DNA of 64,000 bases from Acidobacteriaceae bacterium (GTDB lineage: Bacteria > Acidobacteriota > Terriglobia > Bryobacterales > Bryobacteraceae): NCBI GenBank assembly GCA_019233755.1, contig JAFAMD010000006.1, forward strand, positions 100,043-164,042, written 5' to 3'. Numbering within the stretch: position 1 is the stretch's first letter; every line of letters starts with the position of its first letter. Below are positions 1-64,000 of this stretch, piece by piece. Under the pieces are notes generated by a model. That model searched no databases. It was not told the origin of the DNA and was given only the letters and a program-made list of their open reading frames with translations. Both the position numbers and the translations under genes were made by a program.

Positions 1-1
1 G

Positions 2-2068
2 GTACAGAAACGGAAATCCGGAGAGCCGTATATTGTGCATCCGCTGGCCGTGGCACATATTCTGGCCGACATGCAGATGGATCTGGTTTGTATCGAGACC
101 GGATTGCTGCATGACACGGTGGAGGACACCAAGGCGACGATCGAGCAGATTCGCGAGGCGTTCGGCGAAGATGTCGCGCGCTGCGTTGATGGCGTCACGA
201 AACTGAGCAAGATCAGTTTTGCAAACCGCGAGGACCGGCAGGCCGAGAGCCTCCGAAAGATGCTGCTCGCGATGACGAGCGACATCCGCGTCATCATCGT
301 GAAGCTCGCGGACCGGCTGCACAACATGCGCACCATCTCGTCGCTGCCGGAGGAGCGGCAGCAGGCCATCGCGCAGGAGACGATCGACATTTATGCGCCG
401 ATCGCCCACCGGCTCGGAATGGGCAAAGTGCGCGGCGAACTGGAGGACCTGGCATTCCAGGCGCTGCACCCGGAAGAAGCCGCCGACCTCATGCGCGAGA
501 TCGAGAGCCAGCGGCAGCAGAACGAACGGTGGCTGCACGATGTGCAAACACAAATCGAGCAGAAGCTGGCGCGCGAAGATATTCCGGCGCGGGTGCAGGG
601 TCGCGTCAAACGCGCCTATTCGGTCTATCTGAAGCTGAAGCGGCAGCGCATCACGCTCGACCAGGTTTACGACATTCTGGCGGTCCGCATTATCACGGAT
701 TCAGTAAAGAACTGCTACGCGGCATTGGGTGTGATCCACAACGAATGGCACCCGGTGCCGGGCCGCATCAAAGACTTCATCGCAATGCCCCGGCCCAATC
801 TGTACCAGTCGCTGCACACCTCGGTCATTGGACCGGGCGGGCGCGCGTTTGAGGTGCAGATCCGCACCGAGGAAATGCACCGGATTGCGGAAGAAGGTAT
901 CGCGGCGCACTGGAAATACAAAGAGGGCAGCAAGGGGCCCGACGCAGACGATCAGCGGATTGCCTGGCTGCGGCAGCTCGTCGACTGGCAGCGCGAGATG
1001 CACGATGCCAGCGAATTCCTGAGCGGAGTCAAGATGGACCTCTACTCGGAAGAGGTCTACACGTTCACGCCGAAGGGACGCGTGATCGTGCTGCCGCGCG
1101 ATTCGACGCCAATCGATTTCGCCTACGCAATTCATAGCGACGTCGGCAACACTTGCGTGGGCGCGCGGATTAACGGCTCGATGAAGCCGCTGAAATCGAC
1201 GCTGCGCAATGGCGACGTGGTGGAGATCCTCACGCAGCCGGGCCATCAACCCAGCCGGGACTGGCTGGCGGTGGTGAAGACCACACGCGCGCGCAACAAG
1301 ATCCGCCATGTGATCAACGCGGTGGAGCGTGCAAAGGCGGTGGAGATCGGGCAAAAGTCGCTCGAGAAGGAAGCCCGGCGCATGGGCGTCAGCATGGCAC
1401 GCATCTCGCAGAACAGCCTGGAGAGCGTGGCTTCCGAGTATGGCGTGAGCAAAACCGAAGATCTATACGCGGCGCTGGGCTTCGGGCGGTTCTCCGCGCG
1501 CCAGGTACTGCAGAAAGTTGCGCCGGAGAGCGCGATTCCGGATGCGGCTCCGCTGGCCCCTCCACAACGCTTGCCGCATCAGCAAAGCGGCGCGCTGGCA
1601 GATGGCGATCTCACGATCAAAGTGAAGGGCGCAGACGATGTTCTGATGTACCGCGCGAAATGTTGTAATCCCGTGCGCGGAGAGCAGATAGTTGGCTACA
1701 TCACGAGAGGTAAGGGCGTGGCGGTACATTCGGCACAGTGTCCGAACGTACAGAAGCTGATGTATGAACCGGAGCGGAAGATTGCTGTCGATTGGGCGGG
1801 TAGCGCCAGCGAGCCGCTACCCGTCAAAGTAGTTATCTACACAGACGACCGGCCCGGGATTTTACATCAGCTCACCTCGATTCTGAGCGACGAAAAGAGC
1901 AATATCCGGATGCTGGAGGCGCGCGGCGATGAGAAACGCACGGACGACAGCGCGGTAATTGACATCATTATTGACGTCCGCGACAAAAAACAGCTCGAGC
2001 GCGTGATCACCGCATTCCGGCGCATACCCGGCGTGCGTGACATCGAGCGGATGCAGACGGCACTCTAA
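2..2068 (+). CDS. rel: RelA/SpoT family (p)ppGpp synthetase/hydrolase, 5' truncated by window edge
   Basis: HD domain (HDTVEDT), synthetase region, TGS (YTFTPKGRVIVLPRDSTPIDFAYAIHSDVG) and C-terminal ACT domain; frame open to the window edge upstream of the listed ATG. Confidence 0.95.
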   Translation, partial: VQKRKSGEPYIVHPLAVAHILADMQMDLVCIETGLLHDTVEDTKATIEQIREAFGEDVARCVDGVTKLSKISFANREDRQAESLRKMLLAMTSDIRVIIVKLADRLHNMRTISSLPEERQQAIAQETIDIYAPIAHRLGMGKVRGELEDLAFQALHPEEAADLMREIESQRQQNERWLHDVQTQIEQKLAREDIPARVQGRVKRAYSVYLKLKRQRITLDQVYDILAVRIITDSVKNCYAALGVIHNEWHPVPGRIKDFIAMPRPNLYQSLHTSVIGPGGRAFEVQIRTEEMHRIAEEGIAAHWKYKEGSKGPDADDQRIAWLRQLVDWQREMHDASEFLSGVKMDLYSEEVYTFTPKGRVIVLPRDSTPIDFAYAIHSDVGNTCVGARINGSMKPLKSTLRNGDVVEILTQPGHQPSRDWLAVVKTTRARNKIRHVINAVERAKAVEIGQKSLEKEARRMGVSMARISQNSLESVASEYGVSKTEDLYAALGFGRFSARQVLQKVAPESAIPDAAPLAPPQRLPHQQSGALADGDLTIKVKGADDVLMYRAKCCNPVRGEQIVGYITRGKGVAVHSAQCPNVQKLMYEPERKIAVDWAGSASEPLPVKVVIYTDDRPGILHQLTSILSDEKSNIRMLEARGDEKRTDDSAVIDIIIDVRDKKQLERVITAFRRIPGVRDIERMQTAL

Positions 2069-2090
2069 CACCTACTTTCAAAACAGTTTC

Positions 2091-2450
2091 ATGCAAGAAG
2101 AGACCGTACTAATGCTGGCGTCCGATCCCGAACACATAGCAATCTCGAAATCCACCGGCATAAAGATCGATTGGCGGGACGGGCATCACAGCGACTACTC
2201 GTTGGCCCATTTACGCGATGAGTGCCCCTGCGCCACATGCACCGGCTCACACGGCACCGAACCGCAGAGATCGAATTACTCGACTCCGGGCCCCTTCCCG
2301 ATGTTCAAGCCGGCCTTAAAGATGAACTCAGTAGAGGCGGTCGGGTCGTACGCCGTGCGGATTTACTGGAACGATGGCCACAGCTCCGGCATTTATTCGT
2401 TCGAACACCTGCGCAGGATCTGCCCGTGTGACGAGTGCAAAGGCGCCTGA
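2091..2450 (+). CDS. DUF971 domain protein (gamma-butyrobetaine hydroxylase-like N-terminal domain)
   Basis: GIKIDWRDGHHSDYSLAHLRDECPCATC...; start moved to the internal ATG at 2091. Confidence 0.8.
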   Translation: MQEETVLMLASDPEHIAISKSTGIKIDWRDGHHSDYSLAHLRDECPCATCTGSHGTEPQRSNYSTPGPFPMFKPALKMNSVEAVGSYAVRIYWNDGHSSGIYSFEHLRRICPCDECKGA

Positions 2451-2474
2451 TGCAAACGCCGGTGAACGCAAGGC

Positions 2475-3602
2475 TTAGAGCAATCGGAAGCTGACTTCTA
2501 CCTGGGCCTGAGTGGCGACCGGGTGACCGCCCTTCATACCGGGTCGGAAGCGCCACCTCGATACAGCTTCGACGGCCTTTTCATCCAGTCCCAGGCCGAG
2601 CGGACGCACTACGTGGATATCGCGCGGCAGACCATTGGCGTCAACCACAATGGAGAGCAGAACGGTGCCGGAGTACTTGGCTTTGCGAGCCTCTTCCGAG
2701 TATTCAGGCTCGACTTTACTCACCAGCACGGGCGCGGAAACATCACCGCCGATGCGGTACGCGCCGCCGCCCATCCCGTGGCCGGAGCCGGGACCGTATC
2801 CATCTCCATTACCGGAACCGAGTCCGCCGCCCGTACCACTCCCGAGACCATTTGAGCCCGGACCGCCGGAGAACGGCATCAGCTTGCTCATTGGGTCGCC
2901 GTAGTTGTCTGCAACGATCGGCGGAACCGGCGCGCTGATCTCAGGAACAACGGGCAGTTTCGGCTTGACAATGGCTTCGGCCGGCGGGATGAACGGTTTC
3001 GGATTGAACTTGGGAGCCGCGCCGTGGCTGACGGGTGTCGGCACCTTCTGGCCGCCACCGCCACCGCCGCCCGCTTTCTCCGCGGCAGGCGGAAGCTTCG
3101 GCTTAAATTCGTTAACAGGAAAATAGATGTCGGTGACCTGCTTGATCTTCTTCTGCACGAGGGGCGTACGAAAGACCAGGAACATCAGCCCGACCACCGC
3201 GACGTGGATCAGGACGGATACCAGACCCGACCGCTTTTCGCCGCCGCCGTAGGCACCCCAGATGCTGCCGACTTCGACCGGTTTGGAAGTAACTTCAAGC
3301 GGCGGGAGCTTGGGCGGGTGGACCAGGTCGCGAATGTTGGCAGCGAACGACTTGAACCACGGCTGCTCGATATTGCTCATGTTGCCGAGTTCGGCACTTT
3401 CGAGCGGCCGGGACGTCAGTTCCAGTGGGGGGAGCTTGGGCGGATTCAGCGCCTCCCGGATGTTTCGGATAACCGACTTGAACCACGGTTCTTCGAGATC
3501 AGCCGTCAAAAATAGCTGATTCAAATTAGCCTCAGGCTGAACCACATCCTGACGCCCCATAGTTTCCTTGTCTACTCCGCTAATCACCGAACACTCCGCC
3601 AT
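2475..3602 (-). CDS. TonB-family energy transducer protein
   Basis: Single TM segment, Pro/Lys/Gly-rich linker, C-terminal TonB domain (SGTVLLSIVVDANGLPRDIHVVRPLGLGLDEKAVEAVSRWRF). Confidence 0.85.
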   Translation of the reverse strand: MAECSVISGVDKETMGRQDVVQPEANLNQLFLTADLEEPWFKSVIRNIREALNPPKLPPLELTSRPLESAELGNMSNIEQPWFKSFAANIRDLVHPPKLPPLEVTSKPVEVGSIWGAYGGGEKRSGLVSVLIHVAVVGLMFLVFRTPLVQKKIKQVTDIYFPVNEFKPKLPPAAEKAGGGGGGGQKVPTPVSHGAAPKFNPKPFIPPAEAIVKPKLPVVPEISAPVPPIVADNYGDPMSKLMPFSGGPGSNGLGSGTGGGLGSGNGDGYGPGSGHGMGGGAYRIGGDVSAPVLVSKVEPEYSEEARKAKYSGTVLLSIVVDANGLPRDIHVVRPLGLGLDEKAVEAVSRWRFRPGMKGGHPVATQAQVEVSFRLL

Positions 3603-3717
3603 TTACCACGCTGTGAGCCTCCCTGCTGTCGACATCTGATGCATAAATTGGACGTTCGGTCCAAAATTGCCGTTGCAGGGATTCAATCCAGCACCACGAC
3701 AGTATCTACAGTCTATA

Positions 3718-4389
3718 TCAGAGACGAGCGCCACCATCATTCAGGGCGACACTTTCAATCAGAAAAATTCTCGATTCCTCCCAGATGGTGGGCAGCACAT
3801 CGGTCAGTTCGTGTCCGGATTTCATCTGGAGAAGCAGGGCGTTCGGGTGCGCCTGGACGAAGGCGAGTGATTGTTGAACCGGAACGGTTGAGTCCTCCGT
3901 CCCGTGGAAGATCAGCACCGGCTGGTGAACGTCGGGAAACGGCTCGAAGCGGCTGGCGTCTTCGAGCAATTGATAGCCCAGAGGCAGTTCCCGCTGTGCG
4001 GCGTAATGAAAGAAAAGCCTGGTGCCGTTACGCTTCCATTCGGCAATACGCTCCGGCCCGAGTTGTTCGACCCAAAGTTGATACAAGCCGAATGCGGGAG
4101 CGAGCAGAATGAGCCGGTCGACCTCGGGATGCCGTGCGGCATAGAGTGCGGCGAGGTAGCCGCCCATGCTGGATCCGATCAGGATTACCGGTTCGCCGCA
4201 AGCGATCTCCTCGAGCACGCTGAGCTGGCGGCTGATAGTCAGATGCTCAAAATCGCCCTGCTCCAGGTCTGGGACATGGACGTGCTGGCCCGCGGCTTCG
4301 AGGCATCCGAGGAAGAAGTTCGCCTTTCGTGATGCCGGGCTGGAGGCGAAGCCGTGAAGGTAGACGATACGCAAATGGTCCCGCAACAT
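3718..4389 (-). CDS. alpha/beta hydrolase (YqiA-like esterase)
   Basis: IVYLHGFASSP, nucleophile elbow GSSMGG, C-terminal Asp/His; start placed at MLRDHLRI. Confidence 0.8.
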   Translation of the reverse strand: MLRDHLRIVYLHGFASSPASRKANFFLGCLEAAGQHVHVPDLEQGDFEHLTISRQLSVLEEIACGEPVILIGSSMGGYLAALYAARHPEVDRLILLAPAFGLYQLWVEQLGPERIAEWKRNGTRLFFHYAAQRELPLGYQLLEDASRFEPFPDVHQPVLIFHGTEDSTVPVQQSLAFVQAHPNALLLQMKSGHELTDVLPTIWEESRIFLIESVALNDGGARL

Positions 4390-4595
4390 CTTCAATGGTA
4401 GCGGGAAGGCCGTTGGGTACCGCGCCTCGAAGACTTGCGAACAAGTACTCGGGACCGCTAGAATCTTGTTGAACTGAAAGAAAAAAACGCCCCGCCGATT
4501 CGCCCGCACCTGCACAGTGATGTAGCTTGGTGAGTTAGACTGAACACTTTGGCCCGGGAGTGCTGCGGGCATTTGCGAACACAGGAGATTAATTG

Positions 4596-4829
4596 ATGTC
4601 GGTTGCAGAAAAAGTAAAGCAGATCATCGTCGAACAGCTTGGAGTGGATGAGAACCAGGTTGACCCGAGCGCCTCGTTCGTGGACGATCTGGGTGCCGAT
4701 TCCCTCGACATTGTCGAACTGGTGATGGCTTTCGAAGAGGCCTTCGACCTCGACATTCCCGACGAAGACGCCGAAAAGATCAAGACCGTCAAGGACGCAA
4801 TCGACTACATAGAGTCGAAGAAGAAGTAA
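4596..4829 (+). CDS. acpP: acyl carrier protein
   Basis: [19 protein letters not shown] phosphopantetheine site; upstream of fabF; ATG at 4596. Confidence 0.97.
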
Positions 4830-4883
4830 TTTGAGTCCGCAGATTTCTTTACGCCAGCAAACGGCGCAGCGGATGATTTATTA

Positions 4884-6134
4884 ATGGCAGTACGCAGAGT
4901 TGTTGTAACAGGAGTTGGCCTTCTCTGTTCGGTGGGCAGCGGAACCGAACCGGTGTGGGAGGCGATACGGGAAGGAAAGGCCGGGATCGGCCCGATCACG
5001 CAGTTTGATGCCTCCGATTTCGCCTGCCGGATCGCGGGCGAAGTCAAAGATTTCGACCCATTGCAGTACGTCGATAAAAAAGACGTAAAAAAGATGGGAC
5101 GCTTCATCCAGTTTGCGATTGCAGCGAGCGATTTTGCGGTGCAGTCAGCCAAACTGGCGCCTCCAGCTTCCGAAGAAGATGCAGAACAGCGCGGTGTGTA
5201 CATCGGCAGCGGCATCGGCGGATTCGAGGTGATCGAGCGGGAGCACAAGGTCCTTCTCGAGAGAGGTCCGAGCCGGATATCGCCGTTCTTCATTCCCTCC
5301 TGCATCGTGAACCTGGCCAGTGGTTACGTTTCGATCCGCTATAACGCGAAGGGACCGAATTCAGCGACGGCCACCGCGTGCACCACCAGCGCGCACTCCA
5401 TTGGTGATTCGTTCCGGCTGATCCAACACGGCGACGCCGACGTGATGATTTCGGGGGGAAGCGAAGCGTGCGTGACCCCGATGGGAATTGGCGGATTTGC
5501 TGCCATGCGCGCGCTTTCCACTCGCAACGATGAACCGCAGCGCGCGTCGCGGCCATGGGATAGCGAGCGCGATGGCTTCGTGGTGGGTGAAGGCTCCGGC
5601 ATCGTGGTGCTTGAAGAACTGGAGCATGCGAGGCGGCGCGGCGCACCGATACTGGCCGAGATTGTCGGTTATGGAATGAGTGCGGATGCTCATCACATTA
5701 CGGCGCCGCCGGACGACGGCGACGGCGGCTATCGCGTCATGCGCAACGCTCTGCGCGATGCGGGCATCCAGCCGTCCGAAGTGCAATATGTAAATGCGCA
5801 CGGCACGTCGACGGGCCTGGGCGACAGGGCCGAAACGCTTGCTATCAAGAAAGCGTTCGGCGAGCATGCGGCAAAACTGGCCGTGAGTTCCACAAAGTCA
5901 ATGACCGGGCATCTGTTGGGCGGAGCGGGCGGCCTGGAGGCAGGCATTACCGTGCTGGCGATTCGCGACCAGATCGCGCCGCCGACGATTAACTACGAGC
6001 GCCCCGATCCGGACTGCGACCTCGATTACGTGCCTAATCGGGCGCGGCCCATGAAAATCAACTACGCGCTTTCGAATAGCTTTGGATTTGGCGGCACGAA
6101 CGGCTGCCTCATTTTCAAGCGCTATCAGGATTAA
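4884..6134 (+). CDS. fabF: beta-ketoacyl-ACP synthase II
   Basis: RRVVVTGVGLLCSVG, active-site Cys in ATACTTSAHSIG, NAHGTSTGLGD, SFGFGGTNG. Confidence 0.96.
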   Translation: MAVRRVVVTGVGLLCSVGSGTEPVWEAIREGKAGIGPITQFDASDFACRIAGEVKDFDPLQYVDKKDVKKMGRFIQFAIAASDFAVQSAKLAPPASEEDAEQRGVYIGSGIGGFEVIEREHKVLLERGPSRISPFFIPSCIVNLASGYVSIRYNAKGPNSATATACTTSAHSIGDSFRLIQHGDADVMISGGSEACVTPMGIGGFAAMRALSTRNDEPQRASRPWDSERDGFVVGEGSGIVVLEELEHARRRGAPILAEIVGYGMSADAHHITAPPDDGDGGYRVMRNALRDAGIQPSEVQYVNAHGTSTGLGDRAETLAIKKAFGEHAAKLAVSSTKSMTGHLLGGAGGLEAGITVLAIRDQIAPPTINYERPDPDCDLDYVPNRARPMKINYALSNSFGFGGTNGCLIFKRYQD

Positions 6135-6303
6135 CCTGCGTCCGTCCGCGGACGAAATTTCCCTACTTTGACCCTGGAGGCGTGCGGTCCTCAAGAAATC
6201 GCACGCTTCCCGAATTCGCGTCCGTCATACTGTTAAGAGAAACATTCAGCCGTCGCAGAATAGTACGGGTGCTTCGTGCTACCCGCCGACCGGCTATACA
6301 CGC

Positions 6304-7074
6304 ATGAAAATCATCGTTTCCGTGAAGCAGGTCCCTGCACGGGACTCCGCGCTCCGCGTCAACAGCGCGGGCAAGTGGCTGGACGAATCCGATATCACGT
6401 ACGAAATGAATGAACCGGACGCGTACGCCCTGGAAGAAGCGCTCCAGTTGAAAGAGAAGCTGGGCGGCGAAGTGGTGGTGTTGTGCGCCGGGCCACAGCG
6501 GGCGGGCCAGACCATCAGGGAAGCGCTCGCAAAGGGCGCCGATCGTGCGATTCACGTCGAGATGGACGAAGAGGGCCCGCTCGATGCTCTTGCCACGGCG
6601 CGGCTCCTGGCGAAGGCTGTGGCGCCGGAATCGCCGGAGCTCATCCTGACGGGATTGCAATCAGACGATCTCGGATACGGGCAGACCGGCGTAATTCTGG
6701 CGGAGCTGCTTGGGTACGCGCACGCCACGATCGTGATGGAAGTGGAGCCGCAAGGGAGCGCTGTGCGCGTGAAGCGCGAGCTCGAAGATGGCTGGTTTCA
6801 GAACGTGGTGCTGCCGCTGCCGGCGGTTCTCACGATCCAGTCGGGCATCAAGAAGCTGCGCTATGCAACGCTGATGGGCATCAAGAAAGCAAAGACTAAA
6901 GAAGTAAAAACACTTTCCGCCGGGCAGCTTGCTGCGGACACCAGCAGCACGACAGTGATGGATCGGGTATACCTTCCGCAGCGCAGCAAGCAGACGCAAA
7001 TACTCACAGGTGACGCGAAGCAGGTGGCGCATCAACTGGTAGAGAAGCTCAAATTCGAGGCACGGGTGCTATGA
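6304..7074 (+). CDS. etfB: electron transfer flavoprotein beta subunit
   Basis: MKIIVSVKQVPARDS..., TGLQSDDLGYGQTG; overlaps etfA by 4 nt. Confidence 0.95.
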   Translation: MKIIVSVKQVPARDSALRVNSAGKWLDESDITYEMNEPDAYALEEALQLKEKLGGEVVVLCAGPQRAGQTIREALAKGADRAIHVEMDEEGPLDALATARLLAKAVAPESPELILTGLQSDDLGYGQTGVILAELLGYAHATIVMEVEPQGSAVRVKRELEDGWFQNVVLPLPAVLTIQSGIKKLRYATLMGIKKAKTKEVKTLSAGQLAADTSSTTVMDRVYLPQRSKQTQILTGDAKQVAHQLVEKLKFEARVL

Positions 7075-8045
7075 GCGTCCTGGTCATCCTCGAGGAGCGC
7101 GGCGGCAAGTGGAATCGCCTTTCTTTCGAAGCGCTCGCAGCGGGCGAAAGAATCGCGGGAGCGCTCGGCGCGCCGTTACAAGCAGCAGTGATCGGCGCCG
7201 GCATTGAGAAACTGGCGAATGAGGCGGCGACCTACAAAATTGCAAAAATCTTTGCCGTGGAGCATGATCTGCTCGCGCGATACACGCCGGATGGTCACAC
7301 CGCAGCGCTGGAGCAACTGATCAAGGCGCAGCAACCGAAGGTGGTCGTGTTTCCTCACACCTACCAGGTGCGCGACTTCGGTCCCAAGTTGTCCACTCGT
7401 TTCGGCAAGGCGCTAATCAGCGATGTGGTGGATATAAAAACCGCCGGGGGCCAGGTCACTTTCATCCGCCAGCTTTTCCAGGGCAAGCTGAATTCGGATG
7501 TTCGTGCGGCGGGCGAGCCGGAATTCGTCTCCATTCAAGCCGGGGCATTCCGCGCGGCCGAGCCCGGCGGCGAGGCCGCGCCCGTCGAGAAGGTCGCGGC
7601 AGAGCTCGAGCCTTCACAGATCCGCACCAAGCCTGAAGAACCTTTTCGAGAAGCACAGCGCTCGGTAGATCTCAGTGCCGCCGACATCATTGTCTCGGTG
7701 GGGCGCGGCATCAAAGAAAAAGAGAATCTGCCGGTAGTGGAACAGTTGGCGTCAGTGCTCGGAGCGGAGCTCGCGGCTTCGCGCCCGATCTGCGACAACG
7801 GGTGGCTGCCCATGGAGCGGCAGGTTGGGAGCTCAGGCCAAACGGTTTCACCGAAAGTATATTTCGCCATCGGCATTTCAGGTGCGATTCAGCATCTGGT
7901 CGGCATGAAGGGCTCGAAGACAATAGTCGCGATCAACAAAGATGAGAACGCGCCTATCTTCGAGGCCGCCGATTACGGCGTGGTGGGCGATCTTTTCGAG
8001 ATTGTTCCCGCGATCGTAGAAGAAATCAGGAAAGCGAAAGCATAG
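7071..8045 (+). CDS. etfA: electron transfer flavoprotein alpha subunit
   Basis: VSVGRGIKEKENLPVVEQLASVLGAELAASRPICDNGWLPMERQVGSSGQTVSPKVYFAIGISGAIQHLVGMKGSKTIVAINKD. Confidence 0.96.
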   Translation: MSVLVILEERGGKWNRLSFEALAAGERIAGALGAPLQAAVIGAGIEKLANEAATYKIAKIFAVEHDLLARYTPDGHTAALEQLIKAQQPKVVVFPHTYQVRDFGPKLSTRFGKALISDVVDIKTAGGQVTFIRQLFQGKLNSDVRAAGEPEFVSIQAGAFRAAEPGGEAAPVEKVAAELEPSQIRTKPEEPFREAQRSVDLSAADIIVSVGRGIKEKENLPVVEQLASVLGAELAASRPICDNGWLPMERQVGSSGQTVSPKVYFAIGISGAIQHLVGMKGSKTIVAINKDENAPIFEAADYGVVGDLFEIVPAIVEEIRKAKA

Positions 8046-8051
8046 CGTTTG

Positions 8052-9095
8052 ATGAGAAGTTGCCCGAAATGGATCAGCCGTTGCGCTACCGGTGTGGCCG
8101 TCTGCGCCACGCTGACAATGCTTGCGAGTTGCAATCATCCTGTCTCGCGTGATGTGGCCGCGACCGTGAACGGCCGGCCAGTCACCTATGCGGAGCTGGA
8201 CCGCACCATTGCGGCGCAGTTCCCCAACGCGCCCCTGAAGCCCAGGTCGGATCAGACCATCCAGCTACGCCTGGAGACCTTGCGCGCCCTTATCGACAAC
8301 GAGATCATGCTGCAGCGCGCCGAAAAGGAAGGCCTGCTTGCATCCGACGCCGACGTGGAGGCAAAGTTCAACGAACTGAAAGCTCCCTACACACAGGAAG
8401 AGTTCCAGAAGCTGCTCGAACAGCGCAAGATGACAGTAGCGGACCTGAAGGCGCAAATCCGGCGCGAACTCAGCGTGCAGAAACTGTTCAACAAGGAGAT
8501 CGGATCGCACATTACTATTTCCGATGCCGATGTTGCAGCTTTCTATAAGGCGAACAAAGCCAGCTTTAATCTGCCCGAGGAAAAAATCCGGCTGGCGCAG
8601 ATTCTGGTAACTTCGGCGGCCGACAGCACGGTGAACAACCTGAAGAACGACAAGGCGCAGAACGATCAGCAGGCGCGCAACAAGATTCAGATGCTCGATA
8701 TGCGCGTGCGCCAGGGTGAAGATTTCGGCCAGTTGGCGCAAAACTACTCGGAGGATCAGTTCGCAGCCAACGGCGGCGATGTCGGTTTCGTGCCGTTGTC
8801 CGCTCTCGACAAAGCCAATCCCGAAATCCGCAAGGTCGTTATGGACATGACTCCGGGCCAGGTCTCGCCAGTGCTGCACACGCCTGAAGGCTATCGCATT
8901 ATCAAGCTGATTTCGAAAGAACCGGCCGGCCAGCGCGAATTGAGCGATCCGCGCGTGCAGGAAGAGATCCGGCAGGGACTGTTCCAGGCGAAAGAGCAGA
9001 TGTTGCGCTCCGCTTTTTATGAGGTTGCGCGCAGTGAAGCAAAAGTCGTGAACTACTACGCCGAATCGGTGCTCGCCAGCCGTGATAAGGGCTGA
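8052..9095 (+). CDS. peptidylprolyl isomerase, SurA/parvulin-like lipoprotein
   Basis: Signal/lipobox-like LASC, SurA_N-like ATVNGRPVTYAELD, parvulin domain (RLAQILV...GGDVGFVPLSALDKANPEIRKVVMDMTPGQVSPVLHTPEGYRIIKL). Confidence 0.88.
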   Translation: MRSCPKWISRCATGVAVCATLTMLASCNHPVSRDVAATVNGRPVTYAELDRTIAAQFPNAPLKPRSDQTIQLRLETLRALIDNEIMLQRAEKEGLLASDADVEAKFNELKAPYTQEEFQKLLEQRKMTVADLKAQIRRELSVQKLFNKEIGSHITISDADVAAFYKANKASFNLPEEKIRLAQILVTSAADSTVNNLKNDKAQNDQQARNKIQMLDMRVRQGEDFGQLAQNYSEDQFAANGGDVGFVPLSALDKANPEIRKVVMDMTPGQVSPVLHTPEGYRIIKLISKEPAGQRELSDPRVQEEIRQGLFQAKEQMLRSAFYEVARSEAKVVNYYAESVLASRDKG

Positions 9096-9120
9096 GCCCG
9101 TTTTGTCAGGACGCGCCGGC

Positions 9121-11403
9121 TTAGCGGGTCTGGAGTGGTGCGTGTTCTGCCGCTGGAATTGACACCCGGCGCCCCATCCGGAAATGGATAAGACCCGCAT
9201 TCTTGGCCAGTAGCAGGAACACTGCGCCGAGAGAAAGAGTCGCGAGTATGAGCTCCCCATATTCGAGGCCGCGCGGTGTCAGTTCATCCTCAAATAGCGG
9301 ATCGTATCGAAATATGAAATACGCCAAGAAGTTCAGCAAAATCTGCAAAGCCCCAAGTACGGTTGCGAGCGCCGGCGAGACAGACCATAAGGCCAGAAGG
9401 CACGCGGCGAAAGCAAAGATCACCGTCGCATAGCTTCCCTGATGAATAACGGTGCTGCCCGGCATAAACATCAGCAGGCACCAGACCGCCAGTGTTAATG
9501 CGACATAGGCTGAAAGTGCTGTAGCCAGGCGCCAATTCGTTGATCTGTGCCGCCTGCTCAAGCCTATGACGAGAGCGGCGAAACCAGGCGCCAGGAATCC
9601 AAGGTCAGCGAGAAACTGAAAGAAAAATATATTTCTCAGGTTCTTAGCTGCCCGGACGCGCTGCTCGGAGCCGGTAACAAGAGCCGCTGCGTTACGTACC
9701 CCCTCCCCTTCGTTCATTGTCATAGCGACAAGGTTGTGCCTCTTATTCTCGAGGAAATTCCTCAACCCCAGGTCTTGATAGGCGGTTAGTATCACCCGTG
9801 AGAAAGGGCGCGAATCGATTTGTGCGACGCCTGCGAGTTGCAACTTCAGCAGCCGGTCGCCCGGTGGGTCATACAACTTCTGATAGAGCAGCCAGGGCAG
9901 ATAGACCAGAAAACCAGCGAGCGCGATGAGAGCCAGCGGCTTCCATGGCAGCCGCTTGCGCATTAGTGCAGCAGTAAGCGCCAGCCCGATCAAGGCGAAG
10001 AAACTGGTGCCGTGCGACAGAACGGCAAAGGCAATTGAGCCGCCCGCAATCAGGGACAGTGTAATACTGCACTCCAGCCGTTTTCGCAACTTGTCTTGCA
10101 GAATAACCGCCGCGATGGGGATTACATACGCACCCGCAAGCAGCTTAGGCCAGACGTAAAACGTGTTCACAAAGACGAATCCGGAAAGGATCGTAACGGC
10201 CAGAATAGTGGACATCAGCCGCCGGTCTATATCGAAGCTGACAAGCAACAGCCACATGGCCGGGATCCACAGGCTCTGGGCCAGCGCGCCGACAATCTCG
10301 TAGCCAAGCTCGCGCGGCTGGGGCAGAAAGGGATATTGCGACAGTGCGATGCCGGTCTGAAGCGGGGGCCGGTCGCTGGTGAGCCAGTCTGCACTGATTG
10401 GCCGGGGAATGCGCTGATAGCGTATGCCCTCGGCAAACGTGAAAGGGAGCGCATTGTCGGCCGGAAGCGGATGGGTGAACCGGATACCGGGCGTTTCCAG
10501 CGCATCGCGCGTGCCGCCATACAAATAACCAGATGTCAATATGAGCAGCGAGGCGGCAAACATGAGCGCTGCCGGCACTAACAGCGATCGCAGTGCTTGC
10601 CGGCCGCCGACATCCAGCTTGCTTCTAATCCAGATCAGGCATGCAGCAGCGAGCAGCGGCAGAAGAAAACTCACCAGGTGGCCGGCGCGCGGTGAAAGGA
10701 ACCAGAGCCAGAAAGCAACATAGCCCGCCGCCGCCACGGCAACAAGGCCCGCCAGACCGGCAAAGATGGTTTCACGGCTCACTTTCCACGCCACGAGCGA
10801 AGCCGCAGCGAAGAACACCAGCATCAGCAGGACAAAGTGCGTGACGGTCCTGCCGAGAAGAACTACTGCGTTGCGCCATCGAAAGCGATCAGAATTGGGC
10901 ACCGGCTCGCTGAATCCCAACCAGCAGCCGGGCCCGGTTCCGTCATCCTTCGCGATAAGCCGGACCGGTTTGCCAACCCACGAGGCAGGCAGCGTGAACT
11001 CAAAGCCTAGCCACTGGCTTCGCGGAATCTTCCGCACAACGAAGGGCAGCTTCTTGCCGTCTACCAGGTTCTCTAATTCCAGACTTTGATGCCACGCCGA
11101 CGGATAGCCCGAAACATAAAGCGAAATGATCCCCGGAGCCGTGAATGGCGTCGTGGTCGCCTGACCGGTAGCGCGGTCCCCCGCCTGGCAATAAGATCCC
11201 CAGGTACGCAGGTCTGCCGGACGGCCCTCAGGCCACACGGGCTTATACACGCCGTCCGGACAGAAGACATCATTCGTTGCGAGCGATACGTGCTCAGCGC
11301 CCGACGCAGCACCCAGGCTGCCGCTGAGCACAAAGACCGCAGCGGACAGGATTAATGCGCGAACACTCAAACACAGGATCAAGGATGCTTGGTTTTGGGA
11401 CAA
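9121..11403 (-). CDS. polytopic membrane protein, possibly glycosyltransferase-C-like
   Basis: 760-aa ORF with many hydrophobic segments and an N-terminal signal/TM; function not recognised. Confidence 0.7.
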   Translation of the reverse strand: MSQNQASLILCLSVRALILSAAVFVLSGSLGAASGAEHVSLATNDVFCPDGVYKPVWPEGRPADLRTWGSYCQAGDRATGQATTTPFTAPGIISLYVSGYPSAWHQSLELENLVDGKKLPFVVRKIPRSQWLGFEFTLPASWVGKPVRLIAKDDGTGPGCWLGFSEPVPNSDRFRWRNAVVLLGRTVTHFVLLMLVFFAAASLVAWKVSRETIFAGLAGLVAVAAAGYVAFWLWFLSPRAGHLVSFLLPLLAAACLIWIRSKLDVGGRQALRSLLVPAALMFAASLLILTSGYLYGGTRDALETPGIRFTHPLPADNALPFTFAEGIRYQRIPRPISADWLTSDRPPLQTGIALSQYPFLPQPRELGYEIVGALAQSLWIPAMWLLLVSFDIDRRLMSTILAVTILSGFVFVNTFYVWPKLLAGAYVIPIAAVILQDKLRKRLECSITLSLIAGGSIAFAVLSHGTSFFALIGLALTAALMRKRLPWKPLALIALAGFLVYLPWLLYQKLYDPPGDRLLKLQLAGVAQIDSRPFSRVILTAYQDLGLRNFLENKRHNLVAMTMNEGEGVRNAAALVTGSEQRVRAAKNLRNIFFFQFLADLGFLAPGFAALVIGLSRRHRSTNWRLATALSAYVALTLAVWCLLMFMPGSTVIHQGSYATVIFAFAACLLALWSVSPALATVLGALQILLNFLAYFIFRYDPLFEDELTPRGLEYGELILATLSLGAVFLLLAKNAGLIHFRMGRRVSIPAAEHAPLQTR

Positions 11404-11512
11404 GATTTACTTTCTCACGCCGATCTTTATTTTTCACAACAAAACGCTAGCTGGGGCATGGCGATACTGGTACTATGGACAGCTAGATTCCTGGATCTTT
11501 GCTATCGAACCC

Positions 11513-11776
11513 ATGGCGGAACTGAGACAATCAATCAGAATCGCTCGCTTGCCGTTTGCCTCCACACTTCTCGGCATAGCTCTTTTGTGTGTGCCCTCGC
11601 GCGCGGCCAGTGCCCAACCTTTCATAGAAGGCGCCGCCTCAAACCGGAACGCAGTGCCGGATCAGCACCATCCGCCTTCGCACGGAACGGGAAGTTATAC
11701 ATTCCCGCTCTGGATCGCAGGTTTGGTCGCTATGTTTTTCGGCACACGCGCAGGCACCTCGAAAGCGCGACAGTAA
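11513..11776 (+). CDS. small hypothetical secreted/membrane protein
   Basis: N-terminal hydrophobic segment and C-terminal TM (TFPLWIAGLVAMFFG); weak evidence. Confidence 0.4.
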   Translation: MAELRQSIRIARLPFASTLLGIALLCVPSRAASAQPFIEGAASNRNAVPDQHHPPSHGTGSYTFPLWIAGLVAMFFGTRAGTSKARQ

Positions 11777-11788
11777 GCTTATAGCCGA

Positions 11789-11820
11789 AGTCCAGCCGGA
11801 GAATAGTCCAGCCGGAGAAT
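11789..11820. repeat. 16-bp perfect tandem duplication (agtccagccggagaat x2)
   Basis: Two adjacent identical copies. Confidence 0.9.
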
Positions 11821-12071
11821 GGTCCTGCGGATCACAGATAAAAGCAATCGCCGTTCGCAATGAAGTGATGCTGTAAGTAAGTAAGTGCTGTTGCGGGCAT
11901 ACATCAGGCTCCTTTCGTTGAAGCAAGCGCATTCCCTTGTTGATACTAGGAATAATAGTCGGTTTCCGGTATATCTTCCAGTTTCATAAGTCCTAATCTC
12001 AGGGGTACTTTTCAGTTGGAAGTTCTAGCACCCGATGTCGTGGGTACTGCCAGGTGAAGGGAGGAATCGTT

Positions 12072-13238
12072 TTGTCTCTCGCAAAAAGCTCCAAAGTCTT
12101 GCTGTTCACGCTTGTTTTATTCATCGCGGTTCCATGTGCTCGTTCTCAAAGTTCCGCGCTTAGCAGTTTGTATTTCAATTCTGCAGATCATGTCTATTAC
12201 GTCGACTCCACTCAGCATGTCAACCAACTGCTCTGGACCGGGACGCGATGGGTTAACAATGACCTGACGGCGGATTCCGGAAGCACCACTTTAGCTGCCG
12301 TTGGAAGCGCTCTTACCACGCTTTATTTCAACGGCTCCGACCATGTGTATTTTTTCGATACGAATGGAAACGTTAATCAACTCCTTTGGACAGGCTCTGC
12401 CTGGGTTGACAATAATCTCACGGCGGATTCCGGATCGACCCATATAGCTGCGACGGGAGCCGGGATCACCAGCCTGTACTTCAGTACGGGAGATCGTGTT
12501 TACTACATCGACACTAATCAACACGTCAACGTGATGGGGTGGACAGGGGCGGCGTGGCGTGATATCGATTTGACAGCGCTTGCCAGAGTACCTGCGTTGG
12601 CCGCGCCGAAGAGCGCCCTTAGCAGCCTGTATTTCGGTGGTACCGATCACATCTACTACATCGACGTCAATGGAAACGTCAATCAACTGCTTACCGTCGG
12701 CCTGAGCTATGTGAACAACAATCTGACGGCGGATTCCGGCACAAGCGTAGTAGCGGAAACGACCAGCGGTCTCTCCAGCCTGTACTTTAATGGCGCAGAC
12801 CACGTCTATTACGTCGATACGAATCAGAACGTCGATCAATTGCTATGGACCGGCGCGGCCTGGGTGAACAATAATCTGACGGCGGATTCCGGAACAAGCA
12901 CCATAGCCTGGATGGGGAGCGCCATTACCAGCCTGTACTTCAACGGCGCAGACCACGTCTACTATCTCGGCTCGAATCAAGACATCAATCAACTGTTTTG
13001 GGACGGCGCAGCCTGGGTCGACAATAATCTGACGGCAGATTCCGGATCAAGCGCTCTAGGGCTAGGCACGACCGGGCTCACCAGCCTTTACTTTGTCGGC
13101 GCAGACCACGTCTATTACGTCGATACCAATCACAACGTCAATCAACTGCTGTGGACAGGCGCTGCCTGGGTAAACAATAACCTGACCGCAGATTCCGGCA
13201 CCAGCACTGTAACCGATCTGCAACCTGTTCCGTTTTAG
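12072..13238 (+). CDS. secreted seven-repeat beta-propeller protein, lectin-like
   Basis: Signal peptide plus seven 51-aa repeats; TTG start at 12072 is preceded by SD aagggagga (12057-12065). Confidence 0.85.
   Translation: MSLAKSSKVLLFTLVLFIAVPCARSQSSALSSLYFNSADHVYYVDSTQHVNQLLWTGTRWVNNDLTADSGSTTLAAVGSALTTLYFNGSDHVYFFDTNGNVNQLLWTGSAWVDNNLTADSGSTHIAATGAGITSLYFSTGDRVYYIDTNQHVNVMGWTGAAWRDIDLTALARVPALAAPKSALSSLYFGGTDHIYYIDVNGNVNQLLTVGLSYVNNNLTADSGTSVVAETTSGLSSLYFNGADHVYYVDTNQNVDQLLWTGAAWVNNNLTADSGTSTIAWMGSAITSLYFNGADHVYYLGSNQDINQLFWDGAAWVDNNLTADSGSSALGLGTTGLTSLYFVGADHVYYVDTNHNVNQLLWTGAAWVNNNLTADSGTSTVTDLQPVPF
12156..13226 (+). repeat. Seven tandem 153-bp (51-aa) coding repeats
   Basis: Each unit ~ (A/G)(L/I)(S/T)SLYFNGADHVYYVDTNxNVNQLLWTGAAWVNNNLTADSG...; spacing exactly 51 aa with no indels. 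Confidence 0.95.
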
Positions 13239-13320
13239 CTGCACTTCCGCTCACTCTGAGACTACGTGTTGGCGCCGCATCAGTGGAGGTTCTTTCACTC
13301 CGGCGCCAACCGCATCGCGA

Positions 13321-14820
13321 CTACTGGTTCTTGGTTTGTTTCCTCACTTGTTCCATGTAGTCACGAACATATTGCTGAAGCTCGACCGGAATCTCATCGC
13401 GGTTAATCTCGCCGCCCGTGTCGGAATGCGCGCCCACGCGCCCTGTGTATTGCGTCTGCAGCTCCTGTTTGCCGGAACCGTTCTCCACTGTCATGTCTCC
13501 GGTGGCACTCGCGGAGCGTTTGCCAATTAGCGCTGCCAGTTTCCCCATGGCTTTCTCTTCTTCCGCCTCTTTCAGCGCCTTGTCGCCATCCTGTCGCCCG
13601 GCGCCCGACTGCGAATCTGAACTTTTCTTCTGTGCCATCTGGTCGGCGTTCGCGCCCTGGGCCGTTGCCGGCTTCTCTGTCGCTTGCCCGGCTCCCTGCG
13701 CGTTATCCTGCTCGCGCGCCTGCTGGTCGGTGCCGCTCTGCTGCGTCGGGGTACCCTGCTGGTTGCTATTTGAAACCTGATCCCCAGTTTTTTTCTCACC
13801 GGAGTTACGGGCGTTCTCGCCCGTCTTCTGACCGGCGGAGTTTGGCCTCATCTGCTCTATCAGGCTTGAGAGCGCGTCCTTAATGCGATTCAGCAGACCG
13901 TTGGAGTCTTGCTGATTGCCTGCCTTCGAATCCTGCAATTCCTTGGTGTTCGCCGCCTGCTGGGGACCGTTCTGCTCGCGATTCTGCTCGCTCCCGGCTT
14001 GCGCCTCTTTCGACGCGTCCGCTTCGCGTTCTTGGGCGTTCAAACTATTCTTATTCAGCTCGCTGGTCTGCGCATTTGCCGGCTGACCCGGTGTCTGCAC
14101 CTGGCTGCGGCTATTCGGATCAGGCGTTCCAGGCTCGGCCGAACCCGGCGTCCGCAGCATGCGCTCCGCATCGTCTCGCGGCGCCCCAGGCCCCTGCAGT
14201 TTGGTCTGTCGCGCGTCGGCTTGAGCCTGTGCGGATTCATACCTGCCGGCGGGCAACATCTCCCGCACGTGTTCAAGCATTGCGTCGAAGTGGAGCGGGA
14301 TGATTGCTTGCCGCAGGCTCAGGCTACTGGTGACCAGATACCGCACTGCGAATAACCCGAACGCAACGGCAGCCAGCGCACCAGCCAGCACCCACATTCT
14401 GCGGCCGGTGAACGGAAACGCAACATCAGGACGAACCCGGGCCGCCAATTCGTCGGCTTGTTGAATCTGGAAGGGTGCGAACGGCTCGTCTCCGTGGTCT
14501 CCGGCCAAGAGGAACCATGCCGTGGAGAGCGAGTCATTTAACTCGAGCCGGCGGTCGAGCACCTGCGCAACGGCGTATTTGGTAAGCCGGCGCGCTCGAA
14601 TCCTGACCGCCGCAATCGCAAGACCCAGCACGCCCAGCAGGACCAGCCAGTACCAGTCGAGGATTTGCGTCCCGAGCAGCAGCATGAGAATGGCCCCGCC
14701 CAGCGCCGCCAGCACCGCCAGCACCATTTGTTCGGTGGCAACCACCAGCAGTCTTCGCCGGCAAGCCGCGCGGACGACCGATTGTACGCGCCTCGAAGCT
14801 GACGTTTCTGTCAACAACAC
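13321..14820 (-). CDS. hypothetical membrane protein with long Gln/Asn/Ser/Lys-rich region
   Basis: N-terminal TM segments, then a low-complexity region; coding frame consistent, function unknown. Confidence 0.7.
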   Translation of the reverse strand: MLLTETSASRRVQSVVRAACRRRLLVVATEQMVLAVLAALGGAILMLLLGTQILDWYWLVLLGVLGLAIAAVRIRARRLTKYAVAQVLDRRLELNDSLSTAWFLLAGDHGDEPFAPFQIQQADELAARVRPDVAFPFTGRRMWVLAGALAAVAFGLFAVRYLVTSSLSLRQAIIPLHFDAMLEHVREMLPAGRYESAQAQADARQTKLQGPGAPRDDAERMLRTPGSAEPGTPDPNSRSQVQTPGQPANAQTSELNKNSLNAQEREADASKEAQAGSEQNREQNGPQQAANTKELQDSKAGNQQDSNGLLNRIKDALSSLIEQMRPNSAGQKTGENARNSGEKKTGDQVSNSNQQGTPTQQSGTDQQAREQDNAQGAGQATEKPATAQGANADQMAQKKSSDSQSGAGRQDGDKALKEAEEEKAMGKLAALIGKRSASATGDMTVENGSGKQELQTQYTGRVGAHSDTGGEINRDEIPVELQQYVRDYMEQVRKQTKNQ

Positions 14821-14884
14821 GTTCTTTGCCTGGATTATCCCATGCGAAAAGGAATGCGGCTGCGAGGCTTCACAAGGCTCCTTC

Positions 14885-15319
14885 TCACTGGCCAGGTCTC
14901 CTTCGGTCGAGCCAGTTCTTCAGCGGCAACAAAAGCCGTAAAGCCGCCAGATTGAGCAGGCACAGAATCACGGCAATCTCGTAGCGCTGCACGGCCACCG
15001 CAGCACCGATTACAGCCGCGTTCCACACGCTTGCTGCCGTCGCGGCCCCCTTGACAGTTCCGCCTTCCTTCAAAATCGCGCCACCGCCAACAAAACCGAT
15101 GCCGGTAATCAGCCCCTGCAACACGCGGGATTGGGCCGCTACGTCCGGCTTCGGCCCCAGAATCAGCAGGTATCCGCATGCCGCCATACCCACAATTGGA
15201 AATACGCGAATCCCGGCGCTTTGCTCTTCCGTTTCGCGGTCCAAGCCGATAAACGCCGTGAGCAGGTAGGCCAGGCCAACCTGCAGCAACTCCTTCCAAA
15301 TCACCTCCTGGGCCAGCAC
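14885..15319 (-). CDS. MgtC/SapB family membrane protein
   Basis: YLLTAFIGLDRETEEQSAGIRVFPIVGMAACGYL...GLITGIGFVGGGAILKEGGTVKGAATAASVWNAAVIG. Confidence 0.9.
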   Translation of the reverse strand: MLAQEVIWKELLQVGLAYLLTAFIGLDRETEEQSAGIRVFPIVGMAACGYLLILGPKPDVAAQSRVLQGLITGIGFVGGGAILKEGGTVKGAATAASVWNAAVIGAAVAVQRYEIAVILCLLNLAALRLLLPLKNWLDRRRPGQ

Positions 15320-15376
15320 CTTTGGCTCCGTTCCACCCCAAAGAGAATATCCTGTTCGTTACCATAAAGTCTTTCC

Positions 15377-16549
15377 ATGCTTCGTTTCGAAACAGCCGGC
15401 GAGTCGCACGGCGAGTGCCTTGTTGCCACGCTGACCGGACTCCCCGCCGGCATCCCCGTCAGTGTCGAGTTCATTGACCGCCAACTTTGGCGCCGCCAGC
15501 AAGGATATGGCCGCGGCGGACGCATGAAAATCGAATCAGATCATGTGCAGATCGTCTCCGGCGTCCGCCATTCACAGACGATCGGCTCGCCCGTTGCCCT
15601 AATCATCGACAATCGCGATTGGAAGAATTGGACCGGCATTCTCCCGGTGGAGGCCAAGGACGCCGAGCCCGGCAAGTCGAAACCGGTTCAGCGCCCGCGC
15701 CCCGGGCACGCGGATCTCGCGGGCGCCCTCAAGTACAACTTTCCCGAGGCTCGCTACATTCTTGAGCGCGCCAGCGCCCGCGAAACTACTGCCCGCGTCG
15801 CTCTCGGCGCCTTCGCGAAGCTTCTGCTTCGGGAGTTCGGCATCGAAATCCTGAGCCACGTCATCGGCGTCGGCCCTGTTCGCCTCCAGCGCGCCGCCGC
15901 CTGGGACGAGATCGCGGCACTGAACGAGCGCGACGAGGTCCTTCTGAACTGTGTAGATCCCGAGGCTGAAGCTCGCATGAAAGAGGCTGTCGATCATGCT
16001 TACCGCACCGGCGACACGGTTGGCGGCATCTTTGAAGTAGTGGCGCACGGGCTGCCGCCGGGTTTGGGGTCGCACATCGCGTGGGATACCCGCCTGGACG
16101 GCCGTCTGGCGCAGGCTATTGTCTCAATTCAGGCGGTGAAGGGCGTCGAAGTCGGTTTCGCCGAAGAGGGCGCGATGTCGTACGGGTCCGCCGTGCAGGA
16201 CACGATCCGTTACGACAAATCTGCCCGCGAGTTCGAACGCGGCTCAAACCGCGCGGGCGGCCTGGAAGGCGGCATCACGAACGGCCAGGACGTCGTGGTT
16301 CGCGGCTTTCTGAAGCCGATCTCGACTCTGCGGCGCCCGCTGGAATCGGTCGACTTGCCTACCCGTGAACCGGCGCTGGCTGCCTACGAGCGCAGCGATG
16401 TCGCCGTGATCCCGGCGGCCGGTGTCATCGGTGAGGCGATGGTCGCGCTGGTGCTTGCCCAGGCGTTTTTGGAGAAATTTGGCGGCGATTCGCTTGGCGA
16501 AACCAGGCGCAACTTCGACGGTTACATCGCCCAGGTAAAACAGTTTTAG
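15377..16549 (+). CDS. aroC: chorismate synthase
   Basis: MLRFETAGESHGECLVATLTGLPAGIPV..., RPRPGHADLAGALKY, ERASARETTARVA, GGLEGGITNG. Confidence 0.97.
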   Translation: MLRFETAGESHGECLVATLTGLPAGIPVSVEFIDRQLWRRQQGYGRGGRMKIESDHVQIVSGVRHSQTIGSPVALIIDNRDWKNWTGILPVEAKDAEPGKSKPVQRPRPGHADLAGALKYNFPEARYILERASARETTARVALGAFAKLLLREFGIEILSHVIGVGPVRLQRAAAWDEIAALNERDEVLLNCVDPEAEARMKEAVDHAYRTGDTVGGIFEVVAHGLPPGLGSHIAWDTRLDGRLAQAIVSIQAVKGVEVGFAEEGAMSYGSAVQDTIRYDKSAREFERGSNRAGGLEGGITNGQDVVVRGFLKPISTLRRPLESVDLPTREPALAAYERSDVAVIPAAGVIGEAMVALVLAQAFLEKFGGDSLGETRRNFDGYIAQVKQF

Positions 16550-16599
16550 CAGTCGCCGGCTGCATCATCCGCCCGGTGGGCGCTTTCAAGAAAGAAGAA

Positions 16600-17115
16600 A
16601 TGGTTCTTAAGATTGTGAAATACGGCGAGCCTGTGCTCGAACAGCCCGCCGAAGCCGTGATAGAGTTCGATACCCCCGAACTGCACGAGTTGATCGTCAA
16701 TATGTGGGAAACGATGTACGCTGCGAAAGGGGTCGGCCTCGCCGCTCCGCAGGTCGGCATCAACAAACGCATTTCCGTAATCGATATCTCCGTCGGCGAG
16801 GACGAAAGCAAGAAAATCGTCATCATTAATCCCGAGATCACTTCTTCTGAAGGCAAGCAGACCGGCGAAGAAGGCTGCCTCAGCATCCCCGGATTCCGCG
16901 AACCGGTGATCCGCGCCAACACCGTCAAGGTTCACGCGCAGAACGAAAAAGGCGAACAGATTGAGCTTGACGGCGAAGAATTACTGGCTCGGGCCTTCCA
17001 GCACGAGATCGATCACTTGAATGGCATTCTCTTCATCAATCACTTGAGCACCCTCAAGCGGGACATCATCAGGCGCAAGATCAAGAAACTGCAGAAAGCC
17101 GGCGAGTGGGAGTGA
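16600..17115 (+). CDS. def: peptide deformylase
   Basis: GVGLAAPQVG, EEGCLSIPG, FQHEIDHLNG motifs; start at ATG 16600. Confidence 0.96.
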   Translation: MVLKIVKYGEPVLEQPAEAVIEFDTPELHELIVNMWETMYAAKGVGLAAPQVGINKRISVIDISVGEDESKKIVIINPEITSSEGKQTGEEGCLSIPGFREPVIRANTVKVHAQNEKGEQIELDGEELLARAFQHEIDHLNGILFINHLSTLKRDIIRRKIKKLQKAGEWE

Positions 17116-17126
17116 GTTCCTGACGC

Positions 17127-18059
17127 ATGCGGGTCGTCTTTCTTGGCACGCCTGAATTTGCCGTCCCGTCGCTGAACGCGCTCGCCGCCGAGCACGATGT
17201 CGTTGCGGTCTTCACCCAGCCGGACCGGCCGAAAGGCCGCGGCAATCAGCTTGCCGAGTCGCCGGTGAAGATTGCCGCCACCAGCCTCGGCTTTTCCGTC
17301 CATCAGCCCGAGCGCGTCCGCCGGCCGGAATCCGTCGAACTTCTCCGCAGTCTCGCGGCCGATCTCATGGTAGTGGTCGGTTACGGCCAGATTATTCCGC
17401 AGATCATCATTGATCTGCCCCCATACGGCATTCTGAACGTGCACGCATCGCTGCTGCCAAAGTATCGGGGCGCGGCGCCCATTCAATGGGCCATAGCCAA
17501 CGGCGAAGCCGAGACCGGAGTGACCATTATGCAGATTGATGCCGGCCTCGATACCGGCGACATGCTGCTCAAGGCCGCCATCCCCATCGGGCCGGATGAA
17601 ACCGCTCCCGAACTCAGTCACCGCTTGGCTCCACTTGGGGCCGAACTGCTGCTCGAAGCCATCCGACAGATAGAAGCGGGAACGGTGCGTCGCGAAAAGC
17701 AGAACGACACCGAGGCAACTCTCGCACCCATACTGAACAAAGACGACGGCCTCATCGACTGGTCGCGACCCGCAGGCCGAATCTATGACAGGCTCCGAGG
17801 CTTCACTCCCTGGCCCGGCGCTTACACCACTTTTCGCGGGCAGCAGCTTTCGATCTTGCGGGCTAAGCCGGCCGGAGTGTCGAACGTTGAGCCCGCCGTA
17901 ATAGCCTCGAACAAGAGGCATCTTTTTGCCGGCTGCGGCGGTGGGACCGCGCTCGAAATTGTCGAACTGCAGCCCTCCGGCAAGAAGCGCATGACCGCTG
18001 AAGCATTTTTGAGCGGCTATAAGCTGGCCGTTAGTGAAAAATTAGGAGACCGTAGTTGA
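17127..18059 (+). CDS. fmt: methionyl-tRNA formyltransferase
   Basis: MRVVFLGTPEFAVPSL, NVHASLLPKYRGAAPIQWAIANGE. Confidence 0.96.
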   Translation: MRVVFLGTPEFAVPSLNALAAEHDVVAVFTQPDRPKGRGNQLAESPVKIAATSLGFSVHQPERVRRPESVELLRSLAADLMVVVGYGQIIPQIIIDLPPYGILNVHASLLPKYRGAAPIQWAIANGEAETGVTIMQIDAGLDTGDMLLKAAIPIGPDETAPELSHRLAPLGAELLLEAIRQIEAGTVRREKQNDTEATLAPILNKDDGLIDWSRPAGRIYDRLRGFTPWPGAYTTFRGQQLSILRAKPAGVSNVEPAVIASNKRHLFAGCGGGTALEIVELQPSGKKRMTAEAFLSGYKLAVSEKLGDRS

Positions 18060-19234
18060 AACTTCCCCTGGGCTTTCGCTATGCCGCCGCGTACGCAGGC
18101 ATTCGCAAACAGCAGCAGGACGATGTCGCGCTGATTGTCCCCGACGCGCCCGCCCAAGCCGCCGCAGTCTTTACGCGTAACATCATTCAGGCCGCGCCCG
18201 TCCGCCTCGCGCGCAAAAATCTGCAGGCCTCGAAAGGCAGAGTCGCCGCCGTGCTGGTGAACGCCGGCAACGCGAATTGTGCCACTCGTACGGGCGATAT
18301 TGTCGCGCTGGCTTCCTGCAAGGCTGTTGCGAAAGCACTTAAAACGAAACCGCAGTATGTCCTGCCTGCTTCTACGGGTGTCATTGGCGTCGAACTCGAC
18401 CCTCAACCGCTGGCCGAAGCCGTTCCCAAACTCGTTGCCGGCCTGTCACCCGACCATTTCGAGGCAGTCGCGCGCGCCATCATGACCACGGATACGCGCA
18501 TGAAGGTTGCCAGTGAAGAGATATCGTTCCGTAAGGGGTCCGTGCGGATCGCCGGCATGACTAAGGGCGCCGGCATGATTCACCCCAACATGGCCACCAC
18601 GCTCGCCTTCGTCATGACCGATGCCGCGCTTCCCGCCCGCACACTCCGCGAGATGCTCGTGTCTGCCACCGAGCGCTCCTTCAACTCGCTCACCATCGAT
18701 GGCGACACCTCTACCAACGACACGCTGGCCCTGCTCGCGAGCGGCGCGTCGAAGGTCAAGCCCGATGAAAAGGAGCGCAAAGTGTTTGAGGAGGTGCTGG
18801 CCTGGGTGCTCGAAAGCCTCGCCGAACAGATCGCCGCCGATGGCGAAGGCGCGCGCAAACTGATCCGCATTCGTGCGGCCGGCTTCAAAACGTCGGACGA
18901 GGCCCGCAAGATCGCTCGCGCAATCGCCAACTCACCCCTGGTCAAGACCGCTATTGCCGGCAGCGACCCCAACTGGGGTAGAATCCTTGCGGCTGCCGGT
19001 TACTCCGGCGTCGCATTCGACCCATCCAAGATCGACATCCACCTGCAACGTATTCTCGTTTGCCGCGGAGGGCTTGCGGCCGATTTCGATGAGGCCGAGC
19101 TCAAACAGAAGCTCGATGAACCCGAAGTGCGAATCCGCATCGTCCAAAATGGCAAAGGCCAGGGCGAAGCACGCTTCTTTACCTGCGACTTAACGGAGGG
19201 CTATATCCAGATCAATGGCAGCTATCGCACCTAG
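18056..19234 (+). CDS. argJ: bifunctional glutamate N-acetyltransferase/amino-acid acetyltransferase
   Basis: MTKGAGMIHPNMATTLAFVMTDA with autocatalytic Thr, SLTIDGDTSTNDT, GSDPNWGRILAAAGYSG. Confidence 0.96.
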   Translation: MKLPLGFRYAAAYAGIRKQQQDDVALIVPDAPAQAAAVFTRNIIQAAPVRLARKNLQASKGRVAAVLVNAGNANCATRTGDIVALASCKAVAKALKTKPQYVLPASTGVIGVELDPQPLAEAVPKLVAGLSPDHFEAVARAIMTTDTRMKVASEEISFRKGSVRIAGMTKGAGMIHPNMATTLAFVMTDAALPARTLREMLVSATERSFNSLTIDGDTSTNDTLALLASGASKVKPDEKERKVFEEVLAWVLESLAEQIAADGEGARKLIRIRAAGFKTSDEARKIARAIANSPLVKTAIAGSDPNWGRILAAAGYSGVAFDPSKIDIHLQRILVCRGGLAADFDEAELKQKLDEPEVRIRIVQNGKGQGEARFFTCDLTEGYIQINGSYRT

Positions 19235-19706
19235 TCGCGCCAGCCGTGCCTTGCTGGCTGTTTTGCTCCTGCCCGCATTTGCTTACCCGCAGGCGCCGGG
19301 AAACGACACGAACCAGCAATCCGCGGCAGCCCGCGCCGTACTCGGTTATGTAGCCGCTGCCCTGACGGCCGGCAATGCGGCCGACGCCATGACGCCGTTT
19401 GAGAAGTCATTCCCGAACTATGATACGTTGAACAGCTACTTCAACGGCCTCGTCAACGCATTTTATGTCTCCAACGAGATTGAAGTTCTCGATGAAGATA
19501 ACGGCACGAATGAGATGAAACTCAGCGTACGCTGGGCGATTACGTTAACGGATCTGCAAACTGACTACACCGAACACCGCAGCGCCGAACTCAACCTGCA
19601 CATGGTGTGCAAAGGCGGTAAGTGGAAGATCGCTGACCTCGCTCCCATCAGCTTGTTCGATCCTGCAGCCCGTCAAACGCGGCAGGACAATTCCCCGCAC
19701 TCATAG
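19215..19706 (+). CDS. hypothetical secreted protein
   Basis: Signal peptide; overlaps the argJ 3' end by 20 nt in another frame. Confidence 0.65.
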   Translation: MAAIAPSRASRALLAVLLLPAFAYPQAPGNDTNQQSAAARAVLGYVAAALTAGNAADAMTPFEKSFPNYDTLNSYFNGLVNAFYVSNEIEVLDEDNGTNEMKLSVRWAITLTDLQTDYTEHRSAELNLHMVCKGGKWKIADLAPISLFDPAARQTRQDNSPHS

Positions 19707-21536
19707 CATCCTGCACAAGGCCTGATAATCGCTATTTGGAACCAACCGGAAATCGAGTTCGAGATCCGTTAACGATTTCAGTTGTTCGAATATTTCCGGC
19801 GACGGTACGCGCCACCCAGCAAGGGTCAGGGTACCGTTTCGCATGTCAAAAGGGACCAGCCCGAATCGCCGCTGGATATATGCCGGAAGGCTCCGGACCA
19901 CGCGCGGCTCGACACATCTGATATCCAGCCGCATTGCCTGCACACCCGACTGCAAGCTGAGCGCGAGGCACAGCAGGTCTTCCGAAACGTACCCACCCTC
20001 CAGAAGGAATCGCTCCGGCTCCGGATAGATGGAACCGCTCCGGCGCATGCCATCAGCCGTATCCTCCGTGAGTGCGCCGCAATCCATCAGCACGGCCAGG
20101 AGTTCCCTGCGTTCAAAAGAGAGCGCTGCTCTGCTTGGATACACGTGCTCCGTCTTCTGCCACGCCAGCCGGCTTCCGGTTCGGCGCGCCCGCGCGTATT
20201 GCTGCAGCGCGCGCAGCGCTGCGCAGGAATTCACCAGGTTCGTATGGAAGACGCGCAGCGGCACGGCTGCCGCGAACGCCAGCCCGTAGATCCGCGCCAC
20301 GCACGCCATCCGGAGCCCCAGCCGAAGGATTTGCAACCCGAGCGTCGCCGAGCATAATCGCAGGACCGCTGGATTCGTTGCGGCAAGATGCCAGGTCCGA
20401 TGGGCCGCCAGGCTCACTCCCGAATACAGCAGTCCGGCGACGAAGACAATATTTGCCAGGAGGCTGAGCGGATGCGTGATCAAGCCCTTGCGGTCGCGCC
20501 AGAACCAGTATTTCGTCCCGGGCTTGCCCGCCCAACCGGCCCGCTGCCAGCACTGCAATCCGATCCCCGTCACCCACCGGGTCCGCTGCCTGACTGCAGC
20601 CTTCATCTTGCGCGGAAAGAACTCACGTGTCGCCATCCAGCTCTTTTCCGTGTACCGCAAGGGCACAAAGTGCTGGCTGTATCCCAGTTGGTGAACACGC
20701 ATGCCGATCTCGTAGTCTTCCGTAAGAATGCCCGGGTCGAATACTTCCCCATCCTGCATCTCGGCCAGCCGCACCAGCACGTCGCGTGCGAATCCCGTGC
20801 CAACGCCGTTTGAAGGCAGGAACGCGCCGCTGAATTGCCGCGCACGCATGTCAATCGTCTGAAACTCGGCGAACTCGTCGCAATAGATCGCGTGCGTGAT
20901 CTCCCGCCACTGAGCCTTGAGCGGCAGCACCGGGACTTGTATCATGTGGTACTCCGCGGCCGCCCGATTGATGACATCCAGCGAATCCGGGTGGATGATA
21001 TCCTCCGCGTCGTGCAGGACGACCGTTTCGAAGCGAACGCCGCTTTCGCGCTCGAGTTGCTCCATGCGCGCATAGATCGTGTTGAGGCAGTCGGCCTTCG
21101 AGGTCGGTCCCGGGTGTGGACAGACAGCCACGTGCACGTTCGGAAATGCGCCCGACAGTTGCCGTACTGCCGTGATCGTAGGCTCGTCGTTCGGGTACAC
21201 GCCGATTACAAAATCGAAGTTGCGATACCGGATCGCCGCCAGGTTGTGACGCACCATATTGCCGATCACATCTGCTTCCTGCCAGCATGGAACGAAAATT
21301 GCCGTCCGCCGCTGCCGCTCCGGGCAACTTCTTCGTAGCGGCGAAGGGTTGTCCGGCCGGCATATGAATTCATGCCAGAAACAGATCAGAACCGGCACGA
21401 AGTCGTCTGCCCCGCTCACCAGCAGCAGGAGGGCGAGTACGCCCAGCAATCCGCTCCACAAAGCCGCCGCGAACGTCACGAGCACACACCACCCGGCCAA
21501 TTTCTCAAAGGGAAATTCCGATGCGTCATTCCTCAC
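19701..21536 (-). CDS. glycosyltransferase family 2 with C-terminal MshEN/GspE_N domain (NfrB-like)
   Basis: GT2 signatures (HDAEDIIHPDSLD, EDYEIGMRVHQLGY, QRTRWVTGI); C-terminal ERFLLEGGYVSEDLLCLALSLQSG typical of MshEN/GSPII_E_N. Confidence 0.85.
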   Translation of the reverse strand: MRNDASEFPFEKLAGWCVLVTFAAALWSGLLGVLALLLLVSGADDFVPVLICFWHEFICRPDNPSPLRRSCPERQRRTAIFVPCWQEADVIGNMVRHNLAAIRYRNFDFVIGVYPNDEPTITAVRQLSGAFPNVHVAVCPHPGPTSKADCLNTIYARMEQLERESGVRFETVVLHDAEDIIHPDSLDVINRAAAEYHMIQVPVLPLKAQWREITHAIYCDEFAEFQTIDMRARQFSGAFLPSNGVGTGFARDVLVRLAEMQDGEVFDPGILTEDYEIGMRVHQLGYSQHFVPLRYTEKSWMATREFFPRKMKAAVRQRTRWVTGIGLQCWQRAGWAGKPGTKYWFWRDRKGLITHPLSLLANIVFVAGLLYSGVSLAAHRTWHLAATNPAVLRLCSATLGLQILRLGLRMACVARIYGLAFAAAVPLRVFHTNLVNSCAALRALQQYARARRTGSRLAWQKTEHVYPSRAALSFERRELLAVLMDCGALTEDTADGMRRSGSIYPEPERFLLEGGYVSEDLLCLALSLQSGVQAMRLDIRCVEPRVVRSLPAYIQRRFGLVPFDMRNGTLTLAGWRVPSPEIFEQLKSLTDLELDFRLVPNSDYQALCRML

Positions 21537-21614
21537 GATGGAAGTGGCCAGACGCGGCGCGGAATCGCAGGAAAGAATCAGATTTTTGCGCCGCTTGGAA
21601 CACTTGCTTGGTAG

Positions 21615-21935
21615 GTGACCGAAACTCTCTCCCTACGGAATCGCTGGAGTTCTTTCATGCAGCTTATCCAGGAGCTGATAGGCGGAACTGTGCGCCGTCA
21701 CACCTTCACACAGTGGGAACTCGACCTGCTCTTCGACATCCAGCTATCGCGTCTGCGCAAATCATCCAGACCCGACGTCCTGCGGCGCTACCTGAGAGCC
21801 GTAAGCCAGACCCTGGCGCAGGGCGCGGAGAGTCCGCCCCGTCTGGCGCAATTCCTCGAAGCAGAGCGCCAGGCGCGGCTCGCCGCTGCCGAAGCAGAGA
21901 CTGCCAAGGTATCCGCCGTGGCCGCAGCGAGTTAG
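21615..21935 (+). CDS. hypothetical protein
   Basis: GTG-start ORF, 106 aa, plausible composition; internal Met start possible. Confidence 0.5.
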   Translation: MTETLSLRNRWSSFMQLIQELIGGTVRRHTFTQWELDLLFDIQLSRLRKSSRPDVLRRYLRAVSQTLAQGAESPPRLAQFLEAERQARLAAAEAETAKVSAVAAAS

Positions 21936-22011
21936 CGTTCTCACCGGGATTCAGGGCCAACACACCTCGCTAGGCTATCCTCAAGATAGAAATCATAAGG
22001 AGAAATTAGCC

Positions 22012-22317
22012 ATGGCTAGCAATTCCGGCCCGGCTCCCACGCCCGAACGCAAGGTGTTTTGCGTCAAATTCCAGCGGGAAATGCCGGGACTCGACGAGGT
22101 TCCCTTCGATGGTCATCCCCTTGGCCAGCGCATCTATGACAACGTCTCGAAAGAGGCTTGGCGGCTGTGGGTCGAGCAAATGAAGATGATTATGAACGAA
22201 TACCGGCTCAATCTGGGCACACGCGAAGCCCAGGAGTTTCTGCTCAAGCAGATGGAAGAGTTTTTCTTCGGCGAAGGCGCGGCACTTCCGCCCGGCTACG
22301 TTGCCCCCGGACATTAA
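22012..22317 (+). CDS. yggX: YggX-like oxidative damage protection / Fe(2+)-trafficking protein
   Basis: RKVFCVKFQREMPGLDEVPFDGHPLGQRIYDNVSKEAWRLWVEQMKMIMNEYRLNL; SD aaggag upstream. Confidence 0.93.
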   Translation: MASNSGPAPTPERKVFCVKFQREMPGLDEVPFDGHPLGQRIYDNVSKEAWRLWVEQMKMIMNEYRLNLGTREAQEFLLKQMEEFFFGEGAALPPGYVAPGH

Positions 22318-22380
22318 GGCCCTCCCGGCTGCCGGCGGATTCCCATGCACGCCGGCGGTTAGCTATCCGTCTTATCAATC

Positions 22381-24003
22381 TTGAAGTTCCGCATTTTCTT
22401 TCTTTTCCTGTGCCTTGCTGCCGTGTGCCTGGCGTCCGGTGACGCAGTCGCCGAACGCCTTGCCCGCCAGGCGAAAAAGGCAGAAAAAGCCGGCCAGATT
22501 GTGCGCGCTTACCTGCTTTATGCCCAGGCTGCCGCGCGGGACCCCGGGAACTCTACCTATCGGGAAAACCGGGACGCGCTCGCGCCGGCAGCCAAGCTGC
22601 TCACAAAAGCGGATGTCCAGAATGCAGATATTTCGCAGGACGTTCAGGAGGCCGAACAACAGGGGCCCACGAATCCCGACCCGCCTGTCGAACGCGCCAC
22701 CGAGGCCGAGTGGATGGCCGATCCGCGTCTGCAAGGGGTTCCGACAGTGCACGCGGACGCGTCAAAAGCAGATTTCAAGCTGCGTGCGCCGGCCAAAGAC
22801 GTCATTGAGCAGGTCTGTACCGCGTTCGGGGTGCGCGCGGTCGTCGACTCGGAAGTCACGTCCGACAAGCCGATTCAGTTCGATCTCACACAGGCAGACT
22901 TACGGACCGCATTGGAGGCGCTTACCGACGCGACCGGCACCTTCGTTTTTCCGGTCTCGGCGAGCAGCGTTTATTTCGCCCCCGATACCCAGGCAAAAAG
23001 AGATGCGCTCGAACCGACCATTCTGCTCACCTTTCCGCTGCCTAACGCGCTCAGTGAGAAAGACTTGATCGAAGCCGCGAACGTCGTTCGCAGCTTGCTG
23101 CAGTTGAAGTCGATTGGCTGGGACAGCCACAGCCGTACCGTCATGATTCGCGATCATGTGACGCGTGCGCGTATCGCGAGATCGGTTCTTCAAGCCCTGC
23201 TGCTGCCGCGAGCCCAGGTCCAGATCGAGCTCAAATTCCTCACCGTCGATACGGACAAGATGCTCAACTACGGGTCCATCATTCAGACTTCGCTTCCGGT
23301 CTATTACCTCGGCCACATTGGCGGATTCAGCTACACTCAGGCATCGTTGAGCAATCTCGCCTCGCTGGCCATTATTGGCGGCGGCGGCTCAATTTTCGGA
23401 TTAGGCCTGATGGATGCCACACTGCTCGCGCAATACACGAGTTCTTTCGCTCAGGCGTTTTTCGATTCCACGGTGGTCGTGGGTGACCGGCAGACCGCCA
23501 GCCTGCACTTTGGAAACAAGTACCCCCTCGCCGAGACACTTTACACCGGCTTTGCGCAGGGCGCCCCTTCGATCTACAACCCCACGCCGCAGATCACGCT
23601 GGTGGATCTGGGACTCGTCCTCAAGGTCACTCCCTACGTGAATGGCGACGGCGATATCGGTCTCGATGTGGAAGCCGAGCTTAACTCGCTGGGCAACCAG
23701 ACGTTCAACACGATCCCTGCCATTAACGACCGCTCCTTCAAGGGTACGGTCAATATGCGTGAAGGCCAGGTCGCGATTATTGCAGGCATGGATTCAGACT
23801 TAACGTCGGTAACACGCAACGGTCTCGCTGGACTGACCCAGATTCCCGGCCTAAATCAGGTCCTGGCCCAGAACACCAGAGAACATCAGACCAGCCAGAC
23901 GCTCATTCTGGTCAAGCCCACCATCACGCGGCTGCCCATGGCGTCTTACATCAGCCCGCAGTACCTGCTCGGCCCCCAGCGCGGAGCGCGGGTGCTGTTG
24001 TAG
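22381..24003 (+). CDS. secretin (GspD/PilQ-like) family protein
   Basis: N-domain-like FKLRAPAKDVIEQVCTAFGVRAVVDSEVTSDKPIQFDLTQADLRTALEAL; C-terminal secretin-like core with VKPTITRLP. Confidence 0.8.
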   Translation: MKFRIFFLFLCLAAVCLASGDAVAERLARQAKKAEKAGQIVRAYLLYAQAAARDPGNSTYRENRDALAPAAKLLTKADVQNADISQDVQEAEQQGPTNPDPPVERATEAEWMADPRLQGVPTVHADASKADFKLRAPAKDVIEQVCTAFGVRAVVDSEVTSDKPIQFDLTQADLRTALEALTDATGTFVFPVSASSVYFAPDTQAKRDALEPTILLTFPLPNALSEKDLIEAANVVRSLLQLKSIGWDSHSRTVMIRDHVTRARIARSVLQALLLPRAQVQIELKFLTVDTDKMLNYGSIIQTSLPVYYLGHIGGFSYTQASLSNLASLAIIGGGGSIFGLGLMDATLLAQYTSSFAQAFFDSTVVVGDRQTASLHFGNKYPLAETLYTGFAQGAPSIYNPTPQITLVDLGLVLKVTPYVNGDGDIGLDVEAELNSLGNQTFNTIPAINDRSFKGTVNMREGQVAIIAGMDSDLTSVTRNGLAGLTQIPGLNQVLAQNTREHQTSQTLILVKPTITRLPMASYISPQYLLGPQRGARVLL

Positions 24004-24029
24004 CCGGACACCTCTGCTATCTTCATGGC

Positions 24030-25100
24030 ATGTCAACCATGCGCGACGAAATCTGCCAGCAGCCGGCGGCTATTGAACGCACGCTGAAAGCAGAATGGCG
24101 CCACGCGGAAAAGCTCCGCGCGCACTTTGAAAGTAACCCGGTCCGTCTGATCGTGCTCGCCGCACGAGGCACCTCGGACAATGCTGCGCAGTTTGGGCGC
24201 TACCTGCTGGAAATTTCCACCGGCATACCGGTTTCGCTTGCTGCCCCCTCCGTGTTCACGCTCTATGACGCGCACGTGAATCTGAAAGACGCCGTCGTGG
24301 TAGCCATCTCGCAATCCGGTGAATCCACCGACACGAACCTGGTGCTGGAACGTGCGAAGACAGCAGGCGCGTTTACTATAGGGATCACGAATGAGCCGGA
24401 GAGTTCGCTGGCGAAGCTCGCCGAGCACACGTTCCTCGTGCGGGCGGGCAAAGAAAAAAGCGTAGCTGCCACCAAGACATACACCGGTCAGCTCATGTGC
24501 TTCTATCTGCTGGCCCATGCGCTCGGCGCCCCGCTGCGATCAGAAGACCTGCAGCATATCCCGGAGTGGAGCAATGCCGCGCTGCAGCTCGAAGAAGCAA
24601 TCCGCGAGCGCGCGGAACGCTATTGTTTCATGCGTCATGCCGTTTGCGTCGGCCGCGGACTCAACTACGCCAACTCTTTCGAGTTCGCTCTAAAACTGAT
24701 GGAGACCTGCTACGTTGTGGCCGAGCGGTTCTCGTCTGCCGATCTGCTGCACGGTCCCATCGCCATGCTGGAGCAGTCGTTCCCAACCTTTCTCTTCTGT
24801 CCCCCGGGCGTTACCTGGAAGCCCATGCGCGAGCTAATAGGCAAGTTGCAGTCGATTCAGGCAGAAACGCTGATCATTACGGACAAGAGCAACAAGGAAG
24901 CGGGCACGCTGAAAGGGAACGTGCGTGACCCGCTCACGATCCCGGCGGCCCTGGCGCAGAGGGGACAACTCCCGGAAGAGTTGTATACTCCTATTCCGTA
25001 CGTAATTCCCGCTCAGCTCTTCGCCGCGAGCCTGGCGGAAGTGAAACACCTGGACCCAGATCGGCCCAGGACCCTGAACAAAGTAACGCAGACGCTTTAG
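24030..25100 (+). CDS. SIS-domain sugar isomerase/deaminase (GlmS C-terminal-like, NagB-II type)
   Basis: MSTMRDEICQQPAAIER, LAARGTSDNAAQFGRYLLE, ISQSGESTDTNLVLERAK, GRGLNYANSFEFALKLMETCYVVAERFSSADLLHGPIAM. Confidence 0.9.
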   Translation: MSTMRDEICQQPAAIERTLKAEWRHAEKLRAHFESNPVRLIVLAARGTSDNAAQFGRYLLEISTGIPVSLAAPSVFTLYDAHVNLKDAVVVAISQSGESTDTNLVLERAKTAGAFTIGITNEPESSLAKLAEHTFLVRAGKEKSVAATKTYTGQLMCFYLLAHALGAPLRSEDLQHIPEWSNAALQLEEAIRERAERYCFMRHAVCVGRGLNYANSFEFALKLMETCYVVAERFSSADLLHGPIAMLEQSFPTFLFCPPGVTWKPMRELIGKLQSIQAETLIITDKSNKEAGTLKGNVRDPLTIPAALAQRGQLPEELYTPIPYVIPAQLFAASLAEVKHLDPDRPRTLNKVTQTL

Positions 25101-25115
25101 TCTGCCGGCACCGGC

Positions 25116-25316
25116 CTACTTGCGGGCTCGGTTGCTGTGGCCTTTCAGCCGCGACTGCCGAGTTTTCCTCGCCTGGCGCTTCGGCTTAACAATCCGGAAA
25201 GTGCCGCTGCCGAGATATTCGGCCTCGTAGATGTTTTCCTTCTGCTGAATCTTCGGGGAAGCCGCGTAGGCGGGCCGGGTCTCGTTCGACCGGGTTTCGT
25301 TCAATGGATCTGCCAT
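25116..25316 (-). CDS. small basic hypothetical protein
   Basis: MADPLNETRSNETRPAYAASPKIQQKENIYEAEYLGSGTFRIVKPKRQARKTRQSRLKGHSNRARK; start moved to internal Met. Confidence 0.5.
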   Translation of the reverse strand: MADPLNETRSNETRPAYAASPKIQQKENIYEAEYLGSGTFRIVKPKRQARKTRQSRLKGHSNRARK

Positions 25317-25379
25317 GAAATTCCTTAAGACGTAAACTATCAGTGTACCGGACGCCCCCTGCATTTCTCTACTACGCGG

Positions 25380-27461
25380 CTATGGGTGTGCGATCACTAG
25401 CAGGCTGTTGGTCTGCCGGATGGTGTATTCCAGAGCTAGCCGGGCGTTTTCGGGATCAAGCGCCGCGAAACTCTCGTCGAGGATCACCAGGTCCGCGTTC
25501 TGTAGAAGCGCCCGGGCGATAAAGATGCGGCTCCGTTCCCCGTGCGAAAGCTGCCATCCGCCCTCGCCCACCATTTGCATCAGTCCGCTTGGCATCGTAT
25601 CCAGGAGATCGCCGAGGCCCAATTCGCGGCAAACGGTCTCCGCCTCCTTCATGTCGGCCTGGGAGGGCGGCCAAGCCCGGCCCATCAACAGGTTGAACGC
25701 AAGCGTTTCGGTGAGGATGTGGTTTTCGTGGAACTGTGGCGCGGCGGCAATTGCCTTTCGCCACTGCTCGGCCCCAAGAGTCTGCCGGTCGAGCCCGTTC
25801 ACCAGCAGCAGACCGGATTGTGGCTGTCGGACGCCGGAAAGGAGCGAGGCGAAGGTGGTCTTTCCGCCGCCGGAAGGTCCCTCGAGCAGGATATGATCAC
25901 CGCGTCTGATAATGAGGCTGCAGCCTTGCACGGTGGCCGGGCCGGTTTCGCGGTGGCGAAACGTGATGCGTTCGGCTTCGACGATTTTATCGAAGGGATG
26001 ATCGCTGCGGGCAAGGGCGATCGGCTCTCCCAAAATTTCCGGCCGCGCCGCCACGTGGAACAGGGGCGCGATTCGCGCGAACGCCGTCCAAGCGGCAGCA
26101 ATGTCCGCAAAGGAGCCGCACAGTTTCTGTAGGGCCGTGTAGGCCAGCAGCACGCCGCCGAGCGTCACCGCAGTCTGGGAACCGGGCGCTCCCGCGGTAC
26201 GCACGGCCGGCGCGAGACACGCCAGACCGGCAATTAGCCAGCCCCGAGGCATCGCAGCCAGCAGCTTCGCGCCGGCGCGATCAACCGATTGCGAATCGAG
26301 CAGATAGCGATGCATCGCCCGATCCTCGGCTTCGTGCCACTCTGCCGGCCGCTGCTGCGCGACGCGTGTCCGGTACCCCACCATGTATTCGACTAGATCG
26401 TACGTCAGGTTCATGCGGGTAGTGGTCCAGGCCTGATACCGACGCAGGAATCGCCACGCCAAACAGAGCGTCAACGCGAACCAGCAGGCGAGCACCGCGG
26501 CAAGCCACCCGAGCCAGAACATCGCGAGCACGATTTCGATGACAGCCAGCATTCCCGGCACGCCGCCGCTGAGCGTCAGCTTTTCGACTGCCTCCGCTTC
26601 AAGCGCCTGCCCGAGAAACATGCCGATGCCGGCGTGGCGCATCTCGTCAGGGGCCAGTTTCAATGCGCCGCAGAGCAGCCGGCGCTTGAGGAATCCGCCG
26701 AGCCCGATGGTAAACAGGCCCTGCATCCAGGTGCTTAGGAACTGAAACGGCAGCATGGTCAGGAGCAGCAGTGCCCAGGCGTAAAGCCAGGCCCGATCCA
26801 TGCGGCCCTGAAAAGAGAGCGAACCGAGAATCGCCCACGAGGCAATCCAGAGCAGATATTGCACGGTGTGGGCGGCGACAAGAGCAGCGCCGTTCTCAAA
26901 GATGCCGGCGTCCTTCAGCAACCGGGCGGGCGCCCCGCCGGGATTGCGGCGCAGAATCCAACATTGATGCCAGCGTCTGCTACCAAGCTGCTCCCGTTCG
27001 AGCAGTGCGAGGGTTCGTTGCTGTGCGGCCTTGCGGATAGCGGCGCCTGCAAGCAGCGCTTCAAACTGCTCGCGGCTGCTGTGATTGAACGCGCCGCGGA
27101 TTGCCATCGCGACCTCGCTCACCGGAATTCGTTTACGAGCGAGGTCCGGGGCGAGGACCCGCATCAAGCGGCTGTCCGTATCGCAGACCGCAAGAAACTG
27201 CTGATCCGAGAGTTGAAGAACAGCGGGTGCTGCAGCAGCCAGATCGCGCTCCAGATCTCGCAGGCTCGTTTCGAGAGGTTCCGCCTCAAGCCCAAGACGT
27301 TTGGCGGCCCATTCGATCCACACGCCGCTCTCCATGCGGTTGGGAGGCGGCAGATCGAGTTCGTTTGTGCTGAGTCCGGCCTGGCGGGCTAGTTCCGTGA
27401 TCGCCTGCGGCAATTGGCTGGCCGGCCAGCACAGCGACCCGAGTTCGCGAGTCACCATCAT
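25380..27461 (-). CDS. ABC exporter (TM + ATPase) with degenerate C39-like N-terminal domain
   Basis: Walker A EGPSGGGKTT, signature LSHGE, Walker B LVILDES, H-loop IAHP; start moved to ATG 27461 overlapping the upstream stop (ATGA). Confidence 0.85.
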   Translation of the reverse strand: MMVTRELGSLCWPASQLPQAITELARQAGLSTNELDLPPPNRMESGVWIEWAAKRLGLEAEPLETSLRDLERDLAAAAPAVLQLSDQQFLAVCDTDSRLMRVLAPDLARKRIPVSEVAMAIRGAFNHSSREQFEALLAGAAIRKAAQQRTLALLEREQLGSRRWHQCWILRRNPGGAPARLLKDAGIFENGAALVAAHTVQYLLWIASWAILGSLSFQGRMDRAWLYAWALLLLTMLPFQFLSTWMQGLFTIGLGGFLKRRLLCGALKLAPDEMRHAGIGMFLGQALEAEAVEKLTLSGGVPGMLAVIEIVLAMFWLGWLAAVLACWFALTLCLAWRFLRRYQAWTTTRMNLTYDLVEYMVGYRTRVAQQRPAEWHEAEDRAMHRYLLDSQSVDRAGAKLLAAMPRGWLIAGLACLAPAVRTAGAPGSQTAVTLGGVLLAYTALQKLCGSFADIAAAWTAFARIAPLFHVAARPEILGEPIALARSDHPFDKIVEAERITFRHRETGPATVQGCSLIIRRGDHILLEGPSGGGKTTFASLLSGVRQPQSGLLLVNGLDRQTLGAEQWRKAIAAAPQFHENHILTETLAFNLLMGRAWPPSQADMKEAETVCRELGLGDLLDTMPSGLMQMVGEGGWQLSHGERSRIFIARALLQNADLVILDESFAALDPENARLALEYTIRQTNSLLVIAHP

Positions 27462-30103
27462 GCGACTTCTTCTGCTTCTGCCACACCTGCGGACGCCGGC
27501 AATTCTTCGATGAGACGGCCGGAATGAACGCGAATGCGCCGCCAGAAACCTCCCGACCACAATCCGGTGCGCGTCTGCTTTTCTGCCTCCAGCAGTTGGG
27601 AGTAACGCGATGCCCGGTTCGCGGCCAGTTCGCGCGGAGTGCCGTGTTCGATTAAACGGCCGCGCTCGATGACCAGCACGCGATCGAAACTCTGCGTCTC
27701 CGCGACATCGTGGGTGATGCACAGCAGAGTCGCATGACACCAGAGCCTGCGCGCACGGAGCAGCAGCTCCGATCGCTTTTCGCGATCGAGGCCTCGGAAC
27801 GGCTCATCGAGAATTACCAGCCGCGTGTTCTGCCGGAGCAGCGCACGCGCCAGCCGCACGCGCTGCCCTTCGCCGCCCGAAACAAGCCCGCCGCTTTCGC
27901 CCAGCTTCGTTTGCAAACCCGACGGCAGTGTTTCGAGGACACCGCGCAGCATGGCTTCGTCAATCGCCTGCGCGACCGATGCGGGATCGGGAGCCGAGCC
28001 ATAGGAGAGGTTGTCGACAAGGGAACGGTTCCAAAGTTGAACCGCCGGGTCCACCCAGGCCACGGAGCGGCGTAGTTGATCTGGATCTAGCGGAGCGCCG
28101 CCGGCCAGTACTTCTCCTTTGCTTGGTTTCAGCCAGCCGAGAAGGATACCGACAAGGCTGGACTTCCCTGCCCCGGAAGGACCGACAATCGCGATGTGAC
28201 TCGCCGGCGCAATGTTCATATTTATCGCGTCGAGAATGGTATGTCCGGCAACTTCGACGCTTACATCGCGGAACTCGAGAGCGGGTGCGCCCGGCGCCGA
28301 TCTCTCGTCTGATCGATCAATGTTCGACGACTCCTCGGGTGCACCGAGCGGCTCAAGAAGACGAAGGGTGAGATTCCGGTAAGCGGGATATTGGCGCGTC
28401 AATGTGCCGAACTCCTGCCCGAGCACAGGCAAGTTCAGCGCCCAGTAGACAAGTAGCAACAAACGCCCGACGGCCGCACCCTGCAGCGGATGAAGAAGCA
28501 TCAGCGCCGCAATGAGACCGAACATGCCAGTAAGTTGGACGGCTTCTGCGGCGACCACACCGCGCTGCAGCCGGACCGAGGCGCTCGCCCACTCGCCGAG
28601 CAGTTTTTCGTGTTCGCGGCGGACGGCGCGCTCTCCGCCGTGCGCACGTATGGCGAGCAAGCCGAGCATGGCATCGAGGTAGAACCGGGTCAGGCCGGCG
28701 GCGTGACTGCGGACGCGTAGATCGCGCTCGGCAAGAAGTGGTTGTGACACGAAGGCTGGAATCACCGCGGCTGCGAGGATCACGATGACAAACGGAGCAG
28801 CCGACGGTTCGAGCCAGACAATTCCTGCAGCCATTGCGAACATTTCGAAAAGGGCGCGCAGTGCCTGCCTGGCGGCATTCGGGAGGTCGCGAAGCCGCTG
28901 CGCCGCGTGGCTGCGCTCCGCCATATCGGAGGTGAGGCGGCTCTGAAAGTAGCGATCGCCGAGCTTTGGGATCTTTTCGAGAAAGGCCACTCGCAGCCGG
29001 TTTTCGATCTGGCGTCCCAGGCGCAGGGCGGCGGAGAACAGAGGGAATTCCATCAGCAGCAGGATCAGACTGAACAGAATTACGGCGCCAATAGCCGCCA
29101 TCCGCTGCCCGCTGATACGCAGTTGGGCGGTGACGTCGAGCAGGGCCCGGAAGAGCAATGCTTCGACGATCGTCCCACCGGCCGCGACGATCAAAGTGAA
29201 GAAGACGAGAACAGGAGTAAGTCGGCTGCTCTGCCGAAGCGCGCGCCATAACTCGCGGCTTGGGCGAAAGGGGTGCTCAGCGAGGGCAGCGGCGAGTTCG
29301 GAGCCGAGTTCCGCGCGCGAGGCGATCGGCCCGGTTCCGCGCACACACACCAGCACCGCTCCGCGGAGGAGTATTTGTTCACAGCCTTCGCTGTCTTGTG
29401 GAGCGGTGCGCACGGACCAGCAATGCTGCGGGATTTTTTCCGGTTCCGACCGAAAGCGTTCGATCAGGGCGAGGACGTCGCGCCCGCCGCGTACCGCACC
29501 CGCATCACAAAGTAATCGAAGAAGACGGGCGGATGCATCGAGCACCGCGATCGAACGCCAGCTTTCGTCGTTCAGAACATCGCTGAGCAAACGATTCTGC
29601 ACCATGCGGTTGAGGCCGAGGCGATGAAGCCGGGCACCAAGAACGCTTTGAAAATCTTCGGAAGCTGCATAGTCGCGCCAATCCTTAGCGGAAGCCGGCA
29701 TTGTGTGAGAGTAAATTTCAGCCAGAAATTGCTTCGCCGGGACCCACCGCCGCCCGATTGCAGGATCCATAACCTGCAGCATCCGGCCGTGCCGTCGCCA
29801 CACGACAACAAAGTGCGTCAACCCACCTGGCAGGTTGACGACTACAATGGCCGGCAATGCGTTTGCCTCCGGCACGAGCAAATGATCGGCCGGAATCATG
29901 ATCTGCTCCGCTTCGAGGCCGAGTTGCTTCGCGACGGTCTCGAGCGTGTCGATGCAGGTACCATCGACCCCGGTCTGACAGGCTTCACGCAGGCGGCCGT
30001 AGCTGATGGGAATGCCAAAACCTTCGAGCAGGCATTTCAGTGCGGCGGGGCCGCAGTCCATGGCGGAAGTTTGAACAATCTCAGGGACAAAAAAGCGTCT
30101 CAA
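27458..30103 (-). CDS. peptidase-domain (C39) ABC exporter
   Basis: N-terminal C39 motif QTSAMDCGPAALKCLLEGFG, catalytic-His region LTHFVVVW and Asp region VMDPAIG; Walker A GPSGAGKSS, signature VSGGE, Walker B LVILDEP. Confidence 0.92.
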   Translation of the reverse strand: MRRFFVPEIVQTSAMDCGPAALKCLLEGFGIPISYGRLREACQTGVDGTCIDTLETVAKQLGLEAEQIMIPADHLLVPEANALPAIVVVNLPGGLTHFVVVWRRHGRMLQVMDPAIGRRWVPAKQFLAEIYSHTMPASAKDWRDYAASEDFQSVLGARLHRLGLNRMVQNRLLSDVLNDESWRSIAVLDASARLLRLLCDAGAVRGGRDVLALIERFRSEPEKIPQHCWSVRTAPQDSEGCEQILLRGAVLVCVRGTGPIASRAELGSELAAALAEHPFRPSRELWRALRQSSRLTPVLVFFTLIVAAGGTIVEALLFRALLDVTAQLRISGQRMAAIGAVILFSLILLLMEFPLFSAALRLGRQIENRLRVAFLEKIPKLGDRYFQSRLTSDMAERSHAAQRLRDLPNAARQALRALFEMFAMAAGIVWLEPSAAPFVIVILAAAVIPAFVSQPLLAERDLRVRSHAAGLTRFYLDAMLGLLAIRAHGGERAVRREHEKLLGEWASASVRLQRGVVAAEAVQLTGMFGLIAALMLLHPLQGAAVGRLLLLVYWALNLPVLGQEFGTLTRQYPAYRNLTLRLLEPLGAPEESSNIDRSDERSAPGAPALEFRDVSVEVAGHTILDAINMNIAPASHIAIVGPSGAGKSSLVGILLGWLKPSKGEVLAGGAPLDPDQLRRSVAWVDPAVQLWNRSLVDNLSYGSAPDPASVAQAIDEAMLRGVLETLPSGLQTKLGESGGLVSGGEGQRVRLARALLRQNTRLVILDEPFRGLDREKRSELLLRARRLWCHATLLCITHDVAETQSFDRVLVIERGRLIEHGTPRELAANRASRYSQLLEAEKQTRTGLWSGGFWRRIRVHSGRLIEELPASAGVAEAEEVA

Positions 30104-31254
30104 GGGGCCCCCACCGCCTGACCGGCAGAGCGCAGAACCAAGGCGGCCGGCGAGAGGTCCTCCACTTCGACCTCGACTGAGCCGGGGAGTCCATGCTGTA
30201 CAGGAATGTGAGAAGAAGCGGACGAGATGACGGCCAGCTCGACCCGGACTTTGCCGTCGCGAATGTCATCTGCAACACGCGTAACACGCGCTGACAGAGT
30301 GCCGAACTGAGCCCACGGGAATCCTTGCAGGCGCACGATAGCGGGCTGGCCGGGGCGCAGCTTGCCGAGCGCAGCCGAGGGCGTAAAGGCGGCGACGACC
30401 TGCAGCTTGCCTGAAGGAAGGATGATGCCGAGCTGCTGCCCTTCCGTGATGTAGGAACCGGGACGGATACCGGCGCACTCGCCGAGTCGGCCCGAAGTTG
30501 GCGCACGCAGGCAGCGGCGCTCCACTTCGTATTCGAGGCGACTGATAGCGGCAGCAGAAGCAGCAGCTTCGGCTTCGAGTTTCGCCGTGTCGGCCTGGAT
30601 CTGCTTTTGCCGTACTTCGCGATCGCGCTCCCGAACGGTCAGTTCGGGTTCAAGGCGTGCAATCGTCACCTTCAAGTTGTCCGCCGCGGCACGCCTGCTT
30701 TGGGCCTCCGCTTTGGCGCGCTGCATATCGGCATCCGAAAGAATGCCTTCCGCATGAAGGCGGACGGCGCGGCCGGCATCCTGCGCGGCGAGGTCGGCTT
30801 GCGTCTGCGCTTCGCGATATTGGGCGCGTGCAGCGGCGATGGAGAGGTCAAGCACCCGGCGTTCGTCAGCGCGCCCGGCAGCTTCGGTCTGCATTCGTGC
30901 GCGCAGCGCGGCAAGCTGGGGCGCGAGGCTGGCGAGATGAACGCGCTCCTGCTTTAAGGCGAGGAGCTGATCCTCATTGTCGAGCTGTAAGATAGCGTCT
31001 CCTGCTTTGACTTCGTGCCCGAGGATGAGGTGGGAAGAGACTACGCGTCCGGCCATATTCGACTGAACGGGATAAGCGGCACCGAGCACTTCAAGGCGGG
31101 CGGAATCGGCGACTTCGTAGCGGGTTAGATGCGCTGTGAAAGCCCAAGTCACCCAGGCGGCGAGCAAGGCCAGCGCCAGAAGCGGAGAGAGAACAGAGTG
31201 GAGTCCGTTGTCGGAGCGGAGAGCCCCATTTACACGATGAAAGCTGGTCGCCAT
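30100..31254 (-). CDS. HlyD-family membrane fusion/periplasmic adaptor protein
   Basis: N-terminal TM, biotinyl-lipoyl-like NMAGRVVSSHLILGHEVKAGDAILQLDN, long coiled coil, RAPTSGRLG. Confidence 0.9.
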   Translation of the reverse strand: MATSFHRVNGALRSDNGLHSVLSPLLALALLAAWVTWAFTAHLTRYEVADSARLEVLGAAYPVQSNMAGRVVSSHLILGHEVKAGDAILQLDNEDQLLALKQERVHLASLAPQLAALRARMQTEAAGRADERRVLDLSIAAARAQYREAQTQADLAAQDAGRAVRLHAEGILSDADMQRAKAEAQSRRAAADNLKVTIARLEPELTVRERDREVRQKQIQADTAKLEAEAAASAAAISRLEYEVERRCLRAPTSGRLGECAGIRPGSYITEGQQLGIILPSGKLQVVAAFTPSAALGKLRPGQPAIVRLQGFPWAQFGTLSARVTRVADDIRDGKVRVELAVISSASSHIPVQHGLPGSVEVEVEDLSPAALVLRSAGQAVGAP

Positions 31255-31278
31255 TCCACTTTTGCAGCTTCAAAAAGT

Positions 31279-31319
31279 TAAAAGCCGCTTCGGAGAAAGA
31301 GAACCCGAAGCGGCTTTTA
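31279..31319 (-). terminator. Rho-independent terminator-like stem-loop between the 16-aa ORF and HlyD
   Basis: Perfect 15-bp inverted repeat taaaagccgcttcgg/ccgaagcggctttta, 11-nt loop; followed on the minus strand by ACTTTTT. Confidence 0.8.
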
Positions 31320-31326
31320 TTTCTCA

Positions 31327-31350
31327 TGTTCGGCCAAAAAATGCCGAACA
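31327..31350 (-). other. Stem-loop immediately 3' of the 16-aa ORF
   Basis: 8-bp inverted repeat tgttcggc/gccgaaca with 8-nt loop. Confidence 0.7.
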
Positions 31351-31355
31351 GGTAA

Positions 31356-31406
31356 TTACGCACCCCAGACGGCGCGGCCAGCCTTAACGTTGCTCTTGAC
31401 TTTCAT
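31356..31406 (-). CDS. 16-aa small ORF MKVKSNVKAGRAVWGA, candidate exported or leader peptide of the exporter locus
   Basis: ATG with AGGAGG (31417-31422, minus strand) 10 nt upstream; stop TAA; below the length cutoff of the ORF track. Confidence 0.6.
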   Translation of the reverse strand: MKVKSNVKAGRAVWGA

Positions 31407-31431
31407 GATTGCTTTTCCTCCTTTCTCAGGT

Positions 31432-31466
31432 CCGGGTTCCCGCTGGCGGCGGGATCTCGAACCCGG
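31432..31466 (-). promoter_or_regulatory. Hairpin in the 5' leader of the 16-aa ORF
   Basis: 8-bp inverted repeat ccgggttc/gaacccgg enclosing a second cccgc/gcggg stem, directly upstream of the SD. Confidence 0.65.
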
Positions 31467-31703
31467 CTTGGACAACAGTTTTCAAGTTATAAGCCGATAT
31501 TGGACGACAATAGTCGCGATACTTCCAGGCTCATTTCAGACTGGATCGAGATGACTTAGGCCCTTAGCCTGTGTTCGCCTAAGTAAGTTAACTTGATTTA
31601 TAGCCGATCGAGCAGCCTATGAAAATCGTGTTTTTAGTTATAAGCAGGTAGGAATCCCCTGTAGTTCCCTTCCCTAGGGAATAGGTAATAGGGAAGAAGG
31701 CAC

Positions 31704-32333
31704 CTAGCGCACAGGGGCAATCTTGACCAACTGCGTGCGGCACTCATGGCGAATGGTGCAGGAGGTGGGGTGCAGCTCTTTACTGAGGCAAATATCGACG
31801 CCCTGAAGATATGGGCCACGGCAACTCAGTTCGACCGCGGCGGGAGGCAATCCGGGGTTCGCCTCGACAAATGAGCGCACGACAGCGGCCGGGCTCGCCC
31901 GCATTTCGCTGCGCGGGGCGAGGAATGGACGGGGGATACGAATCGACTCGAACGCCTGGCGGACAAGAGCGAAGTAGGCATCTGCATTGAGACCGCTGCA
32001 GGTTCCATGGGCCGCCCATTCGTGGCGGATAAGGCCGGGATCAGGCATGATGCGCAGGTAGCTGTGAATGTCCGCCGGGCCTGGGGCATGCGAACAGAAC
32101 TCGGGACCGTAGCCGTTGCGAGATTGAGGCCAGAGGCCATGCACGATGAAGCCGTAATGCTCGGAGCACTCCGGACTGCTCTGGTGGTTGTAACAGAACT
32201 CGGGAGACCACGAAAGGCTGAGCACGTAGTAATCGAAATCACCTGGGCGCGCCGATCGCTCCTGAGGAAAGATGCATGACGCTCCAAGACTCGTGAGCAG
32301 GAGCAACCAACGCAAGCCAAATTTCGAGTGCAT
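31704..32333 (-). CDS. secreted ribonuclease T2 family protein
   Basis: Signal peptide; conserved CAS I FIVHGLWPQ and CAS II HEWAAHGTC. Confidence 0.93.
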   Translation of the reverse strand: MHSKFGLRWLLLLTSLGASCIFPQERSARPGDFDYYVLSLSWSPEFCYNHQSSPECSEHYGFIVHGLWPQSRNGYGPEFCSHAPGPADIHSYLRIMPDPGLIRHEWAAHGTCSGLNADAYFALVRQAFESIRIPRPFLAPRSEMRASPAAVVRSFVEANPGLPPAAVELSCRGPYLQGVDICLSKELHPTSCTIRHECRTQLVKIAPVR

Positions 32334-32413
32334 CGCTTACAGATTAGCCGCAGCGTGCGCGCAGCCGCTCGTTCGCGGGGTGTTATGCTCTCTCAAGCGA
32401 TACCGCGCCGGCT

Positions 32414-33253
32414 ATGAAGTGGCAAGTAAGCGCTCTGGTTCTGATCTGCGCGGCGGCGTGCGTTGCGGCCGCTCACGCGTTGGACCGGACGCTTCCCCAC
32501 GCGTTTCGCGAGTACCCGGGCATAGAGTACCGGCTCGGATCGATTCCGTTGCCGCCTGATTACCAGGAAAAGACGGAGTGGGCATTCGCGCGCCTGATGT
32601 ACCCGGGCGGCTGGAACGACGGTTATGCCGGGCGCGAGGGCGAGTGGCATGAAGGCGCCTGCCTGTGGACGCAGGATTTTCCGCGCGCCGATCGCCATTT
32701 CTCCGAGGCAGTGAAACGGCTGACGAGAATCAGCGTGCGCTCCGTGGAACAGCCCGTGAACCTGGACGACGGCGATGACGTCTACAACTGGCCCTGGCTG
32801 TATGCGGTGCAGGTGGGCGAGTGGGGTATTACGGATGGGCAAGCCAAGAAGTTGCGCGACTACCTGCTGCGCGGCGGCTTCTTCATGGCCGATGATTTTC
32901 ACGGCACCGAGGAGTGGCAGGTCTTTGAAGCGAGCATGAAGCGCGTCTTTCCGGACCGGACCATCGTGGATATACCGGACAGCGATCCGATCTTTCACAC
33001 CGTTTATGATCTAGACGACCGCTACCAGATTGTGGGCGCAGAGCATCTGGCGGAGGGTCACAAAAAGGACGGCTTTGTAGCACGCTGGCGTGGCATCTAC
33101 GACGACAAAGGCCGCGTCATGGTGGCAATCTCGTTCAACTCCGACATTGGCGATTCGTGGGAGTGGGCCGATGAGCCGGAGTACCCGGAGAAATACTCAG
33201 CGCTGGGCATTCGCGTCGGCATCAACTACATCGTTTACGCCATGACCCATTGA
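32414..33253 (+). CDS. DUF4159 domain secreted protein (copy A)
   Basis: EKTEWAFARLMYPGG...VEQPVNLDDGDDVYNWPWLYAVQVGEWGITDGQAKKLRDYLLRGGFFMADDFHG. Confidence 0.85.
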   Translation: MKWQVSALVLICAAACVAAAHALDRTLPHAFREYPGIEYRLGSIPLPPDYQEKTEWAFARLMYPGGWNDGYAGREGEWHEGACLWTQDFPRADRHFSEAVKRLTRISVRSVEQPVNLDDGDDVYNWPWLYAVQVGEWGITDGQAKKLRDYLLRGGFFMADDFHGTEEWQVFEASMKRVFPDRTIVDIPDSDPIFHTVYDLDDRYQIVGAEHLAEGHKKDGFVARWRGIYDDKGRVMVAISFNSDIGDSWEWADEPEYPEKYSALGIRVGINYIVYAMTH

Positions 33254-33266
33254 TACGCGGCGCTTG

Positions 33267-33731
33267 TCACTGTGCGGGAGCGCGCTTGGCGTTGAGGTCG
33301 GCGACATACTGCGAGTGGAGTTCGAGCTGGATGTGCACCTGCGGCATGTCGAGCGTCATAATTTTCGTCTTCGGATGGATGGCAACGGTGTAGGGGCCGT
33401 CCTGAGTGCCGAACTCGTCGAAGAATGTGAGCTGGTCGCCGTCCAATTGATACTTGCCGCGGCGGGCAACCTTCTGATGCTGGATAAAGGTAGCCTGAAC
33501 GAACGTGTGGCCCGGGCGGAAGGTGAGGACGCCGCTGCATTCATCGGGATGCGGATGGCCGTCGAAGCAGGTGTGCTGGGTCTGCATTCCGCCGCCATTA
33601 GTGCCCATAAAGATGTATTCCCAGCCTCCGGGATCGCGCAAGAGCTTGAGCTGTTCAGCCGAAAAATCCTGAAACGCGCTGAGGGGTACGCTGATGAGGG
33701 CTATGAGAGGAAGATGGGCAAGTTTCAACAT
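33267..33731 (-). CDS. hypothetical secreted protein
   Basis: 154-aa ORF with signal-like N-terminus. Confidence 0.65.
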   Translation of the reverse strand: MLKLAHLPLIALISVPLSAFQDFSAEQLKLLRDPGGWEYIFMGTNGGGMQTQHTCFDGHPHPDECSGVLTFRPGHTFVQATFIQHQKVARRGKYQLDGDQLTFFDEFGTQDGPYTVAIHPKTKIMTLDMPQVHIQLELHSQYVADLNAKRAPAQ

Positions 33732-33745
33732 TACGTGCAGCTCCG

Positions 33746-34621
33746 TCAGTGGGTCATGGAATAGACGATATAGTTGATGCCGACCCGTATACCGAGGGCG
33801 GAGTATTCTTCGGGGTACTCGGGATCATCGGCCCACTCCCAGGAGTCGCCCAGGTCGGAATTGAAGGCCATGGCGACCATGACCCGGCCCTTGTCGTCAT
33901 AGATGCCGCGCCAGTGGGCGACGTATCCGTCATTGCGGAAGGGCACGCCCATGCGTACACCCCACTCGCCGGGGACCTGATATCGATTGTCGAGATCGTA
34001 GACAGTGTGAAAGATGGCGTCGCCGTCCGGGATCTCGACAATCGGGCGATCCGGAAAGATGCGCTTCATGCTGTTTTGAAATACGTTCCAATCGACGGTT
34101 CCCCAGAAGTCGTCGCACATGAGAAAGCCGCCGCGGAGAAGGTATTCGCGGAGTGTAAGCGCCTGCATATCAGTCAGTTGCCACTCGCCGACAAAGACTG
34201 CGTAGAGCCAGGGGTAGTTGAACACGTCGTCTTTGTCATCGAGGTTGACGGGCTGCTCGACGGATCGGGCCTGGAGGCGGGTCAGACGGCGGACCGCCTG
34301 AAGAAAGTGGCGGTCCGCCCGGGGGTAATCGTTCGTCCAACTGGAATGGCCTTTGGTCCAATCCCATCCGGCGTGCCGGAAATGCGCATCGGGGATAGAC
34401 GGATACATAAGGCGGGCGAAGACCCATTCGGTTTTTTCTTCAAAGTCGGGCGGAAGGGGGATCTGGCCCTCGTGATATTCATCGCCGGGATACTCGCGGA
34501 AAGGTTGAGGAAGATTGCGCTGGGCGGCGTAAAGGGCGGTCAGCACACTGAGTCCGCAGGCGAGCCAGGAGAAGGTTCTCCGCCAAGACATCAGCACCGG
34601 GCCTCGCCCCGAGAATAGCAT
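33746..34621 (-). CDS. DUF4159 domain secreted protein (copy B)
   Basis: Clear paralog of 32414-33253 over its full length. Confidence 0.85.
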   Translation of the reverse strand: MLFSGRGPVLMSWRRTFSWLACGLSVLTALYAAQRNLPQPFREYPGDEYHEGQIPLPPDFEEKTEWVFARLMYPSIPDAHFRHAGWDWTKGHSSWTNDYPRADRHFLQAVRRLTRLQARSVEQPVNLDDKDDVFNYPWLYAVFVGEWQLTDMQALTLREYLLRGGFLMCDDFWGTVDWNVFQNSMKRIFPDRPIVEIPDGDAIFHTVYDLDNRYQVPGEWGVRMGVPFRNDGYVAHWRGIYDDKGRVMVAMAFNSDLGDSWEWADDPEYPEEYSALGIRVGINYIVYSMTH

Positions 34622-34741
34622 TGACAGGTTTGATGCGGGCGACGCGGCCGGTGATTTCTGCGATACGAACTTTCCTGGCCGTGCGAGGCACGGCCAAGCT
34701 GCCGCTGCCCCAGGTGCTCCGAGAAGCTGGGGCTTCGCGAC

Positions 34742-35563
34742 CTAAGGAGTCGACTTGGGTCTCCAGAAGCTCGCGGCCTGATTGACGACTGCCTCCGGGG
34801 GGTTGCTCAACTCGGGGAGGATTCGCATGATTCTCGTTTCAGACGATGCAACCACTTCGGCATTGGCTTTCTCCCAAGCGGCATATCCTTCGTCGCCCAT
34901 CAGCTTATGCAAGTCGGGTGCGGAATCGAACCCCGCCAAAGAAGGCTGCAGAGTGGTGAAGTAATAGAGCGGGCCGCTTCCGCCCGCGCTCAGTTGCGCT
35001 ACCAGGACGGTCCACGAAGGGCTGTTCTTTTCGATAGTGGCCTTGAGTACTTTCACCTGCTCTTCGAATTGAGTCTGATGGCCAGGATTTACATGCACTT
35101 GTTGAAGGCGGATCCAGCGGGCGGCGCCCACCATTTTGGTGTAACTGTCTGGATCCTTCGGCGCATTGTAGCTGAGATCCCAGCGGCGGTGGCGAAGCTC
35201 GGTCCGTGAACTGATAATCGTGGCATCAAAGTCCTGCCCCATCTTCTTCCACGCCGCCATACCAAGACCCTCGACCATGGCGGAATTAAATGCCTTGTTG
35301 CCCTCTTCAATTGCCGCATAATTCGCGCGTTGGCTCACAAAGAAAACCGTGTTGCCCTCGCCGAACTGGTTTTCCATCGCAATCCAGTTATCGCCTTTGC
35401 CTTTGCGATTCATTTCGACCGCTTTGCGAACGAGCCCGTCGAAGTCGGCGCGTTTTTCCGGTTTCACTCTTACCGCTTCAACGTCGAGATAATCGGGCAG
35501 TTGCGCCAGTGCAATGGGAGATGCGACGAGCGCGAGCGAGAGAGCCGCAGCTAATCTATTCAT
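34742..35563 (-). CDS. hypothetical secreted protein
   Basis: Start moved to MNRLAAALSLALVASPIALAQ signal peptide. Confidence 0.7.
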   Translation of the reverse strand: MNRLAAALSLALVASPIALAQLPDYLDVEAVRVKPEKRADFDGLVRKAVEMNRKGKGDNWIAMENQFGEGNTVFFVSQRANYAAIEEGNKAFNSAMVEGLGMAAWKKMGQDFDATIISSRTELRHRRWDLSYNAPKDPDSYTKMVGAARWIRLQQVHVNPGHQTQFEEQVKVLKATIEKNSPSWTVLVAQLSAGGSGPLYYFTTLQPSLAGFDSAPDLHKLMGDEGYAAWEKANAEVVASSETRIMRILPELSNPPEAVVNQAASFWRPKSTP

Positions 35564-35616
35564 ATGAGATCCTTGCCTCGTCAAGCATAGATCCAGCAGC
35601 AGGTGGGTGCAAGGGT

Positions 35617-36348
35617 TCACGTAGTTTTCCGTGCGCAATTGGAAGGAAAGCGAGAGCGCAACAGCACTGCAATCGCCGCAAGCGTCAGGCCGACCAGTCC
35701 CACCGTGCCAGGTTCGGGCGCCGTGGCAGCTTGCGGCGCCACGGTTATCACAAGGTTTTCCATTGTGAAAGCTTGAGCATCGTCTGCGACGTCGTAGCAA
35801 GAGGCCCGGGAAGCCCTCTCGGCGTTGCAAGCCGAGCCGCTTTCTATAACGACTTGCGTAAAGGGGAGTTCGGAGACGAACCCGAAGAATCCGTTATACG
35901 TTAGTCCACGGTAGATTTGATCGCCCGAAAGATTGATGGGAAACGCTGCGACCGGACCGCCATTGGTGAAAAGCAGAAGCCCGGAGTCAACTTTCATTTT
36001 CCAGTCGGCGCCAAAAGCATAGATAGGGGCGTCGAAGGTTACGAGAGTGTAATCGCCTTTCCAACCCGCTTCGACCCACGCTCCGTTTTGAATGGACGCG
36101 CGCCCGGAGCCTAGTTGGCCATCCAAGCGATTCATTGATTGGACGGAGAGCCCCGGGACGTCAACGGAACCGGAGTTGAACCGCTCCTCAAATACTGTGG
36201 TTGCGGGCGTGGACTCGATAGCAGGAGTCAACCAGGACCACACATCGGTGTAAGCCGTGCAACTTACACATGAGTACGCGGTGTTTCCGAGCGCTAACTT
36301 ACACAAGCATCCAGTGAGTACGACGACCACTGCCACAGGCTTGCGCAT
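35617..36348 (-). CDS. PEP-CTERM sorting-domain exported protein
   Basis: Signal peptide; C-terminal PEPGTVGLVGLTLAAIAVLLRSRFPS. Confidence 0.85.
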   Translation of the reverse strand: MRKPVAVVVVLTGCLCKLALGNTAYSCVSCTAYTDVWSWLTPAIESTPATTVFEERFNSGSVDVPGLSVQSMNRLDGQLGSGRASIQNGAWVEAGWKGDYTLVTFDAPIYAFGADWKMKVDSGLLLFTNGGPVAAFPINLSGDQIYRGLTYNGFFGFVSELPFTQVVIESGSACNAERASRASCYDVADDAQAFTMENLVITVAPQAATAPEPGTVGLVGLTLAAIAVLLRSRFPSNCARKTT

Positions 36349-36724
36349 ACATTCCTCCTGCAAACACAGGAAGTGGACTGCGGTATGCGCGCACTCGGTA
36401 ACCGTTGTCTGGTACCAAAAGTACTGAAGCAGCGGCGATGCGGTGAAGAAGCCTTCGAAAAACTACGGGCACTGCGTACGTGTGTGGACGGATGCAGAGG
36501 GAAACCCGGGAAGCGAGGAGGAACTTCCGCCCCGCGAGATGTTTTATTTCCAAGCGGTTTAGGCTGCGGAAATTTTCCGTCAATTCCCGGATTCTTAGTC
36601 CTTTGCGCAGTATGTTATACGATTCAATGAGATCTCGGTTGTCAAGAAAAAGTAAATTCCCGAATTTATTATTGACCTACTTTCCCATTTCCCTCTAGAC
36701 TTAGATAGTCAGAAGGTATATTCT

Positions 36725-36841
36725 GTGCTGACCACATATCCAAAGATGAGGCTCAAAGTTCCTCACATGTGCGGCTTCGCTGACGCGACCGTACAGGACA
36801 TGTGGGAATGCACCATTCCCGCACTTAACCAGGCCCTTTGA
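36725..36841 (+). CDS. possible 38-aa small ORF MLTTYPKMRLKVPHMCGFADATVQDMWECTIPALNQAL
   Basis: GTG start, AGAAGG 8 nt upstream; TTGACC-N18-TAGACT promoter-like sequence at 36672-36701. Confidence 0.3.
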   Translation: MLTTYPKMRLKVPHMCGFADATVQDMWECTIPALNQAL

Positions 36842-36998
36842 TCTCACTGGGCACCAGCACACCGTAATCCGCCTGCGCCGGTAAACCTGTCTGTAACCCA
36901 GGACTTCAGCGTCTCTACGTGCTGAAATTACGAGCCTTATTAATTTTTATCGATTCAAAACAACTATGTAACTTGCCTAGTACTTAACTGAGAGGTGG

Positions 36999-37559
36999 AT
37001 GATGCTTTGGAAGCGAATCGTCGTAGGGGATCAGGAGCGGGTGTTGCTCTCCAAGAACGGCCAGTTTCGCGGGATACTCACGCCCGGCAAATACCGCATC
37101 TTCGTCGCGCCAGGATCGTCTCTCGCGATCGAGCGGCACAACGTGCGCGATGTCGTATTCCAAAGCAAGTGGGCCGATTACCTGGCAGAGGAGCGTCCGG
37201 ATCTGGTAGAGCGCTACTTCATCCGCGTGGAGACGAATGAAATCCAGGTTGGAATGGTTTACGTAGACGACAAGCTGTTCCGGGTGATGACGCCGGCAAA
37301 GCGCATGCTGTTCTGGCGCGGCGCGGCAAAGGTGACCGCGGAGCTGGTGAACGTGATTGCGGAGCCAGAGATGACGATCGAAAAGCTGCCATGGCAGGGG
37401 GGTCACGGGTACGACGAGCCCAAGATCTTCAGCGTGGTGGATGAGGCGGAAGCCCGGTCGCTGCTCGCTCGCGACGAACGCAAGCGGGCCAAGCCGGCCG
37501 GGGCGTATCGCTTCCGGACCGTGCTGATGCACCGGGGCGCGGAGGCGCTGGACCGTTAA
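36999..37559 (+). CDS. slipin/band-7 N-terminal-like protein lacking a recognisable SPFH domain
   Basis: VVGDQERVLLSKNGQFRGILTPGKYRIFVAPG...; ends at 186 aa. Confidence 0.6.
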   Translation: MMLWKRIVVGDQERVLLSKNGQFRGILTPGKYRIFVAPGSSLAIERHNVRDVVFQSKWADYLAEERPDLVERYFIRVETNEIQVGMVYVDDKLFRVMTPAKRMLFWRGAAKVTAELVNVIAEPEMTIEKLPWQGGHGYDEPKIFSVVDEAEARSLLARDERKRAKPAGAYRFRTVLMHRGAEALDR

Positions 37560-37571
37560 CGGTCCAGCGCC
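37544..37571 (+). terminator. Rho-independent terminator overlapping the end of the CDS
   Basis: Perfect 12-bp stem ggcgctggaccg/cggtccagcgcc, loop ttaa, followed by cttttt. Confidence 0.85.
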
Positions 37572-37603
37572 CTTTTTGAAAGTGACACGTTTCCCACTCG
37601 CTA

Positions 37604-37638
37604 TTGACAAGCACCCCGGCTGGTGCTAGTTTTCTAGC
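37604..37638 (+). promoter_or_regulatory. blaI-like promoter with overlapping dyads
   Basis: TTGACA-17 nt-TAGTTT; dyads agcacc/ggtgct and gctag/ctagc overlap the spacer and -10. Confidence 0.6.
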
Positions 37639-37641
37639 AGG

Positions 37642-38028
37642 ATGCTAAATACACAGCACAAGCTCAGCCGGCGCGAGCGGCAGATCATGGATGTTCTCTA
37701 CCGGTTTGGCCGTGCCACGGCAGCCGAGATTCATCAGGGTATTCCCGATCCCCCGAGTTACTCGGCAGTGCGTGCGATGCTGCGGGTACTTGAAGAGAAG
37801 GGCCATATCCGCCATGAGGAGAAGGATCTTCGTTATGTCTTCATACCGGTGGTGCCGCGGGAAAAGGCCCGGCGATCTGCGGTGCGGCACCTGCTGGATA
37901 CGTTTTTTGACGGCTCGCCGGAGCAGGCTGTCGCAACGTTGCTGGATGTATCGGCGCGCAATTTATCGAAAGAAGAACTCGACCGGCTAGTCGCGCTGGT
38001 GGAGAAGGCCAGGCAGGAGGGGCGGTGA
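37642..38028 (+). CDS. BlaI/MecI/CopY family transcriptional repressor
   Basis: LSRRERQIMDVLYRFGRATAAEIHQGIPDPPSYSAVRAMLRVLEEKGHIRHEEKDLRYVFIP. Confidence 0.94.
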   Translation: MLNTQHKLSRRERQIMDVLYRFGRATAAEIHQGIPDPPSYSAVRAMLRVLEEKGHIRHEEKDLRYVFIPVVPREKARRSAVRHLLDTFFDGSPEQAVATLLDVSARNLSKEELDRLVALVEKARQEGR

Positions 38029-38029
38029 G

Positions 38030-39682
38030 ATGGGGTGGTTCTGGACCAGTCTGCTGATCCGCTCCGCCGTGATCCTTGCGGCAGCCGAGATTCTGCGGCG
38101 CCTGCCGCGAAAATCCGACCCGGCTTACCGGCATCGGGTGGTGCTGGCGGCGTTCGGACTTCTTCTGCTCTGGCCATTGTTTTCGGCTATCGTTCCGGAA
38201 ATTCGGCTTTCCCTTTGGCCTCACTTACCCACTCGCGGCAGCGTCACGGTTCAGCAAACAATATTTCTGCCGGAGCGAGACCTGCCGGCGGCGCGACGTA
38301 TCAACTGGCCGCTCGCGATCTGGGCAACCGGCGCGTTTCTTGCGCTGGCGCCCGTTCTCATCGGCCATCTGAGAGTGCTCCGGATGGCACGCCGGGCTGC
38401 GCCGCTGGCCGACCAGTGCTGGAAGGACGCTCTTGATGAGGGATGCAGTCAGTTGGGAATCAGGAAGAAGCCGGACCTGTTGATTTCTGTACAACCGGTG
38501 ATGCCCCTCACTTTCGGGATGCGACGGCCGCGGATTCTGCTCCCGGCGGAGTGTCTGGAGTGGACCCCTTTGCGGCGACGAACGGTTCTGCTGCACGAGA
38601 TGGCGCATGTGCAACGGCGGGACCTTTCCGCTCAGCTCTTCGCAAGCCTGATAACGGCCTTGTGGTGGTTTCAGCCGCTGTGTTGGACGAGCCGCCGGAG
38701 TCTGCGGCGCGAGAGCGAGCGGGCGTGCGACGCGGTGGTGATAGCGTCCGGAATCCGGGCTTCGGATTACGCCTCTGAGTTACTCCATATTGCACAGAGT
38801 TTCAGCAGAGGAAAGCAATGGCCGGCGGCGGCGATTACGATGGCGCGCCGCGGCGAGTTGGAAGGCCGATTGTATGCGATTCTCGGCCCGCTGCCGGATG
38901 GAAGAATACGCGGGCTGTCGATTGCGGCGGTATCCGCACTTACTCTGCTCACGCTGTCTGCTTCCGCAATTACTGTATTACCCAAAGAAAAAGACTTACC
39001 AGGAGGAGGTTTATCTATGAAACGCACGTTACTATCAGGGCTGCTGGCTTCGGCGGGCCTTTCGGCGGCGACGATTGGGGGCTCGGTTTTCGATCCAAGC
39101 GGCGCCGCGGTTCCGAATGCGAAAGCATTGGTCTATGACCCGGACACCTCGATCAAGCAGGAGACGACAACGGGCCCGGAAGGCAAATTCGCCTTCGACA
39201 ACCTGCCGGCCGGCCAATACATTTTACGCATCGAGAAGCCCGGGTTTACTTCGCTGTTTCGAGAGTTCAATGTGCAAGCCGATTCGAAGGTGGAGAAGGG
39301 ACTGGTGCTGAATCTCGGCTCGATTCAGGAAGAAGTCAACGTACAGGGAAAGGGCGCACGCGCCGCGGTCCCGCAGCCGTTGAACCCGCAGCAGCTTCGA
39401 ATCGGAGGCGCGGTTCAGGAATCAAAACTCACTAAGAAGGTACAGCCGGTTTATCCAGCATCGGCAAAGGCGGCCGGGGTGGAAGGAACGGTCCGGCTGG
39501 AGATGGTGATCGGAATGAACGGTGTGCCGCTGGACATCCGGGTTGTTTCTTCACCGAGCGATGATTTGACGCAATCGGCGTTGGACGCCGTTCGGCAATG
39601 GGAGTACAGCACGACGCTGCTGAACGGGCAACCGGTCGAAGTAGTTACCGACGTGACGGTGAACTATACGCTGGCGCATTGA
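38030..39682 (+). CDS. M56 (BlaR1-like) metallopeptidase fused to carboxypeptidase-regulatory-like and TonB C-terminal domains
   Basis: VLLHEMAHVQRRD zinc motif; SVFDPSGAAVPNAKALVYDPDTSIKQETTTGPEGKFAFDNLPAGQYILRIEKPGF; TonB-like VYPASAKAAGVEGTVRLEMVIGMNGVPLDIRVVSSPSDDLTQSALDAVRQWEY. Confidence 0.88.
   Translation: MGWFWTSLLIRSAVILAAAEILRRLPRKSDPAYRHRVVLAAFGLLLLWPLFSAIVPEIRLSLWPHLPTRGSVTVQQTIFLPERDLPAARRINWPLAIWATGAFLALAPVLIGHLRVLRMARRAAPLADQCWKDALDEGCSQLGIRKKPDLLISVQPVMPLTFGMRRPRILLPAECLEWTPLRRRTVLLHEMAHVQRRDLSAQLFASLITALWWFQPLCWTSRRSLRRESERACDAVVIASGIRASDYASELLHIAQSFSRGKQWPAAAITMARRGELEGRLYAILGPLPDGRIRGLSIAAVSALTLLTLSASAITVLPKEKDLPGGGLSMKRTLLSGLLASAGLSAATIGGSVFDPSGAAVPNAKALVYDPDTSIKQETTTGPEGKFAFDNLPAGQYILRIEKPGFTSLFREFNVQADSKVEKGLVLNLGSIQEEVNVQGKGARAAVPQPLNPQQLRIGGAVQESKLTKKVQPVYPASAKAAGVEGTVRLEMVIGMNGVPLDIRVVSSPSDDLTQSALDAVRQWEYSTTLLNGQPVEVVTDVTVNYTLAH
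39017..39682 (+). CDS. possible internal-start product: secreted CarboxypepD_reg-TonB protein
   Basis: In-frame ATG (codon 330) preceded by aggaggagg at 39001-39009; signal-peptide-like MKRTLLSGLLASAGLSAA. Confidence 0.5.
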   Translation: MKRTLLSGLLASAGLSAATIGGSVFDPSGAAVPNAKALVYDPDTSIKQETTTGPEGKFAFDNLPAGQYILRIEKPGFTSLFREFNVQADSKVEKGLVLNLGSIQEEVNVQGKGARAAVPQPLNPQQLRIGGAVQESKLTKKVQPVYPASAKAAGVEGTVRLEMVIGMNGVPLDIRVVSSPSDDLTQSALDAVRQWEYSTTLLNGQPVEVVTDVTVNYTLAH

Positions 39683-39695
39683 GCGGATGAAAAAT

Positions 39696-39721
39696 GGGGA
39701 GAGACAACCGAGCCTCTCCCC
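39696..39721. terminator. Bidirectional terminator between convergent genes
   Basis: ggggagag/ctctcccc stem flanked by aaaa and gtttt. Confidence 0.7.
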
Positions 39722-39727
39722 GTTTTC

Positions 39728-40606
39728 CTAGCGGAGGCCCTGCGCTTTCAGCCAGTCGGCAAGCCGGTCCGGCCAGGTGCGCAAAACGGGATCGTGCTGC
39801 GCGAGACCGACTCCGTGAGGTCCGTGAAGATAGATGTGCATCTCTGCGGGAACGCCGGCCTGGCGCAGCGCCGTATAGAACTGGATGCTGTTCTGAACCG
39901 GCACGACGGTATCATCGCTCGTGTGAAACAGAAACGCCGGCGGCGTTTGCGGTGTGACTTGCAGCTCGTTGGAAAGAAGCCGGACCAACTCCGGATCGGG
40001 CTTTTCACCGAGTAATGCATGCAGAGACCCGAGGTGCGCATGCGGCTCGAGGAACGTAATCACCGGATACGCCAGGATCATGAAGTCCGGCCGCGAGCTC
40101 TGTTTGTCGATGGCATCCGCGCCGTTAGGGTCTCCCGGATCGAAATGAGTTCCGGCAGTGGAAGCAAGATGACCACCAGCAGAAAAACCCCAGATGCCCA
40201 CGCGATTCGGCTCGACTCCGAAATCCGCGGCGTGCGCGCGCACGTAGCGAATCGCGCGCTGGGCGTCCCAGAGTTCGACCGGATAGTGGTACTTCGGTCC
40301 CAGGCGGTATTTCAGAACGAAGGCTGAAATTCCGAGATGGTTCAGCCATTCGGCAACCTGCTTCCCTTCGTGATCCATCGCCAGATGGACGTAGCCACCG
40401 CCGGGGCAAACGACCACGGCGGTGGGCACCTTGTTCGGTCCTGAGGCGGAGTATAACGTCAGCGCCGGGTTATCGACGTCCGCATCGCCTTTCGCTCCAG
40501 GCGCACCGTCCTGCCAAAGCAGAATTGTTTGATGTTCGGGTACTTGCGCGGCGAGGCGGCCAGCATAGAGAAGTGCACTCATGAGTAGAGCGGAGGCTGT
40601 TCTCAT
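39728..40606 (-). CDS. alpha/beta hydrolase (acetyl esterase/BD-FAE-like)
   Basis: PGGGYVHLAMDHEGKQVAEWLNHLGI, GFSAGGHLAS, HGPHGVGL. Confidence 0.88.
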   Translation of the reverse strand: MRTASALLMSALLYAGRLAAQVPEHQTILLWQDGAPGAKGDADVDNPALTLYSASGPNKVPTAVVVCPGGGYVHLAMDHEGKQVAEWLNHLGISAFVLKYRLGPKYHYPVELWDAQRAIRYVRAHAADFGVEPNRVGIWGFSAGGHLASTAGTHFDPGDPNGADAIDKQSSRPDFMILAYPVITFLEPHAHLGSLHALLGEKPDPELVRLLSNELQVTPQTPPAFLFHTSDDTVVPVQNSIQFYTALRQAGVPAEMHIYLHGPHGVGLAQHDPVLRTWPDRLADWLKAQGLR

Positions 40607-40612
40607 GCGCGG

Positions 40613-41797
40613 CTAGAACCCCAGTTCCTGCCTGGCGGCGGCAAACTGCTCCGCGGCGAACTCGAGTTCTTTCGGGGTATGAGCGGCGGACACCTGCACG
40701 CGAATTCGTGCTTTGCCCAGCGGCACCACCGGGTATGAAAACCCGATCACGTAGACGCCGCGTTTGAGCAACGCGTCAGCCATCGCCGTGGCATGGGCAG
40801 CATCGCCGAACATGACGGGGACGATGGGATGTTCGCCGGGCAGGATCGTGAATCCGTTTGCGGACATGCGTTCGCGAAAGAGACGGGTGTTGGAGAAAAG
40901 CTTTTCGCGCAGCTCTGAGGTCTCGGTGAGCAGTTCGAGAACTTTGATAGAAGCAGCGACAATGGGCGGCGCTACCGAATTTGAGAACAGATACGGCCGC
41001 GACCGCTGGCGCAGGAGATCAATGATCTCACGGCGTCCGCTGGTATATCCGCCGCTTGCGCCGCCGAGCGCCTTTCCCAGCGTCCCCGTCATGATATCGA
41101 TGCGGCCCATCACGTTGTGATATTCGTGCGTGCCGCGACCGTGTGCACCCATGAAACCGACTGCATGGGAGTCGTCGACCATCACCATCGCTTTGTACTT
41201 ATCCGCGAGATCGCAGATATGCCGCAGCTTTGCGATGTAGCCATCCATCGAAAAGACGCCATCGGTCGCGACGAGGCGGTTACGCGCGGTGCCGGCCTCT
41301 TTCAACTTGGCTTCGAGATCATCCATGTCGCCGTTCTTGAAGCGGAAGCGCGCCGCTTTCGAAAGACGAATGCCGTCGATAATGCTGGCGTGATTCAGCT
41401 CGTCGGAGATAATGGCGTCATCCTGTTCCATCAGCGTTTCGAACAACCCGCCATTGGCATCGAAACAGGAGCTGTAGAGGATGGTGTCCTCTGTGCCGAG
41501 GAATTCAGTCAATCTGGCTTCGAGCTGCTTATGGATGGTCTGGGTGCCGCAGATGAAGCGCACACTCGAAAGACCGTATCCCCAGTGGTCCAGGGCCTTG
41601 TGCGCCGCCGCCACTACGGCCGGATGGTTCGCAAGGCCGAGATAGTTATTCGCACAGAGATTCAGAACCGGAGCGCCTGGACCTACTCGAACTTCGGCCT
41701 GCTGCGGGCTCTCAATGAGACGTTCGCGTTTGAACAGCCCGGCATGTTCGATTTCACTCAGCTTCTCAGCCAGATGCGGCTGAACGTTTCCATACAT
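40613..41797 (-). CDS. kbl: glycine C-acetyltransferase (2-amino-3-ketobutyrate CoA ligase)
   Basis: [60 protein letters not shown]. Confidence 0.93.
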
Positions 41798-41814
41798 GTT
41801 TTGTTCTCCTCACG

Positions 41815-41906
41815 CATATTCCAACCGCGCACAACGGGCAGCCAATCGCCCTGTGCGCTACATATTCCAACCGCGCACAACGGGCAGCCAACCGCCCTGT
41901 GCGCTA
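41815..41906. repeat. Two tandem 46-bp hairpin-forming repeats
   Basis: catattccaaccgcgcacaacgggcagccaa(t/c)cgccctgtgcgcta x2, one mismatch; each has an imperfect gcgcacaacgggc/gccctgtgcgc inverted repeat. Confidence 0.92.
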
Positions 41907-41912
41907 CTTTGC

Positions 41913-43277
41913 TCAGCAATCCTTCACGTTCACCGCCAGACCGGCGAGGGCGGTCTCTTTATAGCGCGACTGCATATCTAAGCCGGTCTGGTACATAGTT
42001 CTGATCACCTGATCGAGCGAAACCTTATGTTCACCCGATTCCTGCATAGCCATGCGGCACGCGTTGATCGCTTTGACCGCACCGATGGCATTACGCTCAA
42101 TGCAAGGTATCTGGACGAGGCCGCCGATGGGGTCGCAGGTCATGCCGAGGTGATGCTCCATGCCAATTTCGGCCGCGTGTTCAATGGCTTCATTGGACGC
42201 ACCGAGCGCGCCGGCAAGCCCTGCTGCCGCCATGGAACATGCGACGCCGACCTCGCCCTGGCAGCCGACCTCGGCGCCTGAGATGGAAGCATTTTCTTTG
42301 TAGAGGATTCCGATAGCGCCGGCCGTCAGCAGATATTGGAGCAAGCCCTCATCCGATGCTTCTGGCGAGAATTGGCGATAGTAGCGGCCGACGGCAGGTA
42401 TCAATCCTGCAGCACCATTGGTGGGGGCAGTCACAACACGCCCGCCGGCAGCATTCTCTTCATTGACGGCCATTGCGAAGACGTTGACCCAATCCATCGC
42501 GCGCAGCGGATCGCTGCCGCGTTCGGCCTGAATCTTTGCGAGGAGCCTCGGCGCCCGCCGCCGGACCTTCAACCCGCCCGGAAGAATCCCTTCCGTGTGG
42601 AGGCCTCGCTCGATGCAGGCATCCATCACCGACCAGATTTGGAAGATACGTTCGCGAACTTCCGCTGCCGGACGGAGGGCGGCCTCATTTTCGAAGATCA
42701 GCTTCCAGACAGGCAACCGCTTCGCCCCAGCCTGCTGCAGCAACTCCGCGCCGTTCGAAAACGGATGCGGCACAGGCAAGGATGCGACCTTTTCCGGCGC
42801 CGATTCCCCTTCCTTCACAATGAAGCCGCCACCGATGGAGTAGTAGACGTCGCCGGCCAGCGGTTTACCTTGAGCGTCGAAGGCGGAAAAACGCATACCG
42901 TTCGGATGCCCGGGCAGAACCTGATCGTAATGAAAGAGCAGGTCGCGGTCGAATTCAAAAGAGACGGTTTGCCGCCCGCACAGTGAGAGAACCTTATCTT
43001 CACGGATATGCCGAACCATCTGGTCGACCCGTGACGGATCCACACGCTCCGGCGTCTCTCCGGAGAGCCCGAGCAGCACCGCACGATCGGTGCCGTGACC
43101 GATGCCTGTCAAGGCCAGCGATCCGTAGAGATCAGCTTGGGCACGCGCAACGTTTGAGAGAATGCCCCGCTCCCGCAGCTCTTCCGCAAAGCGCAGCGCA
43201 GCGCGCATCGGCCCTACCGTATGGGAACTGGAGGGGCCGATGCCGATTTTGAATAGGTCAAAGATGCTGGTTTTCAC
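41913..43277 (-). CDS. sdaA: L-serine ammonia-lyase
   Basis: [62 protein letters not shown]. Confidence 0.95.
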
Positions 43278-43331
43278 GCAGCGAATCCTAATAATGGTCT
43301 GGGGTGGAAGCGGGCGGATCCGGGAACCGGG

Positions 43332-44366
43332 CTACGAAACATTCGTCCAATCAAGGATCACCTTGCCCGAATTGCCGGAGCGCATCACCTCGAACCCTTT
43401 CTCGAAATCGCGGTAAGAGTAACGATGCGTGATTACGGGGGTGATGTCGAGGCCGGATTCCAGCATAACCGTCATCTTGTACCAGGTCTCATACATCTCG
43501 CGCCCGTAAATGCCCTTGATGGTGAGCATATTGAAAATGACTTCGCGCCAATTGATGGACATCTCTTTGGCGGGAATGCCCAGCATCGCAATTTTCGCAC
43601 CGTGGCTCATGTTCGCGAGCATCTCGCGGAACGCGGCCGGGCTGCCGGACATCTCCAACCCTACGTCGAACCCTTCCTGCATGCCGAGCTGACGCTGGAC
43701 TTCGCTGACGGGTGTCTCGCGCGGATCCACCGCGAGCGTCGCGCCCATCTTGCGGGCCAGTTCCAGCCGGTACGGATTCAGATCCGTTACGACGACATAC
43801 CTGGCGCCGGCATGCCGGACCACAGGAATGGCCATCAGGCCGATAGGGCCAGCGCCGGTGATCAGAACATCTTCACCCAGCACAGGGAACGAGAGCGCGG
43901 TGTGTACGGCATTGCCGAACGGGTCAAAGATGGCGGCAACTTCGCGGTTGATCTTAGCCTCATGCCGCCATATGTTGCTCATGGGGAGCGCAATATATTC
44001 CGCGAACGCACCGGGCCGGTTCACGCCTACGCCCTGCGTGTGAGCGCAGAGGTGACGGCGTCCGGCCAGGCAGTTTCGGCAGCGGCCGCAGACAACGTGA
44101 CCTTCTCCACTAACGATTTGGCCTGGGCCAAAATCGTTCACGTTCGAACCGACGTCGACGATTTCACCGACAAATTCGTGGCCTATCGGCATCGGCACCG
44201 GAATGGTCGCCTGCGCCCATTCGTCCCATTCGTAAATATGCAGGTCGGTCCCGCAGATGCCGGTTTGCGTGACACGGATCAGAACATCATTGATTCCGAT
44301 CTCCGGTTCCGGAACATCTTCCAGGGACAGGCCCCGTGCGCGTTGACTTTTGACGAGCGCCTTCAC
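43332..44366 (-). CDS. tdh: L-threonine 3-dehydrogenase
   Basis: [36 protein letters not shown], Zn-binding cysteines, [15 protein letters not shown]. Confidence 0.95.
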
Positions 44367-44526
44367 GCGCGGGCCCCTTCTTTCTTGTTTTTTGTCATGA
44401 TTCCTTCGAAACTGGCGAAACCAGCGAGCGAGGCATGTCTCGCCCCTACAATGGTAATCCGCGAGGTCGGATCGTATTACTCTGAAACAGTCCGATTACT
44501 TTGTAGACAGTCCGAGTCACAATCAC

Positions 44527-45573
44527 ATGAAAGCGATCACGATCATCCCCGGCACGCCGAATTCGGCGAAAGTGCAAGAGGTGCCTGAGCCCGACGCAAG
44601 CGATGGCAGTATTCTCGTTCGCGCTCTGGAGTTGGGAATCTGCGGAACAGATTTCGAATTAATTTCGGCCGAGTACGGATGGCCGCCGAAGGGCAGCAAT
44701 TACCTGATACTCGGCCACGAATCTCTCGGCCGCGTGGAGGAAGCTCCCGCTGCCAGCGGATTTCATAAAGGCGACCTGGTAGTGGGAATCGTTCGCCACC
44801 CCGATCCCGTTCCCTGCCTGGCGTGTGCGGTAGGCGAATGGGACATGTGCCGGAACGGACAATACACCGAGCGCGGAATCAAGGAGCGCAACGGGTTCGG
44901 GGCCGAGTACTGGAGAACGGAGCCGGCCTTTACGGTCAAGCTCGAGGCCTCTCTCCGCGAGATCGGAGTACTGATGGAGCCGACAACCATTCTTGCCAAG
45001 GCATGGGACCACATCAGGAAGATTGGCGAGCGCACCAAGTGGGAACCCCGCAATGTGCTGATCACCGGGGCGGGACCGATCGGGCTCATCGGGGCGATGA
45101 TGGCGAAGCAGCGCGGGCTCGATGTGCACGTGCTGGACGTGGTGAAGGAAGGCCTCAAACCCGAGCTCGTTCGTGATCTTGGAGGCACGTATCATACAGG
45201 CCCGATTAAGAATATCGGCTTCCGTCCGGATATCATCATCGAGTGCACCGGCGTTTCCCCCGTGATTGCGGAAGCCATGGCTCATCTGGGCAATGACGGC
45301 ATCCTGTGCCTGGCCGGCGTTTCCTCGCACAACCAGCAGGAGACGCTTGACCTGGGCACTATCAATCGCATGCTGGTACTCGAAAACAGCGTGATTTTCG
45401 GCAGCGTGAACGCGAACCGGCATCACTATCAAATGGCCGAAGAAGCGCTGTTGAAGGCCGACCGCAAGTGGGTCTCCCGGCTGATCTCGAGGCGCGTCCC
45501 GGTGGATCACTTCGAAGATGCTCTAAAGCGCAGGCCAGATGACATTAAAGTAGTCATCGAATTCGCGGCATAA
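44527..45573 (+). CDS. zinc-dependent glucose 1-dehydrogenase-like
   Basis: GICGTDFELISAEYGWPPKGSNYLILGHESLGRVEE, CAVGEWDMCRNGQYTERGIKERNGFGAEYW. Confidence 0.88.
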   Translation: MKAITIIPGTPNSAKVQEVPEPDASDGSILVRALELGICGTDFELISAEYGWPPKGSNYLILGHESLGRVEEAPAASGFHKGDLVVGIVRHPDPVPCLACAVGEWDMCRNGQYTERGIKERNGFGAEYWRTEPAFTVKLEASLREIGVLMEPTTILAKAWDHIRKIGERTKWEPRNVLITGAGPIGLIGAMMAKQRGLDVHVLDVVKEGLKPELVRDLGGTYHTGPIKNIGFRPDIIIECTGVSPVIAEAMAHLGNDGILCLAGVSSHNQQETLDLGTINRMLVLENSVIFGSVNANRHHYQMAEEALLKADRKWVSRLISRRVPVDHFEDALKRRPDDIKVVIEFAA

Positions 45574-45635
45574 CTTAATCGGCACATTCGCGTCATTTAG
45601 CATCTAACGAGCTGGAGGCTCGATCGGACCGCGAA

Positions 45636-47438
45636 ATGACGCTTCTTATAGAAGACTACGCACTCATTGGCAATAATGCGACCGCCGCGCTGGTGGGCCG
45701 CAACGGGTCTATCGACTGGCTCGGTTTCCCGCGGTTCGATTCATCGGCCTGCTTTGCGGCTCTGCTCGGATCGAAGCGGAATGGACATTGGTCTCTTGGC
45801 CCGCAACATGAGCACCCGCAGGTCACCCGGCGTTACCGGGATGGCACGCTGGTGCTTGAAACGGAGTTTTCCACGCCGGAGGGCGCGGTGGTTCTCATCG
45901 ACTGCATGGACCGCCAGGGAGAACACCAGAATATTCATCGGCTTGTTCGCGGCCTGCGCGGCCGCGTGCCGATGGAGATGGAGCTGGTAATCCGGTTCAA
46001 CTATGGCTTGGACACGCCCTGGGTCAACCGGCTGCCCGACGGACGCATGCAAGCTGTGGCGGGCCCCGACCGGTTAACCCTCGCCACGCCTGTTGAGACC
46101 TACGGCGAAGATCTGACAACGCGCGCCAAGTTCGAAATCGACGCATTGCAGGAGATTCCCTTTCTGCTTACCTGGTCTGCGTCGCACGGAGCCGAACCAC
46201 AGAAGGCGGATGTCGCAGCATCTATTGAAAAGGTGACAGCGGCCTGGCAGAAGTGGTCAAGGACGCATACCCCGCACGAACCGTACGCCGAGGCGGTGCT
46301 GCGGTCAATCATCACCTTAAAAGCGTTGACATATCACAGAACGGGCGGCATTGTCGCCGCTGCAACCACGTCTTTGCCCGAAGAGGTTGGCGGCGTTCGC
46401 AACTGGGATTACCGCTTCTGCTGGCTGCGCGATTCCACGCTTGCGCTGTACGCATTAATCGAGGCCGGATTCACGCAAGAAGCGAAGGAATGGCGCGACT
46501 GGCTGGTGCGCGCGGTTGCCGGCAATCCGGAGCGGATGCAGATTATGTACGGCGTCGCGGGGGAACGCCGCCTTAATGAATTCGAATTACCTCATCTCGG
46601 CGGGTATGGGGGATCGAAGCCGGTGCGCATCGGGAATGCGGCCTCCGAGCAGTTGCAGCTCGATATCTACGGGGAATTGCTCGACACGTCCTATCAGGCA
46701 AGGTGCAAGGGCCTAGGAGCCTCAGACGCAGGATGGGGGCTGGTGAGAGCGCTGGTAAGCCACCTCGAGAAAATCTGGTCTGAGCCAGATGATGGGATCT
46801 GGGAGGTCCGCGGCGGCCGTAAGCATTTCGTGTTCTCAAAAGTAATGGCATGGGTGGCTTTTGATCGGGCCGTCCGCACGATCGAGATGTTTGGCGAAAA
46901 AGGCCCGGTAGAGCGATGGCGGAAGGTGCGGGCCGAGATCCATGACGAGGTCTGCCGCTTGGGCTACAGCCAGCAGGTAAATTCCTTCGTTCAGTACTTC
47001 GGCTCAAAGGAGTTGGACGCCTCCGTTTTGATGATGCCGCTGGTCGGCTTTCTTCCTGCGGAAGACCAGCGCATCAAAAACACCGTTGCGGCCATTGAGA
47101 AACATCTGATGCACGACGGCCTGGTGGCGCGCTACAACCCTGCCAGTTCAGTGGATGGTTTGACGGGCGGGGAGGGCGTTTTCCTGGCATGCAGTTTCTG
47201 GCTGGCGGATAACTACCACTTACAAGGACGGCACGATGAAGCGCGTCAACTGTTTGAACGCCTGCTGGCACTGCGCAACGACGTGGGCCTACTGTCAGAA
47301 GAGTACGACCCGAGGGAGCGGCGCATGCTGGGCAACTTTCCGCAGGCCTTCTCGCACCTGGCGCTGATCAACACGGCCCATAACTTGACCGCACCGCAAG
47401 AAAGCAAGCCGGCTCATCATCGCAGCCGTCGAGCATAG
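45636..47438 (+). CDS. glycoside hydrolase family 15 protein (glucoamylase/trehalase-like)
   Basis: IEDYALIGNNATAALVGRNGSIDWLGFPRFDS, VGGVRNWDYRFCWLRDSTLALYALIEAGF, GFLPAEDQRIKNTVAAIE. Confidence 0.92.
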   Translation: MTLLIEDYALIGNNATAALVGRNGSIDWLGFPRFDSSACFAALLGSKRNGHWSLGPQHEHPQVTRRYRDGTLVLETEFSTPEGAVVLIDCMDRQGEHQNIHRLVRGLRGRVPMEMELVIRFNYGLDTPWVNRLPDGRMQAVAGPDRLTLATPVETYGEDLTTRAKFEIDALQEIPFLLTWSASHGAEPQKADVAASIEKVTAAWQKWSRTHTPHEPYAEAVLRSIITLKALTYHRTGGIVAAATTSLPEEVGGVRNWDYRFCWLRDSTLALYALIEAGFTQEAKEWRDWLVRAVAGNPERMQIMYGVAGERRLNEFELPHLGGYGGSKPVRIGNAASEQLQLDIYGELLDTSYQARCKGLGASDAGWGLVRALVSHLEKIWSEPDDGIWEVRGGRKHFVFSKVMAWVAFDRAVRTIEMFGEKGPVERWRKVRAEIHDEVCRLGYSQQVNSFVQYFGSKELDASVLMMPLVGFLPAEDQRIKNTVAAIEKHLMHDGLVARYNPASSVDGLTGGEGVFLACSFWLADNYHLQGRHDEARQLFERLLALRNDVGLLSEEYDPRERRMLGNFPQAFSHLALINTAHNLTAPQESKPAHHRSRRA

Positions 47439-47654
47439 ACTGCGGCAGGAGGTCCGGCAGGCTGAATGCCTGCCCCACTGAGTTTGCAAGTCGCTGATTC
47501 TATGTAGCGGCGCTTTCGCCTGCGTGTCCCGATTGAGCATCCAATCGAGGCGGATTTCGCCTGCACCTGTTTCTCGTACAATTTACCAAGTGATAATATG
47601 TCGGGCCTATGGCCGACACCTATTTCGTGGAATTTTCAGTAAGAGGTCAAGAAT

Positions 47655-48260
47655 GTGGAGCAACCCTTGTTTAGATGTGCGCTTGCCTCCTTGCTGATCT
47701 TAAGCGTACATCTTGTCGGCCGAACTCCACCAACTAGCTGCGGTGACGTGTTAGATAGTGATAAACCATCAGTTGCGCTCGCATATCTTCTTCAGGATCG
47801 CGAGTTTCTCAGCGATGACTGTATTGTCGACGCGATGCACATCGTAGCAAGACAAGGAGGATACGCCCCGGCAATTCCGACTTTGGTTAACTTTTTGGAT
47901 TTTGAGAGGCCTCACCCAGCCGGCATACCTCTTGTCATTCTTCAAGCAGGAGGACCGACGACTGATCGATATCCGGCGGCGGATGCATTAGCAACAACGG
48001 GAAAGGTTGCGATTCCACAGCTCAAGAAGGTCATCACAGAGGAAACCGAAACCAGCAAGGTAAAACGGATCAACGCTGCCAGGGTACTGTTCTTTGTCGC
48101 CGATAACAAGCCGGAGGCGATCAGGTTTATTGTTAATGCGGCCAAAGGTCTGCAAGATCAAGAAACTGCGGCTGCACTGACGAAGTTAGCAGGTCAGATG
48201 ATTTCGCACTGCCCTTCGAGAGACCAGGAAGAGTGTAAGAGCGTGATCACTAGTCCCTGA
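47655..48260 (+). CDS. hypothetical secreted protein, HEAT-like
   Basis: GTG start, signal-like N-terminus, RYPAADALATTGKVAIPQLKKVI. Confidence 0.6.
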   Translation: MEQPLFRCALASLLILSVHLVGRTPPTSCGDVLDSDKPSVALAYLLQDREFLSDDCIVDAMHIVARQGGYAPAIPTLVNFLDFERPHPAGIPLVILQAGGPTTDRYPAADALATTGKVAIPQLKKVITEETETSKVKRINAARVLFFVADNKPEAIRFIVNAAKGLQDQETAAALTKLAGQMISHCPSRDQEECKSVITSP

Positions 48261-48306
48261 AGGTTACACGGTCAGAGCTTCTGCCGCGGCCTTGCCAGAC
48301 GCCTTC

Positions 48307-48855
48307 CTACCAGCCTTCGCGCGAGCGCAGACCCGCGACGTGAGCGGTGTGATGGCGGCAGTGCCATGCGTATAGGCCGAGCATCCAGTCCAGGCGGATT
48401 TCGCCTAATTCCGGATGCTGAAGCGTGCGCGCAAAATCTTCATCTGTCATGTGCCTGAGCAAGATCGTCCAGCGGGCGTGCAGCCCTTGCAGCAGAGAAA
48501 GAGAAAGTTCCTGCGGTGCAGATCGGGCATCCGCAAGCTCCGCCCAGGCGGCCTCGTTGTACGCTTTGATCGACGGAGTTTCCTCCGTCAGAGCCAGCCG
48601 AAACCGCGTATAGCTGTTGAGGTGACTGTCCGCGAGATGATGCACCACCTGGCGGACGGTCCATCCGCCGGGGCGATATGGACTATCCAGGCGGGCTTCG
48701 CTCAAACCGGCGGTCAGCTCGCGGAGGTTCGCTGGCAAGCGTTCGATCTCGGCGATCCATGCCTCGCGAGTTTGCGAGTCGATGACCGCAGGCGCCTTGT
48801 AGCGGCCAACCGGATACCGCAGATTCTCATCCGTGTCTGGCGACAGATTATTCAT
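48307..48855 (-). CDS. DinB-superfamily YfiT/BstA-like thiol S-transferase
   Basis: LRYPVGRYKAP...YRPGGWTVRQVVHHLADSHLNSYTRFRLALTEETPSIKAYNEAAWAEL...WHCRHHTAHV. Confidence 0.9.
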   Translation of the reverse strand: MNNLSPDTDENLRYPVGRYKAPAVIDSQTREAWIAEIERLPANLRELTAGLSEARLDSPYRPGGWTVRQVVHHLADSHLNSYTRFRLALTEETPSIKAYNEAAWAELADARSAPQELSLSLLQGLHARWTILLRHMTDEDFARTLQHPELGEIRLDWMLGLYAWHCRHHTAHVAGLRSREGW

Positions 48856-49070
48856 ACCTGCGAGGGTAGCAAGCAGAAAAAATCTTCGCCATCACCCGAA
48901 AAGCGGGTCCGCTCGCCTGTTCTATAGACACCTAGCATGCGAGACGGCAGGCCACAGAGGGGTTTTCCCCAACCCCAAGTGCAACTCCCCACAAAGCCCT
49001 TCTGTGGCCCTCGCTGGTATGCGGCGAGCGAGCGGGCGCGCATGAATATTTGTACTCTGGGTTAGCGCGT

Positions 49071-49634
49071 ATGGAATCGGCGAAAACGCTCCGGTTTCCG
49101 CAGCCGGCCACCTGGGAAGTTGCATCTTTAACGGTGGAAGACGCCCACCAAGTTTTGCTGGAGCATTACGACCGCGAGCAGGTCCCGCTCCGGCGCTACC
49201 TGTCGTTCCTGGGAATGGATGTTGAGTCCGCTAGAGAAACGGTTCAGGAATCATTTCTGAAATTGCACGAGCATCTGCTCGCGGGCGGCGACCGCACGAA
49301 TCTGCGGGCCTGGCTCTACCGCGTAGCGCATAATCTGGCGCGCAATGCCCAGTCTTCCTTTCGTGCCAGCAGAACGGATTTGCTGGCGGATGTGAGCGTA
49401 GCCGGTGAGCCCGCCGCCGATGAGGCGTCGGCCGAGGATGAACTGCTGGAGAAGGAACGGATGACCCGGCTGCGCGATGCAATCAATCAACTGAGCCCGG
49501 CACAGAAAGAGTGCCTGGTACTCAGATCACAGGGTTTTAAGTACCGGGAGATTGCCGAGGTTCTGAGCCTTTCGGTATCAACGGTTGCCGAGAACGTGCA
49601 ACGCGGTCTTGACAAAGTAAAGGAACTGTTATGA
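49071..49634 (+). CDS. ECF-type RNA polymerase sigma factor
   Basis: Region 2/4 pattern: LRAWLYRVAHNLARNAQSS...LSPAQKECLVLRSQGFKYREIAEVLSLSVSTVAENVQRGLDKVKELL. Confidence 0.92.
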   Translation: MESAKTLRFPQPATWEVASLTVEDAHQVLLEHYDREQVPLRRYLSFLGMDVESARETVQESFLKLHEHLLAGGDRTNLRAWLYRVAHNLARNAQSSFRASRTDLLADVSVAGEPAADEASAEDELLEKERMTRLRDAINQLSPAQKECLVLRSQGFKYREIAEVLSLSVSTVAENVQRGLDKVKELL

Positions 49635-50305
49635 AGCCGGACCATTTGGCCGATGAGCATCTCAGCCCGAGGCATCTGAGCAAGGCTGTTCTCATCCGGG
49701 CGATGGATAACGAGCTCTCCGGCGCGGAAGCCACGGCCGCGCGGGTGCATCTGGCGGTTTGCGACGAGTGCAGCCGGGCTTGTGAGGAGTGGCGGCATCT
49801 GTCGTATGAGATCGCGTCTATGGTCGCCAGTGTTCCGGCTGCACTTTCGGCAGCGGACGGCGAGCAGTTCATGCAACGGATGGAAGCGCGTGCAGCGGCG
49901 CGTCCGGCAGTTCATACCCACCGGCAGCAGAGTCCAACCGTTGTGCTGCGGCGATTCGGCTGGGGCGTGGCCATCGCTGCCACGCTGGCACTCGGCGTAA
50001 TGCTCGCGCCGCATGGTAAAGAAAAACTGGTTGCGCATGAGCCGGCCGCCGTTGCGATGCAAAGCGGCACAATTGAAGTCGACGGCGAGAGTTTCATTCC
50101 GCTGTCATATTCCAATCCGGATCTGCCGGTCAACACCTCGCGCGTCGTTCAAATGCGGGTTCCGGTATCTTCTCTCACAGAAGCCGGCATTGTTTTCGAA
50201 CCGATCTCAAACGGAAGCTCCACTGCGGACCGCACGGTCCTGGCGGATGTGCTCATAGGAACGGACGGCCAGCCGCTGGGCGTGCACATCCTGGGTTTGG
50301 AGTGA
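49631..50305 (+). CDS. anti-sigma factor with zinc-finger-like N-terminus and one TM helix
   Basis: VHLAVCDECSRACEEW (HxxxCxxC), TM WGVAIAATLALGVML; overlaps the sigma gene. Confidence 0.8.
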   Translation: MKPDHLADEHLSPRHLSKAVLIRAMDNELSGAEATAARVHLAVCDECSRACEEWRHLSYEIASMVASVPAALSAADGEQFMQRMEARAAARPAVHTHRQQSPTVVLRRFGWGVAIAATLALGVMLAPHGKEKLVAHEPAAVAMQSGTIEVDGESFIPLSYSNPDLPVNTSRVVQMRVPVSSLTEAGIVFEPISNGSSTADRTVLADVLIGTDGQPLGVHILGLE

Positions 50306-50349
50306 AGTACGTCGAGTTTTGTGGGGTGCGAAGCAGGAAAGAAAGGACA

Positions 50350-51162
50350 ATGAAACGAGTCAGTTTGATAACAGCAGCAGTTCTGTTTGTGAGTATCAGT
50401 GGTTACGCGCAAGCGCCGGGAGGGCCGCCGCACGGCGGGTTCGGGCCCCCTGGATTTGGGCCTGGCCGTCTCCCGGGGATGCATCCGGGCAAAGTGGTTA
50501 CGGGCGCGCCCTATAGTGGCAATTTCACGGACACGTCTTCTCAGACGCTGCCTGACAACAACAGCATCAACCGGTCTACCAAAGGAACAGCGGCCCGCGA
50601 TGGCCAGGGGCGAACGTACTTCACCGAGACAATTACGAACGGTCCGCTAGCTCAAAACGGACCGACGACCTTGACCTTCATCTTTGATCCGGTTGCCGGT
50701 TACAGCTACGTCTTGAACTCCAATACGAAGATAGCCAGCCGCCGAACCATTAAGGCCCACAACGAAGGTTCGGAGAGTGGGCCGCACGAGCATCCGGATG
50801 AGGCGAAGGATGCGCGCCCCGGAACCACCGTTACGGCCCTGAGCACCCCACCAATGAGCTGGGGCGTCAATGTTACCGGCAAACAGATCACGCACACGAT
50901 TCCGGCAGGCGCCATCGGCAACACTGCTCCGATCGTTTCCACCAGCCAGATTTGGTACGCGACAGATCTTCAAATCGTGGTTTACTCCGCGCATACTGAT
51001 CCGCGCATGGGCACTTCGACGTATTCGCTTTCGAATATCTCTACCGCTGAACCTGCCGCTTCGTTGTTCCAGGTTCCGGCCGGCTATACCGTGCAGGATG
51101 CGCCCGCTTTTGGCGGCGAGCACCGTCGTCCGCACGGTCCACCTCCGCCTCCGCAGGAATAG
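50350..51162 (+). CDS. hypothetical secreted protein
   Basis: Signal peptide MKRVSLITAAVLFVSISGYAQ; Gly/Pro-rich N-terminus; follows the anti-sigma gene. Confidence 0.75.
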   Translation: MKRVSLITAAVLFVSISGYAQAPGGPPHGGFGPPGFGPGRLPGMHPGKVVTGAPYSGNFTDTSSQTLPDNNSINRSTKGTAARDGQGRTYFTETITNGPLAQNGPTTLTFIFDPVAGYSYVLNSNTKIASRRTIKAHNEGSESGPHEHPDEAKDARPGTTVTALSTPPMSWGVNVTGKQITHTIPAGAIGNTAPIVSTSQIWYATDLQIVVYSAHTDPRMGTSTYSLSNISTAEPAASLFQVPAGYTVQDAPAFGGEHRRPHGPPPPPQE

Positions 51163-51190
51163 TTTCCTGCTCTACACGCGTCTGTATAGT

Positions 51191-51224
51191 AAGATCCTCC
51201 TGACGATCGGTTCGGGAGGATCTT
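51191..51224 (+). terminator. Terminator-like hairpin containing the SD of the next gene
   Basis: aagatcctcc/ggaggatctt perfect 10-bp inverted repeat followed by ttt. Confidence 0.8.
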
Positions 51225-51225
51225 T

Positions 51226-53883
51226 TTGCATCTGCGCTCATTGTTTTTCGCAGTACCGCTTTTGCTTTGTTCCGTTCCTGCCGCGTGGGCAGGTCCGCTT
51301 GCGCCTTCGCACCTGCGCTGCGAGTACCTCGAGGCTCCCGCTGTTCTCGACGTTACTGCGCCTCGTTTCGCATGGGTGCTGAACCACACGGATCGCGCCC
51401 AGCGGCAGACTGCCTATGAAATTCAAGTCAGCCAGGATTCATCGTTCGGTTCAAAGATGAGCTGGGATTCAGGCCAGGTGGCGAGTACGGATTCTATCCA
51501 AGTCGAATATCACGGCCAGGCACTCACTTCCGACACGAGCTACTTCTGGCGGGTTCGGTATTGGGACGCAAATAGCGCCGCGAGTCCGTGGAGCCAGGCA
51601 GCGACCTTCACGACCGGGCTGCTGCAGGCATCGAATTGGAAAGCGCATTGGATCGCGGGGGGCAATCTCCTTCGCAGTGAAGTGAACTTAGAGCATGAGG
51701 TCAGGCACGCACGCGTCTTCATTGCGTCAACCGGCTACTATGAGCTGCACATAAACGGGCACCGCATCGGCAACCACGTGCTTGATCCGGCGTGGACCGA
51801 CTATTCGAAGCGCGTCCTTTATTCGGCATATAACGTCGATCTTCATCGCGGGAAGAATGCAATCGCGGTGCTGCTCGGCCGCGCCTGGTACGGAAAAACG
51901 ACAAACCAGCAGCCGAAGCTGATCTGCCAGATCCAGGGAGTTTACGCGTCGGGTAAGCCTCTGCTTTTTGCATCGGATGAGAGCTGGCATGCCTACAAGG
52001 GTCCGATCACCATGGACGACATCTATGACGGCGAAACCTACGATGCGCGGCTTGAACAGCCGGGCTGGGACATGCCCGGGTTCAGCGCTGAAGGCGCGTT
52101 GGCGCAGGTGATGGACGTGCCCGGTGTAGCACTTTCGGGACAGATGATGCCGGCCATCGAAGTCGTGGACACATTGGTTCCGCACAAGATGCTTGAAGCC
52201 GCGCCGGGTATCTATGTTTTTGATTTCGGCCAGAACTTCAGCGGCTGGGCAAAGATTAAAGTTCACGGGCCGGCGGGCACGCGCGTGCAGATCCGGTATT
52301 CGGAAATTGTGAACCCCGATGGTTCGCTCATGCTGGACAACTTGCGCAGCGCCCGCTCAACCGACACCTACATTCTGCGCGGCGATCCGAACGGCGAAGA
52401 ATACGAGGCGCGCTTTACGTATCACGGCTTCCGCTACGCGGAGCTGAGCGGTTTTCCCGAAGTGCCGTCCATCGACAGCATTCATGGCCGGGAAGTGCAT
52501 ACCGCCGTCGATACCATCGGTAACTTTGCCTCTTCCGATCCGATGCTGAACGGTATCCAGCACATGTTTCTGTGGAGCATCAAAACGAATCTCGCGAGCG
52601 TGCCCACAGATTGCGACCAGCGCGATGAACGCCTGGGCTGGATGGGCGATGCGCATCTTTCGGCCGAAACAGCCATTCTCAATTTCGATATGGCGGCATT
52701 TTACACAAACTTCCTGCGCGATATTCGCGACTCGCAAGGTGCCGAAGGAGAAGTCCCGAACATTGTTCCCTATATCAGCCGCTTCAACCCCACTCGGGTG
52801 GGCGATCCGTCCTGGGGCCTCGCCTATCCGCTCATTGCCGAGTTCATGTATGAAAACTACGGCGACAAACGCATACTCGAAGAGCACTACAGCGGCCTCA
52901 AAGCATGGGCGGACTTTCTTCATCGCCACGCTCCTGACGGAACAGTAGATTACTCCTATTTCGGCGATTGGGTAGCTATCGACGCCACGCCCAAGCTGCT
53001 GGCCGGAACCTGGGCCTACATCAAGGCGCTCGACGTAGTGACTTTGGCGGCGGAAGTTCTGGGTAAGAGTGAAGACGAAACGCAATACCGCTCGCTTGCC
53101 GCTTCCGCCCGCGCTGCGTTTAACCGGAAGTTCCGCGATGCGGACGGTGTGTACGGAACGGGCTCACAAGCCGCACAAGTGCTGGCGCTCGATGCGCACG
53201 TTATGGCGGGCGCCGATGAAGGCCGCACCATGTCCCGCCTGCTCGACGACCTGAACTACTATCACAACGTTCACCTGACAACCGGTATTCTCGCGACAAA
53301 GTACCTGTTCCCGGTGCTCGCCTCGCGCGGCCATGCAGACCTCGCGTACGAAGTTCTTACGCAGCCCGATTATCCCGGCTACGGGTTCATGCTTGCGCAT
53401 GGCGCCACGACACTTTGGGAATTGTGGCAGGAACGCACGGGCCCGGAAATGAACTCGCACAACCATCACATGTTCGCGAGTGCGGGAACATTTCTTTACA
53501 GCATTCTTGCGGGTATCAATCGCGGCCAGGGCTTAGCTTATTCGAACATCCGAATAGAACCGCAACTGGTTCACGGATTGAACTGGGCATCGGCCTCTAC
53601 CCAGACCATACACGGACTGGTCGCGAGTTCCTGGAAGCGCGCAGGCAATGGCTACGAACTCACCGTCAATATTCCGGCAGGCGTCACGGCCTCCGTACAT
53701 CTGCCGCTGTTGAAGCTGGCGGATGCGGTGATTGAAGAGAGCGGAAAGGTAATCTTCGCTAACAACAAGCCGCAGGGGGACGACGGCGGCATTTCCTCCG
53801 TGCGTCTGATGCAGGCTAATGTTATCTGCGACATCGGGTCAGGAACGTACGTCTTTGACGTCGGCGAACGGGGTTCGCGGTAA
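51226..53883 (+). CDS. alpha-L-rhamnosidase (GH78)
   Basis: LRCEYLEAPAVLDVTAPRFAWVL, TNLASVPTDCDQRDERLGWMGDAHLSAETAILNFD, GATTLWELW. Confidence 0.93.
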   Translation: MHLRSLFFAVPLLLCSVPAAWAGPLAPSHLRCEYLEAPAVLDVTAPRFAWVLNHTDRAQRQTAYEIQVSQDSSFGSKMSWDSGQVASTDSIQVEYHGQALTSDTSYFWRVRYWDANSAASPWSQAATFTTGLLQASNWKAHWIAGGNLLRSEVNLEHEVRHARVFIASTGYYELHINGHRIGNHVLDPAWTDYSKRVLYSAYNVDLHRGKNAIAVLLGRAWYGKTTNQQPKLICQIQGVYASGKPLLFASDESWHAYKGPITMDDIYDGETYDARLEQPGWDMPGFSAEGALAQVMDVPGVALSGQMMPAIEVVDTLVPHKMLEAAPGIYVFDFGQNFSGWAKIKVHGPAGTRVQIRYSEIVNPDGSLMLDNLRSARSTDTYILRGDPNGEEYEARFTYHGFRYAELSGFPEVPSIDSIHGREVHTAVDTIGNFASSDPMLNGIQHMFLWSIKTNLASVPTDCDQRDERLGWMGDAHLSAETAILNFDMAAFYTNFLRDIRDSQGAEGEVPNIVPYISRFNPTRVGDPSWGLAYPLIAEFMYENYGDKRILEEHYSGLKAWADFLHRHAPDGTVDYSYFGDWVAIDATPKLLAGTWAYIKALDVVTLAAEVLGKSEDETQYRSLAASARAAFNRKFRDADGVYGTGSQAAQVLALDAHVMAGADEGRTMSRLLDDLNYYHNVHLTTGILATKYLFPVLASRGHADLAYEVLTQPDYPGYGFMLAHGATTLWELWQERTGPEMNSHNHHMFASAGTFLYSILAGINRGQGLAYSNIRIEPQLVHGLNWASASTQTIHGLVASSWKRAGNGYELTVNIPAGVTASVHLPLLKLADAVIEESGKVIFANNKPQGDDGGISSVRLMQANVICDIGSGTYVFDVGERGSR

Positions 53884-53898
53884 CACCGGAGCTGGCAT

Positions 53899-54417
53899 AT
53901 GCTGGATTTCATGAGCACCGTTCTGACAGAACCGCTCTATCACAGCGAATTGATCGATGGCCACGAGGTTCAGAAACCGTTGCCCAAGAAGCTGCACTTC
54001 CTCATCGAGGCATTTATTATAGTGACGCTGGCACGGCTTTTGCCAAAGCGTTTCCGTGTGGGCCCCGAGTTGAACGTACTATGCGGTGCAGATCGCCTAG
54101 TCCCTGATGTAAGCGTGGTTGACCGGGACGCACGCTATATCAACGGCGATCTCGCGGACCCGGCGATACTCTGCGTCGAAATCGTTTCGCCAGGGCAGAC
54201 TATCGCCAATCTCTTCGACAAAGCAGACCGGTTGCTCCGCGCCGGCACTCCGCTGTGCTGGATCATTTGGCCGGAACGCCGCAAAGCGTGGATGTACACC
54301 GCCGACGATCTGGTAGAAGCTGCCGACACGTTGCAGGCGCTGCTACCAGACGGGAATACCATTCAGGTCAGCACTGCCGAAATGTGGGCTGAACTCGACG
54401 AGCCTGCGCCCGCTTAG
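53899..54417 (+). CDS. Uma2 family (DUF820) endonuclease-like protein
   Basis: LVPDVSVVDRD...AILCVEIVSPGQTIANLFDKADRLLRAGTPLCWIIWPERRKAWMYT. Confidence 0.88.
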   Translation: MLDFMSTVLTEPLYHSELIDGHEVQKPLPKKLHFLIEAFIIVTLARLLPKRFRVGPELNVLCGADRLVPDVSVVDRDARYINGDLADPAILCVEIVSPGQTIANLFDKADRLLRAGTPLCWIIWPERRKAWMYTADDLVEAADTLQALLPDGNTIQVSTAEMWAELDEPAPA

Positions 54418-54616
54418 TGCGCGCGGCTCATCCGACTTACCCAACGGAGATACTGCCACAGAGAGGCTCGTTCCGCCCACACAAATCGGAAAAAAGAACC
54501 TGCGGTAATGGATTCCGCGGCTATCCCGGAATAGGTTTCAATCCGCCAGCGCAGATATGGAGAAGCCCACGGACGCAGCCTATAGCCGCGTGTTGCGATC
54601 CAGAGAAAGCGTAGCA

Positions 54617-55591
54617 TTACGGCTGCTGAGCGGGGGAAGGAGCCAACGCTGCCGCCTGCCTCGGCGCTTCGGCATCGGGAGTCGCATAGTAGCCGGAGCG
54701 CGTCCGAACCACCGGCTTACCAGGCGCATCGACGATCACCTTGATCTGCCGGTAGCTGCCGTCCAGTTGCTGCAGGCGCGGCTCGTAGGCAATCGTGTAC
54801 TGGCTGCGGATGTCCCGCGCGACTTCTATTGCCAGTTGTTGTACGTCGCTCACTTCTTTGGGATAGAAGGCCAACCCGCCTGTCGCCCCGGTCAGTTCAT
54901 TCAGCGCGCGCCGCGCCTTGGTCGCCTCGTGCTTTTCCTCCTCGGTAAAAAGTCCGATCGCATAAACCAGCGTGTCACTCTGATTCGAATGCGCTACTAC
55001 TTTTTCGAGCGAGATGTTGCTGGCGTTGTCGTTGCCATCCGTGATCACCATCAGGACCTTCTTGTCCTTCTTTGCTTTCGTGCGCATGTAATCGAGCGAC
55101 ATTCCAATGGCATCGCGCATGGCAGTACCGCCTCGCGAGTCGATGCGCGCCAGGCCCTGTTCCATTTTGTGGATATCGTTGGTGAACGGAACGTCAAGAT
55201 ACGCATCATCGTTAAAATTCACGATGAAGACCTCATCCTGGGGGTTCGACGCCCGTACCATCGCCAAGGCAGCAGCTTCCACGCGGCTCCGCTTTGTCAT
55301 CATGCTGCCGCTGTCATCGATGATGATGCCAAGCGAAACCGGCACATCTTCGCGCTTGAAGATTTTTACCTCTTGCGGTTGGCCATTCTCGAAAACTTTG
55401 AACGCATTCTGAGGGAGGTCGGTGAGCAGCTTGCCCTTTTTATCTGTCACGCTCGCGTGCAGCACCACAAGCCTCGTGTCGGACCGGAACTGTCCCAAGA
55501 GACAAACCGCAGAAGCGCCCGCCAGAGCAAGGAGGACGGCAGTCTTGGTCAATCCGGATCGGCAGCGAAAGCTGCTATTGAGTGGGCGCAT
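54617..55591 (-). CDS. VWFA-related domain protein
   Basis: VPVSLGIIIDDSGSMMTKRSRVEAAALAMVRASNPQDEVFIVNFNDDAYLDVPFTNDIHKMEQGLARIDSRGGTAMRDAIGMSLD. Confidence 0.92.
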   Translation of the reverse strand: MRPLNSSFRCRSGLTKTAVLLALAGASAVCLLGQFRSDTRLVVLHASVTDKKGKLLTDLPQNAFKVFENGQPQEVKIFKREDVPVSLGIIIDDSGSMMTKRSRVEAAALAMVRASNPQDEVFIVNFNDDAYLDVPFTNDIHKMEQGLARIDSRGGTAMRDAIGMSLDYMRTKAKKDKKVLMVITDGNDNASNISLEKVVAHSNQSDTLVYAIGLFTEEEKHEATKARRALNELTGATGGLAFYPKEVSDVQQLAIEVARDIRSQYTIAYEPRLQQLDGSYRQIKVIVDAPGKPVVRTRSGYYATPDAEAPRQAAALAPSPAQQP

Positions 55592-56669
55592 AATATCCCA
55601 GGCGGAAGTAGGCCCGCAAAGGAGGCAATCCGCGTGGCTGTACCAGTTTCACCTGAACGCGACGGTATTTCCCGTCCCGCTCGCGGTTTTTTGGAGTATA
55701 GCCCAGGATATATTCATTCCTGAGCTCTATCCCTATCTTTGCTGCAATATCAGGTAGTTCCGCGATGTTCTCCACGGCATATTCGCGGCCGCCGGTCTGT
55801 TCAGCGAGCTCATTCAGCAATCCGGGGCCGGCCGCCTCTTCGGGCGTGCGTCCCCGGTTGGCCATGGACTCGAAGATTCCAATCGCAAAAATCTGCACAT
55901 CGGCCTCCCGCACGGCGTTCTTGATCTCCGTTTCGGTGTAGCGGCTGCTGTTGTCGCCGCCATCCGAAATGATCAGTATGGCCTTGCGCGGGTTGTGCGC
56001 CTTCTTCATTTCGTGCATCGCCAGGTATACGCTGTCGAGCAAAGCCGTGCGCCCGCGCGACTGGGTAAACGTTAAGGTGCTCTGGATCTTGTCGGTATCG
56101 GTCGTAAACGGGACGTTCAGCTCAGGCCGGTCATTGAACTGCACCAGAAAAAACTCGTCTGCCGGATTTGCTGTCTTGAAGAACTCCGCTGCGGCGAGGC
56201 GTGACTTTTGCAGCTTAGGGCCCATACTGCCGCTCGTATCGAACACCAAGCCGATCGAAATCGGCGCATCTTCGGCGGAAAAATGGGTGATCTCCTGCTC
56301 CACTTTGTCTTCAAAGAGCCGGAAGTGCTCTTTCTCGAGACCCGTAACAAAACGATTCAGCGGGTCCGTGACAGTGACGTTAATCAATACCAGGGTTCTG
56401 TTAACGCGTATATCAACCGACCTGGAATCGGGCTTTGCCTCGGGTTGCGCCGGCTTGCGCGATTCAATATTTACCGGTGAGTCACCAGCAGCAGAAGTCC
56501 TCGCCGGCTGGGGCATCTCCGAAGCAGGATCGGGTGCCGTTTGCGCGAGAACCAGCGCGGGGAAGGCAGCGCAAAGTAGTAGCGCGGTGCTGCTCGCGAG
56601 CAAGGAGCCGAGGTGTCCGCGGCTTCGGACGCCCTCCTCAACAACGCGTAACCAATTGCGCGTCCGCAT
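55575..56669 (-). CDS. VWFA-related domain protein (paralog)
   Basis: APISIGLVFDTSGSMGPKLQKSRLAAAEFFKTANPADEFFLVQFNDRPELNVPFTTDTDKIQSTLTFTQSRGRTALLDSVYLAMHEMK. Confidence 0.92.
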   Translation of the reverse strand: MRTRNWLRVVEEGVRSRGHLGSLLASSTALLLCAAFPALVLAQTAPDPASEMPQPARTSAAGDSPVNIESRKPAQPEAKPDSRSVDIRVNRTLVLINVTVTDPLNRFVTGLEKEHFRLFEDKVEQEITHFSAEDAPISIGLVFDTSGSMGPKLQKSRLAAAEFFKTANPADEFFLVQFNDRPELNVPFTTDTDKIQSTLTFTQSRGRTALLDSVYLAMHEMKKAHNPRKAILIISDGGDNSSRYTETEIKNAVREADVQIFAIGIFESMANRGRTPEEAAGPGLLNELAEQTGGREYAVENIAELPDIAAKIGIELRNEYILGYTPKNRERDGKYRRVQVKLVQPRGLPPLRAYFRLGYYAPTQ

Positions 56670-56888
56670 GCAAGTTAGTGTTTCTGACCTCGATCATAGC
56701 ACCGAAAAATGACGTGAATCTGGTAGTTTTTTGTGCTCCAGTGCAACATATCCGACAGCTTTTCCGCGGCGCTGGAACGGCCCGCGCGAGTGAAGCAAAA
56801 ACGGCGAGGGCAAATCATGGCACTGAAAACCTGAAGCCGATGAGCTCCAGCGCCATGATCCGCCCGCCGTTTTGGATTGTCGGATTGC

Positions 56889-57971
56889 TTACCGCTGGAT
56901 ACGAGCAGATCCGCCCTTGGCGAAGGCACGAACCTGATCGAGGGTCGCCATGGTCGTATCACCCGGGAATGTGGTCAGCAACGCGCCGTGCGCCCAGCCG
57001 AGTTTCACCGCCTCTTCCTCCGGTTCGCCGGTAAGCAACCCATAGAAAAGCCCGGCCGCGAAACCGTCGCCGCCACCTACGCGGTCGTAGACATCCAGTT
57101 CCGCCGTAGGCGCCGTATAGGTCTTCCCGTTGATCCAGGCTACTGCGCTCCAGCTATGCCGGTTGGTCGAATGCACTTCCCGGAGGGTGGTAGCGACTAC
57201 TTTGACGTGCGGATGCTTTTTGCGCACGTTGTCGATCATGCTGAAGAACGCGCTGGGGTCCAGCTTGGACTTGGCGGCCACTTCCGGACCCGGAATTCCT
57301 AGCCCTTTCTGCAGATCTTCTTCATTGCCGACCAGCACATCGACGTCCTTCACGATTCGGTCGATCACGTCCACCGCTTTCTGGTGCCCGCCGATGATGT
57401 TCCACAGCTTCTCGCGATAGTTGAGATCGAATGAGATCACGGCTCCGGCTGCTTTGGCCGCCTTGATGCCTTCGATGGTCACTTCCGAGGTGGTCTCAGA
57501 GAGCGCCGCAAAAATACCACCGCTATGGAACCAGCGAACTCCGCCTGCAAAGATTTCGCCCCAGTTGAAATCGCCGGGCTTCAACATGGCGCCCGCCTCA
57601 TTGCTGCGGTTGTAAAACACAACAGGCGCGCGTACACCCTGCCCACGGTCACTGTACACGGTTGCGATGTTCGGGCCGGCTACACCATCGTGCTTGAAGT
57701 GTTTGTAGAATGGCTTCACACCCATGGCACGCACGCGTTCCGCGACCAGGTCGCCAATCGGATAGTCGACCATCGCGCTGGCGATTCCCGTCTTCAGACG
57801 GAAACAATCGGACAGGTTGGCGGCGACATTAAACTCGCCGCCACTTACGTGAATCAGGCACTCGCTCGCCTTTCGGAAGGGAATAATTCCCGGGTCGAGA
57901 CGGTGCACCAGAGCACCAATCGAGACGAAATCTAAAGCGCCTTCTTGGCGAATATTCAGTCCGTAACTCAT
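56889..57971 (-). CDS. PfkB-family sugar kinase (2-keto-3-deoxygluconate kinase-like)
   Basis: SGGEFNVAANLSDCFRLKTGIASAM, VGGGDGFAAGLFYGLLTG. Confidence 0.9.
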   Translation of the reverse strand: MSYGLNIRQEGALDFVSIGALVHRLDPGIIPFRKASECLIHVSGGEFNVAANLSDCFRLKTGIASAMVDYPIGDLVAERVRAMGVKPFYKHFKHDGVAGPNIATVYSDRGQGVRAPVVFYNRSNEAGAMLKPGDFNWGEIFAGGVRWFHSGGIFAALSETTSEVTIEGIKAAKAAGAVISFDLNYREKLWNIIGGHQKAVDVIDRIVKDVDVLVGNEEDLQKGLGIPGPEVAAKSKLDPSAFFSMIDNVRKKHPHVKVVATTLREVHSTNRHSWSAVAWINGKTYTAPTAELDVYDRVGGGDGFAAGLFYGLLTGEPEEEAVKLGWAHGALLTTFPGDTTMATLDQVRAFAKGGSARIQR

Positions 57972-57980
57972 GCTCGTAGT

Positions 57981-59441
57981 TTAAGCGTTGTAAGTTCCGG
58001 AAGCGACTCGCCCGCCGCGACCGGTCCAGTTGGTGTGGAAGAATTGGCCGCGCGGCTGGTCCACACGTTCATAGGTGTGCGCGCCGAAAAAGTCGCGTTG
58101 CGCCTGCAAGAGATTTGCCGGCAGACGCTCTGTGCGGTAACCATCGTAGAAAGCCAGCGCGGTTGAAAATGCCGGAGTCGGCACACCAAGCTTAATGGCG
58201 TTGATAACGGCCTCACGCCAGGCAGCTTGATATTGATTCAACACGTTGCTGAAGAAATCGTCGACGAGCAGGTTCGACAGCTTTGGATTTTTGTCGTAGG
58301 CTTCTTTGATCTTGCCGAGAAAGCGGCTCCGGATGATGCAGCCGCCGCGCCACATCAGCGCGATGCCGCCCATGTTCAGGTTCCAGCCCTGCTCCTTGGC
58401 CGCTTCGCGCAACAGCATATAGCCCTGCGCATACGAAATCATTTTTGAGCAGTAGAGCGCGCGGCGCACCTGCTCGATAAACGTCTTGCGGTCCTGTCCC
58501 TGGACGCGATGATCGGGGCCGGCAAGCACTTTCGAAGCGGCCGTGCGCTCGTCTTTGATTGCGGAAAGGCATCTTGCAAACACGGCCTCGCCGATTAGTG
58601 TTACCGGCATGCCAAGATCGAGCGCGCTGATCGCCGTCCACTTTCCCGTGCCCTTCTGCCCGGCTGTGTCCAGGATCTTGTCGATCATAGGCACGCCGTC
58701 CTCGTCCTTCTTCTTGAAGATCTCTGCTGTGATTTCGATAAGGAAGCTATCGAGCTCGCCCTGATTCCAATCGGCGAAGACATCGCCCAGTTCGTCTGCG
58801 CTCAGCCCGAGACCTTCCTTGAGCAGTTGATAGGCCTCGCAGATGAGCTGCATGTCGCCGTATTCGATGCCGTTGTGAACCATCTTCACGTAGTGGCCGG
58901 CACCCTCTTCGCCGACCCAGTCGCAGCACGGCGTCCCGTCTTCGACCTTGGCGGCGATCGCCTGGAAAATGCCTTTGACATGCGGCCATGCCTCGACGTT
59001 CCCGCCCGGCATAATGGAAGGTCCGAATCGCGCACCCTCCTCGCCGCCCGAAACTCCCGTCCCAATGAACAGGATGCCTTTCTTGTTCAGCGTCTCCACC
59101 CGCCGGTTGGTATCCGGAAAGTGCGAGTTGCCGCCATCGATAACGATGTCGCCCTTCTCCAGATGGGGCGCGACCTGGTCGATCATCTGATCGACCGTTT
59201 CGCCGGCCTTCACCATCAGCATCACGCGCCGCGGCCGTGCCAGCGATTGTACGAGTTCCGGAATTGAATGCGTTCCGACCACCTTCGTTCCCTTCGCTTC
59301 ATTGCCCAGGAACTCATCCACTTTTGACGTTGTGCGGTTAAATACAGCAACGCGATAGCCGTGGTCGTTCATGTTGAGGACCAGATTCTGACCCATTACT
59401 GCGAGTCCGATCAGGCCGATGTCACAGTTTCCGTTTTGCAT
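57981..59441 (-). CDS. gnd: 6-phosphogluconate dehydrogenase (decarboxylating)
   Basis: IGLIGLAVMGQNLVLNMNDHGYRVAVFNRT, GTGVSGGEEGARFGPSIMPGG, HNGIEYGDMQLICEAY. Confidence 0.97.
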   Translation of the reverse strand: MQNGNCDIGLIGLAVMGQNLVLNMNDHGYRVAVFNRTTSKVDEFLGNEAKGTKVVGTHSIPELVQSLARPRRVMLMVKAGETVDQMIDQVAPHLEKGDIVIDGGNSHFPDTNRRVETLNKKGILFIGTGVSGGEEGARFGPSIMPGGNVEAWPHVKGIFQAIAAKVEDGTPCCDWVGEEGAGHYVKMVHNGIEYGDMQLICEAYQLLKEGLGLSADELGDVFADWNQGELDSFLIEITAEIFKKKDEDGVPMIDKILDTAGQKGTGKWTAISALDLGMPVTLIGEAVFARCLSAIKDERTAASKVLAGPDHRVQGQDRKTFIEQVRRALYCSKMISYAQGYMLLREAAKEQGWNLNMGGIALMWRGGCIIRSRFLGKIKEAYDKNPKLSNLLVDDFFSNVLNQYQAAWREAVINAIKLGVPTPAFSTALAFYDGYRTERLPANLLQAQRDFFGAHTYERVDQPRGQFFHTNWTGRGGRVASGTYNA

Positions 59442-59493
59442 GTTTCTCCTGCGTTCGAAAAACTCTGATGATATCGCGTGAGAGGAGAATAGT

Positions 59494-60525
59494 ATGCTTT
59501 TCCTGGCCGCCGCGCTTCTGGCATTCTCCTGTAGTGATCCGACTTGGATTCATGCAACTTGGATTGATCAAACCGACCACACAACCAGCGGCCTGCGCGG
59601 CCTGCATGCCGTGTCGCAGAGTGTAGCCTGGGCCAGCGGAACCAGTGGCACCTACCTTCGAACAGTGGATGGAGGCAAGCACTGGACCGCGGCACAGGTT
59701 GCCGGCGCGGAGACTCTGGATTTCCGCGACGTAGAAGCCTTCGACGGCCAGACAGCTTATCTGCTCTCCAGCGGTCCGGGCGACCAGTCACGCATTTACA
59801 AGACAACCAATGGCGGAGAGCGCTGGGAACTTCTCTTTACGAATCCAGATCCCAAGGGTTTTCTTGATGCAATCGCTTTTTGGGACCGCCAAAACGGCAT
59901 CCTCATGGGCGACCCGGTCGATGGCCGCTTCGCAATTTTTACGACCTCAGACGGAGGGAGACAGTGGACGCGACAGAATGCCCCTGCTGCCCTTCCCGGC
60001 GAAGGCGCGTTCGCTGCCAGCGGAACATGCCTTATCGCTTTCGGGAAGAGTCAGGCATGGTTCGGTACGGGCGGTCCTGGTGGCGGCCGGGTGTTTCACA
60101 CCACCGATCGCGGCAAGACCTGGACGGTGTCGACTACACCCTTGAGCGGATCTGCCGGGTCCAGCGGTATCTACTCGCTTGCCTTCCGTGACAAGCTGCA
60201 CGGCATCGCGGTCGGGGGCGACTATCAGAAGCCGAACGAGAGCAAGAACACGGTGGCGTTAACCGACGACGGTGGCCGGACCTGGCGGACGCCGAAGCAC
60301 GACCTCGGGGGATACCGCTCGGCCGTCGCATTCCTACTCCCCAACTCGCGAGCACTTATCGCGGTCGGGTCATCAGGCTCTGACTTTTCCAATGACGGCG
60401 GCGAGAGCTGGCACGCGTTCTCGAGCACAGCTTTGAACGCAGTAGTATCCGTGAACGGACAAACGTGGGCCGCCGGTCCCAAGGGGCGTCTCGTCAAGCT
60501 AGCGGTGAGTTCCGGTTTGCGCTAG
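59494..60525 (+). CDS. secreted Ycf48/BNR-like beta-propeller protein
   Basis: Repeats TYLRTVDGGKHWTAAQV, IYKTTNGGERWELLF, FHTTDRGKTWTVS, DFSNDGGESWHAF. Confidence 0.85.
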   Translation: MLFLAAALLAFSCSDPTWIHATWIDQTDHTTSGLRGLHAVSQSVAWASGTSGTYLRTVDGGKHWTAAQVAGAETLDFRDVEAFDGQTAYLLSSGPGDQSRIYKTTNGGERWELLFTNPDPKGFLDAIAFWDRQNGILMGDPVDGRFAIFTTSDGGRQWTRQNAPAALPGEGAFAASGTCLIAFGKSQAWFGTGGPGGGRVFHTTDRGKTWTVSTTPLSGSAGSSGIYSLAFRDKLHGIAVGGDYQKPNESKNTVALTDDGGRTWRTPKHDLGGYRSAVAFLLPNSRALIAVGSSGSDFSNDGGESWHAFSSTALNAVVSVNGQTWAAGPKGRLVKLAVSSGLR

Positions 60526-60566
60526 CGAAAGCTGTGGGCCAGTTCCGGGTCCGCCGCTATGCGCAG

Positions 60567-61397
60567 TCAGGCTGTGATGGCGGCGCCGGCGAAAAGTGCT
60601 GAGGTGAGCAGATCCAGCCGGGAGAAATTGGGCACGATGAAATCGGCTCCGACTTTGATCAGGCGCTGCCGCTTCCATTCGTCGATGGTGAGGCAAGCGG
60701 GCTCGGCGCTGGCGACGCCTACCGCCGTTCCCCCGACCTTTTTCACTTCTTCGATCTCGACATACCCGTCGCCGAAAACGAGCAGCTCATCGCCCCGCGT
60801 ACTGCCGGCCTTCGACAGAATTTGCTGCACAAGCAATGCTTTGGAAAAGCTCTTGAGATCGTCCTGCGCACCAAAGATACGGCCTTCGAAATACGGCGCG
60901 ACGCCGAGCAGAGCTGCCTCTTCCTTGACATTCGCGTCATCGGTGCCGCTTGCGAGGTACAGGCGCAGCCCTCGCCCGGTCAGGTCTTCGAGTAACCGCT
61001 TGGCTCCGGGCACGAGATAGCGCTCAGGGTCGGTGCGGCGTTCGCGAAGGTCCTCGATCCGATTGCGAATCTTGATCCACAGCCGGTCGAGATACATCTT
61101 CTTGTACGCGAGGGCTGCGAGCGGCTCTCCACCCCGCGCCTTGACAGCATCGGCGAGCGCCATCATCTGATAAATGGTCTCTTTACCGGTAAGGCGCCAG
61201 ACAAACTCTTCGGCAACCTCGCGGAGCTGCTCTTCCGACTCGCCGCTGTTGCAGGAAGAAAGCTGTTCCACGCAAAGCGGCACCATGACGTCCATCCAGC
61301 CGGAGCGGATGAGCGACAAGGTGCCGTCGAAATCAAGAATGACGACCTTCGCACCGGCAGCAGTGGCGTTCGGACGGACTACTTCAATCACGTCCAA
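60567..61397 (-). CDS. HAD-superfamily hydrolase
   Basis: VVILDFDGTLSLIRSGW, LYLASGTDDANVKEEAALLG, LVFGDGYVEIEEVKK. Confidence 0.88.
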   Translation of the reverse strand: MDVIEVVRPNATAAGAKVVILDFDGTLSLIRSGWMDVMVPLCVEQLSSCNSGESEEQLREVAEEFVWRLTGKETIYQMMALADAVKARGGEPLAALAYKKMYLDRLWIKIRNRIEDLRERRTDPERYLVPGAKRLLEDLTGRGLRLYLASGTDDANVKEEAALLGVAPYFEGRIFGAQDDLKSFSKALLVQQILSKAGSTRGDELLVFGDGYVEIEEVKKVGGTAVGVASAEPACLTIDEWKRQRLIKVGADFIVPNFSRLDLLTSALFAGAAITA

Positions 61398-61453
61398 ATT
61401 GTCGCATGGGTTCCGAAGATCCTGTTACGGGGAACACCGGATAGCCTGAGGGC

Positions 61454-61969
61454 TTAGAACTTATAGCTCGGCGGGGTTACGCCCTTGAGACGCAGGTAAA
61501 CTTCGGCCTGGCCGCGATGGTGCGCGGCGTGGGTGAAAGCGCCCCAATACAGCTCATAAGCTGTGGTGGTGCGATGGTTGCGGGTCAGTGGCTTGAGCAG
61601 GTCGGTATCGGTCATCTTTTCGATACCAGCGATGCAGTAGTCATACGCCATATTGAGGTTCTGGATGGCAGCAGTCTTCTGATTGTCTTCACTCTTGGCG
61701 AGCGGAGCGTCAGCTCCAATGGCCGCAGAACAATAGTTGGCATCGGCAATAGCGATGTGATTCATCTGTTCGCCAAAACTCATCTCCGCAGCAGTCGCAT
61801 GAAAATCATAGCCGTCATCGGGCATGGCGTTTGCCACAGCTATGGAGAAATCCTTTGATGCTTGCCAATGCTTGACCAGGATATTCACCAAAGTTTTCCC
61901 AGAATCTTGCGCGAAAGCGGCCTGCGAAAGGGCCAGACACAATACACCTAAAGCTACTCTTTTCATCAC
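61454..61969 (-). CDS. DinB family secreted protein
   Basis: Signal peptide; GEQMNHIAIADANY ... AFTHAAHHRGQAEVYLRLKGVTPPSY. Confidence 0.88.
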   Translation of the reverse strand: MMKRVALGVLCLALSQAAFAQDSGKTLVNILVKHWQASKDFSIAVANAMPDDGYDFHATAAEMSFGEQMNHIAIADANYCSAAIGADAPLAKSEDNQKTAAIQNLNMAYDYCIAGIEKMTDTDLLKPLTRNHRTTTAYELYWGAFTHAAHHRGQAEVYLRLKGVTPPSYKF

Positions 61970-62061
61970 CTATTCCAGTTATCAGATTGAAACTAAACGC
62001 CTGCGCTATCATACGACATTGCCGGTGCGAGGTCGGCGCCGGGAAGTGTCTTACCATTACT

Positions 62062-63420
62062 ATGCGTGTAGCAATCATCGGAACGGGCTACGTCGGTTTA
62101 ACGACGGGCGTCTGCCTCGCTTACATGGGCCACTCGGTGTCTTGTCTTGATACCGATGCATCGAAAATTCAATCCTTGTGCTCCGGCCAGGTACCGATTT
62201 ACGAGCCATATCTTGAAGAACTGCTCGAAGCGGCCCGGCCTAATCTGAGGTTCACATCGAGCTACTCCGAAGCGATTCCGGGAGCGGAAGTGGTGTTCAT
62301 CGCTGTGGGCACCCCGCCGACACCATCGGGCGCTCCCAATCTCGAGTACCTGTCGCAGGCCGCCCGTATGATCGGAGAGCACATCAACAGCGAGTTCACC
62401 GTGGTCGTGAACAAGTCGACAGTGCCGATCGGCAGTGGCAACTGGGTCGGTTCGCTGCTGCGCGAATCGGTTGAACAGCGCCGCGACGGTTCCGGAGGGG
62501 ATTTTGCGGTGGCTTCGAACCCTGAATTTCTCCGTGAGGGCGCCGCCCTGCACGACAGCCTGTATCCGGATCGTATCGTCATCGGCGCGGATGAGCCGCG
62601 AGCTCTAGAAGTTCTCTATTCTCTGTACCGGCCAATTCTCGATCAAACCTTTCAGGCCCCTACCTTCCTGCCGAGGCCCGAAACGGTCAGCGCCATCCCG
62701 CTGGTTTCGACCGATCTGGCATCGGCCGAACTAATCAAGTATGCAGCGAATGCATTCCTGGCTCTGAAGATCAGCTTCATTAACGAAATCGGGCTGGTAT
62801 CCGAACGTGTGGGGGCAAACATAACGGAGGTCGCTCGCGGCATCGGGCTCGATTCGCGCATCGGATCCCGCTTCCTGAACGCAGGCATAGGCTGGGGCGG
62901 ATCCTGCTTTGGAAAAGATACCGCGGCGCTGATTGCGACCGCCTCGGAATACGGCCTGCACCTGCCGATCGTGGAAGCCGCAAAGACAGTCAACTCGCGG
63001 CAACGGGATCGGGTGGTCGAAAAGCTTCTGGCCGAATTGAAGATCCTGAAAGGCCGGACCGTTGGCCTGCTCGGCCTCGCGTTCAAGCCGAATACGGACG
63101 ATTTACGCGAGGCGCCTGCAATTGAAATTGCCCAAAAACTGATTGATCGCGGGGTACGGGTCAAAGCGCATGACCCTATCGCTATCCAGCGTTTTGAACG
63201 CGAGCATGGAGATATGGGCGTGACCCTTTGTGACGAACCTCACACAGTGGCGGAAGGCTGTGACGCGCTTGTGTTGGTCACCGAATGGCCCGAGTACCGC
63301 GATCTTGATTGGGAGGTGCTGGCCAAGAAAATGCGGCACCCATTTCTGCTTGACGGAAGGCATGCACTCGACCGCGAGAAATTGCTTCGAGCCGGCATGC
63401 AGTACGTCACGATCAGCTAG
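62062..63420 (+). CDS. ugd: UDP-glucose/GDP-mannose dehydrogenase family protein
   Basis: MRVAIIGTGYVGLTTGVCLAYMGHSVSCLDTD, FLNAGIGWGGSCFGKDTAAL, LLGLAFKPNTDDLREAPAIEIAQ. Confidence 0.95.
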   Translation: MRVAIIGTGYVGLTTGVCLAYMGHSVSCLDTDASKIQSLCSGQVPIYEPYLEELLEAARPNLRFTSSYSEAIPGAEVVFIAVGTPPTPSGAPNLEYLSQAARMIGEHINSEFTVVVNKSTVPIGSGNWVGSLLRESVEQRRDGSGGDFAVASNPEFLREGAALHDSLYPDRIVIGADEPRALEVLYSLYRPILDQTFQAPTFLPRPETVSAIPLVSTDLASAELIKYAANAFLALKISFINEIGLVSERVGANITEVARGIGLDSRIGSRFLNAGIGWGGSCFGKDTAALIATASEYGLHLPIVEAAKTVNSRQRDRVVEKLLAELKILKGRTVGLLGLAFKPNTDDLREAPAIEIAQKLIDRGVRVKAHDPIAIQRFEREHGDMGVTLCDEPHTVAEGCDALVLVTEWPEYRDLDWEVLAKKMRHPFLLDGRHALDREKLLRAGMQYVTIS

Positions 63421-63619
63421 ATTTTTTCGCCTGCTTTCCGTCGTCGGGGCGGGCAGGAGAACCTTCCTGCTCGCTCTTCTGCATTTCCTCGCGCAGCCAG
63501 CGGGGCGGACGCCCGCGGCGCTTTGCCTTGCCGGCCGAGAGCCGTTCCAATGCGATAATGGCCTGATCGAGCCTGTCCCGTTCCGCCTGCAATTCGGCAA
63601 TCATCTTCAACAGATCCAT
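63413..63619 (-). CDS. small coiled-coil protein with AT-hook-like motif
   Basis: MDLLKMIAELQAERDRLDQAIIALERLSAGKAKRRGRPPRWLREEMQK...; overlaps the ugd 3' end by 8 nt. Confidence 0.6.
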   Translation of the reverse strand: MDLLKMIAELQAERDRLDQAIIALERLSAGKAKRRGRPPRWLREEMQKSEQEGSPARPDDGKQAKKSS

Positions 63620-63775
63620 TTACGGGCTCTTTCCGTGACTTGTCCCATCCCCGAATAGGGCAATACACGATGATTATGACGGAACCTTGACAGCAGTGTA
63701 ACAGTCGTCGCGGTCCTATTACTCCCAATTGGTACTCTGCCGGGATTGCTAGCAAAGTGTTGCTGAAAACACAAA

Positions 63776-63803
63776 CCCCCAGATTCCTGCCGGAATCTGG
63801 GGG
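63776..63803 (-). terminator. Rho-independent terminator of the rRNA operon
   Basis: Perfect 12-bp stem cccccagattcc/ggaatctggggg, loop tgcc; T-rich on the minus strand after the stem. Confidence 0.85.
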
Positions 63804-63820
63804 CTGTCTTATTCTTAATC

Positions 63821-63933
<113 letters not shown>

Positions 63934-64000
63934 AAAGTTGTTGCCTGGATATTGCTCGAGAATCAACGGCGAAATGACCGCAGGATTCTCCAAGCCGCCA

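What the first reader, a model, noticed from the sequence alone, without database searches (positions are those of the whole stretch)
31356..31406. Unannotated 16-aa peptide gene (MKVKSNVKAGRAVWGA) heading a C39 peptide-export locus
Seen directly: on the minus strand an ATG...TAA ORF of 16 codons with a strong SD (GAAAGGAGG, AGGAGG 10 nt upstream). It lies about 100 nt upstream of HlyD, C39-ABC and a second ABC gene on the same strand. Established: C39-peptidase ABC exporters with HlyD adaptors usually secrete small peptides encoded nearby, cleaving after GG/GA/GS. The peptide is basic, has one Trp and ends in GA, so cleavage at that site would release no core. No modifying enzyme is visible. 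Inference: a minimal, possibly leaderless exported peptide, a fragment of a repeat-type peptide family, or a regulatory leader peptide. From memory only, K(V/I)KxNVKAG strings occur in small unannotated proteins of related bacteria; I could not check this.
Basis: partly seen in the sequence, partly recalled or inferred. Interest (0 to 1): 0.8.

Follow-up and report, generated by a model that had tools for sequence, protein, structure and literature searches.

The report
Ultra-short exported peptides with ten-residue leaders
A 16-residue gene that a reader spotted by eye in a soil acidobacterium proves to belong to an apparently undescribed family of tiny bacterial peptides found in several phyla, each with the same ten-residue address tag and a different short tail, travelling with a dedicated peptide-cutting exporter.

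Summary
The 16-codon ORF is real and under selection. Same-genus genomes keep its Shine-Dalgarno, its position before HlyD-C39ABC-ABC and the peptide: pN/pS is about 0.20 in codons 2-10 and 0.61 in codons 11-16. One scan of 84,980 species with the N-terminal pattern (chance expectation about 0.07) gave 42 loci in at least six phyla. They encode a near-invariant MK[VI]K[ST]xVKAG followed by hypervariable 4-50 aa tails, often in tandem; Microbulbifer rhizosphaerae has 25 copies before its exporter. Genomes found by peptide alone carry the window's C39-ABC in 26 of 33 cases, against 11 of 392 random genomes of the phylum. Starting instead from exporters in Microbulbifer relatives found new acidic variants (MxxETDIxAGP) nearby. 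The C39 triad is invariant and the predicted fold matches PCAT1. The leader differs from known double-glycine leaders: 10 aa, AG instead of GG/GA/GS, no -12 or -7 hydrophobic, strand-like i/i+2 periodicity. Best reading: residues 1-10 are an ultra-short C39 export signal and RAVWGA is the exported core. Not shown: expression, cleavage site, activity. No matching Pfam or NCBIfam family or paper was found.

The parts
31356..31406 (-). peptide gene, MKVKSNVKAGRAVWGA, including stop
31377..31406 (-). codons 1-10, conserved export/processing signal MKVKSNVKAG
   Evidence: M-K-h-K-[ST]-x-V-K-A-G near-invariant in 94 distinct peptides; pN/pS 0.20
31359..31376 (-). codons 11-16, variable core RAVWGA
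   Evidence: xxxW[GAD][ASVP] in the genus; aromatic at +4 in a third of genome groups
31417..31424 (-). Shine-Dalgarno AAAGGAGG
   Evidence: kept in relatives
31432..31466 (-). hairpin directly upstream of the SD; present before the eight genus copies compared, with paired changes; not a feature of other phyla
31327..31350 (-). short hairpin after the stop codon
31272..31318 (-). intrinsic-terminator-like hairpin with T run between the peptide gene and HlyD
   Evidence: structured 3' flank (z < -2) in 49% of 100 family copies
30100..31254 (-). HlyD-like membrane-fusion protein
   Evidence: PF13437
27458..30103 (-). C39 peptidase-ABC exporter, invariant Q11/C17/H97/D113
   Evidence: PF03412, PF00664, PF00005
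25380..27740 (-). second ABC exporter subunit without C39; the listed ORF overlaps the C39-ABC, so the true start probably lies nearer 27450
   Evidence: PF00005; TIGR03797-like below cut-off

Best explanation
The ORF is a minimal precursor of an exported peptide. Residues 1-10 (MKVKSNVKAG) are an ultra-short signal that docks into the C39 domain of the adjacent exporter; alternating residues V3, S5, V7, A9 plus G10 suggest an extended strand instead of the helix known for double-glycine leaders. C39 most likely cleaves after Ala-Gly and the HlyD/C39-ABC/ABC machine exports the six-residue core RAVWGA. Shown: the gene is under selection, its N-terminus is a family signature across phyla, it co-occurs with this exporter, and the peptidase triad is intact. 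Inferred: transcription as a short terminated mRNA, recognition mode, cleavage site, and a role of the core as signal or competition molecule.
For: Genus conservation and pN/pS. 42 loci in Acidobacteriota, Myxococcota, Chloroflexota, Gammaproteobacteria, Planctomycetota and delta-proteobacterial genomes; conserved decapeptide with hypervariable tails, tandem copies. Exporter in 26/33 peptide-found genomes against 11/392 random phylum genomes (Fisher p about 1e-26), and in all three peptide-positive random genomes. HlyD-C39ABC-ABC order in the exporter loci read. Exporter-first test: new MxxETDIxAGP peptides beside Microbulbifer exporters; generalised motif 56 hits against 0-1 for permuted motifs in 27 exporter loci. 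A Piscinibacter homologue lies in a DUF692/TfuA cluster whose 57-aa ORF carries KAKVNVKLG-P inside, as expected for a signal at a leader/core junction. C39 triad invariant and fold like PCAT1/LahT.
Against: No expression, cleavage or secretion data. AG is not an established C39 motif; leaders in solved complexes use helix residues -4, -7, -12 (PMC6363468, PMC6959990), which a ten-residue leader largely lacks. Proline at +1 in about 7 of 45 genome groups is an awkward P1' residue. 7 of 33 peptide genomes showed no exporter at E<=1e-40 (several are MAGs), and most peptide loci lack the exporter within a few kb. The background rate was measured only in the window's phylum. 25 of the 56 motif hits come from one array and 16 more from its near relative.
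Confidence: 0.74

Rival explanations
1. The whole 16-mer is exported uncut; the decapeptide is a retained docking tag (for example one strand of a beta-hairpin with a turn at AG[P/G]).
For: Proline at +1 in many members, strand-like alternation on both sides of AG in the Microbulbifer peptides; tails as short as 4 aa.
Against: The C39 Cys/His/Asp/Gln set is invariant in all exporters compared, unlike non-cleaving HlyB-type domains; sharp change from conserved to hypervariable at AG.
Confidence: 0.15
2. The peptide is a RiPP precursor whose core is modified by an enzyme encoded elsewhere in the genome.
For: A related exporter in Piscinibacter sits in a DUF692/TfuA cluster with the same signal in a longer ORF; conserved Trp at +4.
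Against: No tailoring enzyme among the flanking genes scanned and no recurrent one near 42 peptide loci or 20 exporter loci; no N-terminal extension for enzyme recognition in the 10-aa leader.
Confidence: 0.12
3. Regulatory leader peptide or attenuator controlling the downstream exporter operon.
For: Short ORF, upstream hairpin and downstream terminator before HlyD.
Against: Amino-acid-level conservation across phyla, tandem copies, genes unlinked to exporters, variable tails; upstream hairpin essentially confined to the genus.
Confidence: 0.06
4. Chance ORF with no product.
For: Sixteen codons with an SD occur by chance.
Against: (conservation, 42 loci against about 0.07 expected, pN/pS 0.20).
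Confidence: 0.01

Closest known systems
C39 peptidase-containing ABC transporters (PCAT1, LahT, ComA) with double-glycine leaders
   Same: C39-TMD-NBD architecture, same catalytic residues and fold; N-terminal conserved signal followed by variable cargo; hydrophobic Val at -4.
   Different: Leader of 10 aa instead of 15 or more, AG instead of GG/GA/GS, Lys at -7, no -12 residue, strand-like instead of helix-like periodicity; cargo may be only 4-8 aa.
NHLP/Nif11 export system (TIGR03794/03796/03797; PMC2887384)
   Same: Three-gene exporter HlyD + C39-ABC + second ABC; precursors scattered and multicopy; leader and exporter co-occur across phyla.
   Different: All three proteins score far below the NHLP cut-offs; no nitrile-hydratase or Nif11 leader; no linked tailoring enzyme.
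Microcin V-type type I export (CvaA/CvaB; PMC10231218)
   Same: Gram-negative C39 exporter with HlyD-type adaptor and short N-terminal signal.
   Different: MccV signal is 15 aa ending GG, cargo 88 aa, with an immunity gene; here no immunity gene is seen and there is a second ABC.

Membership tests
C39/PCAT exporter (the transporter) | C39 domain with Gln-Cys-His-Asp plus TMD and NBD | tested here: met
Double-glycine leader peptide (the 16-mer) | GG, GA or GS directly before the core | tested here: not met
   AG in all 94 strict-motif peptides (the search itself required AG, but broader looks found AG or VG, not GG/GA/GS)
Double-glycine leader peptide (the 16-mer) | Hydrophobic residues at -4, -7 and -12 on a helix | tested here: not met
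   -4 Val present; -7 is Lys; no residue -12 (requirement from PMC6363468, PMC6959990)
Double-glycine leader peptide (the 16-mer) | Cleaved by the cognate C39 domain | not testable with these tools
   Needs biochemistry
NHLP export system | HlyD + C39-ABC + ABC trio in order | tested here: met
NHLP export system | TIGR03794/03796/03797 scores above curated cut-offs | tested here: not met
   43 of 156, 192 of 853 and 112 of 709 bits
RiPP biosynthetic cluster | Linked tailoring enzyme | tested here: not met
   None in the flanking genes scanned, none recurrent in relatives; an unlinked enzyme is not excluded
Known small-peptide family in Pfam/NCBIfam | Significant hit | tested here: not met
   such short queries have little power

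The most novel reading that the evidence does not exclude
A cross-phylum secretion system for hypervariable oligopeptides (4-10 aa), with a ten-residue beta-strand-type C39 signal, acting as a bacterial signalling or competition peptide system; nearby STPK-TPR and HTH-NB-ARC-TPR proteins may be its sensors.
Probability: 0.3. Interest if true: 0.9.

Novelty: new variant of a known kind. Interest (0 to 1): 0.78.

Why it matters
These genes are too short for standard gene callers, yet occur in at least six phyla with a dedicated exporter. If the signal works as inferred, it is the smallest C39 export signal known to me and shows a second way for C39 peptidases to read a substrate. It gives a motif for mining, a cultivated test strain (Microbulbifer rhizosphaerae CECT 8799, 25 genes) and a short tag of possible use in peptide secretion.

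Tried and rejected
Terminal GA as cleavage site: not conserved (GA, AS, DS, GD, GT...). Upstream hairpin as a family-wide RNA element: strong mainly in the genus; no Rfam family. HlyD similarity as a marker of the system: remote HlyD hits are generic. Modifying enzymes near the peptides: no recurrent one. Single-sequence AlphaFold of HlyD: low confidence, not used. Literature searches for the motif strings and for C39/HlyD/Acidobacteria found nothing relevant. Microbulbifer relatives first seemed to have exporters without peptides under the K-type pattern; a broader look found the acidic variants.

Full report
Observation. The ORF, its SD and its neighbours are as described. Between the ORF and HlyD lie a short hairpin and a strong terminator-like hairpin, and a further hairpin stands immediately before the SD, so the peptide is probably made from a short transcript of its own with some readthrough (inference).

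Genus-level test. A pattern for KVKxNVKAG found the same gene in three of sixteen other genomes of the genus and nowhere else among 60 relatives, with no hit for the reversed control. HlyD-centred loci added further copies: VKIKSKVKAGRALWGA, two in G005, MKVKSKVNAGNTNWGV and MKVKSSVGAGRTFWGP. G001 carries a relic lacking a start codon beside HlyD and an intact copy on another contig. Nine sequences give pN/pS 0.20 for codons 2-10 and 0.61 for codons 11-16: coding, with a constrained front and a relaxed tail. Position +4 is Trp in all nine.

Wider family. A scan of one genome per species (84,980) with SD + MK[VI]K[ST]xVKAG returned 42 stretches; expectation under uniform base composition is about 0.07. 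The pattern says nothing about what follows AG, yet nearly all are short ORFs of 14-60 aa. In 94 distinct peptides the first ten positions are almost fixed apart from position 6 (partly by the search pattern), and the tail is hypervariable in length and sequence. Aromatic residues are concentrated at +4 (33% of 45 genome groups; 0-10% at other tail positions). Microbulbifer rhizosphaerae carries 25 such genes just upstream of its exporter. Some Acidobacteriota have precursors repeating the motif with NHNQ-type spacers, and G374 has the motif after a 30-residue extension.

Link to the exporter. Of 33 genomes found through the peptide alone, 26 encode a homologue of the window's C39-ABC, all with best E below 1e-90 and mostly 42-65% identical over nearly the full length. 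In 392 genomes spread over the phylum only 11 do, including all three that had the peptide. The genes are often unlinked, as for NHLP precursors and their exporters (PMC2887384). A reverse test started from the exporter: 14 of 117 genomes of the M. rhizosphaerae set (itself included) have the related HlyD, all followed by C39-ABC. The K-type pattern missed 12 of them, but of six inspected four had M-x-x-E-T-[DN]-[IV]-x-A-G-P ORFs and another had two M-x-I-E-x-x-I-x-V-G ORFs within the 16-kb stretch. The generalised motif M.h.[TSN].[VI].[AV]G gave 56 hits in 27 exporter loci; permuted motifs gave 0 or 1. Conservation at odd positions with Lys/Glu exchange at even positions is what a strand with one buried face would show (inference).

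Piscinibacter. The only plasmid hit to the C39-ABC (39%) lies in a cluster with MoeB, DUF692 and TfuA proteins, and a 57-aa ORF there contains ...LKAKVNVKLG-PIPFIAG.... A probable modified-peptide precursor with the same string inside, at the expected leader/core border, fits a C39 signal.

Exporter anatomy. C39 residues Q11, C17, H97 and D113 are invariant in 46 sequences. The profile aligns with PCAT1, ComA and LahT, and the AlphaFold model (pLDDT 92) superposes on PCAT1 with its substrate and on LahT with its leader. It is therefore predicted to be an active protease. Its NHLP family scores are far below cut-off.

Mechanism. Best reading: an N-terminal export signal, cleaved after AG, releasing RAVWGA. 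Known C39 leaders bind as a helix with hydrophobics at -4, -7 and -12 (PMC6363468, PMC6959990); here only -4 fits. Proline at +1 in several lineages leaves an uncut, tagged export form possible. Function is open: no immunity gene or modifying enzyme recurs. TPR-bearing kinases (Acidobacteriota, Myxococcota) and HTH-NB-ARC regulators (Chloroflexota) recur nearby, but both are common in those genomes (own knowledge) and no enrichment was computed.

Limits. Background was measured in one phylum; many source genomes are MAGs; sequence alone cannot show translation or cleavage. The paper library is open-access only, so an existing description elsewhere cannot be excluded.

Noticed in passing
L133 (Microbulbifer rhizosphaerae, G522:C2:259000-278000), 2924-8331 +: 25 tandem peptide genes of 17-22 aa, each with its own SD, directly upstream of HlyD-C39ABC-ABC.
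   Followed up: yes
L178 7356-7529 + (Piscinibacter gummiphilus plasmid NZ_CP136338.1): 57-aa ORF with KAKVNVKLG-P inside a DUF692/TfuA/MoeB cluster next to a related exporter; likely RiPP precursor using the same signal.
   Followed up: partly
L123, L124, L125, L128, L132, L041, L043, L074: Ser/Thr protein kinases, several with TPR repeats, recur near exporters or peptides; L124 fuses kinase, TPR, GAF and sigma-54 activator domains.
   Followed up: partly
L045, L065, L078, L079 (Chloroflexota): NB-ARC proteins and their relatives (HTH-NB-ARC, some with TPR) lie near the peptide genes.
   Followed up: partly
L009 (G001:C129), about 1321 on the minus strand: Relic of the peptide gene (GIKSKSKVKAGQSIGSS, no start codon, Trp lost) beside HlyD, while an intact copy lies on another contig.
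   Followed up: no
window 31704-32333 -: RNase T2 family protein just upstream of the peptide gene.
   Followed up: no
window 32414-33253 + and 33746-34621 -: Two DUF4159 proteins on opposite strands within 2.3 kb.
   Followed up: no
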